Shown: piece after piece, positions 1 to 64,000 of the stretch
Layout of the letters: each line of letters begins with the position of its first letter
Position numbering within the stretch: position 1 is the first letter of the stretch
Notes under the pieces: generated by a model
Database searches by the model: none
What the model was told of the DNA's origin: nothing
What the model saw: only the letters and a program-made list of their open reading frames with translations
Made by a program: the position numbers and the translations under genes
Assembly: GCF_014126615.1 (NCBI RefSeq)
Contig: NZ_CP059896.1
Location: 1,002,501-1,066,500, forward strand
Length of the DNA: 64,000 nucleotides
Reading direction: 5' to 3'
Source: Ciceribacter thiooxidans
Lineage (GTDB): Bacteria; Pseudomonadota; Alphaproteobacteria; Rhizobiales; Rhizobiaceae

Positions 1-1
1 C

Positions 2-178
2 ACCCGGCCGATCCGCAGCCGGCAGAAGGACGTCGCAAACGGGGAGACTGGTACTCTTATGGATTTCGGCGTCGTGCTCGCCGGCTCCGATGCAACAGTG
101 CGCCGTCTTTGTGGACTTCTCCGGGACGGGAATGTGGCGCAGATGTGTCTTTCTGCGGCAATTACGCGGCAGGCTTAA
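2..178 (+). CDS. C-terminal end of an unidentified protein (partial)
   Basis: An open frame enters from the left edge and ends at TAA 176-178, giving about 58 residues with mostly G/C third positions in its first half. It would be convergent with the EAL-domain gene that ends at 211. I recognise no domain. A competing open frame on the same strand runs to 438 but overlaps the EAL gene antisense, so this shorter frame is the better candidate. Its product cannot be named without upstream sequence. Confidence 0.35.
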   Translation, partial: TRPIRSRQKDVANGETGTLMDFGVVLAGSDATVRRLCGLLRDGNVAQMCLSAAITRQA

Positions 179-210
179 CGCTTGGTGAATGCCGCGTAGG
201 GTCGAGGTCG

Positions 211-1140
211 TCAGCTGCGGCGCTTGCCGAAAACGGGGGCGGCTCGCTGGGAGGGCGTCTTCACCGCGGCGTGGCCGGCTGTCGGGGGCGCCGACTGTGC
301 GGCTATCGGCAGGTCCACATCGCGTTCGGCGAGCGGCAGGATGATCTCGGGATATTCCGCGTTGAAGTTCGTCGGAGCGATTTCGGGTCTCGCAAGCGCA
401 TAGCCTTGCATGAGCGACACGCCGAGTTCTTCGCATAGATCGACCTGCCACATCTCTTCGAGGCGTTCGAGGATCGTCTCCGTGCCGTGCTCCGAGAGTT
501 GGCGCACGACGACCCGCAGCAGCGCGAAGCCTGCGGAATTGTGCATGTAGTCGCGCACCCAGTCGCCGTCGAGGCGCACGAAATCGGGTCGCAGCGTGCG
601 GACCCGCTCGATGTCGGTGTCACCGGCGCCGTGGTCGGTGAGGGAGACGCGGAAGCCGGCCTCCCGGAGCCGCTCGACGTGGCGCGCCAGCCGCGGCAGT
701 TCGATCCCGGACGCGCCGGAGATATCGCAGATGATGCGGTCGGGCTCCATGCCGCCGCTGTGGGCCGCCAGACGAATGCGGTCGAACTCGACGCGCAGGC
801 GCGTCGGGTCCGGATAGAGCGCCGGATTGAAGCTGACGAGGGCCATGGCCCGCTTTCTGTGCAGCAGGCCGGCATTCAGGATGTGGATGGTCCGCAGCAG
901 GCTTTCGATTTCCGGGAGGTCGTTCGGCTCGACCAGCGGGAAGAAGTGTGCCGGGGCAAAGGGCTCGCCGTTACGCTCTGCGCGGACAAGGCCCTGGAAG
1001 GAATGGATGTCGAGTACCTTCGGGGACAGCCGACGGAAGACGGGTTGCAGCGCGCATCTGAGGACGAAGGGACCGTAGACGGTCGACCATGCGCCGTCCT
1101 CGCCCCGGATCAGGTTGTTGAAGATGCTCGCTGTGGTCAT
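211..1140 (-). CDS. Degenerate EAL-domain protein, probably catalytically inactive
   Basis: The 309-residue product has the layout of an EAL (c-di-GMP phosphodiesterase) domain, for example the late MQGYALARPEI segment typical of the family's last strand. The signature motif reads QGL instead of EAL (SFQGLVRA, near residue 50). The later metal-binding DDFG-type motif reads TDHGAG, and the usual lysine of the D-x-x-K-x-D motif is Arg (PDFVRLDGD). Loss of several metal and catalytic residues argues against phosphodiesterase activity and for a binding or scaffold role. There is no GGDEF, PAS or membrane segment. The C-terminal ~40 residues are low complexity. The gene stands alone and is divergent from aatA. 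Confidence 0.85.
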   Translation of the reverse strand: MTTASIFNNLIRGEDGAWSTVYGPFVLRCALQPVFRRLSPKVLDIHSFQGLVRAERNGEPFAPAHFFPLVEPNDLPEIESLLRTIHILNAGLLHRKRAMALVSFNPALYPDPTRLRVEFDRIRLAAHSGGMEPDRIICDISGASGIELPRLARHVERLREAGFRVSLTDHGAGDTDIERVRTLRPDFVRLDGDWVRDYMHNSAGFALLRVVVRQLSEHGTETILERLEEMWQVDLCEELGVSLMQGYALARPEIAPTNFNAEYPEIILPLAERDVDLPIAAQSAPPTAGHAAVKTPSQRAAPVFGKRRS

Positions 1141-1303
1141 TCAGAACGGCCCGCACGGATGAAACTTTGCCCGCATGCCTCCGTTTTATCGCGGAAGGCT
1201 TACCTGCCGATTAATTGCGCGACAGTCCGGCGGCCTTATGTTTTCCCGGCACTGTGGCCGGATTGGGCTTGAAACAGCGGGGTGATTTCGCCATAGAACT
1301 TGA

Positions 1304-2563
<1,260 letters not shown>

Positions 2564-2585
2564 CGGGCGCACGACAGGAACGGGA

Positions 2586-2620
2586 AAGGGCGGGGCCTTG
2601 CGGCTCCGCCCTTTTCTTTT
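2586..2620 (+). terminator. Intrinsic terminator of aatA
   Basis: A 12-bp stem (2586-2597 with 2602-2613, one G-T pair) has a TTGC tetraloop and runs into TTTTCTTTT. It lies 22 nt after the aatA stop and also sits between the convergent aatA and the OpgC-like gene. Confidence 0.85.
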
Positions 2621-2634
2621 GGACAGCGGGGAGA

Positions 2635-3834
2635 TCAGCCCGCGACGCTCGGTGCCGGGCTGGAGGGCGGGCCGAGGAAGCGGTCGCGCTCCCGCCAGAG
2701 AGCCGGCAGACTGAGCAACGCCAGCGACCCGAGGGCGATCATCGTCTTCGTGACCTGCGTCAGTTCTTCGGTTCGCCCGTCCACGTAGAAGATCACGTAG
2801 ACGATCAGCACGTGCCAGACGTAGATCTGCAGCGAATGGCGGCCGAGGAGCTGCAGGTAGCGCAGCGAGAAGATGCCGGTCAGAACCGAGGCGATCCGCC
2901 GGACCACCGCGTGATCGTGGCGGGGGCCGGCAATCAGCAGCCACGCCATACCATAGGCCGCGGCGGCGAAGTTCAGCAGGTATACCGGCCCGAAATCGGC
3001 ACGGATTTCCATGAGCCCGAACTTCTCCAGGACGATGCCCGGCATCAGGCCGTGCGCGGTCAAAAGCCTGAGCGGCAGGAAGAACAGGCAGACAGCCAGC
3101 GACATCTTGGCGAGGAAGGTATGGTCGGGATGAAAGACCTCCTTCCACTCTACCTTCTTCATCGAGGTCAGCGTGCCGGCGATGATCCCGGCGAAGAAGA
3201 CGATCTGCCAGCCGAGCAGGTTGAAGCTCGCGCGGATGCCTTCCTTCTCCGGCGATGCGCCGAGCCAGCCGTCGAGCGGGTAGGTCACGAGCCGGTGCAG
3301 TCCAAGCTGACCGGTCATCCAGATGAGCAGGGAGGCAATGGCGACGGTCCGCCAGCGGTCGTCGAGGCAGAGTTTGATGACGAAAGGCGCCGCCACCATG
3401 TAGATGATGTATTGCGGCAGGATGTCCATGAATGTCGGCTGAAACAGGAAGCCCGCGATGGTTCCGAGCCGCAGCGGGTCATCGAGCCGGGTGCCGCCGA
3501 GCCAGTTCTGCCAGATCACGGATGCGCCGGGCAGCAGCAGTTGCAGCGCCAGGATTACGAGCACGATGCCCATCGCGTAACGATAGAGCTCCAGCGCCCG
3601 CGCCCAAAGCTTGTCGCGACCGACGGTATAGCCGCTCTTCATCATCTTGCGCGCATAGACCATCCCGGACAGCAAGCCGGAAAGGAAGACGAAGCCTTGG
3701 GCATCCTCGACGAAGGCGAGGTTGCGGTGGTTGATCTGGACGAGCCACAGCCCGCCGGCGAAAACCAGATGGTTGAGCAGCATGAAGACGAGGAAATAGC
3801 CTCGCATGCCGTCGATGAGGTCCAGTCTCTTCAA
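2635..3834 (-). CDS. OpgC-like integral membrane acyltransferase
   Basis: The 399-residue protein is nearly all hydrophobic, with about ten membrane segments, and matches the OpgC family that adds succinyl groups to osmoregulated periplasmic glucans (cyclic beta-glucans in rhizobia). The N-terminal RLDLIDGMRGYFLVFML segment and the LGRHSLQIYVWHVLI stretch near residue 335 are typical of OpgC and the wider acyltransferase-3-like fold. The start is TTG at 3834, with GGGAG seven bases upstream; no in-frame ATG lies upstream in the 5' region. The acyl donor and acceptor are inferred from family only. No glucan synthase gene is nearby. Confidence 0.8.
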   Translation of the reverse strand: MKRLDLIDGMRGYFLVFMLLNHLVFAGGLWLVQINHRNLAFVEDAQGFVFLSGLLSGMVYARKMMKSGYTVGRDKLWARALELYRYAMGIVLVILALQLLLPGASVIWQNWLGGTRLDDPLRLGTIAGFLFQPTFMDILPQYIIYMVAAPFVIKLCLDDRWRTVAIASLLIWMTGQLGLHRLVTYPLDGWLGASPEKEGIRASFNLLGWQIVFFAGIIAGTLTSMKKVEWKEVFHPDHTFLAKMSLAVCLFFLPLRLLTAHGLMPGIVLEKFGLMEIRADFGPVYLLNFAAAAYGMAWLLIAGPRHDHAVVRRIASVLTGIFSLRYLQLLGRHSLQIYVWHVLIVYVIFYVDGRTEELTQVTKTMIALGSLALLSLPALWRERDRFLGPPSSPAPSVAG

Positions 3835-4166
3835 TAGCTGTGCTCCCGACTCGCTTCGCCCCGCCTCGCGCGGAAGCGTTGTTGTCGTTCATTTTGGTTA
3901 CATTGCGGCGCAGCACGCCTGTGACCACGAGGGCTGACCGGGGAAACGGCGATCCGAACCGAAGGTTCCAGAGTTCGTGCGGAAGCGATGTCGTTTCCCG
4001 GAGCGTCTGACGAAGGAGGGGCGTCCTACCGCCGCAGGTCTGTCGCAAGCTGTTTCGGACGAAGCGTTTTCGGCGTATCATGATCGTCATGTCGCCCCGC
4101 CGTTTGCAGATCGGCGGCTTTGATGAGATAGTGCCGTGGGCGAGAAAACGCATCCAGGAGACATGC
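3835..4166. other. Intergenic region, no gene seen
   Basis: This is 332 bases between the divergent OpgC-like gene and the DUF2188 gene, presumably holding both promoters. Open frames here on the minus strand are N-terminal extensions or antisense of the neighbours and lack ribosome binding sites. I see no strong repeat or RNA fold. Confidence 0.5.
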
Positions 4167-4433
4167 ATGGTCAAGGTCACCTACGAAATCGTGCCGCACG
4201 ACGGTGGATGGGCGTACAAGCTCGGCGGGGTCTATTCGGAGACCTTCGCCAGCCATGACGAGGCCCTCGAAGCCGTTCGTATCGTGGTCCAGGAACAGCA
4301 GGTCGGCGACGAGCCGGTCGAGATCAGCTATCAGGACGCGTCCGGCAAGTGGCATGAAGAATACAGCGACGGCGGCGATCGTCCCGAGGTCGAGATCATA
4401 GACCGGTTCCGTCCGGGCGAGGCGTCCGTCTAG
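4167..4433 (+). CDS. DUF2188 domain protein
   Basis: This 88-residue cytosolic protein has the short DUF2188 pattern: a strand ending in GGWAYKLGG, then SHDEALEAVRIVVQEQQ, then a second hairpin (EISYQDASGKWHEEY). The family is common in Rhizobiaceae and has no firm biochemical role. The start at 4167 is chosen over an upstream in-frame ATG at 4080 because AGGAG (4156-4160) sits at the right spacing and similarity to the family begins at MVKVTYE. It is monocistronic. Confidence 0.75.
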   Translation: MVKVTYEIVPHDGGWAYKLGGVYSETFASHDEALEAVRIVVQEQQVGDEPVEISYQDASGKWHEEYSDGGDRPEVEIIDRFRPGEASV

Positions 4434-4595
4434 GAGGGCTGACACCGGGATCGCCGGAACGGGGATGGATGATCCTGCTCGTTCTCGAAAACGCTCGCTC
4501 CTTCAAGGGCCTGGCGACGTCATCTCATCGTTGATGACAATATGTTCGAGCGCTTTCGAAACGTGGAACCGGCCGCCAAATTCCCGGCAGAGCCA

Positions 4596-5492
4596 TCATT
4601 CCCCTGCAATGTAGACGAGCAATCCCTTCACGAGTGCGTCGAAGGCGACGCGGCATCGCGGCGTCGTCTTCAGATCCTCGTGCATGACAACGTAGGTCTC
4701 CAGCGAAAGATCGGGCGCTCCGGCAAGCAGACCGACCAGATCCTTGTCGCGGCGGGCGAGCCCCCTCTGGCACATGCCGATGCCCAGCCCCGCGCGGATC
4801 GCGGCCAGTTGGGCAAGATTGCTGTCGGTGCGGAAGGAAAAATCGAGCGCCGCGAGTTCCGGCCGTTCTTTCATGATTGCCCGTACATAGGCGAGTTCCC
4901 GGTCGAAGCCGATCAGCCGGTGTCCGTCCAGGTCGCCGAGGCTCTGCGGCGTGCCGTGGCGGGCGAGATAGCGCCTGTGGGCGTAGAAGCCGAGCGGGAT
5001 CGCGCCGGCGCGGCGGCTGAGGAGCGCCTCCTGCCTCGGGGCGGTCATCCGCACCGCGATGTCGGCCTCGCGGCGCAGCAGGTCTTCGACCTCGTCCGAG
5101 AGGGAGAGCTCGACGGAAAGCCCGGGATGGCTCTCCTGAAGCTCGGCGAGAATGGGCGGCAGCACCTCGACCCCGATCACCTCGCTGGCGCTGATACGCA
5201 CGGTGCCCTTTACCTCGTCCGATGCGGCGCTTGCCATGCGCGAGAGTGCGGCGGCGGTGGCCGCCATCGTCTCGGCGTGGCGTTTCATCTGCAACGCGGT
5301 TTCCGTCGGCAGGAGCCCCCGCGGCGTGCGCAGGAAGAGCGGCGTGCCGCTTGCCGCGTCGAGCGCATCGAGGTGACGCCCGACCGTCGGCTGCGTGAGG
5401 CCGAGCACGCGGGCGGCGCCCGAGAGCGACCCTTCCTCGAGCACGGCGAGGAAGGTGCGGTAATGATCCCAGCTTTCAGATTTGACGTTCAT
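4596..5492 (-). CDS. LysR-family transcriptional regulator
   Basis: The 298-residue product has an N-terminal winged helix-turn-helix (residues ~5-65, with GSLSGAARVLGLTQPTVGRHL) followed by a periplasmic-binding-protein-like effector domain. It is divergent from the NAD-dependent epimerase gene that starts 93 bp away, the usual LysR arrangement for controlling a neighbour. The start is set at 5492 because the domain begins there; an upstream in-frame ATG at 5564 would run through the shared promoter. A perfect inverted repeat overlaps this start codon (see 5491-5504). The effector is unknown. Confidence 0.88.
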   Translation of the reverse strand: MNVKSESWDHYRTFLAVLEEGSLSGAARVLGLTQPTVGRHLDALDAASGTPLFLRTPRGLLPTETALQMKRHAETMAATAAALSRMASAASDEVKGTVRISASEVIGVEVLPPILAELQESHPGLSVELSLSDEVEDLLRREADIAVRMTAPRQEALLSRRAGAIPLGFYAHRRYLARHGTPQSLGDLDGHRLIGFDRELAYVRAIMKERPELAALDFSFRTDSNLAQLAAIRAGLGIGMCQRGLARRDKDLVGLLAGAPDLSLETYVVMHEDLKTTPRCRVAFDALVKGLLVYIAGE

Positions 5493-5504
5493 ACATTTAT
5501 GTAT
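5491..5504. promoter_or_regulatory. Candidate LysR operator overlapping the regulator start
   Basis: ATACAT-TT-ATGTAT is a perfect 6+6 inverted repeat located on the start codon of the LysR gene and about 80 bp upstream of the divergent epimerase. Position suggests autorepression together with control of the divergent gene. Binding is inferred. Confidence 0.4.
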
Positions 5505-5585
5505 ATCAACTGAAGAGAATATCGCAATTCCGTATATCTCCTTTTCCGTGCATCCTCCGGTCACAGCAACACACGGAGCAATGTC

Positions 5586-6599
5586 ATGACAGAAGATCTG
5601 ATTTCACGACCGACAGCGCTGGTGCTGGGGGCCACTGGAGGCATCGGCGGCGCCATGGCCGCGAAGCTTGCGACGCGCGGCTACGGCGTCCGTGCGCTGC
5701 ACAGGAATGCGTCGGCGATGGCGGCGCGCAATCCCTCGATCGACTGGCGGCAGGGGGACGCGATGAACCGCGGGGATGTCATTCGCGCGGCGGAGGGCGT
5801 GTCGCTGATCGTGCATGCCGTCAATCCGCCCGGCTATCGCGACTGGGCGCGTCTGGTGCTGCCGATGATCGACAACACGATCGCCGCAGCGAAGGCATCC
5901 GGCGCACGCGTCGTGATGCCGGGCACCGTCTACAATTTCGGCCCCGAGACCTTCCCGGTCCTCGATGAAGAGAGCCCGCAGCGACCGGTGACCGTAAAAG
6001 GAAAGATCCGCGTCGCGCTCGAAGAACATCTCGAGGCGGCGGCGGCTGATGGCGTGCCGGTCATCATCGTCCGGGCAGGGGACTATTTCGGTCCCGGCGC
6101 CGGCAACAACTGGTTCGCCCAGGGGCTGGTCAAGCCCGGTGTTCCGGTGAAAGCCGTCACGCTGCCGGGTGCGCCCGGTATCGGTCACCAGTGGGCCTAT
6201 CTGCCGGACGTCGCCGAGACGATGATGCAACTCGTCGAGCACGCCGATCGCCTGCCGCGGTTCGCCCGCTTCCATATGGAGGGCGTCTTCGATGCGGACG
6301 GGCTGCAGCTTGCCGAAGCGATCCGTCGCGTCGTTGGTGACCCGAGGCTGCCGATCCGGCGCTTCCCGTGGTTTTTCGTGCGTCTCGCTTCGCCCTTCGT
6401 CCCGCTATTCCGGGAAGTCATGGAGATGCGCTATCTCTGGCAGGAGCCGCTGCGGATGAGCAACCGGCGTCTCGTCGAGGTGCTCGGTGCCGAGCCGCAT
6501 ACGCCGCTCGACCGCGCCGTCGCCGAGACTCTCGCAAGCCTCGGCTGCCTGCCGAACCGACAGAAGGCGGGCGGGTGGCTCGTCGCCGCCCGCGGTTGA
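5586..6599 (+). CDS. NAD-dependent epimerase/dehydratase family protein (atypical SDR)
   Basis: This 337-residue protein opens with a Rossmann nucleotide-binding motif, GATGGIGG at residues 15-22, typical of NAD(P)-binding extended or atypical short-chain dehydrogenases. The usual Tyr-x3-Lys pair is not evident: if K140 (VKGKIRV) is the lysine, the tyrosine position is Thr136. This points to an atypical, NmrA-like or non-catalytic member rather than a sugar epimerase. ATG 5586 lies just after an ACGGAG-like Shine-Dalgarno. It is probably the target of the divergent LysR regulator. Substrate unknown. Confidence 0.8.
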   Translation: MTEDLISRPTALVLGATGGIGGAMAAKLATRGYGVRALHRNASAMAARNPSIDWRQGDAMNRGDVIRAAEGVSLIVHAVNPPGYRDWARLVLPMIDNTIAAAKASGARVVMPGTVYNFGPETFPVLDEESPQRPVTVKGKIRVALEEHLEAAAADGVPVIIVRAGDYFGPGAGNNWFAQGLVKPGVPVKAVTLPGAPGIGHQWAYLPDVAETMMQLVEHADRLPRFARFHMEGVFDADGLQLAEAIRRVVGDPRLPIRRFPWFFVRLASPFVPLFREVMEMRYLWQEPLRMSNRRLVEVLGAEPHTPLDRAVAETLASLGCLPNRQKAGGWLVAARG

Positions 6600-6608
6600 G
6601 CATTTCGG

Positions 6609-6636
6609 TTGCCCCGCAGCAGATGCCGCGGGGCAA
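6609..6636. terminator. Hairpin between convergent epimerase and nemA genes
   Basis: A perfect 9-bp stem (6609-6617 with 6628-6636) has a 10-nt loop and lies between two convergent stop codons. There is no long T tract on either side, so it may work as a bidirectional transcript end or simply protect 3' ends. Confidence 0.45.
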
Positions 6637-6645
6637 TGTCCTTCC

Positions 6646-7758
6646 TCAGGGGAGGAAGGGGTAATCCGTATAACCTTCGGCCCCGCCGCCATAGAAGGTG
6701 GCGCGGTTCGGCGTGTTGAGTTCGGCGTCTTCCTGCAGCCGCCGCACGAGATCGGGATTGGCGATGTATTCGCGCCCGAAGGAAACCATGTCGGCGTAAC
6801 CGCTTGCCACGGCGACCATGGCGCTGTCGCGGTCATAGGCGTTGTTGACCATCCAGACGGCATTGCCGCCCTTGCCACGATAGGCCGCCTTCAGGCCGGC
6901 CCAGTCGAACGGCTTGTCGCCCTGCCGGAAATCGCGGTCGCCGCCGGTCGCCCCTTCGATTACGTGGATGAAGGCGAGGTCGAAGGCGGCGAACTGTTCG
7001 ACGAGATGGTTGAAGAGCGGCTGCGGGTCCGGGTCGGAGGCGTCGTTCGCCGGCGTCACCGGCGAGATGCGGATGCCGGTACGCTTGCCGCCGATTTCCT
7101 TCGACACGGCTTCGACGACCTCGAGCGCGAAGCGGACGCGGTTCTCGATCGGTCCGCCGTAGGCATCGGTGCGGTGATTGGTTCCGGAGCGCAGGAACTG
7201 GTCGATCAGGTAGCCGTTGGCGCCGTGGATTTCGACCGCGTCGAAACCGCAATCGATCGCGTCGCGGGCAGCGCGCCGGAAGTCCTCGATGATGCCCGGA
7301 ATTTCGGAGAGTTCGAGCGCCCTGGGCTCGGAGGTGTCGACGAAAGCGCCGTTGCCGTCCTCGCCGATGACGTAGGTCTTCGACTTGGCGCGGATCGCCG
7401 ACGGTGCGACCGGTGCCGCACCGCCCGGCTGCAGTGAGGTGTGGGAGACGCGGCCGACATGCCAGAGCTGCACGGCGATGCGGCCGCCTGCCTCATGGAC
7501 GGCGTCCGTTACCTTGCGCCAGCCGGCGAGCGCCTCTGGCTTGTAGAGCCCCGGCACCTGGGCGTAGCCCTGGCCCTGCTGGGTGATCGCGGTGCCTTCG
7601 CTGACCAGCAGACCCGCCGTCGCACGCTGCACGTAATAGGTGACGTTGAGGTCGTTGGGGATTGCTCCAGGCGAGCGATTGCGGGTGAGCGGCGCCATCG
7701 CGATGCGATTGGGCAAATGCATGTCTCCGAGCTGGATCGGATCAAAGAGATTTGTCAT
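6646..7758 (-). CDS. nemA: Alkene reductase (Old Yellow Enzyme, NemA-type)
   Basis: This 370-residue FMN-dependent TIM-barrel ene-reductase reduces N-ethylmaleimide, enones and nitro compounds with NAD(P)H. Family features are the N-terminal LFDPIQLGDMHLPNRIAMAPLTR segment (in parts), the substrate-anion-binding H-x-x-N motif in EIHGANGYL near residue 180, and a C-terminal FGREYIANPDLVRRL phosphate-binding part. It follows an ArsR-family regulator by 87 bp on the same strand. The pairing resembles nemR-nemA logic: a repressor responding to electrophiles upstream of the detoxifying enzyme. Confidence 0.93.
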   Translation of the reverse strand: MTNLFDPIQLGDMHLPNRIAMAPLTRNRSPGAIPNDLNVTYYVQRATAGLLVSEGTAITQQGQGYAQVPGLYKPEALAGWRKVTDAVHEAGGRIAVQLWHVGRVSHTSLQPGGAAPVAPSAIRAKSKTYVIGEDGNGAFVDTSEPRALELSEIPGIIEDFRRAARDAIDCGFDAVEIHGANGYLIDQFLRSGTNHRTDAYGGPIENRVRFALEVVEAVSKEIGGKRTGIRISPVTPANDASDPDPQPLFNHLVEQFAAFDLAFIHVIEGATGGDRDFRQGDKPFDWAGLKAAYRGKGGNAVWMVNNAYDRDSAMVAVASGYADMVSFGREYIANPDLVRRLQEDAELNTPNRATFYGGGAEGYTDYPFLP

Positions 7759-7845
7759 GAGGGATGCCTTTCGGGAGGATAAAGAGGCGCTCGTCCGCCG
7801 ACGGGAGGAGGGCGGTGCGATCGTCGCTGGCGGAGAATGGCCGGA

Positions 7846-8139
7846 TCAGAGTCTCGAGGCAATAGCCTTGAGGAATGCGCCTATGGTCTCCTCGTTGCGC
7901 CTGTAGAAGACCCACTGGCCGACTCGCGTGGAGCAGAGCAGGCCCGCTCTCTGCAACGTCGAGAGGTGAGCCGAGACGGTCGATTGCGACAGGCCGCAAC
8001 GTTCGAACTGACCGGCACTGACACCGACCTCGAATGGATGCTGCTGGGCGTCGAAATGGTCGTGCGGATTCTTCAGCCACGTCAGCATGTCGACCCTGGT
8101 GGGATGTGCAAGCGCTTTGAGGACTTCGTCGAGGTTCAT
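7846..8139 (-). CDS. ArsR-family regulator upstream of nemA
   Basis: This is a 97-residue winged-helix repressor (ALAHPTRVDMLTWL at the first helices, recognition helix LSQSTVSAHLSTLQ, wing GQWVFYRRN). Two cysteines are present: FERC just before the recognition helix and LLC just after it. They could sense thiol-reactive compounds, which are substrates of the downstream reductase; this is inference. The start at 8139 is preferred over an in-frame ATG at 8178 because GGAAG lies upstream of 8139 and none precedes 8178. It is the first gene of a likely two-gene operon with nemA. Confidence 0.85.
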   Translation of the reverse strand: MNLDEVLKALAHPTRVDMLTWLKNPHDHFDAQQHPFEVGVSAGQFERCGLSQSTVSAHLSTLQRAGLLCSTRVGQWVFYRRNEETIGAFLKAIASRL

Positions 8140-8217
8140 CTTCGTCGCTTCCGTATCGTGCGTCTTCCGCGTTGACATATGAGCATGAGCTCGAGAATCA
8201 ACACCTGCGAATACGAT

Positions 8218-8239
8218 ATATTTCGAAAGTACGAGATAT
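8218..8239. promoter_or_regulatory. Candidate ArsR operator of the arsR-nemA operon
   Basis: ATATTTCG (8218-8225), six bases, CGAGATAT (8232-8239): an 8+8 inverted repeat with one mismatch, about 80 bp upstream of the arsR start. The N6 spacing matches the other ArsR-associated repeats in this window. Confidence 0.4.
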
Positions 8240-8422
8240 TGTCAGCCCCGAAAGGGCAAGGAAAAGAGCAAAAAAAAGAGGGCCACCGGATCGCTCCAGG
8301 GCCCTATAAGTGTGAAGGTCAAAAAACCTCCAGAGGGGAACAGCTGCTGCGGTGGAACTGGGAGGAAAAGCCACCATGTGCATCAGCTGAGTGCGATATG
8401 GTCGTTATTTGTGCAGTGAACA

Positions 8423-8438
8423 ATGCATTATAATGCAT
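8423..8438. repeat. 16-bp perfect palindrome
   Basis: ATGCATTATAATGCAT is a perfect two-fold palindrome about 280 bp upstream of arsR and 50 bp past the end of lsrB. It could be a distal operator or a transcript-end hairpin; no protein can be assigned. Confidence 0.5.
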
Positions 8439-8490
8439 GCCTGTCATGCGCATGTTGCAGACCTATGGAAATCCGCACGCTGCGCGTGAA

Positions 8491-9405
8491 TTAGAAGTTC
8501 CAGTTTCTGGCCTTGGCGACGATGAAATCGCGGAAGGCTTTAAGCTTTGCTGCGTTCTTCATCTCGTCGGGATAGCAGAAATAGGTGTCGAAGGACGGCA
8601 CGTCGGCGCTGGTCACGAGTTGCAAGAGGCCGGGATCGCGGCCGACGATGTAGTCCGGCAGCATTGCGATGCCGATGCCGAGCAGGCAGGCGCGCTTGAT
8701 CGAGGTGAGGCTGTTGATCTGCAGGTGCGGGTGGCGCGGGTTGTCGGAGGTGCGGCCGGCGACTTCCAGCCAGTTGACGTCGAGCAGGTAGCTCGGCGCG
8801 GGCTCCCCGAAGGTGATGATGCGGTGGTTGTCGAGATCCTCGATCGACTGCGGCTCGCCGTAGCGGTTGATGTAGGAGGGCGCCGCGTAGACATGCATGT
8901 GCACGGTGAACAGCTTGCGCTGGATGAGGTCCGACTGCTGCGGCTGACGCAGGCGGATCGCGCAGTCCGCATGGCGCATGTTCACATCCAGTTCCTCGTT
9001 GTCGAGGATGAGCTGGATCGACATGTCGGGATAGAGCTGCAGGAACTCCTGGATCTTGTCGGTGAGCCAGCCCTGGCCGAGGCCGACCGTCGTCGTGACG
9101 CGGAGCTTGCCGCTCGGCTTCTCCGTCGTCTCGGTGAGCTGCATCTTCACCGTTTCGAGCTTCAGCAGCACGTCGTGGGCGGTGCGGTAGAGAAGCTCGC
9201 CCTGTTCGGTGAGAATGAGGCCGCGCGCGTGCCGGTGGAAGAGCTTGACGCCGACCTCCTGTTCCAGCGCGCTGACCTGGCGGCTGATCGCCGACTGGGA
9301 CAGATGCAGCTTGTCCGCCGCGTGCGTGAACGAGCCGGCTTCCGCTGCCGCATGAAAGATGCGCAGCTTGTCCCAGTCCAGTGGCATTCCGCCGCCTCTC
9401 ATCAT
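8491..9405 (-). CDS. lsrB: LysR-family regulator LsrB/VtlR
   Basis: This LysR regulator (304 residues) is placed directly behind trxB as in Sinorhizobium, where LsrB is a redox-responsive regulator needed for oxidative stress resistance and symbiosis; the orthologue VtlR in Agrobacterium/Brucella activates small RNAs. The N-terminal HTH is KLHLSQSAISRQVSALE. Counting from the MPLDWDK methionine, cysteines sit at 142, 234 and 271, which I believe correspond to conserved redox cysteines. The start at 9405 is chosen because GGAG sits six bases upstream inside the trxB end, two bases after the trxB stop; 9387 is the alternative. Confidence 0.9.
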   Translation of the reverse strand: MMRGGGMPLDWDKLRIFHAAAEAGSFTHAADKLHLSQSAISRQVSALEQEVGVKLFHRHARGLILTEQGELLYRTAHDVLLKLETVKMQLTETTEKPSGKLRVTTTVGLGQGWLTDKIQEFLQLYPDMSIQLILDNEELDVNMRHADCAIRLRQPQQSDLIQRKLFTVHMHVYAAPSYINRYGEPQSIEDLDNHRIITFGEPAPSYLLDVNWLEVAGRTSDNPRHPHLQINSLTSIKRACLLGIGIAMLPDYIVGRDPGLLQLVTSADVPSFDTYFCYPDEMKNAAKLKAFRDFIVAKARNWNF

Positions 9406-9407
9406 GG

Positions 9408-10382
9408 TCACTCCGCCGCTTCGGCTCGGGTGGAGACGGCCGTCAGGTAGCGTTCGGCCTCGAGGGCCGCCATGCAACCCATGCCGGCGGCGGTGATCGC
9501 CTGACGGTAGATATCGTCGGTCACGTCACCGGCGGCGAAGACGCCCTCGATGCTGGTGGCGGTGGAGTCCGGTGCCGTCCAGAGATAGCCATTGGACTTG
9601 AGCTTGAGCTTCTCCTTGAAGAGTTCGACCGCCGGGGCATGGCCGATGGCGACGAAGACGCCGTCGATTGCCATCTCAGAAATCGCGCCGGTCAACGTGT
9701 TCTTCAGGCGGACCCCGGTCACCGACGGCGGCATCGGCGGCTTGGCCGCCTCACCGGTGATCTCTTCCACTTCCGTATTCCAGACGACCTCGATGTTGTC
9801 CTTCGCAAACAGGCGTTCCTGCAGGATCTTTTCCGAGCGGAAGGAATCGCGGCGGTGGACGACCGTCACAGACTTCGCGATGTTCGAGAGATAGAGCGCC
9901 TCCTCGACGGCCGAGTTGCCACCACCGACGACGATCACGTCCTTGTTGCGATAGAAGAAGCCATCGCAGGTGGCGCAGGCGGAGACGCCGAAGCCCTGGA
10001 AATGCTGCTCGCTCTCAATACCGAGCCACTTCGCCTTGGCGCCGGTCGCGATGACGAGGGTGTCGGCGGTCCAGACCGCGCCCGAATCGGTGCGGACGGT
10101 GAAGGGGCGGCGGTCCATGTCGACCTCGGTCACCAGGTCGTTGACGATCTCGGCGCCCACGTGCTCGGCTTGCTTCAGCATCTGCTCCATGAGCCAGGGT
10201 CCCTGGATCGGATCGGCGAAGCCCGGATAGTTCTCGACATCGGTCGTGATCATCAACTGACCGCCCTGTTCCATGCCGGCGATCAGCACGGGGCTCAGCA
10301 TGGCGCGCGCCGCATAAATCGCGGCCGTGTAGCCGGCCGGGCCGGAGCCTATGATCAACACCTTGGTATGGCGGGCAGTCAT
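9408..10382 (-). CDS. trxB: Thioredoxin reductase
   Basis: This 324-residue FAD flavoenzyme moves electrons from NADPH to thioredoxin. It carries the FAD-binding GSGPAGYTAAIYAAR near residue 12, the redox-active CATC (C136, C139), the NADPH-binding GGGNSAVEEAL, and the C-terminal AAGDVTDDIYRQAI. ATG 10382 has AAGGA at good spacing; an upstream in-frame start at 10430 lacks one. It overlaps nothing but is nearly contiguous with lsrB (2-nt gap), so thiol reduction and its redox regulator are co-transcribed. It is divergent from lrp. Confidence 0.97.
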   Translation of the reverse strand: MTARHTKVLIIGSGPAGYTAAIYAARAMLSPVLIAGMEQGGQLMITTDVENYPGFADPIQGPWLMEQMLKQAEHVGAEIVNDLVTEVDMDRRPFTVRTDSGAVWTADTLVIATGAKAKWLGIESEQHFQGFGVSACATCDGFFYRNKDVIVVGGGNSAVEEALYLSNIAKSVTVVHRRDSFRSEKILQERLFAKDNIEVVWNTEVEEITGEAAKPPMPPSVTGVRLKNTLTGAISEMAIDGVFVAIGHAPAVELFKEKLKLKSNGYLWTAPDSTATSIEGVFAAGDVTDDIYRQAITAAGMGCMAALEAERYLTAVSTRAEAAE

Positions 10383-10612
10383 GGTCGTTCCTTTCAGGGG
10401 TGTCGCAGAAGATGAGCGATCGATTCGCATCGGAGCCCTATGTCTGCCGCCCCATTTATGATTGCTCCATGCGTTTATTCAAGGTCAGCCTTGCAATAAC
10501 AGCACGGCATCCACACCGTACCGCAATAATTGTGCCTGACGAGGACTGATTCTTGCGTAATTGCGGGAATGCGGTACATATCCGCCCAGTCATATCTGAG
10601 AAGGTTTCTCCC

Positions 10613-11080
10613 TTGTTCCGCGCCGAGCTGGACGCCATCGACATCCGTATCCTCCGCGAGCTGCAACGCGACGGCCGCATCACCAATGTCGAGCTCTCCG
10701 AGCGCGTCGGCATTTCCGCGCCGCCCTGCCTGCGCCGCGTGCGCAAGCTGGAGGAGGCCGGCATCATCGAGGGCTACCACGCGTTCCTCAATGCGCCGAA
10801 GCTCGGCTTCGATCTCGTCGCCTTCTGCATGGTCGGCCTCAAGCACCAGTCGGAGAGTAACCTCAAGGCATTCGCCGCGGCGACCGAAAGCTGGCCGGTC
10901 GTGCGCCAGGCCTGGATGGTCTCCGGCGACAGCGACTTCCTGCTCCATTGCGTTGCGGAAAACCTGACGAAGTTCCAGGACTTCGTCATCGAGGTGCTGA
11001 CGGCCAACGACCACGTCCACACCGTCCGCACCATGCTCACCATCCGGCAGGTGAAACGGCTCGGGCTGGTGGAGATTTGA
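10613..11080 (+). CDS. lrp: Lrp/AsnC-family leucine-responsive regulator
   Basis: This 155-residue regulator has an N-terminal HTH (LSERVGISAPPCLRRVRKLE) and a C-terminal RAM ligand-binding domain (WMVSGDSDFLLHCVAENL). The family senses amino acids and controls amino-acid metabolism. The start is taken as TTG at 10613 with GAGAAGG eight bases upstream, because family similarity begins at FRAELDAID; an ATG at 10553 would add 20 unrelated residues. In S. meliloti, as I recall, lrp borders the same LPS core locus. It is followed after 19 bp by a glycosyltransferase gene on the same strand. Confidence 0.93.
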   Translation: MFRAELDAIDIRILRELQRDGRITNVELSERVGISAPPCLRRVRKLEEAGIIEGYHAFLNAPKLGFDLVAFCMVGLKHQSESNLKAFAAATESWPVVRQAWMVSGDSDFLLHCVAENLTKFQDFVIEVLTANDHVHTVRTMLTIRQVKRLGLVEI

Positions 11081-11099
11081 ACGCGGGGATACCGGTTGC

Positions 11100-11945
11100 A
11101 TGCTGACTTCCAAGAACGTGCTGCTGTGCATCTTCTCCTATAATATGGGGAGCACGCTCGAGCGCTGCATCCTGTCGACCTTCAAGATGTGCCCCGGTTT
11201 CGACGTCGCACTGATCGACGACCAGAGCGAGGATGACGTCACCAGGGCGGTGATTGAAAAATACCGCCCGCGCATGAAGCTCTGCGTGACCTCGACGGAA
11301 GACAAGCAGGGCCGCCGCCACGGCAATCTCTACGGCAATATCCAGCGCATGTGCCGCTATGCGGAGGAGGAGGGATATGACTTCATCTTCCTCATCCAGG
11401 ACGACATGCAGTTCGTCCGGCCGTTCGATGATGCCATCCTGAAGCAGTATGGCGAGCTTTTCGCATCCGATGACAAGGTTCTCCAGGTCGATCCGCGCTT
11501 CCTGCGGAAGGGCTACGCTTACGATATTCTCGAAGATGTGAAGGCCTACCGCTTCCCAGACGGCGACAATCGCCGCTCCTATGCCGATGTCGGCATCCTG
11601 CGCCTGTCGACGCTGAAGAAGCTCGGCTGGACGTTCCGCGAGAGCGAAGCGGAGAACAAGAAGGTTCTCGCCGATCTCGGCTACGTCCGGCTCTTCCCGT
11701 TCTCGCCAATCGTGATGCATGTTCCGTTCCCGCGGACCTATCGCGCCGGCAAGCTGAAAACGTCGCTACTTCCGATGCGGCGCGGCGACTATGAATTTCA
11801 CGAGATGACGCCGCGCGAACGGGAGCGGATGGACCGCCGCAGCCTGCAGGAGATCCCTTATTTCCGGCGCTTCCTGCGACCCAAGAACATGCTGCTGGCA
11901 AGGCTGGTCTATGCTCTCGTCACCGATGCGTCAGCGCTTCGCTGA
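11100..11945 (+). CDS. Glycosyltransferase family 2-like (GT-A) protein in the LPS core locus
   Basis: This 281-residue cytosolic or membrane-peripheral GT-A type protein shows an N-terminal strand LLCIFSYNMGSTLERCILS, the nucleotide-binding VALIDDQSEDD, and a metal-binding D-x-D-like FLIQDDMQF near residue 100. The C-terminal third is basic and arginine rich (TPRERERMDRRS), fitting contact with the membrane and a lipid-linked acceptor. It follows lrp by 19 bp and precedes the GT29-like gene on the same strand. Sugar donor and acceptor are unknown; LPS core assembly is inferred from the lpsB-greA context. Confidence 0.8.
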   Translation: MLTSKNVLLCIFSYNMGSTLERCILSTFKMCPGFDVALIDDQSEDDVTRAVIEKYRPRMKLCVTSTEDKQGRRHGNLYGNIQRMCRYAEEEGYDFIFLIQDDMQFVRPFDDAILKQYGELFASDDKVLQVDPRFLRKGYAYDILEDVKAYRFPDGDNRRSYADVGILRLSTLKKLGWTFRESEAENKKVLADLGYVRLFPFSPIVMHVPFPRTYRAGKLKTSLLPMRRGDYEFHEMTPRERERMDRRSLQEIPYFRRFLRPKNMLLARLVYALVTDASALR

Positions 11946-12025
11946 CAGCGACGCGTCAGCCCTCGGCAACACCTCCTCCGGCGCATTCGTTGGGTAGTGA
12001 GATCTGTTCTATCTGGACGTTATGC

Positions 12026-12670
12026 ATGCGAAAGATCGAGAAGAAGTATTTGCGCGTCGTCGGCGCCCTGCGCCGCTTCCTCGGGCTGCAATATCGCTCG
12101 CCGCTCGGCGAGAAGGATGTGTTCGAACTGGTTCGTGACAGGCGCGTGGCACTGGTCGGAAATTCGCGGGCGCTCTCCGGCACGGCGTTCGGCGCGGAGA
12201 TCGACGACCACGATCTCGTCGTCCGGTTCAACAGCGCTCCGATCCCGTCCGCTGTTTCCCACGGGGCGAGAACGGACATTATCGCCACGAGCATCGAACT
12301 CGAGAAGTCGATCATGGCCGAGCGCGGTGCCAGCCATCTCTTCTGGATGTCGCCGCCGCGCAACGCCCTTCAACGCTGGATCGTGCGATGGCCGTCCTTC
12401 TTCCTCTATCCGCGGGAGAGCCACAAGGTCCTCTGCGCCCAGGTTGGCAACCGGCCGACCACCGGGCTGATGGTCATCGAACTTCTCAGCCGTTCTCCGT
12501 GCAGGTCGGTCGACCTCTATGGTTTCGACTTCTACCGGAGCGGCTCGCTCTCGGGCGGGCAGACGAAGGCGACCTCCCCGCACGACTACGATACGGAAGA
12601 GGAATTCGTCTCGCGGCTGATGCTTTCCGACAAGCGCTTCACGCTCCGGCGGCCGGGCCTCGACACGTAA
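12026..12670 (+). CDS. GT29-like (sialyltransferase-motif) glycosyltransferase
   Basis: The 214-residue protein carries the layout of the eukaryotic-type sialyltransferase family GT29. An L-type motif spans residues 41-69 (VALVGNSRALSG ... EIDDHDLVVRFN), where N46 and the aspartates match the CMP-binding pattern. An S-type motif spans 143-168 (RPTTGLMVIELL ... VDLYGFDF). A final motif has His186 and Glu191 in the H-x4-E spacing of the VS motif, His being the usual catalytic base. The protein lacks the transmembrane anchor of Golgi enzymes. The start at 12026 is chosen over TTG 11990 because the upstream part is unlike coding sequence; its Shine-Dalgarno is weak. Since no sialic acid genes are in the window, CMP-Kdo is a plausible donor (inference). 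Confidence 0.75.
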   Translation: MRKIEKKYLRVVGALRRFLGLQYRSPLGEKDVFELVRDRRVALVGNSRALSGTAFGAEIDDHDLVVRFNSAPIPSAVSHGARTDIIATSIELEKSIMAERGASHLFWMSPPRNALQRWIVRWPSFFLYPRESHKVLCAQVGNRPTTGLMVIELLSRSPCRSVDLYGFDFYRSGSLSGGQTKATSPHDYDTEEEFVSRLMLSDKRFTLRRPGLDT

Positions 12671-12677
12671 GGCGTGC

Positions 12678-13697
12678 TCAATCCCGCCGGGCAGCGCGCG
12701 CGATTTCGTCGAAGAGGGCCGCGGTTCGTGTGCGGCACATGGCGATGCCTTTTCCGATCGCCTGCATTTCGTCTTCGGAATAGGCGAGGATGTCGGGGCG
12801 GGCGAGCAGGTCCGGCAGGTCGTCGATCCCGACCAGACGTTTGTCGCCGAGTCCGAGATCGTGCATCAGCGCCCGGATCTTCCAGGAATTCGATTCGATC
12901 GCCAGGAACGGCGTCCGGGTAAAGAGGCAGAAGCAGACGGCGTGGAAACGGCCCGTCACATGCAAGTAGCCGTGCTGGAGGGCGTCGATGAAACCGGCTT
13001 CATCCCTGTTGAACAGCACATTGCCGTGCGTCCAGCCGAATGCGGCGGCGTGGAGCCGGATATAGGCCTCTCGCAGGAGCCTCAGCGGTGTCGCCACATG
13101 CGGCTTGCTCGCCTTGATCGTCCTGAGGATCGGAAGCAGGCGGGCGTCGGCACGTGAATCGGCCAGCGCCAGCAGCCGGCGCGAGACCTCGCGCGAAACG
13201 GAATCACCGACCAGCAGCAGGTCGCGTGTGACGCCCGGCGCGGCCTCCTCGAAGCCGTCGGAAAGGGAGAGGTCCGGGACGAAGCCGACGGCACGGCCAG
13301 CATGACGGCCGGCCTCTTCGGCGCTCCACGAGTCGCGCGTCGAGATGATCGTCATCTTTTCGAGATAACGGGACCATTCTTCTGGGTTTTCCTGATAGAT
13401 CGCGTTGATCAGCGCGACCGGCTTGTCGCCGCGGGCGGGGTGATCGACCACCCGGAGAAGCCGGGCTCCGGCTTTGGCGCCGTGATGGAGCGTTCCTTCG
13501 CCGTTGATGACGATGACGTCGCTCTTCGCCATTGCATCGAGGAAGGGCCGGTCGTTTTCCCAGTCGTTGCGCACGCCGCTGCGCGCGAGCACGCGAATGC
13601 CGCGGCTCGCGAGGTTCTCCTCGATGAGACGCATGACCCGGAAACAGCCGAAATGGCTGTCGCCTCGGGTGTCGTTCAGGATGACCGCATTCGCCAC
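12678..13697 (-). CDS. Polysaccharide pyruvyl transferase family protein
   Basis: The 339-residue product matches the PS_pyruv_trans (CsaB/EpsO/GumL) family, which adds pyruvate ketals to sugars from phosphoenolpyruvate. It has the N-terminal NDTRGDSHFGCFRVMRLI, the conserved DVIVINGEGTLHHG near residue 75 and the C-terminal GRFHAVCFCLFTRTPFLAIESNSWK. GTG 13697 is taken as start because GAAGGA lies just upstream; the in-frame ATG at 13730 has none. It is on the opposite strand to the two flanking sialyltransferase-like genes and convergent with the GT29-like one (7 bp apart). It probably decorates the LPS core or another surface glycan. Confidence 0.85.
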   Translation of the reverse strand: MANAVILNDTRGDSHFGCFRVMRLIEENLASRGIRVLARSGVRNDWENDRPFLDAMAKSDVIVINGEGTLHHGAKAGARLLRVVDHPARGDKPVALINAIYQENPEEWSRYLEKMTIISTRDSWSAEEAGRHAGRAVGFVPDLSLSDGFEEAAPGVTRDLLLVGDSVSREVSRRLLALADSRADARLLPILRTIKASKPHVATPLRLLREAYIRLHAAAFGWTHGNVLFNRDEAGFIDALQHGYLHVTGRFHAVCFCLFTRTPFLAIESNSWKIRALMHDLGLGDKRLVGIDDLPDLLARPDILAYSEDEMQAIGKGIAMCRTRTAALFDEIARAARRD

Positions 13698-13866
13698 AAT
13701 TCGCGTTCCTTCGGCGCTGCACCTTGCCAAGCCGGCACAGGCGTCTTTATCTGTCCGCCTGACGGGGGATCAAGCTCTTTCGGCGGAAAGGTCCGGTAGG
13801 AACGGCGTTCCGGCTGATGATGGGCCAGACGTGGCCGAGGGGCGTGCAGCGAGAAATGGAGTGCGA

Positions 13867-14790
13867 GTGTCTGGATCGAGGTCGAAACCTCCCCTGTGGC
13901 GGAAGGCAGTCAAGCTTCTCATGCGCCTCCGCGGGGCCTCCTTCGCCCATGCCTATGCCTGGACGCCCGGCCTTTCCCTCGCCAAGCCGGCGCGTGGTGG
14001 CGATGTCGGCGCGATCACCTACCGCGCCGCGACGGTCGGAACCCTGTTGCATCCCGATGTCCTGGCGAAGCGGGCCGGCGCGGAGATTTTCGTCGTCGGC
14101 TCTGGTCCTTCGGTGAAAGAGACGCGTGTCGGGGACACCGGCCCCGCGACGGCGATCCTCCTCAACGGGGCGATGAGCCTGATCGGCAACGAGATCGCCA
14201 CCCCTCTTGCCGTCGCCGTCGAGGACGAGCGTTTTGTCTGGCGGCATTTCGACCTGATGCGCGCGAAGATCGATGCCGATCTGCTCTGCCTCTTTTCGGT
14301 CGGCGTCATCCGCGCGATCTGCGAGCTCGACTGCTCCTGGCTCGCGGACAAACGCGTTATCCTGGTCGATGACATCCGCAAGCCCTACCGGGTACGGCGC
14401 CGCAGCATCGCCGAGCTTGCCGGCCTCGCCTCTGCCACCGTGTCGGACGACGGCATCGCCGGCTTTTCGGACGATCCCTCCGTCGGCGTCTTTCAGGGCG
14501 GGTCGGTGGCGATCAGCGCGATCCAGTTCGCCGCCTATTGCCGGCCGCGGTCGATCGGGCTCTTCGGTATCGACATCTCGAATGCGGACCGGCCGCGCTT
14601 TTACGAGAAGACCGGGGACACGGCGAAGTCCGGCATCGCCGGCGCCGAGGCGCGCATTGTCGGGCACATTGTTCTTGCCCATGCGATCTGCCAACGGAAA
14701 GGCATCGATCTCATCAACTATTCGCCCGTCTCGGCGCTGCGCGGGACCGCGATCGGTTACGATCCGCGGTTTGCGGCGACGCCCGGCTGA
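13867..14790 (+). CDS. GT42/DUF115-like Rossmann glycosyltransferase candidate
   Basis: This 307-residue protein has a nucleotide-sugar-binding start IFVVGSGPSVKE at residues 74-85, comparable to the AGNGPSLKE motif of Campylobacter Cst sialyltransferases and to DUF115 proteins. Residues 211-240 (GGSVAISAIQFA then SIGLFGIDIS) parallel the Cst segment with SGVYMCAVAIALGYKEIYLSG, and a late LINYSPVSAL (283-291) parallels LYCLCPNSLL. Identity with Cst would be low, so the family call is tentative. The start GTG 13867 is preceded by GGAG; ATG 13921 is an alternative. It is divergent from the pyruvyl transferase and convergent with lpsB. Confidence 0.6.
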   Translation: MSGSRSKPPLWRKAVKLLMRLRGASFAHAYAWTPGLSLAKPARGGDVGAITYRAATVGTLLHPDVLAKRAGAEIFVVGSGPSVKETRVGDTGPATAILLNGAMSLIGNEIATPLAVAVEDERFVWRHFDLMRAKIDADLLCLFSVGVIRAICELDCSWLADKRVILVDDIRKPYRVRRRSIAELAGLASATVSDDGIAGFSDDPSVGVFQGGSVAISAIQFAAYCRPRSIGLFGIDISNADRPRFYEKTGDTAKSGIAGAEARIVGHIVLAHAICQRKGIDLINYSPVSALRGTAIGYDPRFAATPG

Positions 14791-14805
14791 CGACGCCTCC
14801 CGTCT

Positions 14806-15861
14806 TCACTGCGCGAGTGATGCGTAAATCTCTCCGAGCCGGCGGGCTTCGCGCTCGATGCTGAATTTCTCGGTAACATGGGCCAGCGCCCGGGCGCCTG
14901 CGGCGGAAAGCCGTGCCGGATCGTCCATGAAGGCTCCGGCGGCGGTCGTCATTGCTGCGAGGTCGTCGGCCGGGATGACGACGCCCGTTTCCCGCTCTCC
15001 GGTGACGATCAGTTCGCGGAAGGCGCCGACATCGGTGGCGACCACGGGCACCGCAGTCGCCATCGCCTCCAGCGGCGTCAGGCCGAAGCCTTCCCAGCGC
15101 TGCGGGGCGACGAAGAGGTCGAGCGCCCGGTACCAGTCGTTGATGTTGGTATGCTCGCCGACGAAGAGAATGCGGTCCGAGAGGCCGGCCTTAGCCACCC
15201 GCTCCCTGAGTTCCGTCTCGAAGGCGGCGTGCGAGGCAGTCGCCCGGCCTGCGACGATCGCGATCCAGTCCGGCCGACCGGGAAGCAGGGCGATCATCGT
15301 GTCGACGAAGAGGTCGGTGCCCTTCTGCCGGCGCACGCGGCCGAAGCAGCCGGCGATCTTCCGCTCCGGATCGAGCCCGACCGCCTGCTTGGCTGCCGCC
15401 TTGTCCGCCGGTGGAAAGAAGCGCGCCGTGTCGATGCCGTGCATGACGACGCTGTTTTCGACGTCGAGATAGGCGGCGGTGCGGGCGCTCGTCGCGACGA
15501 CGGCGTCGACGCGGGCAATCAGAGCCTTCGTCCAGCGGGTGTGTCGGCGCTGCGATGCGGAGGTGAAGAGAATCTTGAGCGGCATGCGCAGGAGATCGCG
15601 CAGCACGAGCCCGGCCAGCATCTCGTTGTTGCGCCGCGCGTGCCAGACGCGCTTGTGCCCGTTTCGCGGTCTCTTCCAGAGGCGCAACAGGTCGGCATAG
15701 CCGATCCGCGGCAGCGAGTTGGGAAGGCCGGGCCCGAGGGTCGCAACCTTCTGGCCGAGCCGGTTCTGGACGGGAACGAGCTGGATGATCGTCGAGGTGA
15801 CGCCGGAAAGCCTCTGCTTGAAGTTCGGCGCGATGACCTCGACGTCGGCGATATCCGTCAC
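14806..15861 (-). CDS. lpsB: LpsB, GT4-family LPS core mannosyltransferase
   Basis: This 351-residue GT-B, GT4 glycosyltransferase equals the length of rhizobial LpsB, which transfers mannose to the inner LPS core. Family features are IAGCFGRVRRQKGTDLFVD near residue 170, the donor-binding RWEGFGLTPLEAMATAVPVVA stretch (given in parts, near residue 255) with its E-x7-E glutamates, and a basic N-terminal half. It follows greA by 31 bp in the same direction, as in S. meliloti. Loss of this gene in rhizobia truncates the core and harms symbiosis (established for S. meliloti). Confidence 0.92.
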   Translation of the reverse strand: MTDIADVEVIAPNFKQRLSGVTSTIIQLVPVQNRLGQKVATLGPGLPNSLPRIGYADLLRLWKRPRNGHKRVWHARRNNEMLAGLVLRDLLRMPLKILFTSASQRRHTRWTKALIARVDAVVATSARTAAYLDVENSVVMHGIDTARFFPPADKAAAKQAVGLDPERKIAGCFGRVRRQKGTDLFVDTMIALLPGRPDWIAIVAGRATASHAAFETELRERVAKAGLSDRILFVGEHTNINDWYRALDLFVAPQRWEGFGLTPLEAMATAVPVVATDVGAFRELIVTGERETGVVIPADDLAAMTTAAGAFMDDPARLSAAGARALAHVTEKFSIEREARRLGEIYASLAQ

Positions 15862-15892
15862 GCGGGCAATCCTCGTTCCGGCGGCAGGAGGC

Positions 15893-16369
15893 TCAGCCCC
15901 ACTGCACCGCCAGGATCTCGTAGGCCTTGGAGCCGCCGGGGGCGACGACCTCGATCGAGTCGCCCACTTCCTTGCCGATCATGGCCCGCGCGATCGGCGA
16001 GGAGATCGAGATGCGGCCGGCCTTCACGTCGGCTTCCTGGTCGCCGACTATCTGGTAGACCTTCTCTTCGTCCGTGTCCTCGTCGACGAGCTTCACCGTC
16101 GCGCCGAACTTGATCTTGGAACCCGACATCTTCGAAAGGTCGATGACTTCCGCGCGCGCAATCAGGTCCTCGAGTTCCGTGATACGACCCTCGTTGTGGC
16201 TCTGGGCTTCCTTGGCGGCGTGGTACTCGGCATTTTCGGAAAGGTCGCCATGGGCGCGCGCTTCCGCGATCGCCTCGATGATCCGCGGGCGCTCTTCCTG
16301 TTGCCGCCAGCGCAGTTCTTCCTGCAGCTTGACGAAACCGTTCTGCGTCATCGGTACCTTTTCTACCAT
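15893..16369 (-). CDS. greA: Transcript cleavage/elongation factor GreA
   Basis: This 158-residue protein binds the RNA polymerase secondary channel and stimulates cleavage of backtracked transcripts. The N-terminal coiled coil (residues ~10-75) carries the acidic tip [15 protein letters not shown], and the C-terminal FKBP-like domain ends in [18 protein letters not shown] and [11 protein letters not shown]. Length is exactly that of the family. ATG 16369 with AAGGAAG upstream is used instead of the ATG 30 bases earlier. It leads the greA-lpsB operon. Confidence 0.97.
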
Positions 16370-16525
16370 TTCGACTTCCTTCGCATGTGGCGCCTGCATG
16401 GTGCAGACATAAAAGAAAACAGGTCCCGGAGCGGTACTCCGGAACCATGTCTCAAATCACTTCGATGGAAAGTATAGCAGCGCGGTCGGAATTTCCAGAG
16501 TTTTTGTCGAGACCGCCTGCGGAGT

Positions 16526-17767
16526 TCAGGCCTGCCAGGGTTCGATCCTGTAGTGGGAGGGAAGGTTTTCCGGCCGATAGGAGCCGCCCGGCAGGGGCGC
16601 GGTCATACGGTCGACGACCGACTGGTGGACGAGGGCATCCGCGGGGATGAAACGCGGGTCGGAAAGCGGCAGATAGACGCCGCCTGCGGTGCCGTTTCGC
16701 CGCCACGAGCTGTCCGGGATCCGCCGCGGCACCAGCTCCAGAAGGCGCCAGCCGAGGTTCATGCTGTCGTGATCTGCTCCCGTGGCGTCCGGCGCGACAT
16801 AGGGCTTTTGCGGGTTCTGCCCGAGCACGATCTCGTTCACCGTGCGCGTGATGACCTCGAGGCCCTTGTCGATCGCCTCCTTGACCATCCATGCGAGCGG
16901 AATCTTGATGAGCGTGCTTTCCCTTTCCGGATGACCGCCGCCGACATCCCCGTGGTAGCCGGCGAACCAAACTTCCTTGACGTCCTGCGGCGGAGGATCG
17001 TCCTTCGGCCGGAAGGGGCCGCCCCAGTACGGCTGGTCGGTGTCCCAATATTGCGGCCGGAACATCGTTCGTCGCTCGTCAATTGCCAGCGCCTGGCGAA
17101 CGATCTCGACGCTCGGATTGCGCCGGGTGAAGGGATGTGTCTTCAGGCGCACGCCCGAGGGACCGTTTTCGATCACCGAACCGACGGTGTCGAAGAGCCC
17201 GAGCATCTTGATCTTCGGGCGGAAGGTCTTCAGCGTCCGCTCATGCAGGCGCATCGCGGAAAATGCCGAGGGTGTTTCCTCGCCGGGGCCGGCATCGCTC
17301 TCCGGTGGCGGCACGAAATCCGGGATCGCCTTGTAGGCGCTGTAGGCATAGTCGACGAGGTTCAGGTTGTGGCGGCTGACGAGCCCGAGCGCGTGGATGA
17401 AGCCGGCCAGCACCCTTGCGGTATAGGCGCCGCGACTGAAGCCGAAGAGAAAGAGGCGATCGTGCTCTCCGTCCTTCTTTCCGCCCCGGGCGCGCGGCGC
17501 CGCTTCGTAATTCTCGACGATGAAGCGGTAGGCGTCCTTGACGTTCTGATCGAGGCCCCATCCGGTCGCCATGCCCCAGATCTCGACCGTATCGCGATAG
17601 GGCTTCAGCCACGCGTTCACTGCGCCGAAGGTGCCGACGCCCGGATCGTAATAGACGATCTGGTCGGTGTTCCGCTTCAGCGCCCCGAAGAGGCGGAGGA
17701 TGTTGGTTCTGTCCTCGGCAATCTCGTTCGAGGTGCCATCGAACAGGAGAACGATGTTCTTCGCCAT
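16526..17767 (-). CDS. DUF2235 alpha/beta hydrolase (Tle-like phospholipase fold)
   Basis: This 413-residue protein has the DUF2235 domain found in fungal proteins and in type VI lipase effectors (Tle). Catalytic elements are visible: the nucleophile S111 in FGFSRGAYTAR (G-x-S-x-G), Asp193 in LGLFDTVGSV, and His272 in FAGYHGDVGGGHP. The N-terminus KNIVLLFDGTSNE is the classic first strand. It has no signal peptide and no VgrG, PAAR, Hcp or immunity-like gene beside it, so a secreted effector role is not supported; a cytosolic esterase is as likely. Confidence 0.85.
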   Translation of the reverse strand: MAKNIVLLFDGTSNEIAEDRTNILRLFGALKRNTDQIVYYDPGVGTFGAVNAWLKPYRDTVEIWGMATGWGLDQNVKDAYRFIVENYEAAPRARGGKKDGEHDRLFLFGFSRGAYTARVLAGFIHALGLVSRHNLNLVDYAYSAYKAIPDFVPPPESDAGPGEETPSAFSAMRLHERTLKTFRPKIKMLGLFDTVGSVIENGPSGVRLKTHPFTRRNPSVEIVRQALAIDERRTMFRPQYWDTDQPYWGGPFRPKDDPPPQDVKEVWFAGYHGDVGGGHPERESTLIKIPLAWMVKEAIDKGLEVITRTVNEIVLGQNPQKPYVAPDATGADHDSMNLGWRLLELVPRRIPDSSWRRNGTAGGVYLPLSDPRFIPADALVHQSVVDRMTAPLPGGSYRPENLPSHYRIEPWQA

Positions 17768-17946
17768 ACCGGCTCTCTCCTCATGCGTGTCCCATGCAAA
17801 TCCTAACGCATTGCGCTAGTCGGTTCAAACCGGCCGTCGCACGGGAAGGTCGATTGACGCTCGGTGTGCTCCGGCGGATAATCGCGGTCAGCGGCGACCG
17901 TCTGCTGTGCGAGCCAGGCACACCGCCGGGTCCCGGGGGAGGGGTC

Positions 17947-18798
17947 ATGAAATCGACGGCGGCACTGACACTTGCGGCCATGATCGCATTTGCGGCCAAC
18001 TCGCTTCTGGCGCGGCTTGCGCTGGGGGCTGGATCGATCGATGCCGCAAGCTATACGGCGCTGCGTATCATCTCTGGTGCCGCCTTTCTCTTCTTCTTCA
18101 TTTCCCGCCGTTCAGGGCCGGTGCGGATGTCGGAAATACCCGGCAATTGGATCGCCGCTACGGCGCTTTTCGCCTATGCGATCGCCTTCTCGCTCTCCTA
18201 CCTCATGCTCGGGGCGGCGACCGGCGCGCTCATCCTCTTTTCTTCCGTTCAGGCGACCATGGTCGGTTACAGTCTTGCTCGTGGAGACAGCCTCAGTCTG
18301 CGCGAGCTCGCCGGCTTCACGATCGCGTTCCTCGCCTTCGTCTATCTGATCCTGCCCGGTGTCGGGCGGCCTGATCTCACAGGATCCGTGCTGATGGTGA
18401 TTTCCGGAATATCCTGGGGTGTTTACACGCTCAAAGGGCGTGGCTCGACCAGTCCGCTGCGTGATACGGCCGGCAACTTCCTGCGCGCCTCCGCCTTCTG
18501 CCTGCCGCTCGCGCTCTATCCCATCTGGGGCGGCACGGCGTCGGCGAGCGGCGTTCTGCTGGCGCTCGCCTCCGGCGTCGTAGCTTCCGGCCTCGGTTAT
18601 TCGATCTGGTACCGGGCGCTGACGGGGCTCACGACGTTCCAGGCGGCGCTCGTGCAGCTCTCCGTCCCCGTCATTGCCGCCTTCGGTGCCATCGTGTTTC
18701 TGAACGAGGCCTTGACCGCGCGCTTCGCAATCGTCAGCCCCTTCATCCTCGGCGGCATCGCTTTTGCGATCGTCGCCAAACAGAAGCGGCACGTATGA
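17947..18798 (+). CDS. EamA/DMT-family membrane transporter
   Basis: This 283-residue protein has about ten transmembrane helices arranged as two EamA repeats (drug/metabolite transporter superfamily). The second repeat is marked by the GISWGVYTLKGRG segment and the final ALVQLSVPVIAAFGAIVFLNE, typical of the last helices. The family exports amino acids, metabolites or drugs; substrate unknown. ATG 17947 has a GGGGGAGGGG Shine-Dalgarno and is preferred to an upstream in-frame ATG at 17794, which would add an un-hydrophobic leader. It is convergent with the MFS gene. Confidence 0.88.
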   Translation: MKSTAALTLAAMIAFAANSLLARLALGAGSIDAASYTALRIISGAAFLFFFISRRSGPVRMSEIPGNWIAATALFAYAIAFSLSYLMLGAATGALILFSSVQATMVGYSLARGDSLSLRELAGFTIAFLAFVYLILPGVGRPDLTGSVLMVISGISWGVYTLKGRGSTSPLRDTAGNFLRASAFCLPLALYPIWGGTASASGVLLALASGVVASGLGYSIWYRALTGLTTFQAALVQLSVPVIAAFGAIVFLNEALTARFAIVSPFILGGIAFAIVAKQKRHV

Positions 18799-18865
18799 GG
18801 TGTCGAAAGGCCGAAGCGCAGGCATACGCCGCGACCGGAATCGGAGCACCGGCGGCTCCGCCTTC

Positions 18866-20407
18866 TCAATGAGACGAGGCGCTCTCGATTGCAGGCGCGC
18901 CGGCGTAGACACGACGCGCGACGGCGGCGAGCAGCACGAGTGTCACCGCGGCGAGTGCGCAGGAGACGGCAAAGCCGAGGGCGAAGCTGCCGCGGGCGAG
19001 ATCGAGCCAGGGGGCCGCGGTCTCTCCTAGGGTCCGGGCGACATCGACCGCGCCGGCGAGCGTCGAGCGGCTCGACTCGGCCATCGGCGGCGGCAGGGCA
19101 CCGAGGTCGGCACCGTCCATTTCGAAGCGGTAGACGACGCTGCCGAGACTTCCGAGCAGGGCCACGCCCAGTGCGCCGCCGAATTCCGCGCTCGTTTCCG
19201 AGAGCGCCGAGGCCGCGCCGGTGCGCTCGGGCGGGGCCGAGCCGACGATCAGCCCAGTCGTCGTCAGGATCACCGGCACGAAGCCTATGGCGATCAGGCC
19301 GCTCGCGCAGAGGACGCCGAAGAGGCTCTGGTGATAGGCGGCGACGCCCATTGCGGCGGCACCGGCGGCGTTGACGACGAGGCCGAGCAGCACCGTTCTC
19401 ACGGAGCCGAGCCGGTTGGTGATCCGGTAGGCCTGCAGTGACATGACCGTAAAGACGAGGCCCGGCAGACCTGACCAGAGTGCTGCCTTGAGCGGGGAGA
19501 GGCCGAGAACGAGCTGCAGGTACTGATTCTGGAACAGGAAGATGCCGAAGACGAAGAAAACGCCGGCGAGATTGACGAGCAGCGATGCCGTGAAGGCCGG
19601 AATCTTGAAAAGGGCGAGGTCGATCAGCGGATCGGCGAGTCGCTGCTGGCGCCGTATGAACAGCGCGCCGACGGCGAGCCCGATCGCCACCGGCAGGAGA
19701 TGAGTGCCCGTCATTCCTTCCGTCGCGATCTTCTTGAAGCCGTAGATGACCGGAAGCACGGTTGCGAGCGACAGGGCGACGCTCGGCAGATCGATCCGGC
19801 CGGCGCTGCCGCTGCGATATTCCGGCAGCAGGAAGGGAGCCGCTGCGACGAGCACCAGCATCACGGGCACGTTGATCAGGAACACCGAGCCCCAGTGGAA
19901 ATACTGCAGCAGGACGCCGCCGATCAGCGGGCCGATCAGCCCGCCGAGCGCGAAGGCCGTACCCCAAACGCCGATCGCCCGGTTGCGTTCGCCTTCGTCG
20001 GCAAAGAGATTGACGACGAGGGAAAGCGTCGAGGGCGCTATGGTGGCGCCTGCGACACCGAGGCAGGCGCGCGCCACAATCAGCATCGGAGCGCTGGTCG
20101 AAAATGCGGCGAAGATCGACGCCGCACCGAAGGCCGAGGCGCCGGCAAGGAGCACCTTGCGCCGGCCGATGCGGTCGCCGAGCGTGCCCATGGTCACAAG
20201 GAAACCGGCCACCATGAAGCCGTAGATGTCGTTGATCCACAGCAGTTCGGCCGCCGTGGGATCGAGATCCGTGACGATTGCCGGCATGGCGAGGAAGAGC
20301 ACCGAAAGGTCCATGGAATAGATCAGGCAGGCGATCGACAGGATTGCCAGGCCAACCCATTCGCGGCGACCGGCCTTGCCGGCCGGCCTGTCAAGCGGCG
20401 TGTGCAT
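18866..20407 (-). CDS. MFS multidrug efflux transporter (DHA2, 14-TM)
   Basis: This 513-residue protein belongs to the major facilitator superfamily DHA2 group (EmrB/QacA/SmvA-like), proton antiporters for lipophilic or quaternary ammonium compounds. It has the motif A-type loop GTLGDRIGRRKVLL near residue 75 and a motif C-type GTAFALGGLIGPLIGG in helix 5; the length fits 14 helices. ATG 20407 has AGAAGGAG upstream, so the ORF beginning at 20434 is over-extended. No TetR or MarR regulator is adjacent, which is unusual for this type. It is likely monocistronic. Confidence 0.9.
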   Translation of the reverse strand: MHTPLDRPAGKAGRREWVGLAILSIACLIYSMDLSVLFLAMPAIVTDLDPTAAELLWINDIYGFMVAGFLVTMGTLGDRIGRRKVLLAGASAFGAASIFAAFSTSAPMLIVARACLGVAGATIAPSTLSLVVNLFADEGERNRAIGVWGTAFALGGLIGPLIGGVLLQYFHWGSVFLINVPVMLVLVAAAPFLLPEYRSGSAGRIDLPSVALSLATVLPVIYGFKKIATEGMTGTHLLPVAIGLAVGALFIRRQQRLADPLIDLALFKIPAFTASLLVNLAGVFFVFGIFLFQNQYLQLVLGLSPLKAALWSGLPGLVFTVMSLQAYRITNRLGSVRTVLLGLVVNAAGAAAMGVAAYHQSLFGVLCASGLIAIGFVPVILTTTGLIVGSAPPERTGAASALSETSAEFGGALGVALLGSLGSVVYRFEMDGADLGALPPPMAESSRSTLAGAVDVARTLGETAAPWLDLARGSFALGFAVSCALAAVTLVLLAAVARRVYAGAPAIESASSH

Positions 20408-20545
20408 GGAACGCTCCTTCTGGAAGAACCACAACCCTGCGGCAAATTTCGCTAATAGACAAATGTCAAATTTTGATGGGACGGCGCCGGATGCCGACGG
20501 TCGACGGAAGAAAAGGAACGCTTGCGACGCCGGGGTCGGCGGCCG

Positions 20546-21022
20546 TCAGGGTCCGGCCGCGCGTGCCGTGCGTTGCACGTAGGCGTCGAGCTTGGCGAGC
20601 GTCTGGTTGCCACCCTCGACGGCTCCGAACTCCAGGGTCGCGTCGCGGGCCTCCTTCGTCGCGAAGACGAGGATCAGCGAGACGCGGGTTCTGCCGCCTT
20701 CGTCTTCGAAGGTGATGATGCCGTTGAAATGGGCCGCTTCCCCGAGTTCGGCGCCGTGCTCATAGGCGATACGCGAGGGCGGGGAGATCTCCGTATACCG
20801 GATCCAGTTCGGCCATACCTTTCCGTCAGGGCCATACATCGTGTAGTGCCAGAGCCCGCCGACGGCGAACTCCATCGCATGCGTCTCGTTGGTGAAGCCG
20901 TTCGGTCCCCACCAGGCGTCCAGATGCCGGGCATCGGAAAAGGCTTCGAAGACGAGATCGCGCGGTGCGCCGACGGTGCGTTCCACACGCAGGACTTTTG
21001 CGGGATCGAGGACATCGGACAT
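20546..21022 (-). CDS. SRPBCC/AHSA1-family protein
   Basis: This 158-residue protein has a START-like hydrophobic-ligand cavity fold (AHSA1, formerly DUF/CalC-like). Typical features are an N-terminal VERTVGAPRDLVFEAFSDARHLDAWW (in parts), then GPNGFTN, and a late GGRTRVSLILVF strand. It starts one base after the stop of the preceding AHSA1 gene, so translation is coupled. It is third in an arsR-AHSA1-AHSA1 operon. These arsR-linked AHSA1 proteins are very common in Rhizobiaceae; ligand and function are unknown. Confidence 0.88.
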   Translation of the reverse strand: MSDVLDPAKVLRVERTVGAPRDLVFEAFSDARHLDAWWGPNGFTNETHAMEFAVGGLWHYTMYGPDGKVWPNWIRYTEISPPSRIAYEHGAELGEAAHFNGIITFEDEGGRTRVSLILVFATKEARDATLEFGAVEGGNQTLAKLDAYVQRTARAAGP

Positions 21023-21023
21023 C

Positions 21024-21473
21024 TCAGTGCACTCCTTTGGTGCCGCGGAGGACGGCTTCCAGACGATCGAAATTCTGCTCGTTGGCGGCGTGGAGAAACC
21101 GCTCCAGTTCCAGATTTTCCTCCGTCCGGTCGAAGAGCATCCGCCAGGTCAGCCGGGCGCCGCCGTCGCCTTCGTCGGTGAAGGTCATTTCCAGCGAAAA
21201 GGCATGCACCGGCTCGTGATGGAAAGCACGGATGCTCGCACCGTGGGAGACATCCTCGAAAGTCCAGCGATTGTCGAACTCCGTGCCGTTCGAGGCGGTC
21301 ATGGTGACGAGCCAGGTACCGCCCGGCCTGAAGTCGAATGCGGTGATGCGATTGGTGAAGCCGTGCGGACCCCACCAGCGCGCGAGCTTTTCCCGATCGG
21401 CGAACGCATCGTAGAGTGTTTCGCGATCGACCGGAAACAGGCGTTCGTTGAGGATTTCAATCTTGTCGCTCAT
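21024..21473 (-). CDS. SRPBCC/AHSA1-family protein
   Basis: This 149-residue START-like protein is paralogous to its downstream neighbour (both have a WWGP-x-GFTN motif: ARWWGPHGFTNRI here). Start ATG 21473 overlaps the stop of the upstream ArsR gene (ATGA, four bases shared), a sign of translational coupling; an ORF extension to 21620 overlaps the ArsR coding region and is rejected. It is the middle gene of the arsR-AHSA1-AHSA1 operon. Ligand unknown. Confidence 0.88.
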   Translation of the reverse strand: MSDKIEILNERLFPVDRETLYDAFADREKLARWWGPHGFTNRITAFDFRPGGTWLVTMTASNGTEFDNRWTFEDVSHGASIRAFHHEPVHAFSLEMTFTDEGDGGARLTWRMLFDRTEENLELERFLHAANEQNFDRLEAVLRGTKGVH

Positions 21474-21817
21474 TTGCCTTCCTCTTTTGCGCGGTCCTTC
21501 TGGAGGGTGGCGAGATAGGTATCCAGCCGGCCAAGCCTGTCCTCCCAGAGCGTCCGGTAGTCCGTCAGCCAATCGTCGACGCCCTTCAGCGGTTCGGGCT
21601 CCAGCCGGCAGGGGCGCCACTGCGCGGAGCGTCCGCGCGAGATCAGCTTTGCCCGCTCGAGCACCTTCAGGTGCTTCGATACGGCGGGCAGGCTCATGTC
21701 GAAGGGTGACGCCAGTTCATTCACCGTCGCCTCGCCCTCCGCGAGCCGGGCGAGAATGGCGCGGCGGGTCGGATCGGCGAGCGCGAAGAGCGTTTCGGAA
21801 AGCGGATCGGTTTGCAT
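21470..21817 (-). CDS. ArsR-family regulator of the AHSA1 operon
   Basis: This 115-residue winged-helix regulator of the ArsR subgroup lacks an obvious metal site: LFALADPTRRAILARLAEG, recognition helix MSLPAVSKHLKVLE, wing GRSAQWRPCRLE. ATG 21817 is preferred to the in-frame ATG at 21844, which lies inside the operator region. It leads an operon with two AHSA1 proteins and is preceded by two tandem inverted repeats (21820-21850), so autoregulation is likely. The inducer is probably an organic ligand that the AHSA1 proteins also bind (inference). Confidence 0.88.
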   Translation of the reverse strand: MQTDPLSETLFALADPTRRAILARLAEGEATVNELASPFDMSLPAVSKHLKVLERAKLISRGRSAQWRPCRLEPEPLKGVDDWLTDYRTLWEDRLGRLDTYLATLQKDRAKEEGK

Positions 21818-21819
21818 TA

Positions 21820-21850
21820 TTAACCATAAAGTTAAATAACTCATCGGTTA
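21820..21850. promoter_or_regulatory. Two tandem ArsR operator-like inverted repeats
   Basis: Site 1 is TTAAC-N6-GTTAA (21820-21835), starting 3 bp from the arsR start codon. Site 2 is TAAC-N6-GTTA (21837-21850), offset by 17 bp. The two share half-site and spacing, which fits cooperative binding of two ArsR dimers over the promoter. Confidence 0.55.
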
Positions 21851-21858
21851 AATACAGA

Positions 21859-21893
21859 ACAAAAAGAAGCCGGTCAAGTGGTGCTTGACCGGC
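21859..21893 (-). terminator. Intrinsic terminator of carB
   Basis: A perfect 10-bp stem (21869-21878 with 21884-21893) has a 5-nt loop and, read on the minus strand, is followed by TTCTTTTTG. It lies 19 bp past the carB stop and separates it from the arsR operator region. Confidence 0.85.
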
Positions 21894-21912
21894 CTCGCGT
21901 CTGGGGATCGTC

Positions 21913-25407
<3,495 letters not shown>

Positions 25408-25446
25408 CGGCGTCTTCCAATTTCTTGTTGCGCGAAAGGCCGGCCA

Positions 25447-25460
25447 CGGTGAATTCACCG
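25447..25460. repeat. 14-bp perfect palindrome upstream of carB
   Basis: CGGTGAATTCACCG lies about 40 bp upstream of the carB start. It could be an operator or a leader-RNA hairpin. No known regulator can be assigned from the sequence. Confidence 0.4.
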
Positions 25461-25626
25461 GCCGGGGCGCAAGGAGGGTCTTTTCAGGCTAGAAGCGGCT
25501 TATAGGGAATTGTTCGCCGTAGCGGAACCCCAAATTTCATCGTGCGCGAGGAAAGTTGGGGAGGGCGCCCGCAGCGTACGCATACGGGGCCAAAAGCGGG
25601 CCGGTGCGCCAGTCGTTTACGCGCAA

Positions 25627-26571
25627 TCAGTGGCTCTGGCTCTGCGCGGGTACTCCGGCAAGTCCGTCAGTCCGCCTGACCGGCAATCCGGAGACGCCCC
25701 GCACGACCGCGACGGCGGCCACGGCCAGCAGGCCTCCGGCAAGAACATCGACGAGATAATGTCCGCCATGGGTGAGGGTCGACAAGGTCATCAGGGCGTT
25801 GAGAAGGAGAAACGGGTAGCGAAGCCAGCCCGTTCCGAACGTGAATGCGATGCAAAGAACGGCAGTGGCGGTATGGACGGATGGAAAGGTCAGCAGCCCC
25901 TGGAGCTCGCCCAAGGACAGGACGAACTCCGGCCGGTTGCGCACGGCGTGGAACTCCTCCAGAAACAGGTAGCCGAAATGGGCGTCGACTGCGTTCAGCG
26001 AGGACGGTTCGATCCCGTAGGTGACGTACGCCGCAGCGGCGGGGAACCAGACGGAGATCGTACTAGCCCCGATGCAGACCAGGCCGAACCCGAATACGAG
26101 TCCGAGGCCGTGTTGAGGGCGACCGCTGAGGATCAGCAGCACCGGCAGAAGCAGCACCTGTAATGCGAAGGAGGTGTAGGCGAGCATCAGCGCCCGGGCG
26201 AGTGCCGGGATGCCGTCGATGTAGCGTATCAAGCCCCTGCCGTCGAAGCCGAGCACCTCGTCGGCCTTGCTCAGGAAATCATCTGCAAGCGGGTGGCCTT
26301 GGGAGATTGCGAGATAGCTTCCGACAGCGACGAGGAGCGACAACGCTATCGTGAATGCCAGCGCTTCCATCATCAGCGAGAGACGGAGTGCGCCACGCCT
26401 GGCGCAGATGCGGCCGGCAAGCGCCAGTATCGCAACCGTGGCAGCAGCGGTTGTGAAGGACGCATAGTCGATGCTGATCTTCGACCGCACGAGAAGACCG
26501 GCGACGACGAGGGTGCTCGCCAGAACGACAAATGCGAGCCAATTGCGAAGATTGACCACCTCCCTTGTCAT
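25627..26571 (-). CDS. PAP2-superfamily membrane phosphatase
   Basis: This 314-residue multi-pass membrane protein has the PAP2/AUR1-like acid phosphatase signature: FPSVHTATA (motif 2, catalytic His) near residue 235 and HGGHYLVDVLAGG (motif 3) near residue 280. Motif 1 is not clearly canonical in the loop before, so this may be an inositolphosphotransferase-like PAP2 variant. Likely substrates are lipid phosphates or undecaprenyl diphosphate at the periplasmic face. ATG 26571 has GGAGAG upstream and is preferred to 26604. It is tail-to-head upstream of carB's promoter. Confidence 0.82.
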   Translation of the reverse strand: MTREVVNLRNWLAFVVLASTLVVAGLLVRSKISIDYASFTTAAATVAILALAGRICARRGALRLSLMMEALAFTIALSLLVAVGSYLAISQGHPLADDFLSKADEVLGFDGRGLIRYIDGIPALARALMLAYTSFALQVLLLPVLLILSGRPQHGLGLVFGFGLVCIGASTISVWFPAAAAYVTYGIEPSSLNAVDAHFGYLFLEEFHAVRNRPEFVLSLGELQGLLTFPSVHTATAVLCIAFTFGTGWLRYPFLLLNALMTLSTLTHGGHYLVDVLAGGLLAVAAVAVVRGVSGLPVRRTDGLAGVPAQSQSH

Positions 26572-26754
26572 TCGTCTCTCCAGTTGTGACTTTTGTCGCT
26601 GCAACCGTTTGCATACGCAACTTAAGATTTAGTTTCTCTCTTGAGGGGACAAAGTGCAGCGGTGCGTTGTGTCGGATGCGCACGCCGGCGGTACGATCAG
26701 CAGGCTTGTCCCTGTATCCGCGCGTGCTAGCCTGCGGGCACTTGGGGGGCTCAC

Positions 26755-28239
26755 ATGTTTGCAGACTATTTGAATTACGACGCGCTCGGACTGGCGGAGC
26801 TGGTCCGGCGCAAAGAGGTATCGGCGCTCGAACTCGTCGAGACGGCGATCGCCCGCGTCGAGCGGGACAATCCGAAGCTCAATGCCGTCGTCCGGCCGAT
26901 GTTCGACACCGCGCGGCGCCAGGCGGCTGAGCCGGCGGGGGAGGGACCGTTTGCCGGGGTTCCGTTTCTCGTCAAGGACCTCCTGGCCCAGGTCGAAGGC
27001 GTGCCGACCTCGAACGGCAACAGGCTCTGGGCGCGCATTCCCGCGACGGGAGAGAACGAGCTCGTCAAGCGCTGGCGCAAGGCCGGGGTGATCTTTCTCG
27101 GCAAGACCAACACGCCGGAATTCGGGCTGACGCCTTATACCGAGCCGGAGGTCTTCGGCCCCTGCCGCAATCCGTGGGATACGAACCGCACGCCGGGCGG
27201 ATCGAGCGGTGGTTCGGCGGCGGCGGTCGCGGCCGGCATGGTGCCGATGGCGTCGGGCGGCGACGGCGGCGGGTCTATCCGCATTCCCGCTTCCGCCTGC
27301 GGCCTTTTCGGCATGAAGCCGACGCGCGGGCGAACACCCGCCGGCCCCTTCATCGGCGAGGCCTGGTCGGGCTTTGCCGGCGAGCACGTGCTGACCCGTT
27401 CGGTGCGCGACTCGGCGGCCATGCTCGATGCCACCCATGGGCCGGATATCGGTACGCCGCATCCGCTCCCTGCCTATTCCGATTCCTGGCTTGAGGCGGT
27501 TGGCCGCCCGCCGGGAAGGCTGCGGATCGCGGTCTCGGATGCGCCGATGCTCGGACAGGCTGTCGCCCCGGAGGTGAAGGCCGCCTTCGCCGAGACGGTG
27601 CGGCTTCTGGAAGAGCTCGGGCACGAGGTGGTGGAGGCGGCACCCGCTGTCGACCGGACGGCGTTCTCCATGGCGTTCCTGACGGTACTCGCCGCCGAAC
27701 TGCGTGCCGACATCGCGTTCACCGCCGAGACCGCCGGCGTGAAGATACGGCCGGAGGATTACGATCCGTCGTCCTTCGGGCTGGCGCTCCTCGGCCAGGC
27801 CTTCTCCGCCGCCGAGCTCGCCGCGGCGATGCGTTACCTGAAGCTTGCCGCCCGGTCGATTCTCGGCTTCTTCGAGAGCCACGACGTATTGATGACGCCG
27901 GTCCTTTCGAGCCTGCCGGTGAGGATCGGGGCGCTGCAGCCGAAGCCGATCGAAAAGATGCTCATCCGGGTGATGGGACACGTCCGCGGCGGATGGTTGC
28001 TGAAGAAACTCGGCATCGCCGAGCAGCTCGCCGCCGAGACCTTCGGGTTCATTCCCTGGACGCCGGTCTTCAACGTCACCGGACAGCCGGCGATGTCGGT
28101 GCCGCTCTGCTGGTCGCCGGAGGGCCTGCCGGTCGGAATGCATTTCGTCGGCCGCTTCGCCGACGAGGAAACGCTCTTCCGGCTGGCGGGCCAACTGGAA
28201 CAGGCCCGGCCATGGAGGGACAAGCGCCCGAACCTCTGA
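26755..28239 (+). CDS. Amidase-signature family amidase
   Basis: This 494-residue cytosolic hydrolase has the Ser-cisSer-Lys triad: Lys74 in PFLVKDLLA, Ser150 in [10 protein letters not shown] and nucleophile Ser174 in [12 protein letters not shown], with the 24-residue Ser-Ser spacing of the family. It contains the whole glycine/serine-rich signature and a normal length. Substrates could be aliphatic or aryl amides, or cyclic oligomers as for 6-aminohexanoate amidases; it is not the GatA subunit because no gatC or gatB is near. It starts at 26755 without an adjacent regulator; the metallopeptidase gene follows 104 bp later. Confidence 0.92.
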
Positions 28240-28343
28240 CAACCGTCGCAGACCACGCCGCTCCGATGGTCGGCGGGAACGCTTTCGGCTATAGACTGTT
28301 GTCTCGCCGTCAGAGGAAAGAAGCCGGAAGAAGAGGTGCCGAC

Positions 28344-29258
28344 ATGGAATGGAGAGGTCGACGTCAGTCGCGGAATATCGAGGATCGTCGTGGTACCTCC
28401 AGCGGCGGCGGCATGGGGCGCGATCCGTTCGGCCGTTCGGGCCTGCGCATCCCTGTCGGGCGGCGCGGCGGGGGCCTGAGCTTCTCGACCATCATCATCC
28501 TCATCGTCCTCTACTTCGTCCTGAAGATGATGGGCATCGACATGCTGCAGATGCTGGACGACGGTTCGACCGGCGGCTCCGGCTACCAGCAGACGACTGA
28601 GCGCGAACTCTCGCCGCAGGAAAAGGAGATCGGCAATTTCGTCGGAGTCGTACTCGCCGAGACCGAGGACACCTGGAACACGATCTTTTCGGCGTCCGGC
28701 GAGCGTTACGAAGAGCCGAGGCTGGTGCTCTTTTCCGGCGTGACGCGGTCAGCCTGCGGCACGGCATCGTCGGCGACGGGCCCGTTCTACTGTCCGGGCG
28801 ACCGCAAGGTCTACCTCGACACGGACTTCTTCCAGCAGCTCGCCCGCCAGTTCGGCGCGTCCGGCGACTTCGCCCAGGCCTATGTCGTTGCCCACGAGGT
28901 CGGCCATCACGTGCAGAACCTGACGGGCATCCTGCCGAAGTTCAACCAGATGCGCCAGACGATGGGCGAGGGCGAAGCAAACCGCATGTCGGTGCGCGTC
29001 GAGCTGCAGGCCGATTGCTTTGCCGGCATCTGGGCCAAGCGCACCGACCAGAAGGGACTTCTCTCCGCCGGCGACATCGAGGAGGCGCTGAACGCCGCGC
29101 AGCAGATCGGCGACGATACGCTGCAGAAGCGCAGCCAGGGCTATGTCGTTCCCGACAGCTTCAACCACGGCACCTCGGCGCAGCGGATGAAGTGGTTCAA
29201 GCGCGGCTACGACGCCGGTAAGGTCGAGGCCTGCGACACCTTCAAGGGCGACGTCTGA
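28344..29258 (+). CDS. YpfJ-type neutral zinc metallopeptidase
   Basis: This 304-residue membrane-anchored peptidase has a basic, Arg/Gly-rich N-terminus, one transmembrane helix (residues ~46-62), then the zincin domain with H183-E184-V-G-H187-H188 in VVAHEVGHHVQN and a third ligand Glu219 in VRVELQADCFAG. Domain family Zn_peptidase (YpfJ/UPF); the physiological substrate is unknown. ATG 28344 follows GAAGAGG. A longer open frame reaching back to 27993 overlaps the amidase gene and is rejected. Confidence 0.9.
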   Translation: MEWRGRRQSRNIEDRRGTSSGGGMGRDPFGRSGLRIPVGRRGGGLSFSTIIILIVLYFVLKMMGIDMLQMLDDGSTGGSGYQQTTERELSPQEKEIGNFVGVVLAETEDTWNTIFSASGERYEEPRLVLFSGVTRSACGTASSATGPFYCPGDRKVYLDTDFFQQLARQFGASGDFAQAYVVAHEVGHHVQNLTGILPKFNQMRQTMGEGEANRMSVRVELQADCFAGIWAKRTDQKGLLSAGDIEEALNAAQQIGDDTLQKRSQGYVVPDSFNHGTSAQRMKWFKRGYDAGKVEACDTFKGDV

Positions 29259-29294
29259 TCGCCGGCGCGGATGCCGCAGCCGGCGTCCGCCTGC

Positions 29295-29779
29295 CTATCT
29301 GAACATCCCTTCGCGCAGGTTGATGCGGTATTCGAGCCAGGCCTTCATGGCGCAGAGCATCTGCATCCAGCCCTGGCAATTGCCGTAGGAGGCGCGAAGC
29401 CCCCTTCCGTCGGGCGCCAGCCTTCCTCGGCGATGGTGACGAGCGTGCGGGCGTCGTCGAGCGATTCGAACTCCATCGTCACGGTGGTCTTGTATCCGGC
29501 CGGCGTCGTCGCTGCGTCGCCGTCGGCGGGCGCGCCTTCGTTCGCCTCCCAGCGCAGCACGATGCGCCGGTCCGGTACGACCTCCACCACCTCGACCGGG
29601 AAGGCGCCCGGAAAATCATGGAAATCCCAATAGACCGTCGCGCCGGTTTCGAGCCGCCCCTTGGCGCCGCCCGTGGTGAAATAGCGTGAGAGCGTGGCGG
29701 GATCGACGACGGCTTCGAAGACCTCGCCCACGGGTTTGGAGATATGCGCGGATACTCTGAACTTCAGCGGACCGTTCAT
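29295..29779 (-). pseudogene. AHSA1-family gene with a one-base frameshift near its 3' end
   Basis: From ATG 29779 the gene encodes a START-like AHSA1 protein (FRVSAHISKPVGEVFEAVVDP; VYWDFHDFPG). The reading frame then fails: as written it ends at 29345 with an unrelated GRCSAP-like tail. Adding one base to the C5 run at 29400-29404 restores EGGLRASYGNC followed by QGWMQMLCAMKAWLEYRINL and ends at TAG 29295-29297, a complete 161-residue protein of the expected kind. This is either a homopolymer sequencing error or a recent loss of function. It is divergent from an ArsR regulator. Confidence 0.8.
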
Positions 29780-29811
29780 GACCGTCTCCTCCTCTTGGCG
29801 GAGTTTTAATA

Positions 29812-29831
29812 ATGTTATAAAAACATAACAT
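29812..29831. promoter_or_regulatory. ArsR operator-like inverted repeat between AHSA1 and arsR
   Basis: ATGTTAT-N6-ATAACAT is a perfect 7+7 repeat covering the arsR start codon (29830) and about 33 bp upstream of the divergent AHSA1 start. The GTTAT-N6-ATAAC core resembles the TTAAC-N6-GTTAA sites of the arsR-AHSA1 operon at 21.8 kb. Confidence 0.55.
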
Positions 29832-30153
29832 GTCAAGTGCGAATCAGGAGGATCTGGTCTTCAAGGCGCTGGCCGCGCCGGTGCGGCGGGCGATGCTCGA
29901 CCGGTTGAAGGCAGGGGCGCTGACCACCGGGGCACTTTGCGAGTCTTTTCCCGCACTTGACCGCTGTACCGTGATGCAGCACCTGAAGGTGCTGGAAGGG
30001 GCCGACCTCGTCATCGTCAAGAGGGAAGGGCGGGAGCGCCGCAACATCCTGAACCCGTTGCCGATCAAGGCGATCCATGACCGGTGGATCGGCGAGTATG
30101 CGGCGAATGCCGTGTCGCTGCTGGACCGTTTGAAACAGGACCTCGAAAACTGA
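29830..30153 (+). CDS. ArsR-family regulator paired with AHSA1
   Basis: This is a 107-residue winged-helix repressor: VFKALAAPVRRAMLDRLKAG, recognition region LDRCTVMQHLKVLEGADLVI, wing GRERRNILNPLPI. It is of the same subgroup as the 21.8-kb ArsR but is arranged divergently from its AHSA1 partner. Its start codon lies inside the inverted repeat 29812-29831, so it probably represses itself and the partner. Two leaderless or near-leaderless genes may be involved, as there is no room for a Shine-Dalgarno outside the repeat. Confidence 0.85.
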   Translation: MSSANQEDLVFKALAAPVRRAMLDRLKAGALTTGALCESFPALDRCTVMQHLKVLEGADLVIVKREGRERRNILNPLPIKAIHDRWIGEYAANAVSLLDRLKQDLEN

Positions 30154-30235
30154 ATGCCTGCCGCCAGTCTCCAAAACCCCGACGCTTTTGCACGGCACCA
30201 TAAGGCGAATTGATATGTCGACGAGTTTTGCTGAA

Positions 30236-30325
30236 GGAACGCCCTTTCGGGTTGCGCGTTCCGGACGGCTCGCGTAACGGTGACGCTGTCCGCCGCTTGC
30301 CAGATTTCCTGCAAGCGGCTTTTTT
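30236..30325 (+). ncRNA. Compact three-hairpin RNA ending in an intrinsic terminator, just upstream of the MATE gene
   Basis: Three hairpins abut without linker. H1 is 30236-30262 (7-bp stem GGAACGC/GCGTTCC with an inner CCC/GGG), H2 is 30263-30291 (7-bp stem with one G-U) and H3 is 30292-30319 (perfect 9-bp GCCGCTTGC/GCAAGCGGC, 10-nt loop) followed by six T. The terminator ends 17 bases before the MATE start codon. Either this is a transcription attenuator or riboswitch in the leader of the exporter gene, or an independent small RNA transcribed from the 30154-30235 interval. It resembles no riboswitch consensus I know. Confidence 0.6.
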
Positions 30326-30342
30326 CGTCCAGGGTTCTGAAC

Positions 30343-31740
30343 ATGTCCACGCAAACCGCAGTTCGGCCGGTCGGCTCTTCCAACAGCTGGGGCGCGCATA
30401 TCCGCGCAACGCTGGCGCTCGGGATCCCGCTGATCGGTGCGCAGCTCGCCCAGCTCGGCATCCACACGACCGACGTCGTCATCGTCGGGCAACTGGGTGC
30501 GCAGTCGCTGGCGGCAATGGTTCTTGCCGGCCAGTTCTTCTTCACCATCTTCATCTTCGGTTCGGGGCTGTCGATTGCGGTCGTGCCGATGGTGGCGCAG
30601 GCCTATGGCCGCGGTGACGTGGTCTCGGTCCGCCGTTCGCTGCGTATGGGCATGTGGGCGTCGATTGCCTATTCTGTTCTGACCATGCCGCTCTTCCTCA
30701 ATGCCGAACGCATCCTGCTCGCGCTCGGCCAGAAGCCCGAAGTCGCGGCGCTGACAGCCGGCTATGTGATGATCGTCCAGTTGGGCCTGCTGCCGGCACT
30801 GCTCTTCGCCGTGCTGCGGGCGCTCGTCAGCGCCATCGGCCGAGCGGGGATCGTGCTCTACGTGACGCTCGGCGTTCTGCTGATGAACGGCGTGCTGGCC
30901 TATGGCCTCGTGCTCGGTCACTTCGGCCTTCCGGCGCTCGGCATGACGGGGGCTGCGATCGTCGCCGTCTGCGTGCAGTGGGCGAGCTTCCTCGCCATGG
31001 TCGTCTACATACAGACCCGCGAGCAGACCCGCAGGTACGAGCTCTTCGTCCGCTTCTGGCGGCCGGACTGGCACGCGCTCTGGGAAGTCGTCCACCTCGG
31101 CCTGCCGATCAGCGTGACCGTTCTCGCCGAGGTGAGCCTTTTCACCGCCGCCTCGCTGCTGATGGGGCGGATCGGCACGATCGAGCTCGCCGCGCACGGG
31201 ATTGCCCTCCAGCTCGCTTCCATCGCCTTCATGATCCCGCTTGGCCTCTCGCAGGCGGCCACCGTCAGGATCGGTGTCGCCCATGGTCGCGGCGATTATG
31301 CCGAGCTCGTGCGCGCGGCGATCGCTGTCCTCGCCATCGCAAGTGTGATCGCGATCGCCGGCGGCATCCTGTTCTTCTCGTTGCCGCGGGTGCTCAGCAG
31401 CATCTTCATCGACACCCGCAAGCCCGAGGCGCCGGCCGTGCTCGATTTTGCCACGCACCTCGTCGTGGTCGCCGGCATCTTCCAGCTCGTCGACGGGCTG
31501 CAGGCGATCGCAAGCGGCCTGCTGCGCGGGCTGAAGGATGCGCGCGTGCCGATGGTCATGGCGCTCATCGCCTATTGGCCGATCGGCTTCTTCCTTGCCT
31601 GGCTGATGGCCTTCCCGCTCGGGCTCGGCGGGGTCGGCATCTGGCTCGGCTTCCTCGTCGGGCTCGGCAGTGCCTCGTTCCTGCTTTGCGCCCGCTTTTA
31701 TCTCAGGGTGCGTTACGAAATGCGAACGGCCCGGCAGTGA
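30343..31740 (+). CDS. MATE-family multidrug/metabolite exporter (NorM-like)
   Basis: This 465-residue, 12-helix inner-membrane antiporter has two pseudo-symmetrical bundles (a GIPLIGAQLAQLGIHTTDVVIVG start and the second-half GLPISVTVLAEVSLFTAASLLMG). It exports cationic drugs or metabolites with Na+ or H+. Start ATG 30343 follows AGGGTTCTGAAC; an earlier in-frame start at 30280 lies inside the hairpin RNA. The terminator hairpin immediately upstream suggests expression is controlled by premature termination. A hairpin (31726-31752) spans its stop codon. Confidence 0.9.
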   Translation: MSTQTAVRPVGSSNSWGAHIRATLALGIPLIGAQLAQLGIHTTDVVIVGQLGAQSLAAMVLAGQFFFTIFIFGSGLSIAVVPMVAQAYGRGDVVSVRRSLRMGMWASIAYSVLTMPLFLNAERILLALGQKPEVAALTAGYVMIVQLGLLPALLFAVLRALVSAIGRAGIVLYVTLGVLLMNGVLAYGLVLGHFGLPALGMTGAAIVAVCVQWASFLAMVVYIQTREQTRRYELFVRFWRPDWHALWEVVHLGLPISVTVLAEVSLFTAASLLMGRIGTIELAAHGIALQLASIAFMIPLGLSQAATVRIGVAHGRGDYAELVRAAIAVLAIASVIAIAGGILFFSLPRVLSSIFIDTRKPEAPAVLDFATHLVVVAGIFQLVDGLQAIASGLLRGLKDARVPMVMALIAYWPIGFFLAWLMAFPLGLGGVGIWLGFLVGLGSASFLLCARFYLRVRYEMRTARQ

Positions 31741-31752
31741 TTGCCGGGCCGT
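31726..31752. terminator. Hairpin over the MATE stop codon
   Basis: A perfect 11-bp stem (31726-31736 with 31742-31752) has a loop holding the TGA. No T tract follows, so it is a weak terminator or 3'-end stabiliser between the convergent MATE and carA genes. Confidence 0.45.
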
Positions 31753-31781
31753 CGAAATGATCCGCTAATAAGAGAGTCCGA

Positions 31782-32987
31782 TCAGCGCTCTGCGAGCGCC
31801 ATCTCGCCCTTTCTCTCGCGCACCATGTTCATGAAGCGGCGGAAGAGATAGTGGCTGTCCTGCGGGCCGGGCGAGGCTTCCGGGTGATGCTGGACCGAAA
31901 AGACCGGCTTGCCGACGAGCCGCAGGCCGCAATTCGAGCCGTCGAAGAGCGAAACGTGAGTCTCCTCAACGCCTTCCGGCAGCGACTTCGAGTCGACCGC
32001 GAAACCGTGGTTCATCGAGACGATCTCGACCTTGCCGGTGGTGAAGTCCTTCACCGGATGGTTGGCGCCGTGGTGGCCCTGGTGCATCTTCTCGGTCGTG
32101 CCGCCGAGTGCCAGCGCCAGCATCTGGTGACCGAGGCAGATGCCGAAGACCGGCAGGCCGCTGTCGATGAGCTTGCGGATGACCGGCGCGGCATAGACGC
32201 CGGTCGCGGCCGGGTCTCCCGGGCCGTTCGAGAGGAAGACGCCGTCGGGATTGAGCGAAAGGATGTCTTCGGCGCTGGTCGTCGCCGGTACCACCGTCAC
32301 CTTCGCGTCGAGCCCGGCGAAGAGGCGCAGGATGTTGCGCTTCACGCCGTAGTCGACACAGACGACGTGGTATTTCGCATCCTTTGCGCCGAGCGTGCCG
32401 AAGCCCTTGTTCCAGACCCAGGGGGTTTCCGTCCAGACCGAGGACTGGCCGGAGGTCGCGACCTTGGCGAGGTCGAGACCTTCGAGGCCGCTCCAGGCTT
32501 TCGCTTCCGCCTTCAGCGTCTCGATATCGAAGACGCCGGCAGGGTCATGGGCGATCACCGCGTTCGGGGCGCCGTTCTCGCGGATCCAGGCCGTCAGCGC
32601 GCGGGTGTCGACGCCGCAGAGGCCGATGATGCCGCGGGCCTTCAGCCAGGCGTCGAGGTGCTGGGCGGCGCGGTAGTTCGAGGGATCGGTGATGTCGGCC
32701 TTGAAGATCACGCCGACGGCGCCGTGACGGGCGGCAGGCGTCAGGTCTTCGATGTCTTCCGCATTGGTGCCGACATTGCCGACATGCGGGAAGGTGAAGG
32801 TGACGATCTGGCCGAGATAGGACGGATCTGTGAGGATCTCCTCGTAACCGGTTAGCGCAGTGTTGAAGCAGACCTCCGCCTGCACCTTACCCGTCGCGCC
32901 GATCCCACGGCCTTCGATCACGGTCCCGTCGGCGAGAACGAGAAGGGCGGTTGGCTTGCGGGTGGTCCAGAGGGCTGTCGCGGTCAT
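31782..32987 (-). CDS. carA: Carbamoyl-phosphate synthase small subunit (glutaminase)
   Basis: This 401-residue subunit hydrolyses glutamine and feeds ammonia to CarB. It has an N-terminal CPSase_sm domain (ATGKVQAEVCFNTALTGYEE) and a C-terminal class I amidotransferase domain with nucleophile Cys284 (GICLGHQ), His368 and Glu370 (QHHPE). ATG 32987 has AAGGAA upstream. Its partner carB is on the same strand but about 6.4 kb further along, with other genes between, so the subunits are separate transcription units here, as in other Rhizobiaceae. Confidence 0.97.
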   Translation of the reverse strand: MTATALWTTRKPTALLVLADGTVIEGRGIGATGKVQAEVCFNTALTGYEEILTDPSYLGQIVTFTFPHVGNVGTNAEDIEDLTPAARHGAVGVIFKADITDPSNYRAAQHLDAWLKARGIIGLCGVDTRALTAWIRENGAPNAVIAHDPAGVFDIETLKAEAKAWSGLEGLDLAKVATSGQSSVWTETPWVWNKGFGTLGAKDAKYHVVCVDYGVKRNILRLFAGLDAKVTVVPATTSAEDILSLNPDGVFLSNGPGDPAATGVYAAPVIRKLIDSGLPVFGICLGHQMLALALGGTTEKMHQGHHGANHPVKDFTTGKVEIVSMNHGFAVDSKSLPEGVEETHVSLFDGSNCGLRLVGKPVFSVQHHPEASPGPQDSHYLFRRFMNMVRERKGEMALAER

Positions 32988-33314
32988 ATTCCGTTCCTTG
33001 GTTTAGCCGTCTGCCCCCGGTTCCCTTGAAGAACCGGCTGACAGTGGCCATCTTCTGTCGCAGATCGAGGCTGCGCGGCAATGCGCGCTTGAAGCCCTGA
33101 TTACATTTTCGTGCAGGTGCCGGAAAATAGACGGATCGCTCCGCCAGGTCAATTCTTCACTGTGGAAACCGTGGAATTAACGTCCATCGGATTCAACGGC
33201 TTGTCTAATTGATTTGCCTGGGCGGGCGGCACTGGCTATTACTGCGGGTCAATTGACAAGGAAAAGCCACAATCGACCCTGCCGGCCCAACGGCTTTTTC
33301 GCGGAGAAAAGAAC
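32988..33314. other. carA/yqeY divergent promoter region
   Basis: This 327-base region holds promoters for carA (leftward) and yqeY (rightward). A 7-bp hairpin (33017-33037, CCGGTTC/GAACCGG) lies about 30 nt upstream of the carA start in its leader; it has no T tract, so it is not a terminator. I see no gene or recognised riboswitch. Confidence 0.5.
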
Positions 33315-33767
33315 ATGATGCGAGACGTGCTCGCCAATTCCCTCAAGGATGCCCTGAAGGCCAAGGATACGTGCCGGACGTCGACGTTGCGACTGATCCA
33401 GGCTGCGATCAAGGACCGGGACATCGCCAATCGCGGACTGGGCAAGGACCCGGTCAGCGACGACGAAATCATGCAGATCCTCGTCAAGATGATCAAGCAG
33501 CGGGACGAATCCGCCCGCATCTACGAAGAGAACGGACGTCCGGAACTCGCCGCCCAGGAGCGCGAGGAAATCGGCGTCATCAAGAGCTTCATGCCCGAGC
33601 AGTTGCCCGAGGAAAAGGTGCGCGAGCTCTGCGCCTCCGTCATCACGGAGACCGGCGCGCAGGGCCTGCGCGACATGGGCAAGTGCATGAATGCTCTCAA
33701 GGAGCGTTATCCCGGCAAGATGGACTTCGCCAAGGCCTCCGGCGTCGTCAAGGACCTGCTGAAGTAA
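33315..33767 (+). CDS. GatB/YqeY domain protein
   Basis: This 150-residue soluble helical protein belongs to the YqeY family, which shares the tail domain of GatB/aspartyl-tRNA amidotransferase and may bind tRNA. It shows the family segments LRLIQAAIKDRDI, KQRDESARIYEENGRPELA and IKSFMPEQLPEE. It has the GCGGAG Shine-Dalgarno. It lies next to dnaG and rpoD as in many alphaproteobacteria, so it may be part of the housekeeping neighbourhood. Function is not established. Confidence 0.92.
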   Translation: MMRDVLANSLKDALKAKDTCRTSTLRLIQAAIKDRDIANRGLGKDPVSDDEIMQILVKMIKQRDESARIYEENGRPELAAQEREEIGVIKSFMPEQLPEEKVRELCASVITETGAQGLRDMGKCMNALKERYPGKMDFAKASGVVKDLLK

Positions 33768-33795
33768 ACAGCGCCATTTTGAAACGGACTGCTGC

Positions 33796-33819
33796 AACTC
33801 CGCCTTCGGGCGGAGTTTT
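33796..33819. terminator. Bidirectional intrinsic terminator between yqeY and brnA
   Basis: A 9-bp stem (33796-33804 with 33809-33817) has a TTCG tetraloop with AA before and TTTT after. It serves yqeY on the plus strand and can end brnA (stop at 33824) only weakly on the minus strand. Confidence 0.85.
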
Positions 33820-33823
33820 GCGT

Positions 33824-34156
33824 TCAGCGCTTCGAGCGTTTCTGCTCGGTCACGAAATGGCGCAGGACCGCGTTGATGCGCGTCTGGTAGCCTTTTCCGG
33901 TCGCCTTGAAGAAATCGACGATATCCTCGTCGAGCCGGATCGAGATCGCCGTCTTCTGTTGCGGGGTGACGGCTACCGCCTTCGACCAGTCGATGTCGAT
34001 CAGGTCCTGCCAGTCGGGGTCGTCACGCATCGCCGCGACGATGTCCTCGTCGGTCATCGCGTCGACGCGTTTCCAGTCGGTGCGGCTCTTTTCGCCCCTT
34101 GCCCGCTTGCGCAGTATGTCGTCACGGGTAACGCGCGTAATATTCTCGTTGCTCAT
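33824..34156 (-). CDS. brnA: BrnA-type antitoxin
   Basis: This 110-residue antitoxin of the BrnT/BrnA type II system has a disordered, charged N-terminus that wraps the toxin and a C-terminal ribbon-helix-helix DNA-binding part (TAISIRLDEDIVDFFKATGKGYQTRINAVLR, in pieces). BrnA neutralises BrnT and represses the operon. It overlaps the end of brnT by 35 bases, the usual toxin-first order. The Trp-rich DPDWQDLIDIDWSK segment is also typical. Confidence 0.9.
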   Translation of the reverse strand: MSNENITRVTRDDILRKRARGEKSRTDWKRVDAMTDEDIVAAMRDDPDWQDLIDIDWSKAVAVTPQQKTAISIRLDEDIVDFFKATGKGYQTRINAVLRHFVTEQKRSKR

Positions 34157-34412
34157 TTGGTCGTGCGACGCGAGCTGAAATTATCCGGCAGATATCGCCC
34201 CTCATCGTGTAGACCACGGCGATCAGGCGCAAGTCATCCGGGCAAATTGCAACCGTGCGTCTCTCTCCACTTCTATCGGAAGGATACTCGACGCGCGGCA
34301 AGGCCAAAGCCAATACCGCGTCTTCGAAATCAATCCCGTGTTTCTCTATATTCCTCAGCCGTTTGCCTTCGTCCCATTCGAAGCGGGAGAAGTCTGGTTG
34401 AGAGACATCCAT
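34122..34412 (-). CDS. brnT: BrnT-type ribonuclease toxin
   Basis: This is a 96-residue toxin of the BrnT (RelE-like fold) family: FEWDEGKRLRNIEKHGIDFEDAV is the hallmark start, then RVEYPSDRSGERRTVA, and SARVARPNEQREYYARY at the end. It cleaves RNA and halts growth when BrnA is lost. It is first in the operon; AAGGAAG lies 8 bases upstream. It sits immediately upstream of, and divergent from, dnaG. Confidence 0.92.
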   Translation of the reverse strand: MDVSQPDFSRFEWDEGKRLRNIEKHGIDFEDAVLALALPRVEYPSDRSGERRTVAICPDDLRLIAVVYTMRGDICRIISARVARPNEQREYYARYP

Positions 34413-34518
34413 AAGGTACCGCTTCCTTCAGGACGAAAGAGGTTGGATTCAAGTTTCGTCCGTTCGGCCCACGAGCTTTCTGGTCGTCGAGGTGTCGACA
34501 AAGACCAAGTCGACAAAA

Positions 34519-34530
34519 TTGTATATACAA
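34519..34530. promoter_or_regulatory. Palindrome in the brnT/dnaG intergenic region, candidate BrnA operator
   Basis: TTGTATATACAA is a perfect 12-bp palindrome about 107 bp upstream of brnT and 105 bp upstream of dnaG. BrnA-type repressors bind palindromic sites in their promoter; assignment here is inferred from position. Confidence 0.4.
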
Positions 34531-34634
34531 ACGTAAGTACAGTCAACGGCTGTGAATAACGGGTATGGATCGTCGGCGCGATGGTATTTGCCGTGCGGGG
34601 GGCCTATATGGATGGATCGACCCCGAGGACATTC

Positions 34635-36638
34635 ATGCGCTTTTCCCAACCCTTTCTCGACGAGATCCGCGACCGCGTTCCGATTTCGGCGGTGATCGGC
34701 CGGCGTGTGTCCTGGGACCGCAAAAAGACCAATGTCTCACGCGGCGACTACTGGGCCTGCTGCCCCTTCCACGGGGAGAAGTCGCCGAGCTTCCACTGTG
34801 AGGACCGCAAGGGGCGCTATCACTGCTTCGGCTGCGGCGTTACCGGCGACCATTTCCGCTTCCTCACCGATCTCGAAGGCCTGAGTTTTCCGGAGGCGGT
34901 CCAGCAGATCGCCGACATGGCGGGCGTACCGATGCCGGCGCCCGATCCGCAGGCCGAGCGGCGCGAGAAGGAGCGCACGACGCTCCTCGACGTCATGGAG
35001 ATGGCGACCGTCTTCTTCCAGGAGCAGTTGCAGACGGCGAACGGCGCAAGGGCGCGGGCCTATCTGCGCGAGCGCGGCCTTTCCGGGCGAACGATCGAGA
35101 CCTTTCGCCTCGGCTATGCGCCGGAGAGCCGCAACGCGCTCAAGGAACATCTCGCCGGCAAGGGCGTGCCGAAAGAGCAGATCGAAGCCTGCGGGCTGGT
35201 ACGCCACGGCGACGACATTCCCGTCTCCTACGATTATTTCCGCGACCGCATCATGTTTCCGATCCTGTCGTCGCGCGACAAGGTCATCGCCTTCGGCGGC
35301 CGCGCGATGGCGCCGGATGCGCTGGCGAAATACATGAACTCGCCGGAGACGGAACTCTTCCACAAGGGCAACGTGCTCTACAACTTTTCCCGCGCGAGAC
35401 GGTCGATCCAGGGGGCGGGTGGCGCCGACACCATCATCGCGGTGGAAGGCTACATGGACGTCATCGCGCTCGCCCAGGCGGGTGTGGCGAATGCCGTCGC
35501 GCCGCTCGGCACGGCGCTCACCGAAAACCAGCTCGACCTCATGTGGAAGATGACGCCGGTTCCGGTGCTCTGCTTCGACGGTGACGGTGCGGGCCAGCGC
35601 GCCGCCTTCCGCGCCGTCGATCTCGCGCTTCCGCATCTGAAACCCGGTCGCTCCGTCCGCTTCGCGCTGCTTCCGGACGGCAAGGACCCGGACGATCTCG
35701 TGAAGCACGAGGGCCGGGCGCCCTTCGACAAGGTGCTCACCGAGGCGCGCCCTCTCGCCGACATGGTGTGGCGGCGCGAGGCCGGGGGCGGCGGCTTCGA
35801 CACGCCGGAAAAGCGCGCCGAACTCGAGGCGCGACTGAAGCAGGTGGTGTCCGTCATCGCCGACGAGAGCGTCCGGCGTCACTACCAGCAGGACGTTCGC
35901 GACCGCCTCAACACCTTCTTCCAATCGAGCGCGCCGGCCGGACGCGGCGACCGCCGCGGCGGTTTCGAGCGCGGGCAGCGGCAGGGACAGGGACAGGGAC
36001 AAGGCAGGGGCGGGGCTCCGGGTCAGGGCTATGGCCAGCGTGGCGCGGCGGTTTCCGACCGGCTGGCGCGCTCGGGCATGGTCAAGGGGCGCTCCGACCA
36101 GCCGACGCTTCGTGAGAGCGTGCTGGCGCTCACCGTCGTCAACCATCCACAGATACTGCAGGACGATTACGACGAGGTCGCCCATATCGAATACGAGAAC
36201 CGCGACCTGCAGCGCCTCTGGTCGGCGCTCCTGACCGCGGCGGCGGGGGCCGGCGCGCATCTCGATCGCGACCATCTCGTCACAAGGCTCGACGAGCAGG
36301 GTTTTTCCGAGCTCATCCGCAGCCTCGACCAGCAGATCCGGAATGCGCGGCTCTGGACGGCGACCGAGATCGCCGCCGGCGAGGATGCGCGCGAGGGCTA
36401 TCACCAGGCACTGTCGCTGCACAAGCGCGCGCGGGCGTTGAAGAAGCAGAGGCTCGAACTCGAGCGCGAGATCGCCGACGCGACGGAGGCCGAGGATGCC
36501 GACCGCATCGACCAGCTGATCGGCGCGCTGCATCAGGTGCAGCTCGAGATCACCCGCATGGAAAACCAGGAGGCGATTGTCGACGGTTTCGGCGTGATGT
36601 CGGGGCGCGTGAAAGGTGCGGCGACGGGGCACCACTGA
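34635..36638 (+). CDS. dnaG: DNA primase
   Basis: This 667-residue primase makes RNA primers for replication. The N-terminal CHC2 zinc finger is C43-x2-H46-x17-C64-x2-C67, identical in spacing to E. coli. The central TOPRIM core has VEGYMDVIALAQAG and CFDGDGAGQRA, followed by a C-terminal DnaB-interacting helical domain. Between them is a Gly/Gln/Arg-rich flexible linker built on short CAGGGA repeats near 35982-35999. ATG 34635 has GAGGAC upstream; the ORF from 34581 is an extension. It precedes rpoD, forming the macromolecular synthesis cluster. Confidence 0.97.
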   Translation: MRFSQPFLDEIRDRVPISAVIGRRVSWDRKKTNVSRGDYWACCPFHGEKSPSFHCEDRKGRYHCFGCGVTGDHFRFLTDLEGLSFPEAVQQIADMAGVPMPAPDPQAERREKERTTLLDVMEMATVFFQEQLQTANGARARAYLRERGLSGRTIETFRLGYAPESRNALKEHLAGKGVPKEQIEACGLVRHGDDIPVSYDYFRDRIMFPILSSRDKVIAFGGRAMAPDALAKYMNSPETELFHKGNVLYNFSRARRSIQGAGGADTIIAVEGYMDVIALAQAGVANAVAPLGTALTENQLDLMWKMTPVPVLCFDGDGAGQRAAFRAVDLALPHLKPGRSVRFALLPDGKDPDDLVKHEGRAPFDKVLTEARPLADMVWRREAGGGGFDTPEKRAELEARLKQVVSVIADESVRRHYQQDVRDRLNTFFQSSAPAGRGDRRGGFERGQRQGQGQGQGRGGAPGQGYGQRGAAVSDRLARSGMVKGRSDQPTLRESVLALTVVNHPQILQDDYDEVAHIEYENRDLQRLWSALLTAAAGAGAHLDRDHLVTRLDEQGFSELIRSLDQQIRNARLWTATEIAAGEDAREGYHQALSLHKRARALKKQRLELEREIADATEAEDADRIDQLIGALHQVQLEITRMENQEAIVDGFGVMSGRVKGAATGHH

Positions 36639-37038
36639 CCATTGCCGCAAACATCGGCGGGTGCGGCTTTCCCCCTTGTCTTCCGCGGTTTCGATCCTAC
36701 ATCTGCGGTAACAAACGAGGACGATGGCTCGTAGCCGTGGTTTTTCTCCAATTTTCCTGGGTATTGATGCCTGGAGAGCTTGACGCCGGGAAAATTTGTG
36801 GGAATCACCAGAACAGGCATTTGTAGGTGAATTGGATCAGGGCGGATCTATATTACCATGTGCGGTCATTCGAAAGCGCAAGTGTGCGGCGTGGCCGTTG
36901 GTACTCCCGTAGTTAATCGGGGATTAAAGATCACTCCGTTAGGTCAGTGACTGTGATTCGCGGCGGACAGGGCACCGTTCGAGCCCGTCCGCGTGGCGTC
37001 ACGTGATAATGACAGCGTCAGGGAAAGCGACGAGATAA
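36639..37038. other. dnaG-rpoD intergenic region with candidate heat-shock-like promoter
   Basis: This 400-base region has no gene. A weak hairpin (36644-36649 with 36662-36667, then TTT) may end dnaG. CTTG (36675-36678), 18 bases, then CTACAT (36697-36702) resembles the alphaproteobacterial RpoH consensus CTTG-N18-CNTATNT. rpoD starts at 37039 after an AGGGAAAGCGACGAG stretch. Confidence 0.4.
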
Positions 37039-39081
37039 ATGGCAACCAAAGTCAAAGAAAACGAAGAAGCCGACAGCGAACGCGACGTTTCGACGGACGG
37101 TCCGCTTCTCGACCTTTCCGACGACGCGGTCAAGAAAATGATCAAGGCGGCGAAGAAGCGCGGCTACGTCACCATGGACGAGCTGAACTCGGTGCTGCCC
37201 TCGGAAGAAGTCACCTCGGAACAGATCGAAGACACCATGTCCATGCTTTCGGACATGGGCATCAACGTCATCGAGGACGAGGAGGCCGAAGAGGCCGCTT
37301 CCGACGACGATGACGGCGACGAAGCCGAGGAAGGTGGCGAACTGGCGCCGGCCGCCGGCACAGCGCTCGCGACAGCCAAGAAGAAAGAGCCGACCGACCG
37401 CACGGACGATCCGGTGCGCATGTACCTGCGCGAAATGGGCTCGGTCGAGCTTCTCTCGCGCGAGGGTGAAATCGCCATCGCCAAGCGCATCGAGGCTGGC
37501 CGCGAGACGATGATCGCGGGCCTCTGCGAAAGCCCGCTGACCTTCCAGGCGCTCATCATCTGGCGCGACGAGCTCAACGAAGGCACGACGCTGCTGCGCG
37601 AGATCATCGATCTCGAAACCACCTATTCCGGTCCCGAGGCCAAGGCTGCCCCGCAGTTCCAGAGCCCGGAAAAGATCGAAGCCGACCGCAAGGCGGCGGA
37701 AGAGAAGGAAAAAGCCAGGCGCAGCCGCTCGTCGAGCGAAGACGACATCACCAATGTCGGCGGCGAAGGCCTGCCGCCGGAGGAAGAGGAAGAAGACGAG
37801 GACGAGAGCAACCTGTCGCTGGCGGCGATGGAAGCCGAGCTGCGTCCGCAGGTCATGGAAACCCTCGACCTCATCGCCGACACCTACAAGAAGCTCCGGA
37901 AGCTGCAGGACCAGCAGGTGGAAGCCCGCCTTGCCTGCGCCGGCACGCTGTCTTCCGGCCAGGAGCGCCGCTACAAGGAACTCAAGGACCAGCTGATCAC
38001 GGCGGTGAAGTCGCTGTCGCTCAACCAGAACCGCATCGACGCGCTGGTCGAGCAGCTCTACGACATCAACAAGCGCCTCGTGCAGAACGAAGGCCGGCTG
38101 CTGCGCCTTGCCGAATCCTACGGCGTCAAGCGCGAGGCCTTCCTCGAACAGTATCAGGGCGCGGAGCTCGATCCGAACTGGATGAAGTCGATCGGCAATC
38201 TGGCGGCACGCGGCTGGAAGGAATTCGCCCGCGAGGAAAACCAGACGATCCGCGACATCCGCTCGGAGATCCAGAACCTCGCCCAGGAAACCGGTATCTC
38301 GATTTCGGAATTCCGCCGCATCGTGCACATGGTGCAGAAGGGCGAGCGTGAAGCGCGCATCGCCAAGAAGGAGATGGTGGAAGCCAACCTCCGTCTCGTC
38401 ATCTCGATCGCCAAGAAGTACACGAACCGCGGCTTGCAGTTCCTCGACCTCATTCAGGAAGGCAATATCGGCCTGATGAAGGCGGTCGACAAGTTCGAGT
38501 ACCGCCGCGGCTACAAGTTCTCGACCTATGCCACCTGGTGGATCAGGCAGGCGATCACCCGTTCGATCGCCGATCAGGCCCGCACGATCCGCATTCCGGT
38601 GCACATGATCGAGACGATCAACAAGATCGTCCGCACCTCGCGCCAGATGCTGCATGAGATCGGCCGCGAGCCGACGCCGGAGGAACTGGCCGAAAAGCTC
38701 GCGATGCCGCTCGAGAAGGTGCGCAAGGTCCTGAAGATCGCCAAGGAGCCGATCTCGCTCGAAACCCCGGTGGGTGACGAAGAAGATTCGCATCTCGGTG
38801 ACTTCATCGAGGACAAGAACGCGCTGCTGCCGATCGACGCCGCGATCCAGGCGAACCTGCGCGAGACGACGACCCGCGTCCTCGCCTCGCTGACGCCGCG
38901 CGAAGAACGCGTTCTGCGCATGCGCTTCGGCATCGGCATGAACACCGACCACACGCTCGAAGAAGTCGGCCAGCAGTTCTCGGTCACCCGCGAACGTATC
39001 CGCCAGATCGAAGCCAAGGCGCTCCGCAAGCTGAAGCATCCGAGCCGGAGCCGCAAGCTCAGAAGCTTCCTGGACAGCTGA
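37039..39081 (+). CDS. rpoD: RNA polymerase sigma factor RpoD (primary sigma)
   Basis: This 680-residue housekeeping sigma-70 has an acidic N-terminal region 1.1 (residues 1-110, followed by an Asp/Glu-rich stretch), a long non-conserved insert with coiled-coil charge patterns, and regions 2.1-2.4 ([39 protein letters not shown]). Region 3 follows, then the region 4 helix-turn-helix ([17 protein letters not shown]). It is highly conserved in rhizobia at this size. A strong terminator follows. It directs most transcription by binding -35/-10 elements. Confidence 0.98.
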
Positions 39082-39106
39082 CCGTATCCGGAAGGCGATT
39101 ATTTGA

Positions 39107-39137
39107 AACCCGGTTTGCGAGAGCAAGCCGGGTTTTC
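39107..39137 (+). terminator. Intrinsic terminator of rpoD
   Basis: A 12-bp stem (39107-39118 with 39123-39134, one G-T pair) has a GAGA loop and is followed by TTTTCG. It lies 25 bases after the rpoD stop. Confidence 0.85.
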
Positions 39138-39281
39138 GCTTTGTGTACGCTTCGCGCGATCGTCCTATTCCCTTCCGGGGCATGAACGGCACCGTTGTTC
39201 GTCGGCGTACGTGGTGATTTCTCTCTCATCGGTGACGATTGCGGACTTTATCCCGTCTCCTTTCCGACTTACATGCTCTGC

Positions 39282-40334
39282 ATGAACGACGAGACGGTAA
39301 GGCCGCGCAGCAGCTTTCTTCGATGGGGCATTCCGGCCTCCGTCGTCCTGCATCTCGTCTTTGCCGCCGTCCTCTTCTTCGAACTGCCCTTCGAGATGCC
39401 CGCGCCGCAGAAGGAGGAGAGCGTCAGCGTCGAGATCGTGCCGCCGCCGGAAGAGAAAAAGCCGGAGCCGCCGCCTCCTCCGAAGGAAGAGAAGAAGGAA
39501 GAGCCTCCACCGCCTCCGAAAGAGGAGAAGAAGGAAGAACCGCCGCCGCCGAAGCAGGAGGAGAAAAAGGCGGAGCCGCCTCCTGCCGCCGCCGAGGGGC
39601 AGCCGCCGGGCAGGCGCGTACCGATCCCGACGCTGCGCCCGGTCTTTGCCTTCGGCGAGAAGGACAGCGGCCCGCGTGAAGCGCGCGACGGCAATGCCGC
39701 CGAGGAACCGGCGGCGAAGCCTCCCGAGGAGACGCCGAAGACCGAGCCCAAGCCTCCCACCGAAACGGCGGAAAAGGACAAGCCTGCGGCCGGGACGAAG
39801 CCGCAGCCGAAGATTAATCTACCGAAGGCCGACATGGCGGACGAGACGGCGAAGCCCGGCGCCGGTGACCTTGCCGCCGAAACGATCGCCGCGCTCGAGG
39901 AAGCCGCGCCAAAGAGCGCGCCGAACACCGAACCGAAGCCGGATGCACCCGCCAAAACGGACGTGCCGAACGACCTTCCGGAGGTGACGAAGCTCTTTTC
40001 CACCGCGATCACCGACAACCCCGTTGCGAAGACGGCGATGGGCGACATGCCGCGGGACGAGCGCGCCGCCGAGCTCTGCGTGACCGAGTTGCGCGAGCAG
40101 CTCCGCCGCGCCTCGCCGCCTTACCGGCCGGAACTCCTGCCGTCGTTCGGGCTGAAGAAGGGGACAGTGCTCGACGTCCGTAACGCCGCCTTCCGGGCGA
40201 GCGCCCGCTGGTACGAGCTGCAGTTCCGCTGCGAGCTCGACGCCGACGCGATGACCGTGCGCTCCTTCGCCTTCGCGGTCGGCAAGGAAATCCCCCGCAG
40301 CCAATGGAAAAGCCGGGGCTTTCCGGTCTTCTGA
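39282..40334 (+). CDS. DUF930 protein with TonB-like proline-rich spacer
   Basis: The roughly 350-residue product has an N-terminal membrane anchor (residues ~12-37, FLRWGIPASVVLHLVFAAVL), then a long Pro/Glu/Lys-rich spacer with three near-perfect repeats of PPPPPKEEKKEE (39468-39584) and more Pro/Ala/Lys, then a C-terminal DUF930 domain (VLDVRNAAFRASARWYELQFRCELD). The layout mimics TonB/TolA: anchor, stiff periplasmic arm, folded end. The start is uncertain (ATG 39273 or 39282; no clear Shine-Dalgarno). Function is unknown; a link to envelope spanning is inferred. Confidence 0.8.
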   Translation: MNDETVRPRSSFLRWGIPASVVLHLVFAAVLFFELPFEMPAPQKEESVSVEIVPPPEEKKPEPPPPPKEEKKEEPPPPPKEEKKEEPPPPKQEEKKAEPPPAAAEGQPPGRRVPIPTLRPVFAFGEKDSGPREARDGNAAEEPAAKPPEETPKTEPKPPTETAEKDKPAAGTKPQPKINLPKADMADETAKPGAGDLAAETIAALEEAAPKSAPNTEPKPDAPAKTDVPNDLPEVTKLFSTAITDNPVAKTAMGDMPRDERAAELCVTELREQLRRASPPYRPELLPSFGLKKGTVLDVRNAAFRASARWYELQFRCELDADAMTVRSFAFAVGKEIPRSQWKSRGFPVF

Positions 40335-40342
40335 GTCCCTTG

Positions 40343-40948
40343 TTACCCGAGAAGTGCGAGGCGGCCGGCGATCGTCCACATGACGAGCGCGATCACCCCG
40401 TCCAGCAGGCGCCATGCGGACGGTCGCGCGAAGAGCGGGCGTAAGAGGCGCGCGCCGTATCCGAGCGAGAAGAAGAACAGGAAGGAGCCGGCCGCCGCAC
40501 CGAGCCCGAAGGCGGTTTCGCGGCCCGGATACTGCGTCGAGATCGAACCGAGCAACACCACCGTGTCGAGGTAGACGTGCGGATTGAGCCAGGTGAGCGC
40601 AAGGCAGGTCGCGAGCGCCGCGGCAAGGCTCTGCGCCTCGGTGGCGGAGGGGTCGAGGGCGGCGTTGCCGGCGATTGCTGCCCGCAGGCTTTTCAGGCCA
40701 TAGAAGCCGAGAAAGGCGACGCCGCCGAAGCGCAGCGCCGATTCGAGCCAGGGCAGGGCGCCGGCCGTGGCGCGGAAGCCGGAGACGCCGGCCGCGATCA
40801 GTAGGGCGTCGGAGGCGGCACAGGTCAGGCAGATTGCGAAGACGTGCTCCCGCCTCAGCCCCTGACGGAGCACGAAGGCGTTCTGCGCGCCGATCGCGAC
40901 GATCAGGCTGAGGCCGAGGAAGAAACCGGAAATCGCTGCTGTCGTCAT
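40343..40948 (-). CDS. LysE/ArgO-family amino-acid exporter
   Basis: This 201-residue, six-helix membrane protein is of the LysE/ArgO type, exporting basic amino acids such as arginine and lysine. It contains the family start GFFLGLSLIVAIGAQNAFVLRQGL and the helix-4 NPHVYLDTVVLLG motif. It is divergent from an ArgP-type LysR gene (91-bp gap), the same pairing as argO-argP in E. coli, so induction by intracellular arginine or lysine is likely. Confidence 0.92.
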   Translation of the reverse strand: MTTAAISGFFLGLSLIVAIGAQNAFVLRQGLRREHVFAICLTCAASDALLIAAGVSGFRATAGALPWLESALRFGGVAFLGFYGLKSLRAAIAGNAALDPSATEAQSLAAALATCLALTWLNPHVYLDTVVLLGSISTQYPGRETAFGLGAAAGSFLFFFSLGYGARLLRPLFARPSAWRLLDGVIALVMWTIAGRLALLG

Positions 40949-41040
40949 CGGACCTCTCTGTCAGAAATGGTCTTTGACTACGCCTCGGCGAACGATTAGA
41001 GAAATTAAATATTCGGCGATTGGATAAGGAAAATTCATCA

Positions 41041-41931
41041 ATGATGGACTATGCGTTGCTGGACGCGCTTGCAACCGTTCTGCGCGCCGGGAGTTTCGAG
41101 AAGGCCGCGCGCCTTCTCGGCCTGACGCCTTCGGCGGTGTCGCAGCGGATAAAACTCCTCGAGGAACGTCTCGGTGTCGTGCTCGTCGTCCGCGGCCAGC
41201 CCTGTACGGCGACGCCCGCCGGCCAGAAACTCTTCCGCCACGCTGAAGAGGTGGCGCTGCTCGAAAACAGCCTGCGCGAAGAGATGGGCATCGCCGGTAT
41301 CGCCGCCGAACGTCCGAGCATCCGCATCGCCGTCAACGCCGACAGCCTGGCGACCTGGTTCGTGCCGGCCATGGCGGCAGTCGACGACTGCCTGTTCGAT
41401 CTCGTGCTCGACGACCAGGACCACAGTGCCGAGTGGCTGCGCCGTGGCGAGGTGCGCGCGGCCGTCACCGGCGACAGCGGTGCGGTCCAGGGCTGCGACA
41501 GCCGTCCGCTCGGGGCGCTGCGCTATCTCGCGACGGCAAGCCCCGCCTTCGTCCGGCGCTGGTTCCCCGACGGCGTGACGCCTGAAGCACTCGCAGCTGC
41601 ACCCTGCCTTACGTTCAACGCCAAGGACATGCTGCAGGCGCGCTGGATCGGAAAGGTTTTCGGAGAGTCGGTCGCCACGCCGACCCACTGGCTGCCCTCG
41701 TCCGAGGCCTTCGTCGACGCGACGCGCGCCGGCATCGGCTGGGGCATGAATCCGGAGATGCTGGTGCGCGACCTGATCGCCGAAGGCAGGCTGGTGCCGC
41801 TCGTCGCGGATGCACCTTATGACGTGCCGCTCTATTGGCACTGGAGCCGCTCGGTGCAGCCGGCGATCCGCGGCATCACCGCGGCGGTGGTGCAGGCGGC
41901 CGCGGCCGTCCTGCTGCCGGCGGAGACTTGA
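41041..41931 (+). CDS. ArgP-type LysR regulator of the exporter
   Basis: This 296-residue LysR protein belongs to the ArgP/IciA/LysG subgroup, whose members control the LysE/ArgO exporter in response to basic amino acids. The HTH is GSFEKAARLLGLTPSAVSQRIKLLEERLG (in parts). The effector domain has WHWSRSVQPAIRGITAAV near the end. AAGGA lies 10 bases upstream of ATG 41041, which is preferred to the ATG at 41020. It is divergent from the exporter gene that it presumably activates. Confidence 0.92.
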   Translation: MMDYALLDALATVLRAGSFEKAARLLGLTPSAVSQRIKLLEERLGVVLVVRGQPCTATPAGQKLFRHAEEVALLENSLREEMGIAGIAAERPSIRIAVNADSLATWFVPAMAAVDDCLFDLVLDDQDHSAEWLRRGEVRAAVTGDSGAVQGCDSRPLGALRYLATASPAFVRRWFPDGVTPEALAAAPCLTFNAKDMLQARWIGKVFGESVATPTHWLPSSEAFVDATRAGIGWGMNPEMLVRDLIAEGRLVPLVADAPYDVPLYWHWSRSVQPAIRGITAAVVQAAAAVLLPAET

Positions 41932-42008
41932 GCGCCGCCACCCCTTGCCGCGGTGACGATCGCGCGCTAACTCCTCGGAACGGGTAGAGGAAGCGGGGGA
42001 GAAGAAAG

Positions 42009-42386
42009 ATGCGCCTCAAGAGCCAGATCGATGCCAGCCTCGCGGCGCTCAACCGCCGCGATTTCGACGCCCTGATGGGGCTGATCGACGACGATGCGGC
42101 ACTCGACATGCCGGACGGCAGCCGGGTGATCGGGGCCGATTCGATCCGCAACACGCTCGCAGCCTTCGTCCTCGGCCGCGACATCCGTCTTTCCGACATC
42201 GTGGTGATGACCGGCGAGGCGGATCTCCGTGGCGCTGCCGAGGTTACGCTTTCGGCCGTCGTCAAGGCAGAGCCCGGCGAGGACGAACCGGAGAAGGGAC
42301 GGGTTTCGTTCCCGGCGATCTTCGTCTTCGAACGGGACGACGGGCCGTTCCAGAGAATCAGCCTGTTCTCGGCGACGCCGCTCTGA
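42009..42386 (+). CDS. NTF2-like (SnoaL-type) protein
   Basis: This 125-residue protein has the cone-shaped NTF2-like fold: LAALNRRDFDALMGLIDDDAALDMPDGSRVIG is the typical helix-strand opening, ending in FVFERDDGPFQRISLF. Members bind or turn over small hydrophobic ligands; substrate unknown. It has a GGGGGAG-like Shine-Dalgarno and is convergent with the HbpS-like gene (6 bp apart). Confidence 0.8.
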   Translation: MRLKSQIDASLAALNRRDFDALMGLIDDDAALDMPDGSRVIGADSIRNTLAAFVLGRDIRLSDIVVMTGEADLRGAAEVTLSAVVKAEPGEDEPEKGRVSFPAIFVFERDDGPFQRISLFSATPL

Positions 42387-42392
42387 GGCGAC

Positions 42393-42860
42393 TTACGACA
42401 GATAGTCTTCAAGGACGTTGACGATCATCGCGTGGTCTTCCGCCGAGGCGAGGCCGGAGACGGTGATCGCAGCGACGACTCCGGTGCCGGTGACGCGGAC
42501 CGGAAAGCTGCCGCCGTGGCAGGCGTAGTCGAGCGGATCGAAGCCGTGGTCGGGACCGAGCGCGCGGCCCTTGAGGCGGTAGCTTTCGCCGACGCGCATC
42601 GATGACTTGTGCATCCTGAGCGTCACGTTGCTCTTGCGCCGCGCCCAGTGGTCGTTGTCGGGCGACGAGCCGGGGAGCGCAGCATGGAAGAGGGTGCGGT
42701 CCGGCGTGCGGATGTCGATCACCACCGGGGCTTCGTCCTGCCGCGCGGCCCGGACCAGCCGCTCGCCGACCTCGTAGGCCACCGTCTCGTCGAAGGCCGA
42801 GAAGACGAGCGCTTTCTCCTGCGCCTCGAGTGTGTCGATCAGGCTGGTGTCCGTGCTCAT
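42393..42860 (-). CDS. HbpS/GlcG-like UPF0303 protein
   Basis: This 155-residue protein of the HbpS-like/UPF0303 (YBR137W) family shows VVIDIRTPDRTLFHAALPGSSPDN near residue 45 and the conserved YACHGGSFPVRVTGTGVVAAITVSGL part. Relatives bind haem or cobalamin, but many are uncharacterised. ATG 42860 with GAGGAG upstream is clearly right; the longer ORF to 43394 overlaps yjbQ antisense. It is divergent from yjbQ. Confidence 0.88.
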   Translation of the reverse strand: MSTDTSLIDTLEAQEKALVFSAFDETVAYEVGERLVRAARQDEAPVVIDIRTPDRTLFHAALPGSSPDNDHWARRKSNVTLRMHKSSMRVGESYRLKGRALGPDHGFDPLDYACHGGSFPVRVTGTGVVAAITVSGLASAEDHAMIVNVLEDYLS

Positions 42861-42959
42861 GGCGTGCTCCTCTACTGGGCTTGACGGCTGCCGCGGACCT
42901 TGCGGCGACGGGGCCTCGAATGTCAAATGCGTCCGTGCCGGCCGAAGAGGGAGGCGAAC

Positions 42960-43379
42960 ATGCCGCAGACCATTCTCACCATCGCGACCTCGGGGCAGGG
43001 GCTCTACGAGTTCACCGAAGAGGCGCGCCGTTTCGTTTCCGGCCACGGCGGCGAGGGCCTGCTGACGCTCTTCGTCCGCCACACCTCCTGCTCGCTGCTG
43101 ATCCAGGAAAACGCCGACCCTTCCGTGCAGGACGACCTCACCCGCTTCCTGCGCCGGCTGGTGCCGCCGGCCGACGATCCCTCGATGCGCTGGGTGACCC
43201 ACGACAGCGAAGGGCCGGACGACATGCCGGCGCATATCAAGGCGGCGCTGACGCCGGTCTCGCTCTCGGTGCCGGTGAACGACGGCCGGCTGCTCCTCGG
43301 CACCTGGCAGGGCATCTATCTCTTCGAGCACCGCGACCGGCCGCACCGGCGTTCGGTCGTTCTGCACCTTTCCCCCTGA
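42960..43379 (+). CDS. yjbQ: YjbQ-family (UPF0047) secondary thiamine-phosphate synthase-like enzyme
   Basis: This 139-residue small enzyme of the YjbQ/UPF0047 family has the conserved FVRHTSCSLLIQENADPSVQDDL (in parts, near residue 38) and the C-terminal GTWQGIYLFEHRDRPHRR segment. Homologues show weak thiamin-phosphate synthase activity and are widespread; the true role is open. ATG 42960 follows AGAGGGAGG. The HbpS-like gene is divergent. Confidence 0.93.
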   Translation: MPQTILTIATSGQGLYEFTEEARRFVSGHGGEGLLTLFVRHTSCSLLIQENADPSVQDDLTRFLRRLVPPADDPSMRWVTHDSEGPDDMPAHIKAALTPVSLSVPVNDGRLLLGTWQGIYLFEHRDRPHRRSVVLHLSP

Positions 43380-43513
43380 TTTCCGCTGTCCCACCGATGA
43401 ACGGCACGTGAACGGCGGGTTCTGACGGCGTTCAGCCAGGCGCGGCTATCGTCTTCCCAATCGACAGGCAAACGGAACCCGAGGGTTCCGCGCCACTGAC
43501 CAAGGAGGAAGAC

Positions 43514-43900
43514 ATGCGCAACATTCTCGCAAAGGCAGGCGTCGCGGCCCTCATCGCCCTCGGCGCGGTTTCTGCGACGGCCGGTTCCGCCGCAGCAGGC
43601 GCGGATTTCGGCGTCGGCATCTATATCGGCGAACCCGGCTACTATCCCGGCGAGCGTTACGGCTGGCGCGATTCCCGTGACCGCTACGAGCGCCATCATC
43701 GCCACGACCGTTACGAGCGGCGCCAGTACCGGCCCTGCAATCCCCGCCGCGCGGTGGAAAAGGCCCGCTGGAACGGCCTTCGTCATGCCCATGTCCGGCG
43801 GGTGACGCAGCGCAGTGTGGTCGTCTCCGGCTATCGCTACGGCGAACGCGACCGGATGGTCTTCGCCAACGTGCGTGGCTGCCCGATCACCCGCTACTGA
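43514..43900 (+). CDS. Secreted Arg/Tyr/His-rich small protein
   Basis: This 128-residue protein has a clear Sec signal peptide (MRNILAKAGVAALIALGAVS, cleavage near residue 28 after SAAA), then a mature part full of Arg, Tyr and His (RYERHHRHDRYERRQYR), and two cysteines (PCNPRR and RGCPI) that could form a disulfide. It has a strong AAGGAGG Shine-Dalgarno. I recognise no named domain; similar small periplasmic proteins occur across Rhizobiales. It is followed by a strong terminator, so it forms its own unit. Confidence 0.85.
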   Translation: MRNILAKAGVAALIALGAVSATAGSAAAGADFGVGIYIGEPGYYPGERYGWRDSRDRYERHHRHDRYERRQYRPCNPRRAVEKARWNGLRHAHVRRVTQRSVVVSGYRYGERDRMVFANVRGCPITRY

Positions 43901-43927
43901 TCGCGCGCCCGCACCGCTGGGGGCGCC

Positions 43928-43980
43928 GGCCGCTCCTGCCCCGGGTCAGGTCCGGGCAGGGGCGGCCGTTCGCATTTTTT
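43928..43980 (+). terminator. Terminator after the secreted small protein
   Basis: A 14-bp stem (43928-43941 with 43954-43967, one T-G pair) has a 12-nt loop and is followed after GTTCGCA by six T. It lies between convergent genes. Confidence 0.75.
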
Positions 43981-43984
43981 CGGT

Positions 43985-44725
43985 CTACTGCTTGATCGCG
44001 TAGGTGATGTTGACGGTCACGCTGTAGCTGTTCTCGCCGGCCTCTATCGGCGCCGGTGCCCCGGCGATCATGTCCTTCTCCATGGCGGCGCGGAACATCG
44101 GTTGCGGCATCGGCCGGGCGAAGTTCTCGCTGATCTCCACCACACGGCCGAGCGTCACACCGGCGGCTTCGGCGAGCGTCTTCGCCTTGGCGATCGCCTC
44201 GGCGGCGGCGGCCTTGCGGGCCTCGCTGATCGCGGCATCCGGCTTGTCGTTGGTGAAGACGATGCTGCCGCCCTGGTTGACGCCGAGCCGCACCGACTGG
44301 TCGATGATCGCGCCGAGCTTGCCGAGATCGCGGACCCGCACCGTCAGCCCGTTGGTTACCGCATAGCCGATGATCTCCGGTTCGCGGATCTGCTCATCGT
44401 CGTTGCGGTCGCGGTAGCGCGGCGTCACGGAGAAATCCCTGGTCTGCAGGTCGCGGGCCTCGATGCCGCCCGCCTTCAGCTCGGCGATGACCTTGCCCAT
44501 CGCCTCGGTGTTGGCGGCGAGCGCCTCGGCTGCGGTCGGCGCCTCGCGCAGGACGCTCAAGGAAAGGACCGCGAGATCGGGCGCCAGTTTCGCCTCGCCT
44601 TCGCCGGAAACGATGATGGTGGCTTCGCGCAGCTTTTCCTCATCGGCGAAAGCGGCGACGGGGGAAAGCGTGGTGGCGCAGGCGAGCGCCGCGAAGGCGA
44701 GGGAAGGCAGGATACGGCTCGTCAT
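43985..44725 (-). CDS. SIMPL-domain (DUF541) periplasmic protein
   Basis: This 246-residue protein has a Sec signal peptide (residues 1-27, ending AAFA) and a SIMPL/DUF541 domain: IIVSGEGEAKLAPDLAVLSLSV at the start and SYSVTVNITYAI at the end, the two hallmark strands. Relatives such as E. coli YggE reduce oxidative stress; the mechanism is not known. It is convergent with the secreted small protein gene and upstream of the tRNA region. Confidence 0.92.
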   Translation of the reverse strand: MTSRILPSLAFAALACATTLSPVAAFADEEKLREATIIVSGEGEAKLAPDLAVLSLSVLREAPTAAEALAANTEAMGKVIAELKAGGIEARDLQTRDFSVTPRYRDRNDDEQIREPEIIGYAVTNGLTVRVRDLGKLGAIIDQSVRLGVNQGGSIVFTNDKPDAAISEARKAAAAEAIAKAKTLAEAAGVTLGRVVEISENFARPMPQPMFRAAMEKDMIAGAPAPIEAGENSYSVTVNITYAIKQ

Positions 44726-44783
44726 CGTCTAGTCCTCTGGTTGATCGGTCCCTTCGCATAGCGTGATGGCGGGTGATTGTGTA

Positions 44784-44800
44784 GCCATTGCGGCAATGGC
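44784..44800. repeat. 8+8-bp inverted repeat between SIMPL gene and tRNA
   Basis: GCCATTGC-G-GCAATGGC lies in the intergenic stretch upstream of the tRNA gene. It could be an operator; nothing else supports it. Confidence 0.35.
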
Positions 44801-44874
44801 TTGTCGCCTCCACCGAATTGCGTTAGAGCGGACCTAGCCGGCGGGGACCATTGCCGCCGGCGGCGCCTGGCGCC

Positions 44875-44950
44875 GGGCCTGTAGCTCAATGGTCAGAGCC
44901 GGCGGCTCATAACCGCTTGGTTGGGGGTTCGAGTCCCTCCGGGCCCACCA
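44875..44950 (+). tRNA. tRNA-Ile(CAU)
   Basis: This 76-nt gene with encoded CCA pairs GGGCCTG with CGGGCCC in the acceptor stem (one T-G pair). It has a D arm, a CTCATAA anticodon loop with anticodon CAT, and a TTCGAGT T-loop. The anticodon arm and variable region (ACTCATAA-like, TTGGTT) follow the tRNA-Ile2 pattern rather than either methionine tRNA, so the wobble C should be modified to lysidine by TilS to read AUA. Open frames across it are artefacts. Confidence 0.88.
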
Positions 44951-45484
44951 TTTTTCTTTCTTTGCCGTCGTCATCTTCTTTTTGGCAGACACTTTCCGCC
45001 GCCATCGCAACGGCTCACCGCAATCCGTGTCTTTTTCAGATTGTCAAAAACCGCTCAGGCTTCGCCGCCGGTCGGGATCGCTCCCTCCGGGTCGGTCACC
45101 TCAGTCTCGGACGCGGCGCCGCGAGGGGCCTGTCAGAGTATAAGTAAGTGGCTCCTTGCGGCGCCCCGTTCGGCGTTCTTGCCCACTGCATGCGTCTCTC
45201 TGGCATGGCGGCGCCTTTGCCGGGACTTGACGTCTCGACATCGGCCGGCGCGGATCGGCGTCGAGCGCGCATCCGTCCGGTGACGGACCTTCGCTGACGC
45301 CTGGCCGGTGGCCCGGGAAGATCCCGCCGGATGGTACCGTCCGGCCTGACCCTCGCCGGCAGATGGAGGAGCGGCATTTGCGCCGGCCCGATCCACCCCG
45401 CCGTCTTTTCGCCGGGGGGCTTTTTCAAGCTCCCGGGCGCCTGTCTGTGTGCCTCTGAGGCACGCCCGCGTTAGCGGCGGTGAC

Positions 45485-45510
45485 GGCGAGCCGGTCCGGA
45501 CCGTCTCGCC
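45485..45510. repeat. 26-bp inverted repeat
   Basis: Two 13-bp arms (beginning GGCGAGCC and ending CTCGCC) match with one mismatch; the centre is the palindrome CGGTCCGGACCG. It lies in non-coding DNA. Confidence 0.5.
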
Positions 45511-45739
45511 TTCCGCCTCCCGCGGGGGGAGACCGTTGCAGCGGCCGGGGTTTTCGACCTGCGACAGTCGTCGACCCCGGCGCCGGTCCCGCCTCGCCAG
45601 ACTTCGCATGGTCCGGTGTATCCGATGGCGGAACGGGGTGATTCTACGACAGGTCGGGAGAGGGTGAACGAAAATGGGGGGTGGGACTTGATTTTGTTGG
45701 GGAATTTTTGCCGAAACCCCGCAGTGGGGCGGTTTTCGT

Positions 45740-45877
45740 CTTCTCCCCAGCGGGGAGAAGGTGGCCGAAGGCCGGATGAGGGGGAACATCGTTCGCCCTC
45801 GCCAGATCGTTTGCGCGGTGCCACCCCGCCCCCTCATCGCCTCGCTCCGCTCGGCACTTCTCCCCGCTGGGGAGAAG
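45740..45877. repeat. Pair of palindromic elements in inverted orientation
   Basis: Hairpin A (45740-45760) is CTTCTCCCC-AGC-GGGGAGAAG followed by GGATGAGGGGG. Hairpin B (45857-45877) is CTTCTCCCC-GCT-GGGGAGAAG preceded by CCCCCTCATC (45829-45838). The second is the reverse complement of the first, so together they make a composite element of about 140 bp. The same hairpin core recurs at 50890-50913. Confidence 0.7.
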
Positions 45878-46075
45878 AGGGAGCACGCGGCGACGCCGCA
45901 GGCACGGCCGGTCTTCGAGCGCGAGGAGAGAGACGCGGCGGGGCTCACCCTCCCCTTGAGGCGTGGTTCGAAGAACGGGTTGAGACACGCGGCTCAACCC
46001 GGAGGACCGCAGGTCCGGGGTGGGGTGAACCTCCGCGGATGCCGAGCTGTCACCCCCACCCGCGCGTTCCGCGCG

Positions 46076-46178
46076 ACCTCCCCCCTCAAGGGGGAGGTGG
46101 GAGGGCCTCGCCACCGCAATCGATTCACCGGATCGATTGCTTCGCTTTGCGAACCGCGCCTCACCCCCGCTTGCGGGG
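46076..46178. repeat. Further GC-rich palindromes of the same region
   Basis: Three hairpins are seen: ACCTCCCCC/GGGGGAGGT (46076-46098), a 9+9 repeat GCAATCGAT/ATCGATTGC (46116-46140) and CCCCGC-TT-GCGGGG (46165-46178). They look like remnants of additional repeat copies. Confidence 0.5.
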
Positions 46179-46228
46179 AGAAGGGACAAGCGGCACCGCC
46201 GCCATTGGCGGTCGGGGTCTTCGAACTG

Positions 46229-46342
46229 TCAGGAAAAGGCCAGCACGGGGGCCGAGATGATGAAAAGGCCGACCACGGTGATTGCCGCCAGTTTCAGTCT
46301 CCGGATACGCCGGGTACGTACGCCACTCCAATCATACGCCAT
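46229..46342 (-). CDS. 37-residue single-pass membrane peptide
   Basis: ATG 46342 to TGA 46229 encodes 37 residues: a short hydrophilic start (MAYDWSGVRTRRIRRLK), with five arginines and a lysine, and then one hydrophobic helix (LAAITVVGLFIISAPVLAF). GAGGA lies about 8 bases upstream of the start. The positive-inside layout predicts N-in, C-out in the inner membrane. It is too short for routine gene callers, but coding order, start site and helix make it a credible gene. Function unknown; the neighbouring ABC export operon is divergent. Confidence 0.65.
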   Translation of the reverse strand: MAYDWSGVRTRRIRRLKLAAITVVGLFIISAPVLAFS

Positions 46343-46542
46343 CACAGATCCTCATGATCAGTCTGCACGACAGGGCTGCATTCGCGGTTGGCGAGTATGC
46401 CCATAAACAGTGTTTCCTGCAAGAAGGTCGTACACGGTCGAACTGGTGCGGAGCTTTCCTGCGGGCGGTCCGCCGTTGATATTTGTCAACGCGAGGCCAC
46501 CAGCCCTCCTTTATGGTCGCGCCACATGTTGTAAGGTGAGCC

Positions 46543-47250
46543 ATGGCCGAGCCACTCTTCCTCGTTGAAAACGTCACCAAGTCGTACCGGACGGGCGACG
46601 TGGAGGTTAAGGCCTTGCGTGGCATCAACCTCACCCTCGAAGGCGGCGAAATCGTCGTCATGCTCGGGCCGTCCGGCAGCGGCAAGTCGACGCTTCTCAA
46701 CATCATGGGCGGGCTCGACCAGGCGACCTCCGGCCGGGTCCGCTTCGCCGACCACGAGCTGACGAGCCTCTCCGAGCGGCAGTTGACGCTCTACCGACGC
46801 GACCATGTTGGCTTCGTCTTCCAGTTCTACAACCTGATCCCGAGCCTCACCGCCTGGGAAAACGTCGCCCTCGTCACCGAGATATCGCGCAATCCGATGG
46901 AGCCCGGCGAGGCGCTGGAGATGGTGGGGCTCAAAGAGCGGATGGACCATTTCCCGGCGCAGCTTTCCGGCGGTGAGCAGCAGCGGGTGGCGATCGCCCG
47001 GGCGATCGCCAAGCGCCCGGAGGTGCTGCTCTGCGACGAGCCGACGGGGGCGCTCGACTCGAAGACCGGCATTCTGGTCCTCGAAGCGCTCTGCCGGATC
47101 AACGAGGAACTGAAGACGACGACGGCGATCATCACCCACAACGCGGCGATCCGGCAGATCGCCCATCGCGTGCTCACCTTCCACGACGGCCGGATCTCCG
47201 AGACGGTCGTCAATACTGAACGCCTGCCGCCCTCCGCCGTGGTCTGGTGA
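46543..47250 (+). CDS. ABC transporter ATP-binding protein (MacB/LolD type)
   Basis: This 235-residue ATPase has Walker [10 protein letters not shown] (residues 42-50), signature LSGGEQQR (141-148) and Walker B VLLCDEP with Asp165/Glu166. The FtsX-type Q-loop [18 protein letters not shown] is characteristic of the LolD/MacB branch. It is the first gene of an operon with an FtsX-like permease (7-bp gap) and a membrane-fusion protein. The set is likely a MacAB-like system exporting a peptide, lipid or antibiotic; the outer-membrane TolC partner is elsewhere. Confidence 0.94.
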
Positions 47251-47257
47251 GGCGCCG

Positions 47258-49618
47258 ATGTCGATGCTCGACCGCAAACTCTTCCGCGACATCCTGAGGC
47301 TCTGGGCCCAGGTGCTGGCGGTCGCGCTGGTCATGGCCTGCGGGGTGATGACGATCATCCTGGCGATTGGTGCCTATCGCTCGCTCGAAGAGACGCGTGC
47401 GGTCTTCTACGAACGCTACCGGTTCGGCAATCTCTTCGTCACGGCGAACCGCGCGCCGCTTCACCTCAGGGAACGCATCGCCGCGCTGGAAGGCGTAGGC
47501 GGCGTCGATCTCCGGATCGTCGACTACGTGCTGCTCGACATGCCCGGCATGGCCGAGCCGGCGACCGGCATCGCGGTCTCGATCCCCGACAGCGGCCAGC
47601 CGGCGGTGAACCAGCTCTATATCCGCAGCGGCAGGCTGCCGGAGCCGGACCGCCCGCACGAGGCGGCGGTGCTCGAAAGCTTCGCGCTCGCGCACCGGCT
47701 GACGCAGGGCAGCACCTTCGACGCGATCATGAACGGTCGCAAGCAGACGCTGACGGTGACCGGCATCGTGCTCTCGCCGGAATACATCTATGCGATCGGG
47801 CCCGGCGACATGGTGCCCGACCCGCGCCGCTTCGGCGTCTTCTACATGACCCGCACGGCGCTCGAGGGCGTCATGGACATGGACGGCGCCTTCAACAACG
47901 CGTCGTTCACCGTGCTGCGCGGTGCCGATACTGCTCATCTGATCTCCGCAATCGACGATCTGCTCGACCCCTATGGCGGGCAGGGCACGTATCTGCGCAA
48001 GGACCAGATCTCGCACACCTTCCTCGACAACGAGCTCATCCAGCTTCGCGCGATGGCGGCGATCATCCCGCCGATCTTCCTCTTCGTCGCGGCTTTCCTG
48101 GTCAATATGATCCTGACGCGGCTGATCACGCTCGAACGCGAGCAGATCGGGCTTCTGAAGGCGCTCGGCTACCGCGATTTCGAGGTCGCCTGGCACTATG
48201 CCAAGCTCACCATCGTCATTGCGCTGATCGGCGTCGCCATCGGCTTCGGCGCCGGCAACTGGATCGGCCGCGGACTGACGCGGCTCTATGCGGAATTCTT
48301 CTCGTTTCCGTTCCTGATCTTCCGCGAGAGCGTCGATCTCTACGCGATCTCGGGCGGCGTCAGCGTCGCGGCGGCGGTCGTCGGTGCCGGCAAGGCGATC
48401 TGGTCGGTGATCGTGCTGCCGGCGGCGGTGGCGATGCGGCCGCCGGCGCCGGTGCGCTTCCGCTCGCTCTTCCGCCGGCAGCTGAGCTCCAGGCTGTTTT
48501 CGCAGCTGACGATCATGGCGGTCCGGCAGATCATCCGCACGCCGGTGCGCTCGCTTCTCACCTCGCTCGGCGTCGCGCTCTCGGCGGCACTGCTGGTGGT
48601 GGCGATGTTCTCCTCGGATTCGGTCGACTACATGGTAGACCAGATCTTCTTCCGCATGGAACGGCAGGACGCGACGCTCCGGCTCGACCGGGAGCGGTCG
48701 CCGGCCGCCCTCGACGAGATCCGGCATATGCCGGGGGTGACGCGGGCCGAGCCCTTCCGCTCGATCGCGGTCAAGCTGCGCAACAGGAACCACGAGAAGG
48801 ATCTCGCCATCCTCGGCATGCCGGAGGACGGCGAACTCGGCCGGATCATGGACGCGGACATGCGGCCGCTCGAGCCGCCGTCCTCGGGGCTGCTCGTCAT
48901 CGGCCGCGTCGCCGAGGCGCTGGAGCTGAAGGTCGGCGACATGGTCGAGGTGGAACTGGTCGAGAAGGATCACCGGCGGATCGAGGTGCCGGTGACCGGC
49001 ATCGTGCAGAGCCTCGTCGGCATCGACGCCTATATGCGCATCGACGCGCTCGACCGGCTGATCGGCGACGGGCGGCGGATTTCCGGGGCGCGGATCTCGG
49101 TCGATCCGGTGCAGAAGGAGGCGCTCTACGACAGCGTCAAGAACACGCCGGCAGTCTCCTACATCATGCTGATCGGGCTCTCGCGGCAGCAGTTCCGGGC
49201 GACGATCGAGAAGAATATCGCGACGATGACGACGGTCTATACGACGCTTGCGGTCATCGTCGCCTTCGGGCTCATCTACAATTCCGCCCGCATCCAGCTT
49301 TCGGAGCGGGCGCGGGAGCTCGCGAGCCTGCGCGTGCTCGGCTTCACGCGGACGGAGGTTTCGAGCGTGCTGCTCACCGAGCTCTCCGTCGTCGTGCTCG
49401 TCGCGCAGCCGTTCGGCTGGCTGCTCGGCTACCTCTTTTCGATGCTGGTGATCGAAGGGCTCGCCAGCGACCTCTTTCGTGTGCCCTTCGTCGTCAATTC
49501 GCAGACGTTCGCGATCGCGAGCCTCGTCGTCATGGGCGCGTCGCTCATCTCGGCGCTGATTGTCCGGCGGCGCATCGACAGGCTCGACCTCGTGAGCGTG
49601 CTGAAGTCCAGGGAGTAA
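47258..49618 (+). CDS. FtsX-like ABC permease
   Basis: This 786-residue permease has an N-terminal helix (~residues 12-35), a large periplasmic domain, then a first FtsX-type membrane trio near residues 265-400 (IIPPIFLFVAAFLVNMILTRL; QIGLLKALGYRDFEV), a second helix and periplasmic domain, and a second FtsX trio at the end (ELASLRVLGFTRTEVSSVLL). The two-module layout matches large mechanotransmission-type permeases rather than minimal LolC or MacB. It sits between its ATPase and a membrane-fusion protein, with overlapping short gaps. Confidence 0.9.
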   Translation: MSMLDRKLFRDILRLWAQVLAVALVMACGVMTIILAIGAYRSLEETRAVFYERYRFGNLFVTANRAPLHLRERIAALEGVGGVDLRIVDYVLLDMPGMAEPATGIAVSIPDSGQPAVNQLYIRSGRLPEPDRPHEAAVLESFALAHRLTQGSTFDAIMNGRKQTLTVTGIVLSPEYIYAIGPGDMVPDPRRFGVFYMTRTALEGVMDMDGAFNNASFTVLRGADTAHLISAIDDLLDPYGGQGTYLRKDQISHTFLDNELIQLRAMAAIIPPIFLFVAAFLVNMILTRLITLEREQIGLLKALGYRDFEVAWHYAKLTIVIALIGVAIGFGAGNWIGRGLTRLYAEFFSFPFLIFRESVDLYAISGGVSVAAAVVGAGKAIWSVIVLPAAVAMRPPAPVRFRSLFRRQLSSRLFSQLTIMAVRQIIRTPVRSLLTSLGVALSAALLVVAMFSSDSVDYMVDQIFFRMERQDATLRLDRERSPAALDEIRHMPGVTRAEPFRSIAVKLRNRNHEKDLAILGMPEDGELGRIMDADMRPLEPPSSGLLVIGRVAEALELKVGDMVEVELVEKDHRRIEVPVTGIVQSLVGIDAYMRIDALDRLIGDGRRISGARISVDPVQKEALYDSVKNTPAVSYIMLIGLSRQQFRATIEKNIATMTTVYTTLAVIVAFGLIYNSARIQLSERARELASLRVLGFTRTEVSSVLLTELSVVVLVAQPFGWLLGYLFSMLVIEGLASDLFRVPFVVNSQTFAIASLVVMGASLISALIVRRRIDRLDLVSVLKSRE

Positions 49619-49623
49619 GGTGC

Positions 49624-50826
49624 ATGTGGTCCAAATGGCTGAAACGGGCGGGCTTCCTGCTGATCGTCGCCGCGATCATCGCGGGGTTCGTCTATGCTCT
49701 CAGGGAAAAGCCGCAGCCGGTCGATACCGGCGTGGTCGAGCGCGGGCCGCTCCGGGTGACGATCTCGCAGGAGGGGATCACACGGGTGCGCGACGTCTAT
49801 GCCGTCTCGGCGCCGATCGCTGGCCATCTCGCCCGCACGGTGCTCGACGAGGGCGACCGGGTGAAGGCGGACGTGACGCTGGTGGCGGCAATCCATCCGC
49901 TCGACCCGCCGCTGATCGACCGCCGCAGCGAGGCGGAACTCGCCGCCGCGCGTGATGCCGCGCGCGCTGCCGTGTCGATGGCGGAGACCGACTACCGGCG
50001 GATCAAGTCCGACCTCGATTTCGCGCGCGACAATCTCGAACGCGCCGTCCAGCTCGCCAAGACCCGCTATATCGCCGAGAGCCAGCTGCAGAAGGCGCGC
50101 ACGGACGTTGAGGTCGCCGAGGCGCAGCTCGCCTCGGCGGCGGCGGCGATCGAACTGCGCAAGGCCGAGCTTGCGAGCGCGGAAGCGCGCCTCATCCAGC
50201 CGGCCTCCGCGCCGGCCGACCGGGGCGGCAGCTGCTGCGTCTACGTGACGGCGCCGGTGGATGGGGTGGTGCTCACGGTCTTCGCAAAGAGCGAGCAGCC
50301 GGTCGCGACCGGCACCAAGATCGCCGAGATCGGCGACCCGTCCGATCTCGAAGTGGCGGTCGATCTTCTCTCGTCCGATGCGGTGCGGATCTCGCCGGGT
50401 GCGAAGGCGGAGATCGTCGACTGGGGCGGCGATCGGGCGCTGCCGGCGGTGGTGCGGCGCATCGACCCGGCCGGCTTCACCAAGGTTTCGGCACTTGGCA
50501 TCGAGGAGCAGCGGGTCAACCTCGTGCTCGACCTGCAGGAGAGCGATCCGCGGCTCGGCCACAATTTCCGTGTCTATGCGCGGCTGACGCTGTGGGAAGG
50601 AGAGGACGTGCTGCAGGTGCCGCTGAGCGCGCTTTTCCGCGACGGGCGCAAATGGAACCTCTTCGTCATCCGCGACGGGCGTGCCCGCCAGACGGAAGTC
50701 GGCATCGGCCACATGAACGACGAACATGCCGAGGTTCTCTCCGGGCTCGAACCCGGCGACGTGGTGATCCTGCATCCGAGCGACACGCTGAGCGATGGTA
50801 GCCTGGTCGAACCGCGGCAGGAGTGA
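49624..50826 (+). CDS. HlyD-family membrane-fusion (periplasmic adaptor) protein
   Basis: This 400-residue protein has an N-terminal membrane anchor (residues ~8-26), a barrel-sandwich lipoyl half, an alpha-helical hairpin with Ala/Glu-rich coiled coil (residues ~95-190, MAETDYRRIKSDLDFARDNLERAV), the returning lipoyl half and beta-barrel (TGTKIAEIGDPSDLEVAVDL). It links an inner-membrane ABC pump to an outer-membrane channel. It starts 5 bp after the permease stop and closes the operon. Confidence 0.92.
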   Translation: MWSKWLKRAGFLLIVAAIIAGFVYALREKPQPVDTGVVERGPLRVTISQEGITRVRDVYAVSAPIAGHLARTVLDEGDRVKADVTLVAAIHPLDPPLIDRRSEAELAAARDAARAAVSMAETDYRRIKSDLDFARDNLERAVQLAKTRYIAESQLQKARTDVEVAEAQLASAAAAIELRKAELASAEARLIQPASAPADRGGSCCVYVTAPVDGVVLTVFAKSEQPVATGTKIAEIGDPSDLEVAVDLLSSDAVRISPGAKAEIVDWGGDRALPAVVRRIDPAGFTKVSALGIEEQRVNLVLDLQESDPRLGHNFRVYARLTLWEGEDVLQVPLSALFRDGRKWNLFVIRDGRARQTEVGIGHMNDEHAEVLSGLEPGDVVILHPSDTLSDGSLVEPRQE

Positions 50827-50828
50827 GG

Positions 50829-50847
50829 GGGAGGCTTTCAGCCTCCC
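50829..50847 (+). terminator. Hairpin after the ABC export operon
   Basis: A 7-bp perfect stem (50829-50835 with 50841-50847) has a TTTCA loop three bases after the HlyD stop. There is no T tract, so termination is only suggested. Confidence 0.35.
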
Positions 50848-50866
50848 GGGGCCCTGCAGAGACTCC

Positions 50867-50977
50867 GCCCCTCATCCGGCTGCCGCCACCTTCTCCCCGC
50901 ATGCGGGGAGAAGGCCCGTGCCGCCGACGTCTCCATTCCCTCTCCCCGCATGCGGGGAGAGGGTCAGGGTGAGGGGC
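50867..50977. repeat. 111-bp MITE-like palindromic element
   Basis: The element has terminal inverted repeats GCCCCTCA/TGAGGGGC and two internal perfect palindromes: 24 bp at 50890-50913 (core CTTCTCCCCGCATGCGGGGA) and 26 bp at 50938-50963. It shares its core with the 45.7-46.2 kb elements. It encodes nothing and sits between convergent transcription units, the usual site of rhizobial intergenic repeats. Confidence 0.7.
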
Positions 50978-51004
50978 AATATCAAAGAACTGCAGGTTCG
51001 CGCC

Positions 51005-52267
51005 TCAGCCCTCCAGGACCGGGCCGCCGGTCTCGGAGATCAGCCGGGTGAGGCTCGCGGTTGCCGGGAAAAGGGGGATGAGGCAGGCCTGGAGCGCGTG
51101 GTAGATGTCGCCCTTGCCGGGGAAGAGGGTGGTCGCGGGAACCAGATCCTCGGTCAGTTCCTCGAACCAGCCGCCATGGGTGCGGTCGAGGCTGTGGCGG
51201 GCGATGAAGCTCCAGATGCGGCGGTAGCTCTCCTCGTGGAAATCGCTCGGCAGGTGTTCGGCGAGCCAGTGGGCGGCGCCGGCGCCCTCGCAGAGCGGCC
51301 ACCAGAGCTTTGAGCGGCGGGCGGGCGCGTTCTCCCAGTCGAGCGTGTAGAAGAAGCCACCGTGGATGCGGTCCCAGCCGAGCGACATCGACTGGAAGAA
51401 CAGGCCGCGGGCGGCCTCCGGCATCCAGTCGTGGCGCTTGCCGCCGAGCACCCAGAGCTGCAGGACGAGGCGGGCCCATTCGAGCCAGTGGCCGGGCGTG
51501 GTGCCGGAGGGGCGGAACATCTCGTTGCCGCGATAATCGCGGTCGAGCTGCCAGTTCTCGTCGAAGTGCTCCGGGACGCGCCAGTCGCATTCGCCGGCGC
51601 GGCGGCGGATGACGAGATCGGCGATCCGCTCGGCCTTGTCGAGGTAGTGGCGTTCGCCGGTTGCCTCGAAGGCCGCCATCAGCGCCTCGGTGAGGTGCAT
51701 GTTGGAGTTCTGGCCGCGATAGCCGGGGACCGGCGACCAGTCGGCGGAAAACTCCTCGGCAATCGCGCCGTGGGCATCCTCCCAGAAACGGGTCTCAAGG
51801 ATTTCGGTGACGTCGTCGAGCATGGCTTCGGCGAGCGGATGGCCGACAATCTTGGCGGAGGAGGCGGCGAGCAGCACGAAGGCGTGGCCGTAGCCCTGCT
51901 TGCTGGCGTCGACCGGGCCGTTGTCGTCCACCTGCCAGAAATAGCCGCCGTTCTTTTGGTCGCGGTGGCGGTTCCAGAGGAACTGCATGCCGTGGTCGAC
52001 GACATCGGCCGATCCGGGACGGCCGAGCAGGTCGCCGATCGCGAAGCAGTGGACCATGCGGGCGGCGGTGTGGATGCCGCGGACCGGATTGTCGGCGACG
52101 AGCGGCGTGCCGTCGCGCTTCAGGTCGAAGAAGCCGCCCTTCGGATTGATGCTCGCGAACTGGAAGAGGTCGAAAAGCTCGTCGGCCCGATCGAGAAGCC
52201 ATTTGCGGTGATAGGGGCGATCGGCCCAGCGGTAGGCGAGGCCGGCGTGCTTGGCGGTTTCGGGCAT
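51005..52267 (-). CDS. N-acylglucosamine 2-epimerase (AGE) family isomerase
   Basis: This 420-residue protein is of the AGE family, an (alpha/alpha)6 barrel whose members interconvert N-acetylglucosamine/mannosamine or isomerise mannose, cellobiose or sulfoquinovose. Family landmarks are RGIHTAARMVHCFAIGDLL (in parts), YGHAFVLLAASSAK with the catalytic-type His, RPSGTTPGHWLEWARLVL and the GGWFEELTEDL end. ATG 52267 fits; the much longer ORF to 53275 runs antisense to metH. The substrate cannot be read from sequence; free-sugar isomerisation (mannose or sulfoquinovose) is as likely as N-acyl sugars. Confidence 0.88.
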   Translation of the reverse strand: MPETAKHAGLAYRWADRPYHRKWLLDRADELFDLFQFASINPKGGFFDLKRDGTPLVADNPVRGIHTAARMVHCFAIGDLLGRPGSADVVDHGMQFLWNRHRDQKNGGYFWQVDDNGPVDASKQGYGHAFVLLAASSAKIVGHPLAEAMLDDVTEILETRFWEDAHGAIAEEFSADWSPVPGYRGQNSNMHLTEALMAAFEATGERHYLDKAERIADLVIRRRAGECDWRVPEHFDENWQLDRDYRGNEMFRPSGTTPGHWLEWARLVLQLWVLGGKRHDWMPEAARGLFFQSMSLGWDRIHGGFFYTLDWENAPARRSKLWWPLCEGAGAAHWLAEHLPSDFHEESYRRIWSFIARHSLDRTHGGWFEELTEDLVPATTLFPGKGDIYHALQACLIPLFPATASLTRLISETGGPVLEG

Positions 52268-52407
52268 GGCTTCCTCCTCGGGGTCGATGGACCCCAGCGC
52301 ATCTAATCGGTTGAATCCTATATCGGCCGATCGCGGCCGTGTCACGACGGGAACTTGCGGCGGCCTCGGAAGTTGCGTTTTGACAGCTGAAAGATAAACG
52401 CATGTTG

Positions 52408-52427
52408 ACATAAACATATCTTTATGT
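52408..52427. promoter_or_regulatory. SahR/ArsR-like operator upstream of metH
   Basis: ACATAAA (52408-52414), N6, TTTATGT (52421-52427) is a perfect 7+7 repeat, with an outer AAAGATA/TATCTTT pair around it, about 39 bp before the metH start. AT-rich sites of this shape are bound by SahR, an ArsR-family regulator of the S-adenosylmethionine cycle in proteobacteria (from memory); no sahR gene is in the window. Confidence 0.5.
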
Positions 52428-52465
52428 GATTTGCAGATGTCGCGATCGGAACAGGGGAGTGCGCT

Positions 52466-56239
<3,774 letters not shown>

Positions 56240-56430
56240 AGGCGGAGGCTTTGAGTCAATGCCCGCCGGCAAGTGCCTGATTTCGGATTCGAAATTTCGG
56301 GCCGTCGGCACTCGCAGGTGTGGGAGACGCCACATGGCGGCCGATGCTCCGACAGCGCTTCAAGGCTATCGCGAAATGATTCCGGTTCCTGCCACAAACA
56401 ATTGGCAGACAAGGAAAATCCCGGAAAACG

Positions 56431-57582
56431 TCAGGCGCTCCTGAAGCGCTCCATCACGTCGTTGCGCCCGGGATCGAACATGGTGACGGCGGCGCCGAAT
56501 TCGAGCGGTTTGAGTGCTGCCGCCTCGGGATAGATGATGCGGTTCGACGTCACTTCCTCCGGCAGCAGGGCCAGCACGCGGCTGTCGGTCGTCGGGGCGC
56601 CGTTGGCGATGTGCTCGCGCACGGCGACCGCCGGATCGAGAAGAAAGTCCAGCAGCGCATAGCCGGCGGCCTTGTGCGGCGCGCCTGTCGGGATCGCATA
56701 GAAATCGCACCAGAGCTCGCCGCCGTCGGCGCCGATCACGTATTCGATCTCCGGCAGGTCGCGATGAAGCTGCGCACCATCGTTGCTCCAGCACATGCTG
56801 AGCCAGGCGTCTTCCGACCGCATTGCCGCCTGATAGTCGCTGTCGATCGCGTAGAGATGGGGTTTGACCCGGATCAGAAGTTCCTCGGCCTTTGCGAGTT
56901 CCTGCGGATCGACAGAGCTGAACGGATAGCCGAGGGCGACCAGCGCGGTGCCGACCGTGGTGAGCTGATAGTCATGGACGACAGTGCGGCCGCTGGCTTC
57001 CGTCTGCGCGAGCTCAAAGAAGTCCTTCCACCGCGCGACCGGATTTCCGACGCGGCCGGTGTTGACCGCCATTCCGGTGGCTCCCCAGTTCTTCGGCAGG
57101 GCGTAAGTTCGCCCGGCGACCGTCCCGGCTGCTGCGAAACGGCCGTCCACAGACGAAGGGTTGAAGTTGCGGACGCGGCCGATATCGATTTCCTCCAGCA
57201 GGCCGCGGGCGACGTAATTCGGGATCGCGTAGTTGGTCGCGACGCAGAGATCGCAGGCGTAGGCTCCCGAGCGGATGGCGGCGTACATGTCCTCGTTGGA
57301 GCCGTAAGCCTTGACCTCCACCTCGACGCCGGTCGCCGCCGTGAAGGCCTCGAAGGAGGCGGGATCATGATAGTTCGGCCAGGTGGCGAGCGAGACGCGC
57401 CGGCCGAGATCGCCGGCGGAAGCTCTGCCGGAAAGCCTCGAGGTTCCCCCGAGCATTGCCGCGGCGAAGCCGAGACCGGTGACGCCGAGAAAATGCCTTC
57501 TCGTGACCGAGCCACGCTTCCAGCGGAGAAATTCGTCCCTGAACCGGTCGGCTGCAGACCGGTCGCTACCGTTCATGCTCAT
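56431..57582 (-). CDS. ABC transporter substrate-binding protein with Tat signal (PotD/PotF-like)
   Basis: This 383-residue periplasmic binding protein has a twin-arginine type leader (VTRRHFLGVTGLGFAAAML) preceded by a long N-region. The mature part is like spermidine/putrescine-binding proteins (VSLATWPNYHDPASFEAF; EVKAYGSNEDMYAAIRSG; LPKNWGATGMAVN). ATG 57582 has AAGGGAT upstream; the family ends near residue 380. It is the last gene of the RpiR-led ABC operon and is the second, unrelated binding protein in it (the first is at 60.5 kb). Confidence 0.88.
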   Translation of the reverse strand: MSMNGSDRSAADRFRDEFLRWKRGSVTRRHFLGVTGLGFAAAMLGGTSRLSGRASAGDLGRRVSLATWPNYHDPASFEAFTAATGVEVEVKAYGSNEDMYAAIRSGAYACDLCVATNYAIPNYVARGLLEEIDIGRVRNFNPSSVDGRFAAAGTVAGRTYALPKNWGATGMAVNTGRVGNPVARWKDFFELAQTEASGRTVVHDYQLTTVGTALVALGYPFSSVDPQELAKAEELLIRVKPHLYAIDSDYQAAMRSEDAWLSMCWSNDGAQLHRDLPEIEYVIGADGGELWCDFYAIPTGAPHKAAGYALLDFLLDPAVAVREHIANGAPTTDSRVLALLPEEVTSNRIIYPEAAALKPLEFGAAVTMFDPGRNDVMERFRSA

Positions 57583-57669
57583 GTCGCATATCCCTTTGCC
57601 GGGCGGAATCGTAGAGGCCCAAGCTGGAGGGAAACTGGCGCGGGCGCCCCGGACGCCCGCGGCGGGAGA

Positions 57670-58731
57670 TCACTCGCGAAGGAGCAGCAAGTCGGCGGCG
57701 TCGAGGCGCAGCGCAACCGTTTCCCCCGCTGCCGGCGGCTTGATGCCCGGGTCGTTGAAGCTGTCGAACGAGATGACGTTGCCGCCGACGCTGACGCCGG
57801 TACGGATGACCGAGCCGAGGAAGTGGCTGGAGACGACACGGCCCGTGAGCGACAGGTTGCCGTTCGGACGCTCGGAGAGCGAGACCGCTTCCGGCCGCAA
57901 CGCGAGCTGGACGGTGGCGCCGGCCTTGCTCGCGGCAAGCGATTCCTTGAGCGAAATCACCTGTTCGCCGATACGCACGGTGGAGGCGGCAGGATCGGCG
58001 ACGACGGCGTCGATGATGTTCAGTGTCCCGACGAAGGATGCGACGAAGCGGGTCGCCGGCCTGTTGTAGATGTCGAAGGGCGTGCCGATCTGGTCGGCGC
58101 GACCGGCATTCATGACGACGACACGGTCGGAGATGGACAGCGCCTCCTCCTGATCGTGGGTGACGAAAACGGTGGTGATGCCGAGCTGCTGCTGGATCTG
58201 GCGAATTTCCTCGCGCAGCGAGACGCGGATCTTGGCGTCTAGTGCCGAGAGCGGTTCGTCGAGGAGCAGCACCTGCGGCTTCGGCGCCAGCGCGCGGGCG
58301 AGCGCGATGCGCTGCTGCTGGCCGCCCGAGAGCTGGTAGGGATAGCGCTCGGCGAGATGCCCGAGATGGATGAGTTCCAGCATCTCCTTCACGCGCTTCT
58401 CGATGTCGGCCTTGGCCATGCCGTGGATCTTCAGGCCGAAGGCGACGTTGTCGAAGACGTTCATGTTCGGGAACAGCGCATAGGCCTGGAAGACCATGCC
58501 GATGTTGCGCCGGTTGGGCTTGAGGTTCGCCTGGTCGCGGCCGTCGATGGTGATCGTGCCGCCGGTCGGCGTCTCGAAACCGGCGACCATGCGCAGGATC
58601 GTCGTCTTGCCGCAGCCGGACGGGCCGAGGAAGGAGATGAACTCGCCCTTGTCGATGGACATGTTGAAGTCGTGCACGACTTTGACAGGCCCGAAAGACT
58701 TCTGGATGTGGGAGAGTGTCAGAAATGTCAT
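57670..58731 (-). CDS. ABC transporter ATP-binding protein (PotA/FbpC type)
   Basis: This 353-residue importer ATPase has Walker A GPSGCGKTT (residues 36-44), Q-loop MVFQAYALFPNM, signature LSGGQQQRIALARAL, Walker B VLLLDEPLSALD and a C-terminal TOBE regulatory domain. The family energises uptake of polyamines, iron(III) or 2-aminoethylphosphonate. It follows the permease gene by 11 bp. ATG 58731 begins the conserved TFLTLSHIQKSFG start; the ORF extension to 58803 overlaps the permease gene. Confidence 0.95.
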   Translation of the reverse strand: MTFLTLSHIQKSFGPVKVVHDFNMSIDKGEFISFLGPSGCGKTTILRMVAGFETPTGGTITIDGRDQANLKPNRRNIGMVFQAYALFPNMNVFDNVAFGLKIHGMAKADIEKRVKEMLELIHLGHLAERYPYQLSGGQQQRIALARALAPKPQVLLLDEPLSALDAKIRVSLREEIRQIQQQLGITTVFVTHDQEEALSISDRVVVMNAGRADQIGTPFDIYNRPATRFVASFVGTLNIIDAVVADPAASTVRIGEQVISLKESLAASKAGATVQLALRPEAVSLSERPNGNLSLTGRVVSSHFLGSVIRTGVSVGGNVISFDSFNDPGIKPPAAGETVALRLDAADLLLLRE

Positions 58732-58742
58732 GCGTTTCGTCC

Positions 58743-59534
58743 TCAGGCGGGGCGTTGGGTGGTTTTCTGGAAGCGGGAGACGAGCTGGATCAGTCCGAGG
58801 CACCCCCAGGTGATGGCAAAGGCGATGACCGACAGCGCGAACGGTTCGTACGGCTTGTTGGCGCCGATGCGCTGCAAATACGGTCCGAAGGCAGGGCGGT
58901 CGAGCAGGGCGGCGAGCGTGAATTCACCGATGACGATCGCGAAGGTCAGGAAGGCGCCGGAGAGCACCGCCGGTATGACGTTCGGCAGGATGACCCGGGC
59001 GAGAATAGTGGTCCATCCGGCTCCGAGGCTCTGTGCCGCCTCGGTGAGCGTGGCGACGTCGATGGTTCTGAGGCCGGTATCGACGGCGCGATACATGTAG
59101 GGCAGGGCGAGAATGGTGTAGCCGAAGGCCAACAGCAGATTGGTGCCGAGCACCGATCCGGTCAGCGGCAACCAGCTTGCCGTGTTGTAGAGCCTGATAT
59201 AGCCGAAGACGATGACGATGGCCGGGATCACCAGCGGCAGCAGCGTCAGGAATTCGACATAGGGTCGCGCCCACGGCATCTTGAGCCGGACCCAGAAGGC
59301 GGTCGGAACGACGAGCAGGACGCCGAAGACGATCGTCACCAGCGCCATGACCACCGAATAGCTGAAGGTCTGCTGGAACTGCGGGTCGGCGAAGACCTTG
59401 GCATAGGCGTCGAAGCTGTAGACGCCGCGCCGGGCCTTCAGCGAGAATTCGAACAGACCCCCGAGCGGGACGAAGAAGTAAAGCAGGCCGAAGATCAGCG
59501 CGGCCCAGCCGACGATGCGTGTCCAGATGCTCAT
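58743..59534 (-). CDS. ABC transporter permease (PotC/PhnV type)
   Basis: This is a 263-residue six-helix importer permease, containing the EAA-loop-like LTEAAQSLGAGWTTILARVILPNVIPAVLSG near residue 180. Its start codon overlaps the stop of the upstream permease gene (ATGA, 59531-59534). A much longer ORF on the same strand is an artefact of frame. It is the second of two permeases forming the membrane channel. Confidence 0.93.
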   Translation of the reverse strand: MSIWTRIVGWAALIFGLLYFFVPLGGLFEFSLKARRGVYSFDAYAKVFADPQFQQTFSYSVVMALVTIVFGVLLVVPTAFWVRLKMPWARPYVEFLTLLPLVIPAIVIVFGYIRLYNTASWLPLTGSVLGTNLLLAFGYTILALPYMYRAVDTGLRTIDVATLTEAAQSLGAGWTTILARVILPNVIPAVLSGAFLTFAIVIGEFTLAALLDRPAFGPYLQRIGANKPYEPFALSVIAFAITWGCLGLIQLVSRFQKTTQRPA

Positions 59535-60427
59535 TTCAGCCACCTTTCGGCGCGGATACGCAGCCAGATATAGATGATGTTGGCAAACGCCGTGACGACG
59601 ATCATGCCGAAGGCCATGGCATAGCCGAGATGCGGATTGCCGAGGACGTCGCCGCGAATCTGCGCGTAAAGCTGGATCGGCACGATGTTGAGGCTCGATC
59701 CCGTCAGGGCGATCGCGGTCGCGACGGCGCCGAAGGCGTTCGCAAACAGCAGCGCGAACGTGCCGAGCAGGGACGGGAAGAGGATCGGCAGTGCGACCAT
59801 GCGCCAGTATTGCAGGGCCGTGGCGCCGAGCACCTCGGCCGCTTCGCGCCATTCCCGGCGCAGGCCCTCGAGCGCCGGCGTGATGATCAGGATCATCAGC
59901 GGGATCTGGAAAAAGAGATAGGTGACCGTCAGACCCCAGAAGCTCAGTATATTGAACCCGAGGTCGCGCTGGAGGACGATCCCGAAATTGCTGCGAAGGA
60001 AGACCGTGACGAGGCCGACCGGGCCGAAGGTCGCGAGGAAGGCGAAGGCGAGCGGAACGCCCGCGAAGTTGGACGCCACGCCGGAAAAGGTGAGCAGCGG
60101 CGACTTGACCCATCGCGGGACCGTGCCGAACACGACGGCTGCAGCCATGGCAAAGCCGATGAGGCTGCCGAGTGCGGCCGAGGCGACCGAGATCTTCACC
60201 GAGATCCAGTAGCTCGAGGGAATCGTCCCGGAATTCAGGTCGACGATGTTCTGCAGGGTGAAACTGCCGTCGCTCGTCTGGAAGGCGCCGATGACGATGT
60301 GCATCGTCGGCAGGATCAGAAACATGGTCACGAACAGGGCAAAGGGCACCAGGCCCAGCCATGTGAGGGGTACACGCAATCGACGTGACGGGGAGTTTCG
60401 TTCATGTAGGGGCCTTCGCGGCGGCAA
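59531..60427 (-). CDS. ABC transporter permease (PotB/PhnU type)
   Basis: This 298-residue permease has six membrane helices and an EAA-type loop (EWREAAEVLGATALQYWRMVALPILFPSLL, in parts). It shows TWLGLVPFALFVTMFLILPTMHI as first helix. The start is TTG 60427, without a clear Shine-Dalgarno; an in-frame internal start is possible because the first 18 residues are not family-like. It is linked by a 4-bp overlap to the next permease. Confidence 0.88.
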   Translation of the reverse strand: MPPRRPLHERNSPSRRLRVPLTWLGLVPFALFVTMFLILPTMHIVIGAFQTSDGSFTLQNIVDLNSGTIPSSYWISVKISVASAALGSLIGFAMAAAVVFGTVPRWVKSPLLTFSGVASNFAGVPLAFAFLATFGPVGLVTVFLRSNFGIVLQRDLGFNILSFWGLTVTYLFFQIPLMILIITPALEGLRREWREAAEVLGATALQYWRMVALPILFPSLLGTFALLFANAFGAVATAIALTGSSLNIVPIQLYAQIRGDVLGNPHLGYAMAFGMIVVTAFANIIYIWLRIRAERWLK

Positions 60428-60517
60428 TGATCAAAATTTTACGAAGTAAGGCTTAGAACTTCGAGAATGGCAAGCTCCGGCCCGACAGGCGGACCGGAGC
60501 CTGGACTTCAGGTCGGC

Positions 60518-61624
60518 TTACTGAACGTTTGCGCCGACGACGCTGTCCCAGCCGCCGGTTACGGCAGCCTTGTTGGCATTCTGCTCCTCGACGGTCGGGA
60601 AGACGGCGGCTTCGTAGCTTTCAGCCGGCGGCAGCTTGTCGAGCAGGTCCTGCGGGACCTTGCCTGCCTTGGACATGGCGGTGAAGCGGGCCGGGTGGCA
60701 ATAGCCCTTCAGCCACAGGTTCTGGCCTTCGTCGGAGTAGAGGTATTCCATCCACAGCTTGGCAGCGTTCGGATGCGGGGCGTAGGCCGAAATGCCCTGG
60801 ACGTAGACGCCTGCAAGGACACCCGTCTTCGGAACGACGATGTCGACCGGCGGGTTGCCGGCGAGTTCGTCGCGCCATGCCAGCACGTTGTAGTCCCAAG
60901 CGATGGCGATCGGGGTCGCGCCCTGGGCGATCGTGCCGGCCTTGGCGATGACCGGAACGAAGTTGCCGGCCTTGTTGAGCTCGGCGAAGTATTCGAGGCC
61001 GGCCTTGCCGGACTCTTCGCCAGCCTTGGCGCCCTTGTGCAGACCGGCGGCGAGAACGCCGAGGATGGCCTGGTTGGAGGCGCGCGGGTCACCGGCGAGA
61101 GCGACCTGGCCGGCATAGTCGGGCTTCAGGAGGTCGGCCCAGTCGGCCGGGGTTTCCTTGACGAGGTCCTTGTTCACGATGAACGACAGAACGCCGTAAT
61201 AGTCGCCGTACCAGTAGCCTTCGGCGTCCTTGACGGTGTCGGGGATTTCGTCCCAGGTGGAGACCTTGTAGGGCTGCAGCAGGCCATCGGCCTTCATCTG
61301 CGGACCGAAGGCGAGGCCGACGTCGACGACGTCAGGCGCCTGCGGGCCCTTGTTGTCCTTGTTGGCCTTGATGGCCTCGACTTCGTCGGCCGAGCCGGCG
61401 TCCGGGTTCAGCTCGTTGACCTGGATTTCCGGATACTTGGCCTTGAAGCCGGCAATGACGTCACCGTAGCCGCACCAGCTGTGGGGCAGGGCGACGGTCG
61501 TCAGCGCGCCTTCCTTCTTGGCGGCGTCGATGAGTTCGGCGCTCGGGTCGGCAACAGCAACGGCAGAGGACGCGATGACCATGGCGGTCGAGAGCGAAAG
61601 TAGGCGACGGAAGTGGCTAGTCAC
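60518..61624 (-). CDS. ABC transporter substrate-binding protein (first of two)
   Basis: This 368-residue periplasmic protein has a Sec signal peptide (residues 1-25, ending AVAVA) and a type II binding fold: LIDAAKKEGALTTVALPHSW, then NKDNKGPQAPDVVDVGLAF and IAIAWDYNVLAWRDEL. The start resembles AfuA/PotD-type iron or polyamine binding proteins. It leads the transporter genes and is probably expressed most. It follows the RpiR regulator gene by 148 bp in the same direction. Confidence 0.9.
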   Translation of the reverse strand: MTSHFRRLLSLSTAMVIASSAVAVADPSAELIDAAKKEGALTTVALPHSWCGYGDVIAGFKAKYPEIQVNELNPDAGSADEVEAIKANKDNKGPQAPDVVDVGLAFGPQMKADGLLQPYKVSTWDEIPDTVKDAEGYWYGDYYGVLSFIVNKDLVKETPADWADLLKPDYAGQVALAGDPRASNQAILGVLAAGLHKGAKAGEESGKAGLEYFAELNKAGNFVPVIAKAGTIAQGATPIAIAWDYNVLAWRDELAGNPPVDIVVPKTGVLAGVYVQGISAYAPHPNAAKLWMEYLYSDEGQNLWLKGYCHPARFTAMSKAGKVPQDLLDKLPPAESYEAAVFPTVEEQNANKAAVTGGWDSVVGANVQ

Positions 61625-61772
61625 GGAAGTTCTCCTTGTTTTGTTTGAAGGCGACGCGCGTCTGATATTCGGGTTCGATGATAGTTATGTGACAGCTCGC
61701 GGCCCCGCGCGTCGGGGTAGCTTGCTCTTCTTCTCCGTTGAATTTTAACGTTTTTCCTTTCCCCCTCCTGGA

Positions 61773-62645
61773 TCAACGCAATTTGCGAAAAAGTCGGGCC
61801 TGCTCGAAGAGCTCCTCGAGAGTCTTCATGCGCTCGCGGGTTTCGTCCCATGCCGAGCTCTGGACCGCCTCGATCAGCGCCTCGACGACGAAGAGTGTCA
61901 CCACCGAGGAATCCCAGGCGGACGGCGCCTCGATCTGGACCTTGAAACTGTGCAGGGCGTGCTTGACGACCGGTGAGGTCCACTGGTCGGTGAAAAGGAT
62001 AATCTGCACGCCGGCCGCCTTGGCGACGGCGGCAAGCGTCGCCATGTCCGCCTCGTAGCGGCGGATGTCGAAGATCACCAGCACGTCGCCGGTGTTCATG
62101 TTCAGCACGTGCTGCGGCCATGAGCTGGCGTTCGACGACATCAGCGTCGTCTTCGGCCGGATGACCTGCATGTGGGTAAAGAAGTATTCCGCGAGCGCAC
62201 CGGTAATGCGGCCGCCGACGAAATAGACATTGCGCTTCTTGTCGGCGAGGAGCTTTGCCGCCTCGTCGAAGCTCGTCGCGTCGAGCTCGCTCAGCGTCTG
62301 TCGCATGTTGTTCATCACCGCTTCGGCGAAGCGGTTGAGCACGTGGGTGCCCGGCGCGTTGGAGGCCCAGCGGTCGTGCTTGGCGATCGGGTTGGAGATC
62401 GAGGCCTCGAGCTCCTGGTGCAGATGCGCCTGAAATTCCGCATAACCCTTGTAGCCGAGCTTCTGCACCATGCGCGCAACCGTCGGCGTGGAGACGCCCG
62501 CGTTTTCCGCGACGGTCGTGATGCTGCCCAGGCCGGAGACGGGGTAGTTCTCGAGCAGACTCTCCGCCAGCCGCCGTTCGGCAGGGGTCAACCCCGCGAA
62601 ATGGGCGTGGATTACGTCCGAGACTGTCTTTGACGTCGTGAGCAC
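61773..62645 (-). CDS. RpiR/MurR-family transcriptional regulator
   Basis: This 290-residue regulator has an N-terminal RpiR helix-turn-helix (TTVAENAGVSTPTVARMVQKLGYKGYAEFQ, in parts) and a C-terminal SIS sugar-phosphate-binding domain (RNVYFVGGRITGALAEYF; VLVIFDIRRYEADM). SIS ligands are usually phosphosugars, but many rhizobial RpiR proteins control amino-acid or polyamine genes. It is upstream of the ABC operon on the same strand. The 62646-62826 gap holds GAAGA-N4-TCTTC (62772-62785), a candidate operator for itself or for the divergent hydrolase. Confidence 0.9.
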   Translation of the reverse strand: MLTTSKTVSDVIHAHFAGLTPAERRLAESLLENYPVSGLGSITTVAENAGVSTPTVARMVQKLGYKGYAEFQAHLHQELEASISNPIAKHDRWASNAPGTHVLNRFAEAVMNNMRQTLSELDATSFDEAAKLLADKKRNVYFVGGRITGALAEYFFTHMQVIRPKTTLMSSNASSWPQHVLNMNTGDVLVIFDIRRYEADMATLAAVAKAAGVQIILFTDQWTSPVVKHALHSFKVQIEAPSAWDSSVVTLFVVEALIEAVQSSAWDETRERMKTLEELFEQARLFRKLR

Positions 62646-62771
62646 GAGTTTTCATGTTCCCCAGTCCGGTCTTCGCCGGCTCATGGGAAATTTATCAACC
62701 GTGCCCGCCACGCTGTCAATCCGCATCTTGAAGAGAAATTTTCAGAACCGGATTGACTTGCAGCAAAACGT

Positions 62772-62785
62772 GAAGAATTCTCTTC
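62772..62785. promoter_or_regulatory. Candidate RpiR operator
   Basis: GAAGA-ATTC-TCTTC is an inverted repeat in the intergenic region between the RpiR gene and the divergent N-formylglutamate amidohydrolase. The role is inferred from location only. Confidence 0.3.
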
Positions 62786-62826
62786 GGAAGGTAGAGAGGC
62801 GCAAAGCCTCCGGGGAGAATTGCCGA

Positions 62827-63603
62827 ATGCTCTTGAGAACGGATATTCTTTCGGCCGCCGACGGGGATGCAGTCTCCGTGGAGAACGCGGCGGCGGCGGG
62901 AGAGGTGTTGCTCGTCTGCGAACATGCATCGCGGACATTGCCGCAGCGAGCGGGGGATCTCGGCCTTTCCGAAGAGGCCCTGTCGAGCCATATCGCCTGG
63001 GACCCGGGCGCCCTCGACATTGCCCGCATGCTCTCGCGCTCGCTCGACGCGACGCTCGTCGCGCAGCGCTTTTCCAGGCTGGTCTACGACTGCAACCGTC
63101 CGCCGGAATCGCCCGCCGCGATGCCTGAAAAAAGCGAGATCTACGACATTCCGGGCAACCACGACCTGGACGTTGCGGAACGCTACGCCCGGACCGCTGC
63201 GCTCTACGTGCCTTTCCATGACCGGATCGCCGCCATCATCGCCGAACGGAAGGCCGCCGGCCGGCGCACGGTGCTGGTGACGGTTCACAGTTTTACGCCG
63301 GTCTATATGGGGCGCCGCCGCGAGGTGGAGGTCGGCATCCTGCACGACGAGGACAGCCGGCTTGCCGATGCGATGCTGACTGCTGCCGGACCGCAGCCGT
63401 CGTTCCGGGTCGAGCGCAACGAGCCCTATGGACCGCAGGACGGTGTCACCCATACGCTGAAACTGCACGGACTTTCTTCCGGGCTCGCGAACGTGATGAT
63501 CGAGGTCCGCAACGACCTTCTGAAGGACGAGGCCGGCAAGCAGGCCATGGCCTCATATCTCACCGGATTGTTGCAGGAGGGGCTTGGCCGAATCTCTTCC
63601 TGA
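62827..63603 (+). CDS. N-formylglutamate amidohydrolase family protein
   Basis: This 258-residue metal-dependent hydrolase of the FGase (HutG-like) family shows LLVCEHASRTLPQR near residue 25, RLVYDCNRPP, VTVHSFTPVYMGRRREVEVGILHD, and IEVRNDLL. It removes formyl groups from N-formylglutamate or related amides in histidine or other amino-acid breakdown. The start at 62827 is at the conserved MLLRTDI; GGGGAG lies about 9 bases upstream. It is divergent from RpiR; pairing with an RpiR-controlled ABC importer suggests uptake and breakdown of an amino-acid-like compound. Confidence 0.88.
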   Translation: MLLRTDILSAADGDAVSVENAAAAGEVLLVCEHASRTLPQRAGDLGLSEEALSSHIAWDPGALDIARMLSRSLDATLVAQRFSRLVYDCNRPPESPAAMPEKSEIYDIPGNHDLDVAERYARTAALYVPFHDRIAAIIAERKAAGRRTVLVTVHSFTPVYMGRRREVEVGILHDEDSRLADAMLTAAGPQPSFRVERNEPYGPQDGVTHTLKLHGLSSGLANVMIEVRNDLLKDEAGKQAMASYLTGLLQEGLGRISS

Positions 63604-63656
63604 GTGATCCCTGCATTTCGAGAATTGGCATGGTTTTATAATCAAAAGGGGAACAG

Positions 63657-63740
63657 ATGCCGAAGGGAATGAAGCAAGGGGATGCCGCGGATACCGTTCC
63701 GGCGATCACCCTGACGGATGGCGGAGGCTTTCATGCCTGA
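63657..63740 (+). CDS. Possible 27-residue leader peptide of the TRAP operon
   Basis: ATG 63657 has a strong AAAAGGGGAACAG Shine-Dalgarno and reads 27 codons to TGA 63738-63740, overlapping the start of the dctQ-like gene (ATG 63733) in another frame. The product (MPKGMKQGDAADTVPAITLT...) has no membrane segment. Translation here could feed ribosomes to dctQ. It may instead be chance; no homology can be claimed. Confidence 0.3.
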   Translation: MPKGMKQGDAADTVPAITLTDGGGFHA

Positions 63741-64000
63741 GGCGATCCGGACCTATGTACGCGTCGTGGACGGATTCAACCGCCGTGTCGGGCGGGTCGT
63801 CATGTACGGCATATTCGTCATGATGGGCATCATGCTCTATTCGGTGGCGTCGAAATCCATGCGGCTGCCGGCCAACTGGACGCTGGAAACGGCCCAGTTC
63901 GTCATGGCAGGCTACTATCTTCTCGGCGGTGCCTATTCGCTTCAGCTCGACAGTCACGTGCGCATGGACCTCATCTACGGCAAATGGTCTCCGAGGACCA
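63733..64000 (+). CDS. TRAP transporter small permease (DctQ-like), 5' part only
   Basis: The first 89 residues of a DctQ-type small membrane subunit: EAIRTYVRVVDGFNRRVGRVVMYG, then a helix (IFVMMGIMLYSVASKS), the marker LPANWTLETAQFVMAGYYLLGGAYSLQ (in parts) and HVRMDLIYG, where the Arg/Asp after the helix are typical. The gene continues beyond the window. GGAGG lies at 63723-63727. A DctM permease and DctP binding protein should follow. Substrates are usually organic acids or mannitol-like compounds. Confidence 0.88.
   Translation, partial: MPEAIRTYVRVVDGFNRRVGRVVMYGIFVMMGIMLYSVASKSMRLPANWTLETAQFVMAGYYLLGGAYSLQLDSHVRMDLIYGKWSPRT

Follow-up and report, generated by a model that had tools for sequence, protein, structure and literature searches.

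The 64,000-nucleotide stretch of Ciceribacter thiooxidans DNA analysed here (the window) carries a GT29 gene in a lipopolysaccharide (LPS) core locus bounded by the genes for GreA and an Lrp/AsnC regulator (Table 1). This greA-lpsB-...-lrp layout confirms the LPS core setting proposed in a first-pass annotation of the sequence. The pyruvyltransferase-like gene is convergent with the GT29 gene, with 7 bp separating both stops, and the WaaZ-like reading frame is open from 13504, a portion that overlaps the pyruvyltransferase-like gene. At 351 aa, LpsB has the length of its S. fredii HH103 counterpart. The available text on the S. meliloti/S. fredii region describes greA, lpsB and variable glycosyltransferases (PMC3788101), and the same greA-lpsB-lpsCDE frame is seen in one genome that we compared (L174); where those species have lpsE, lpsD and lpsC, however, the window has the WaaZ-like, pyruvyltransferase-like, GT29 and GT2 genes. 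Among 20 Rhizobiaceae genomes (L174-L193) the lpsB-lrp interval varies strongly and resembles a swapping glycosyltransferase cassette. No GT29 gene was found in these lpsB regions (0 of 20, from the regions of 61 genomes), nor was PF00777 matched in three other genomes of the genus.

Table 1. Features of the GT29 locus, with positions in the window. Counts of loci refer to the best 80 of 213 GT29 loci.
Feature	Position	Strand	Basis or remark
Lrp/AsnC regulator, one locus flank	10553..11080	+	Pfam; together with GreA in 10/80 loci
GT2-family glycosyltransferase, directly upstream of GT29	11100..11945	+	PF00535, 26.9 bits (cut-off 23.3)
GT29 protein, LPS-core type, 214 aa	12026..12670	+	intact ORF (start ATG at 12026, stop ends at 12670); Pfam; AlphaFold2 model
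L-type sialylmotif region, residues 39-87, best Pfam stretch	12140..12286	+	PF00777 positions 55-104; pig ST3Gal1 alignment
S-type motif PTTG...LYGFDF, residues 144-169	12455..12532	+	ST3Gal1 alignment; conservation in 86 domains
S-x-S, residues 172-174, where motif III (H-Y) is expected	12539..12547	+	S172 in 83/86, S174 in 86/86 domains
VS-type motif H-x4-E (HDYDTE), residues 186-191, putative catalytic base His186	12581..12598	+	
Polysaccharide pyruvyltransferase-like protein	12678..13730	-	PF04230, 43 bits (cut-off 25.3)
WaaZ-like protein (Kdo III transferase-like)	13840..14790	+	start approximate
LpsB, GT4 core glycosyltransferase	14806..15861	-	named by locus layout and length
GreA, opposite locus flank	15893..16399	-	Pfam

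By sequence and predicted fold the protein belongs to GT29, as the first-pass annotation had proposed, and its length equals that of its closest homologues. Pfam PF00777, which we used as the GT29 profile in place of CAZy's own, matched it with 56.7 bits (E 3.3e-15) against a curated cut-off of 23, so that the profile search set beforehand as a test gave a match far over the cut-off. The structure prediction agreed: the AlphaFold2 model has the GT-A-like variant fold of GT29, with GT29 structures as its top structural matches. Together the profile and the predicted fold rule out a chance motif match. A search of PDB sequences (E<=10) returned 8 distinct sequences, all animal sialyltransferases, the best being pig ST3Gal1 (1.3e-8); the solved GT29 structures that we found were also all sialyltransferases, several with CMP-type ligands. 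Membership in GT42 was rejected, as the GT42 structures (CstII and Cst-I, about 13% identity) are not the nearest fold, and so was membership in GT73/WaaZ, as the protein matches no NCBIfam model at E<=1. WaaZ is an LPS-core Kdo enzyme too, of a different sequence family, and a WaaZ-like gene lies two genes off in the window. This neighbour matched no PDB sequence; its fold is of the same superfamily, which we count in favour of a Kdo function.

The L-type (VALVGNSRALSGTAFGAEIDDHDLVVRFN), S-type (PTTG...DLYGF) and VS-type (HDYDTE) motifs follow one another in the order claimed earlier for these 214 residues, as alignment and conservation bear out, and HDYDTE, with H186, aligns with HDGDFE of pig ST3Gal1. 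N46, R67, P72, G80, W107, G147, G166, F167, D168, F169 and S174 are found in all 86 related domains of the same clade. The earlier suggestion that the catalytic residues are kept holds only in part. H186 and E191 (85/86 each), D60 and N69 (84/86 each), D63 (82/86) and the invariant D168 stand, but the acid of motif III is absent: none of the 86 domains has an H[YFW], as in the H-Y-[YFWH] pattern, on the way from its S motif to its VS histidine, and S-x-S occupies the expected stretch. In that stretch 74 domains have no histidine, 10 have one elsewhere, and 2 fell outside the pattern and were read by eye. Between the S motif and the VS histidine a displaced motif III was rejected, since none of these 10 histidines is followed by Y, F or W and, in a wider set of 143 homologous proteins, the 11 with a histidine there never have it before Y, F or W. 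In one MAG (L068, 9545-10891, +) the GT29 reading frame appears shifted ahead of the VS motif. The available text of PMC6884586 gives the His and Tyr of hST3Gal1 motif III as each essential, the His being the catalytic acid. Because both are missing here, the sequence makes catalysis by the animal mechanism unlikely, and the protein could be inactive.

The relatives of the gene show linkage to LPS genes. A genome-collection scan confirmed 213 GT29 loci, and the best 80 of these, used for locus counts, come from Rhizobiaceae and mostly Rhodobacterales. Within their fetched flanks we found LpsB in 50 of the 80 (median 53% identity), a pyruvyltransferase-like gene in 21, a WaaZ-like gene in 9 and a homologue of the GT2 gene in 6. 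LpsB is coupled to GT29 in 38 of these best 80, 36 times by a 4-bp overlap, once across a 3-bp gap (L054) and once in a fused ORF; this last, in a Brevirhabdus MAG (L093, 8729-10546, +), is a single ORF with both Pfam domains and is either a fusion or an assembly error. In the same 80 loci GT29 is coupled to the pyruvyltransferase-like gene 14 times (in L044 by a 4-bp overlap), has WaaA (PF04413) upstream 11 times, ten of them as WaaA-pyruvyltransferase-GT29 and one overlapping GT29 by 14 bp (L100), and is overlapped by a KpsC/KpsS-type PF05159 gene 4 times. The commonest glycosyltransferase gene partners are thus LpsB and WaaA. Among five clade members from other draws, LpsB adjoins GT29 in three (L204, L205, L206), and WaaA plus a pyruvyltransferase-like gene accompany it in another (L202). 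The class-wide draw (profile A2 in 4/385) and the phylum-wide draw (PF00777 in 9/398) yielded too few matches to tabulate co-occurrence. As a separate observation, L035, L041 and L068 share a gene cluster (c304) beside lpsB, which Pfam assigns to PF05159 in L035 and L041.

The first-pass annotation had favoured CMP-Kdo over CMP-sialic acid as the donor, and the enzyme inventory, along with the LPS-gene coupling, supports this. The genome has a single CMP-ulosonate synthetase, KdsB, matched by its NCBIfam equivalog at 420.7 bits (cut-off 281), which makes CMP-Kdo available. Its second and last CTP_transf_3 match is GlmU, and no NeuB was found by a search whose control was positive in 9 of 14 known genomes, so a supply of CMP-sialic acid was not detected. 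Because motif III and this supply were both looked for and neither was found, we do not file the protein as a four-motif eukaryotic-type sialyltransferase. The wider genome tests covered 50 of the best 80 loci (selected before any result was known: 11 records of rhizobial type and 39 'NZ_' records from Rhodobacterales), with L091 and L100 among the 30 left out. All 50 of these GT29-carrying genomes have a KdsB-class enzyme and 7 have NeuB. NeuA-sized extra cytidylyltransferases (54-86 bits) are confined to the same 7, while two genomes lacking NeuB (G310, G317) show a further KdsB-class match. Against a background of 59 in 297 Rhizobiaceae genomes NeuB is not enriched in the carriers (Fisher p 0.44), in samples that differ in taxonomy. 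Linkage to Kdo genes does not in itself prove a Kdo donor.

A contrasting group of GT29 proteins has members beside sialic acid genes. A midpoint-rooted tree of 161 domains, bacterial sequences only, places the 86 LPS-type domains in one clade (support 0.979), separate from a NeuB-linked clade of 31 domains (0.97) and a short Rhizobiaceae clade of 19 (0.991). An origin of the LPS-type clade by horizontal gain from animals or plants is unsupported by this bacteria-only tree. The NeuB-linked clade was placed beside NeuB in two genomes only, where strong matches (>600 bits), one among the 50 genomes (G304) and one among the 297 (G234), each lie 3.8 kb from NeuB. The 407-aa GT29 of G234 has SHYYG ahead of its VS motif and is also near a NeuC-type epimerase gene (NCBIfam over cut-off), and G304 has both an HY-bearing, NeuB-linked GT29 and an LPS-type gene, on separate contigs. 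HY is present in 23 of the 31 domains of this clade (4 have another His, 3 none and 1 is unreadable); among 20 aligned rows His374 is kept in 14 and Tyr375 in all. Motif III as a strict nonulosonate marker is weakened by these numbers and by three contrary cases without HY. In L091, of the LPS clade, the genes directly upstream of GT29 form a pseudaminic-acid-type cluster (PseI over cut-off), L100, also in that clade, has NeuB-like and PseF-like genes 1.8-3 kb downstream, and NeuB lies about 5 kb from L208, a weak GT29 match of 27 bits. Because of these loci, and because the available texts report neuraminic acid attached to the core Kdo of Loktanella rosea, of the Rhodobacterales (PMC3210612), and Neu5Ac in Rhodobacter capsulatus LPS (PMC9631793), some LPS-type members may use a nonulosonic acid. 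Other forms were seen outside the LPS-type clade. Short GT29-like proteins of about 215-226 aa with PSTG...GFxWEGWxxHxW (L209-L214, L219, L223-L234) make up the 19 Rhizobiaceae domains of the tree, and in L215 (8739-10985, -, 749 aa) and L216 (8690-10891, -, 734 aa) a GT29 domain is followed by a pyruvyltransferase domain within a single frame.

From the sequence family, predicted fold, motif status, gene linkage and enzyme inventory we infer, with a probability of roughly 0.6, that the GT29 protein of the greA-lpsB-lrp locus uses CMP-Kdo to add Kdo to the LPS core. Such an inverting transferase would be soluble, and the acceptor hydroxyl would be activated by His186 of H-x4-E acting as base. 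Two L-motif asparagines, Asn46 and Asn69, together with T145/T146 in the S motif, may hold the CMP-ulosonate. Since the acid histidine of motif III is missing, we propose that other groups stabilise the phosphate leaving group without a general acid, possibly S172-x-S174. The acceptor would be the inner-core sugar made by LpsB or WaaA, the glycosyltransferases whose genes most often partner GT29.

The evidence could be read in other ways. A true sialyl- or nonulosonyltransferase, attaching a sialic, pseudaminic or legionaminic acid residue to core Kdo, would suit the GT29 family name and fold, the nonulosonate genes near L091 and L100, the Loktanella rosea structure (PMC3210612) and the treatment of bacterial GT29s as sialyltransferases in the available text of PMC5811610. 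We consider it quite improbable for the window protein, given that NeuB is missing from its own genome and from 43 of the 50 carriers, with no enrichment over background, and that the NeuB-linked GT29s form another clade, mostly with HY. A NeuB-free donor route or scavenged sialic acid might still supply it, but the NeuA-sized enzyme is missing too. The LPS-gene coupling suits any core sugar and motif III is absent, so an LPS-core glycosyltransferase with another donor in the GT29 fold, for example a UDP-sugar, might also be imagined; the plant GALT29A is said to have galactosyltransferase activity. This is improbable when the VS histidine and, on the CMP side, the L and S motifs hardly vary, and the solved GT29 structures found are all sialyltransferases, several of them with CMP-type ligands.

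The missing catalytic acid raises the further idea of a dead protein that partners LpsB, WaaA or the pyruvyltransferase-like protein, or acts as their scaffold. The overlapping genes and the LpsB-GT29 fused ORF (L093) would agree with such a role, as would the two GT29-pyruvyltransferase fusions (L215, L216), although these are outside the LPS-type clade. Retention of H186 and E191 in 85 of 86 domains speaks against loss of catalysis, and GT42, with the same fold, is active without a motif III histidine. We regard a dead partner as very unlikely, and transfer of Kdo from CMP-Kdo as the preferred reading.

Compared with animal GT29 enzymes (ST3Gal1, ST6GalNAc2, ST8Sia3, ST6Gal1), the window protein lacks the H-Y of motif III, has 214 aa against 265-318 residues in the solved chains, is predicted to have no separate anchor region, its model beginning in a helix, and comes from a genome without the sialic-acid pathway (no NeuB). 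A precedent for the Kdo reading is Arabidopsis RCKT1/MGP2, which the available text of PMC11288761 presents as a GT29 protein and proposed CMP-Kdo transferase of rhamnogalacturonan-II, and which thus shares family and proposed donor with the window protein. Unlike the latter, RCKT1/MGP2 is a Golgi membrane protein with a pectin acceptor, and the plant Kdo enzyme has, according to the same text, resisted assay. The first-pass remark that GT29 is known mainly from animals and plants needs qualifying, since bacterial GT29s in alpha-proteobacteria were already published by Petit et al. 2018 (PMC5811610), whose available text counts 19 alpha-proteobacterial sequences among 23 bacterial ones and names Loktanella. 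These very likely belong to the same broad group as the window protein. Where that text infers a sialyltransferase, we measured LPS-operon linkage, donor inventory and the loss of motif III. It also describes motif III as recovered in the 23 bacterial sequences, which does not match the LPS-type clade; its set may include other clades.

In the openly accessible literature searched we found no characterised bacterial GT29, and neither a motif III-less, LPS-coupled, Kdo-supplied GT29 subfamily nor its contrast with NeuB-linked members; bacterial GT29 as such was already known. Bacterial GT29s are annotated, and treated in the literature, as sialyltransferases, and most LPS-type genomes cannot make sialic acid via NeuB; if Kdo is added, many genome annotations are misleading. 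An unassigned LPS-core step in Rhodobacterales and some Rhizobiaceae would then gain a candidate gene, and a GT29 Kdo transferase would become accessible in the form of a small soluble protein. Because a bacterial member without the motif III histidine likely attaches Kdo, the founding job of the family may have been Kdo transfer. In such a history GT29 began as a motif III-less alpha-proteobacterial LPS-core CMP-Kdo transferase, the animal donor switch came with motif III, and RCKT1 keeps Kdo, a sequence of events that we find rather doubtful as a whole. It reverses the direction in the available text of PMC5811610, where eukaryotic GT29 comes from proteobacteria, sialyl transfer is ancestral and Kdo is a plant shift, and our data make the reverse order worth testing. 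If it is true, one genome, Ciceribacter sp. T2.26MG-112.2, would still show the split, carrying both an LPS-type GT29 and one that bears HY and is linked to NeuB. Where animal sialyltransferases came from also becomes testable, in terms of which donor came first and why motif III was gained or lost.

Two further features of the window lie outside the locus. An alphaproteobacterial ar15 small RNA (RF02345) is found at 8274-8388 (-), scoring 114.9 bits where the gathering score is 40, and a gene at 16526-17767 (-), adjoining greA, encodes a protein whose catalytic domain is of the T6SS Tle1-like phospholipase type (PF09994, 257 bits).
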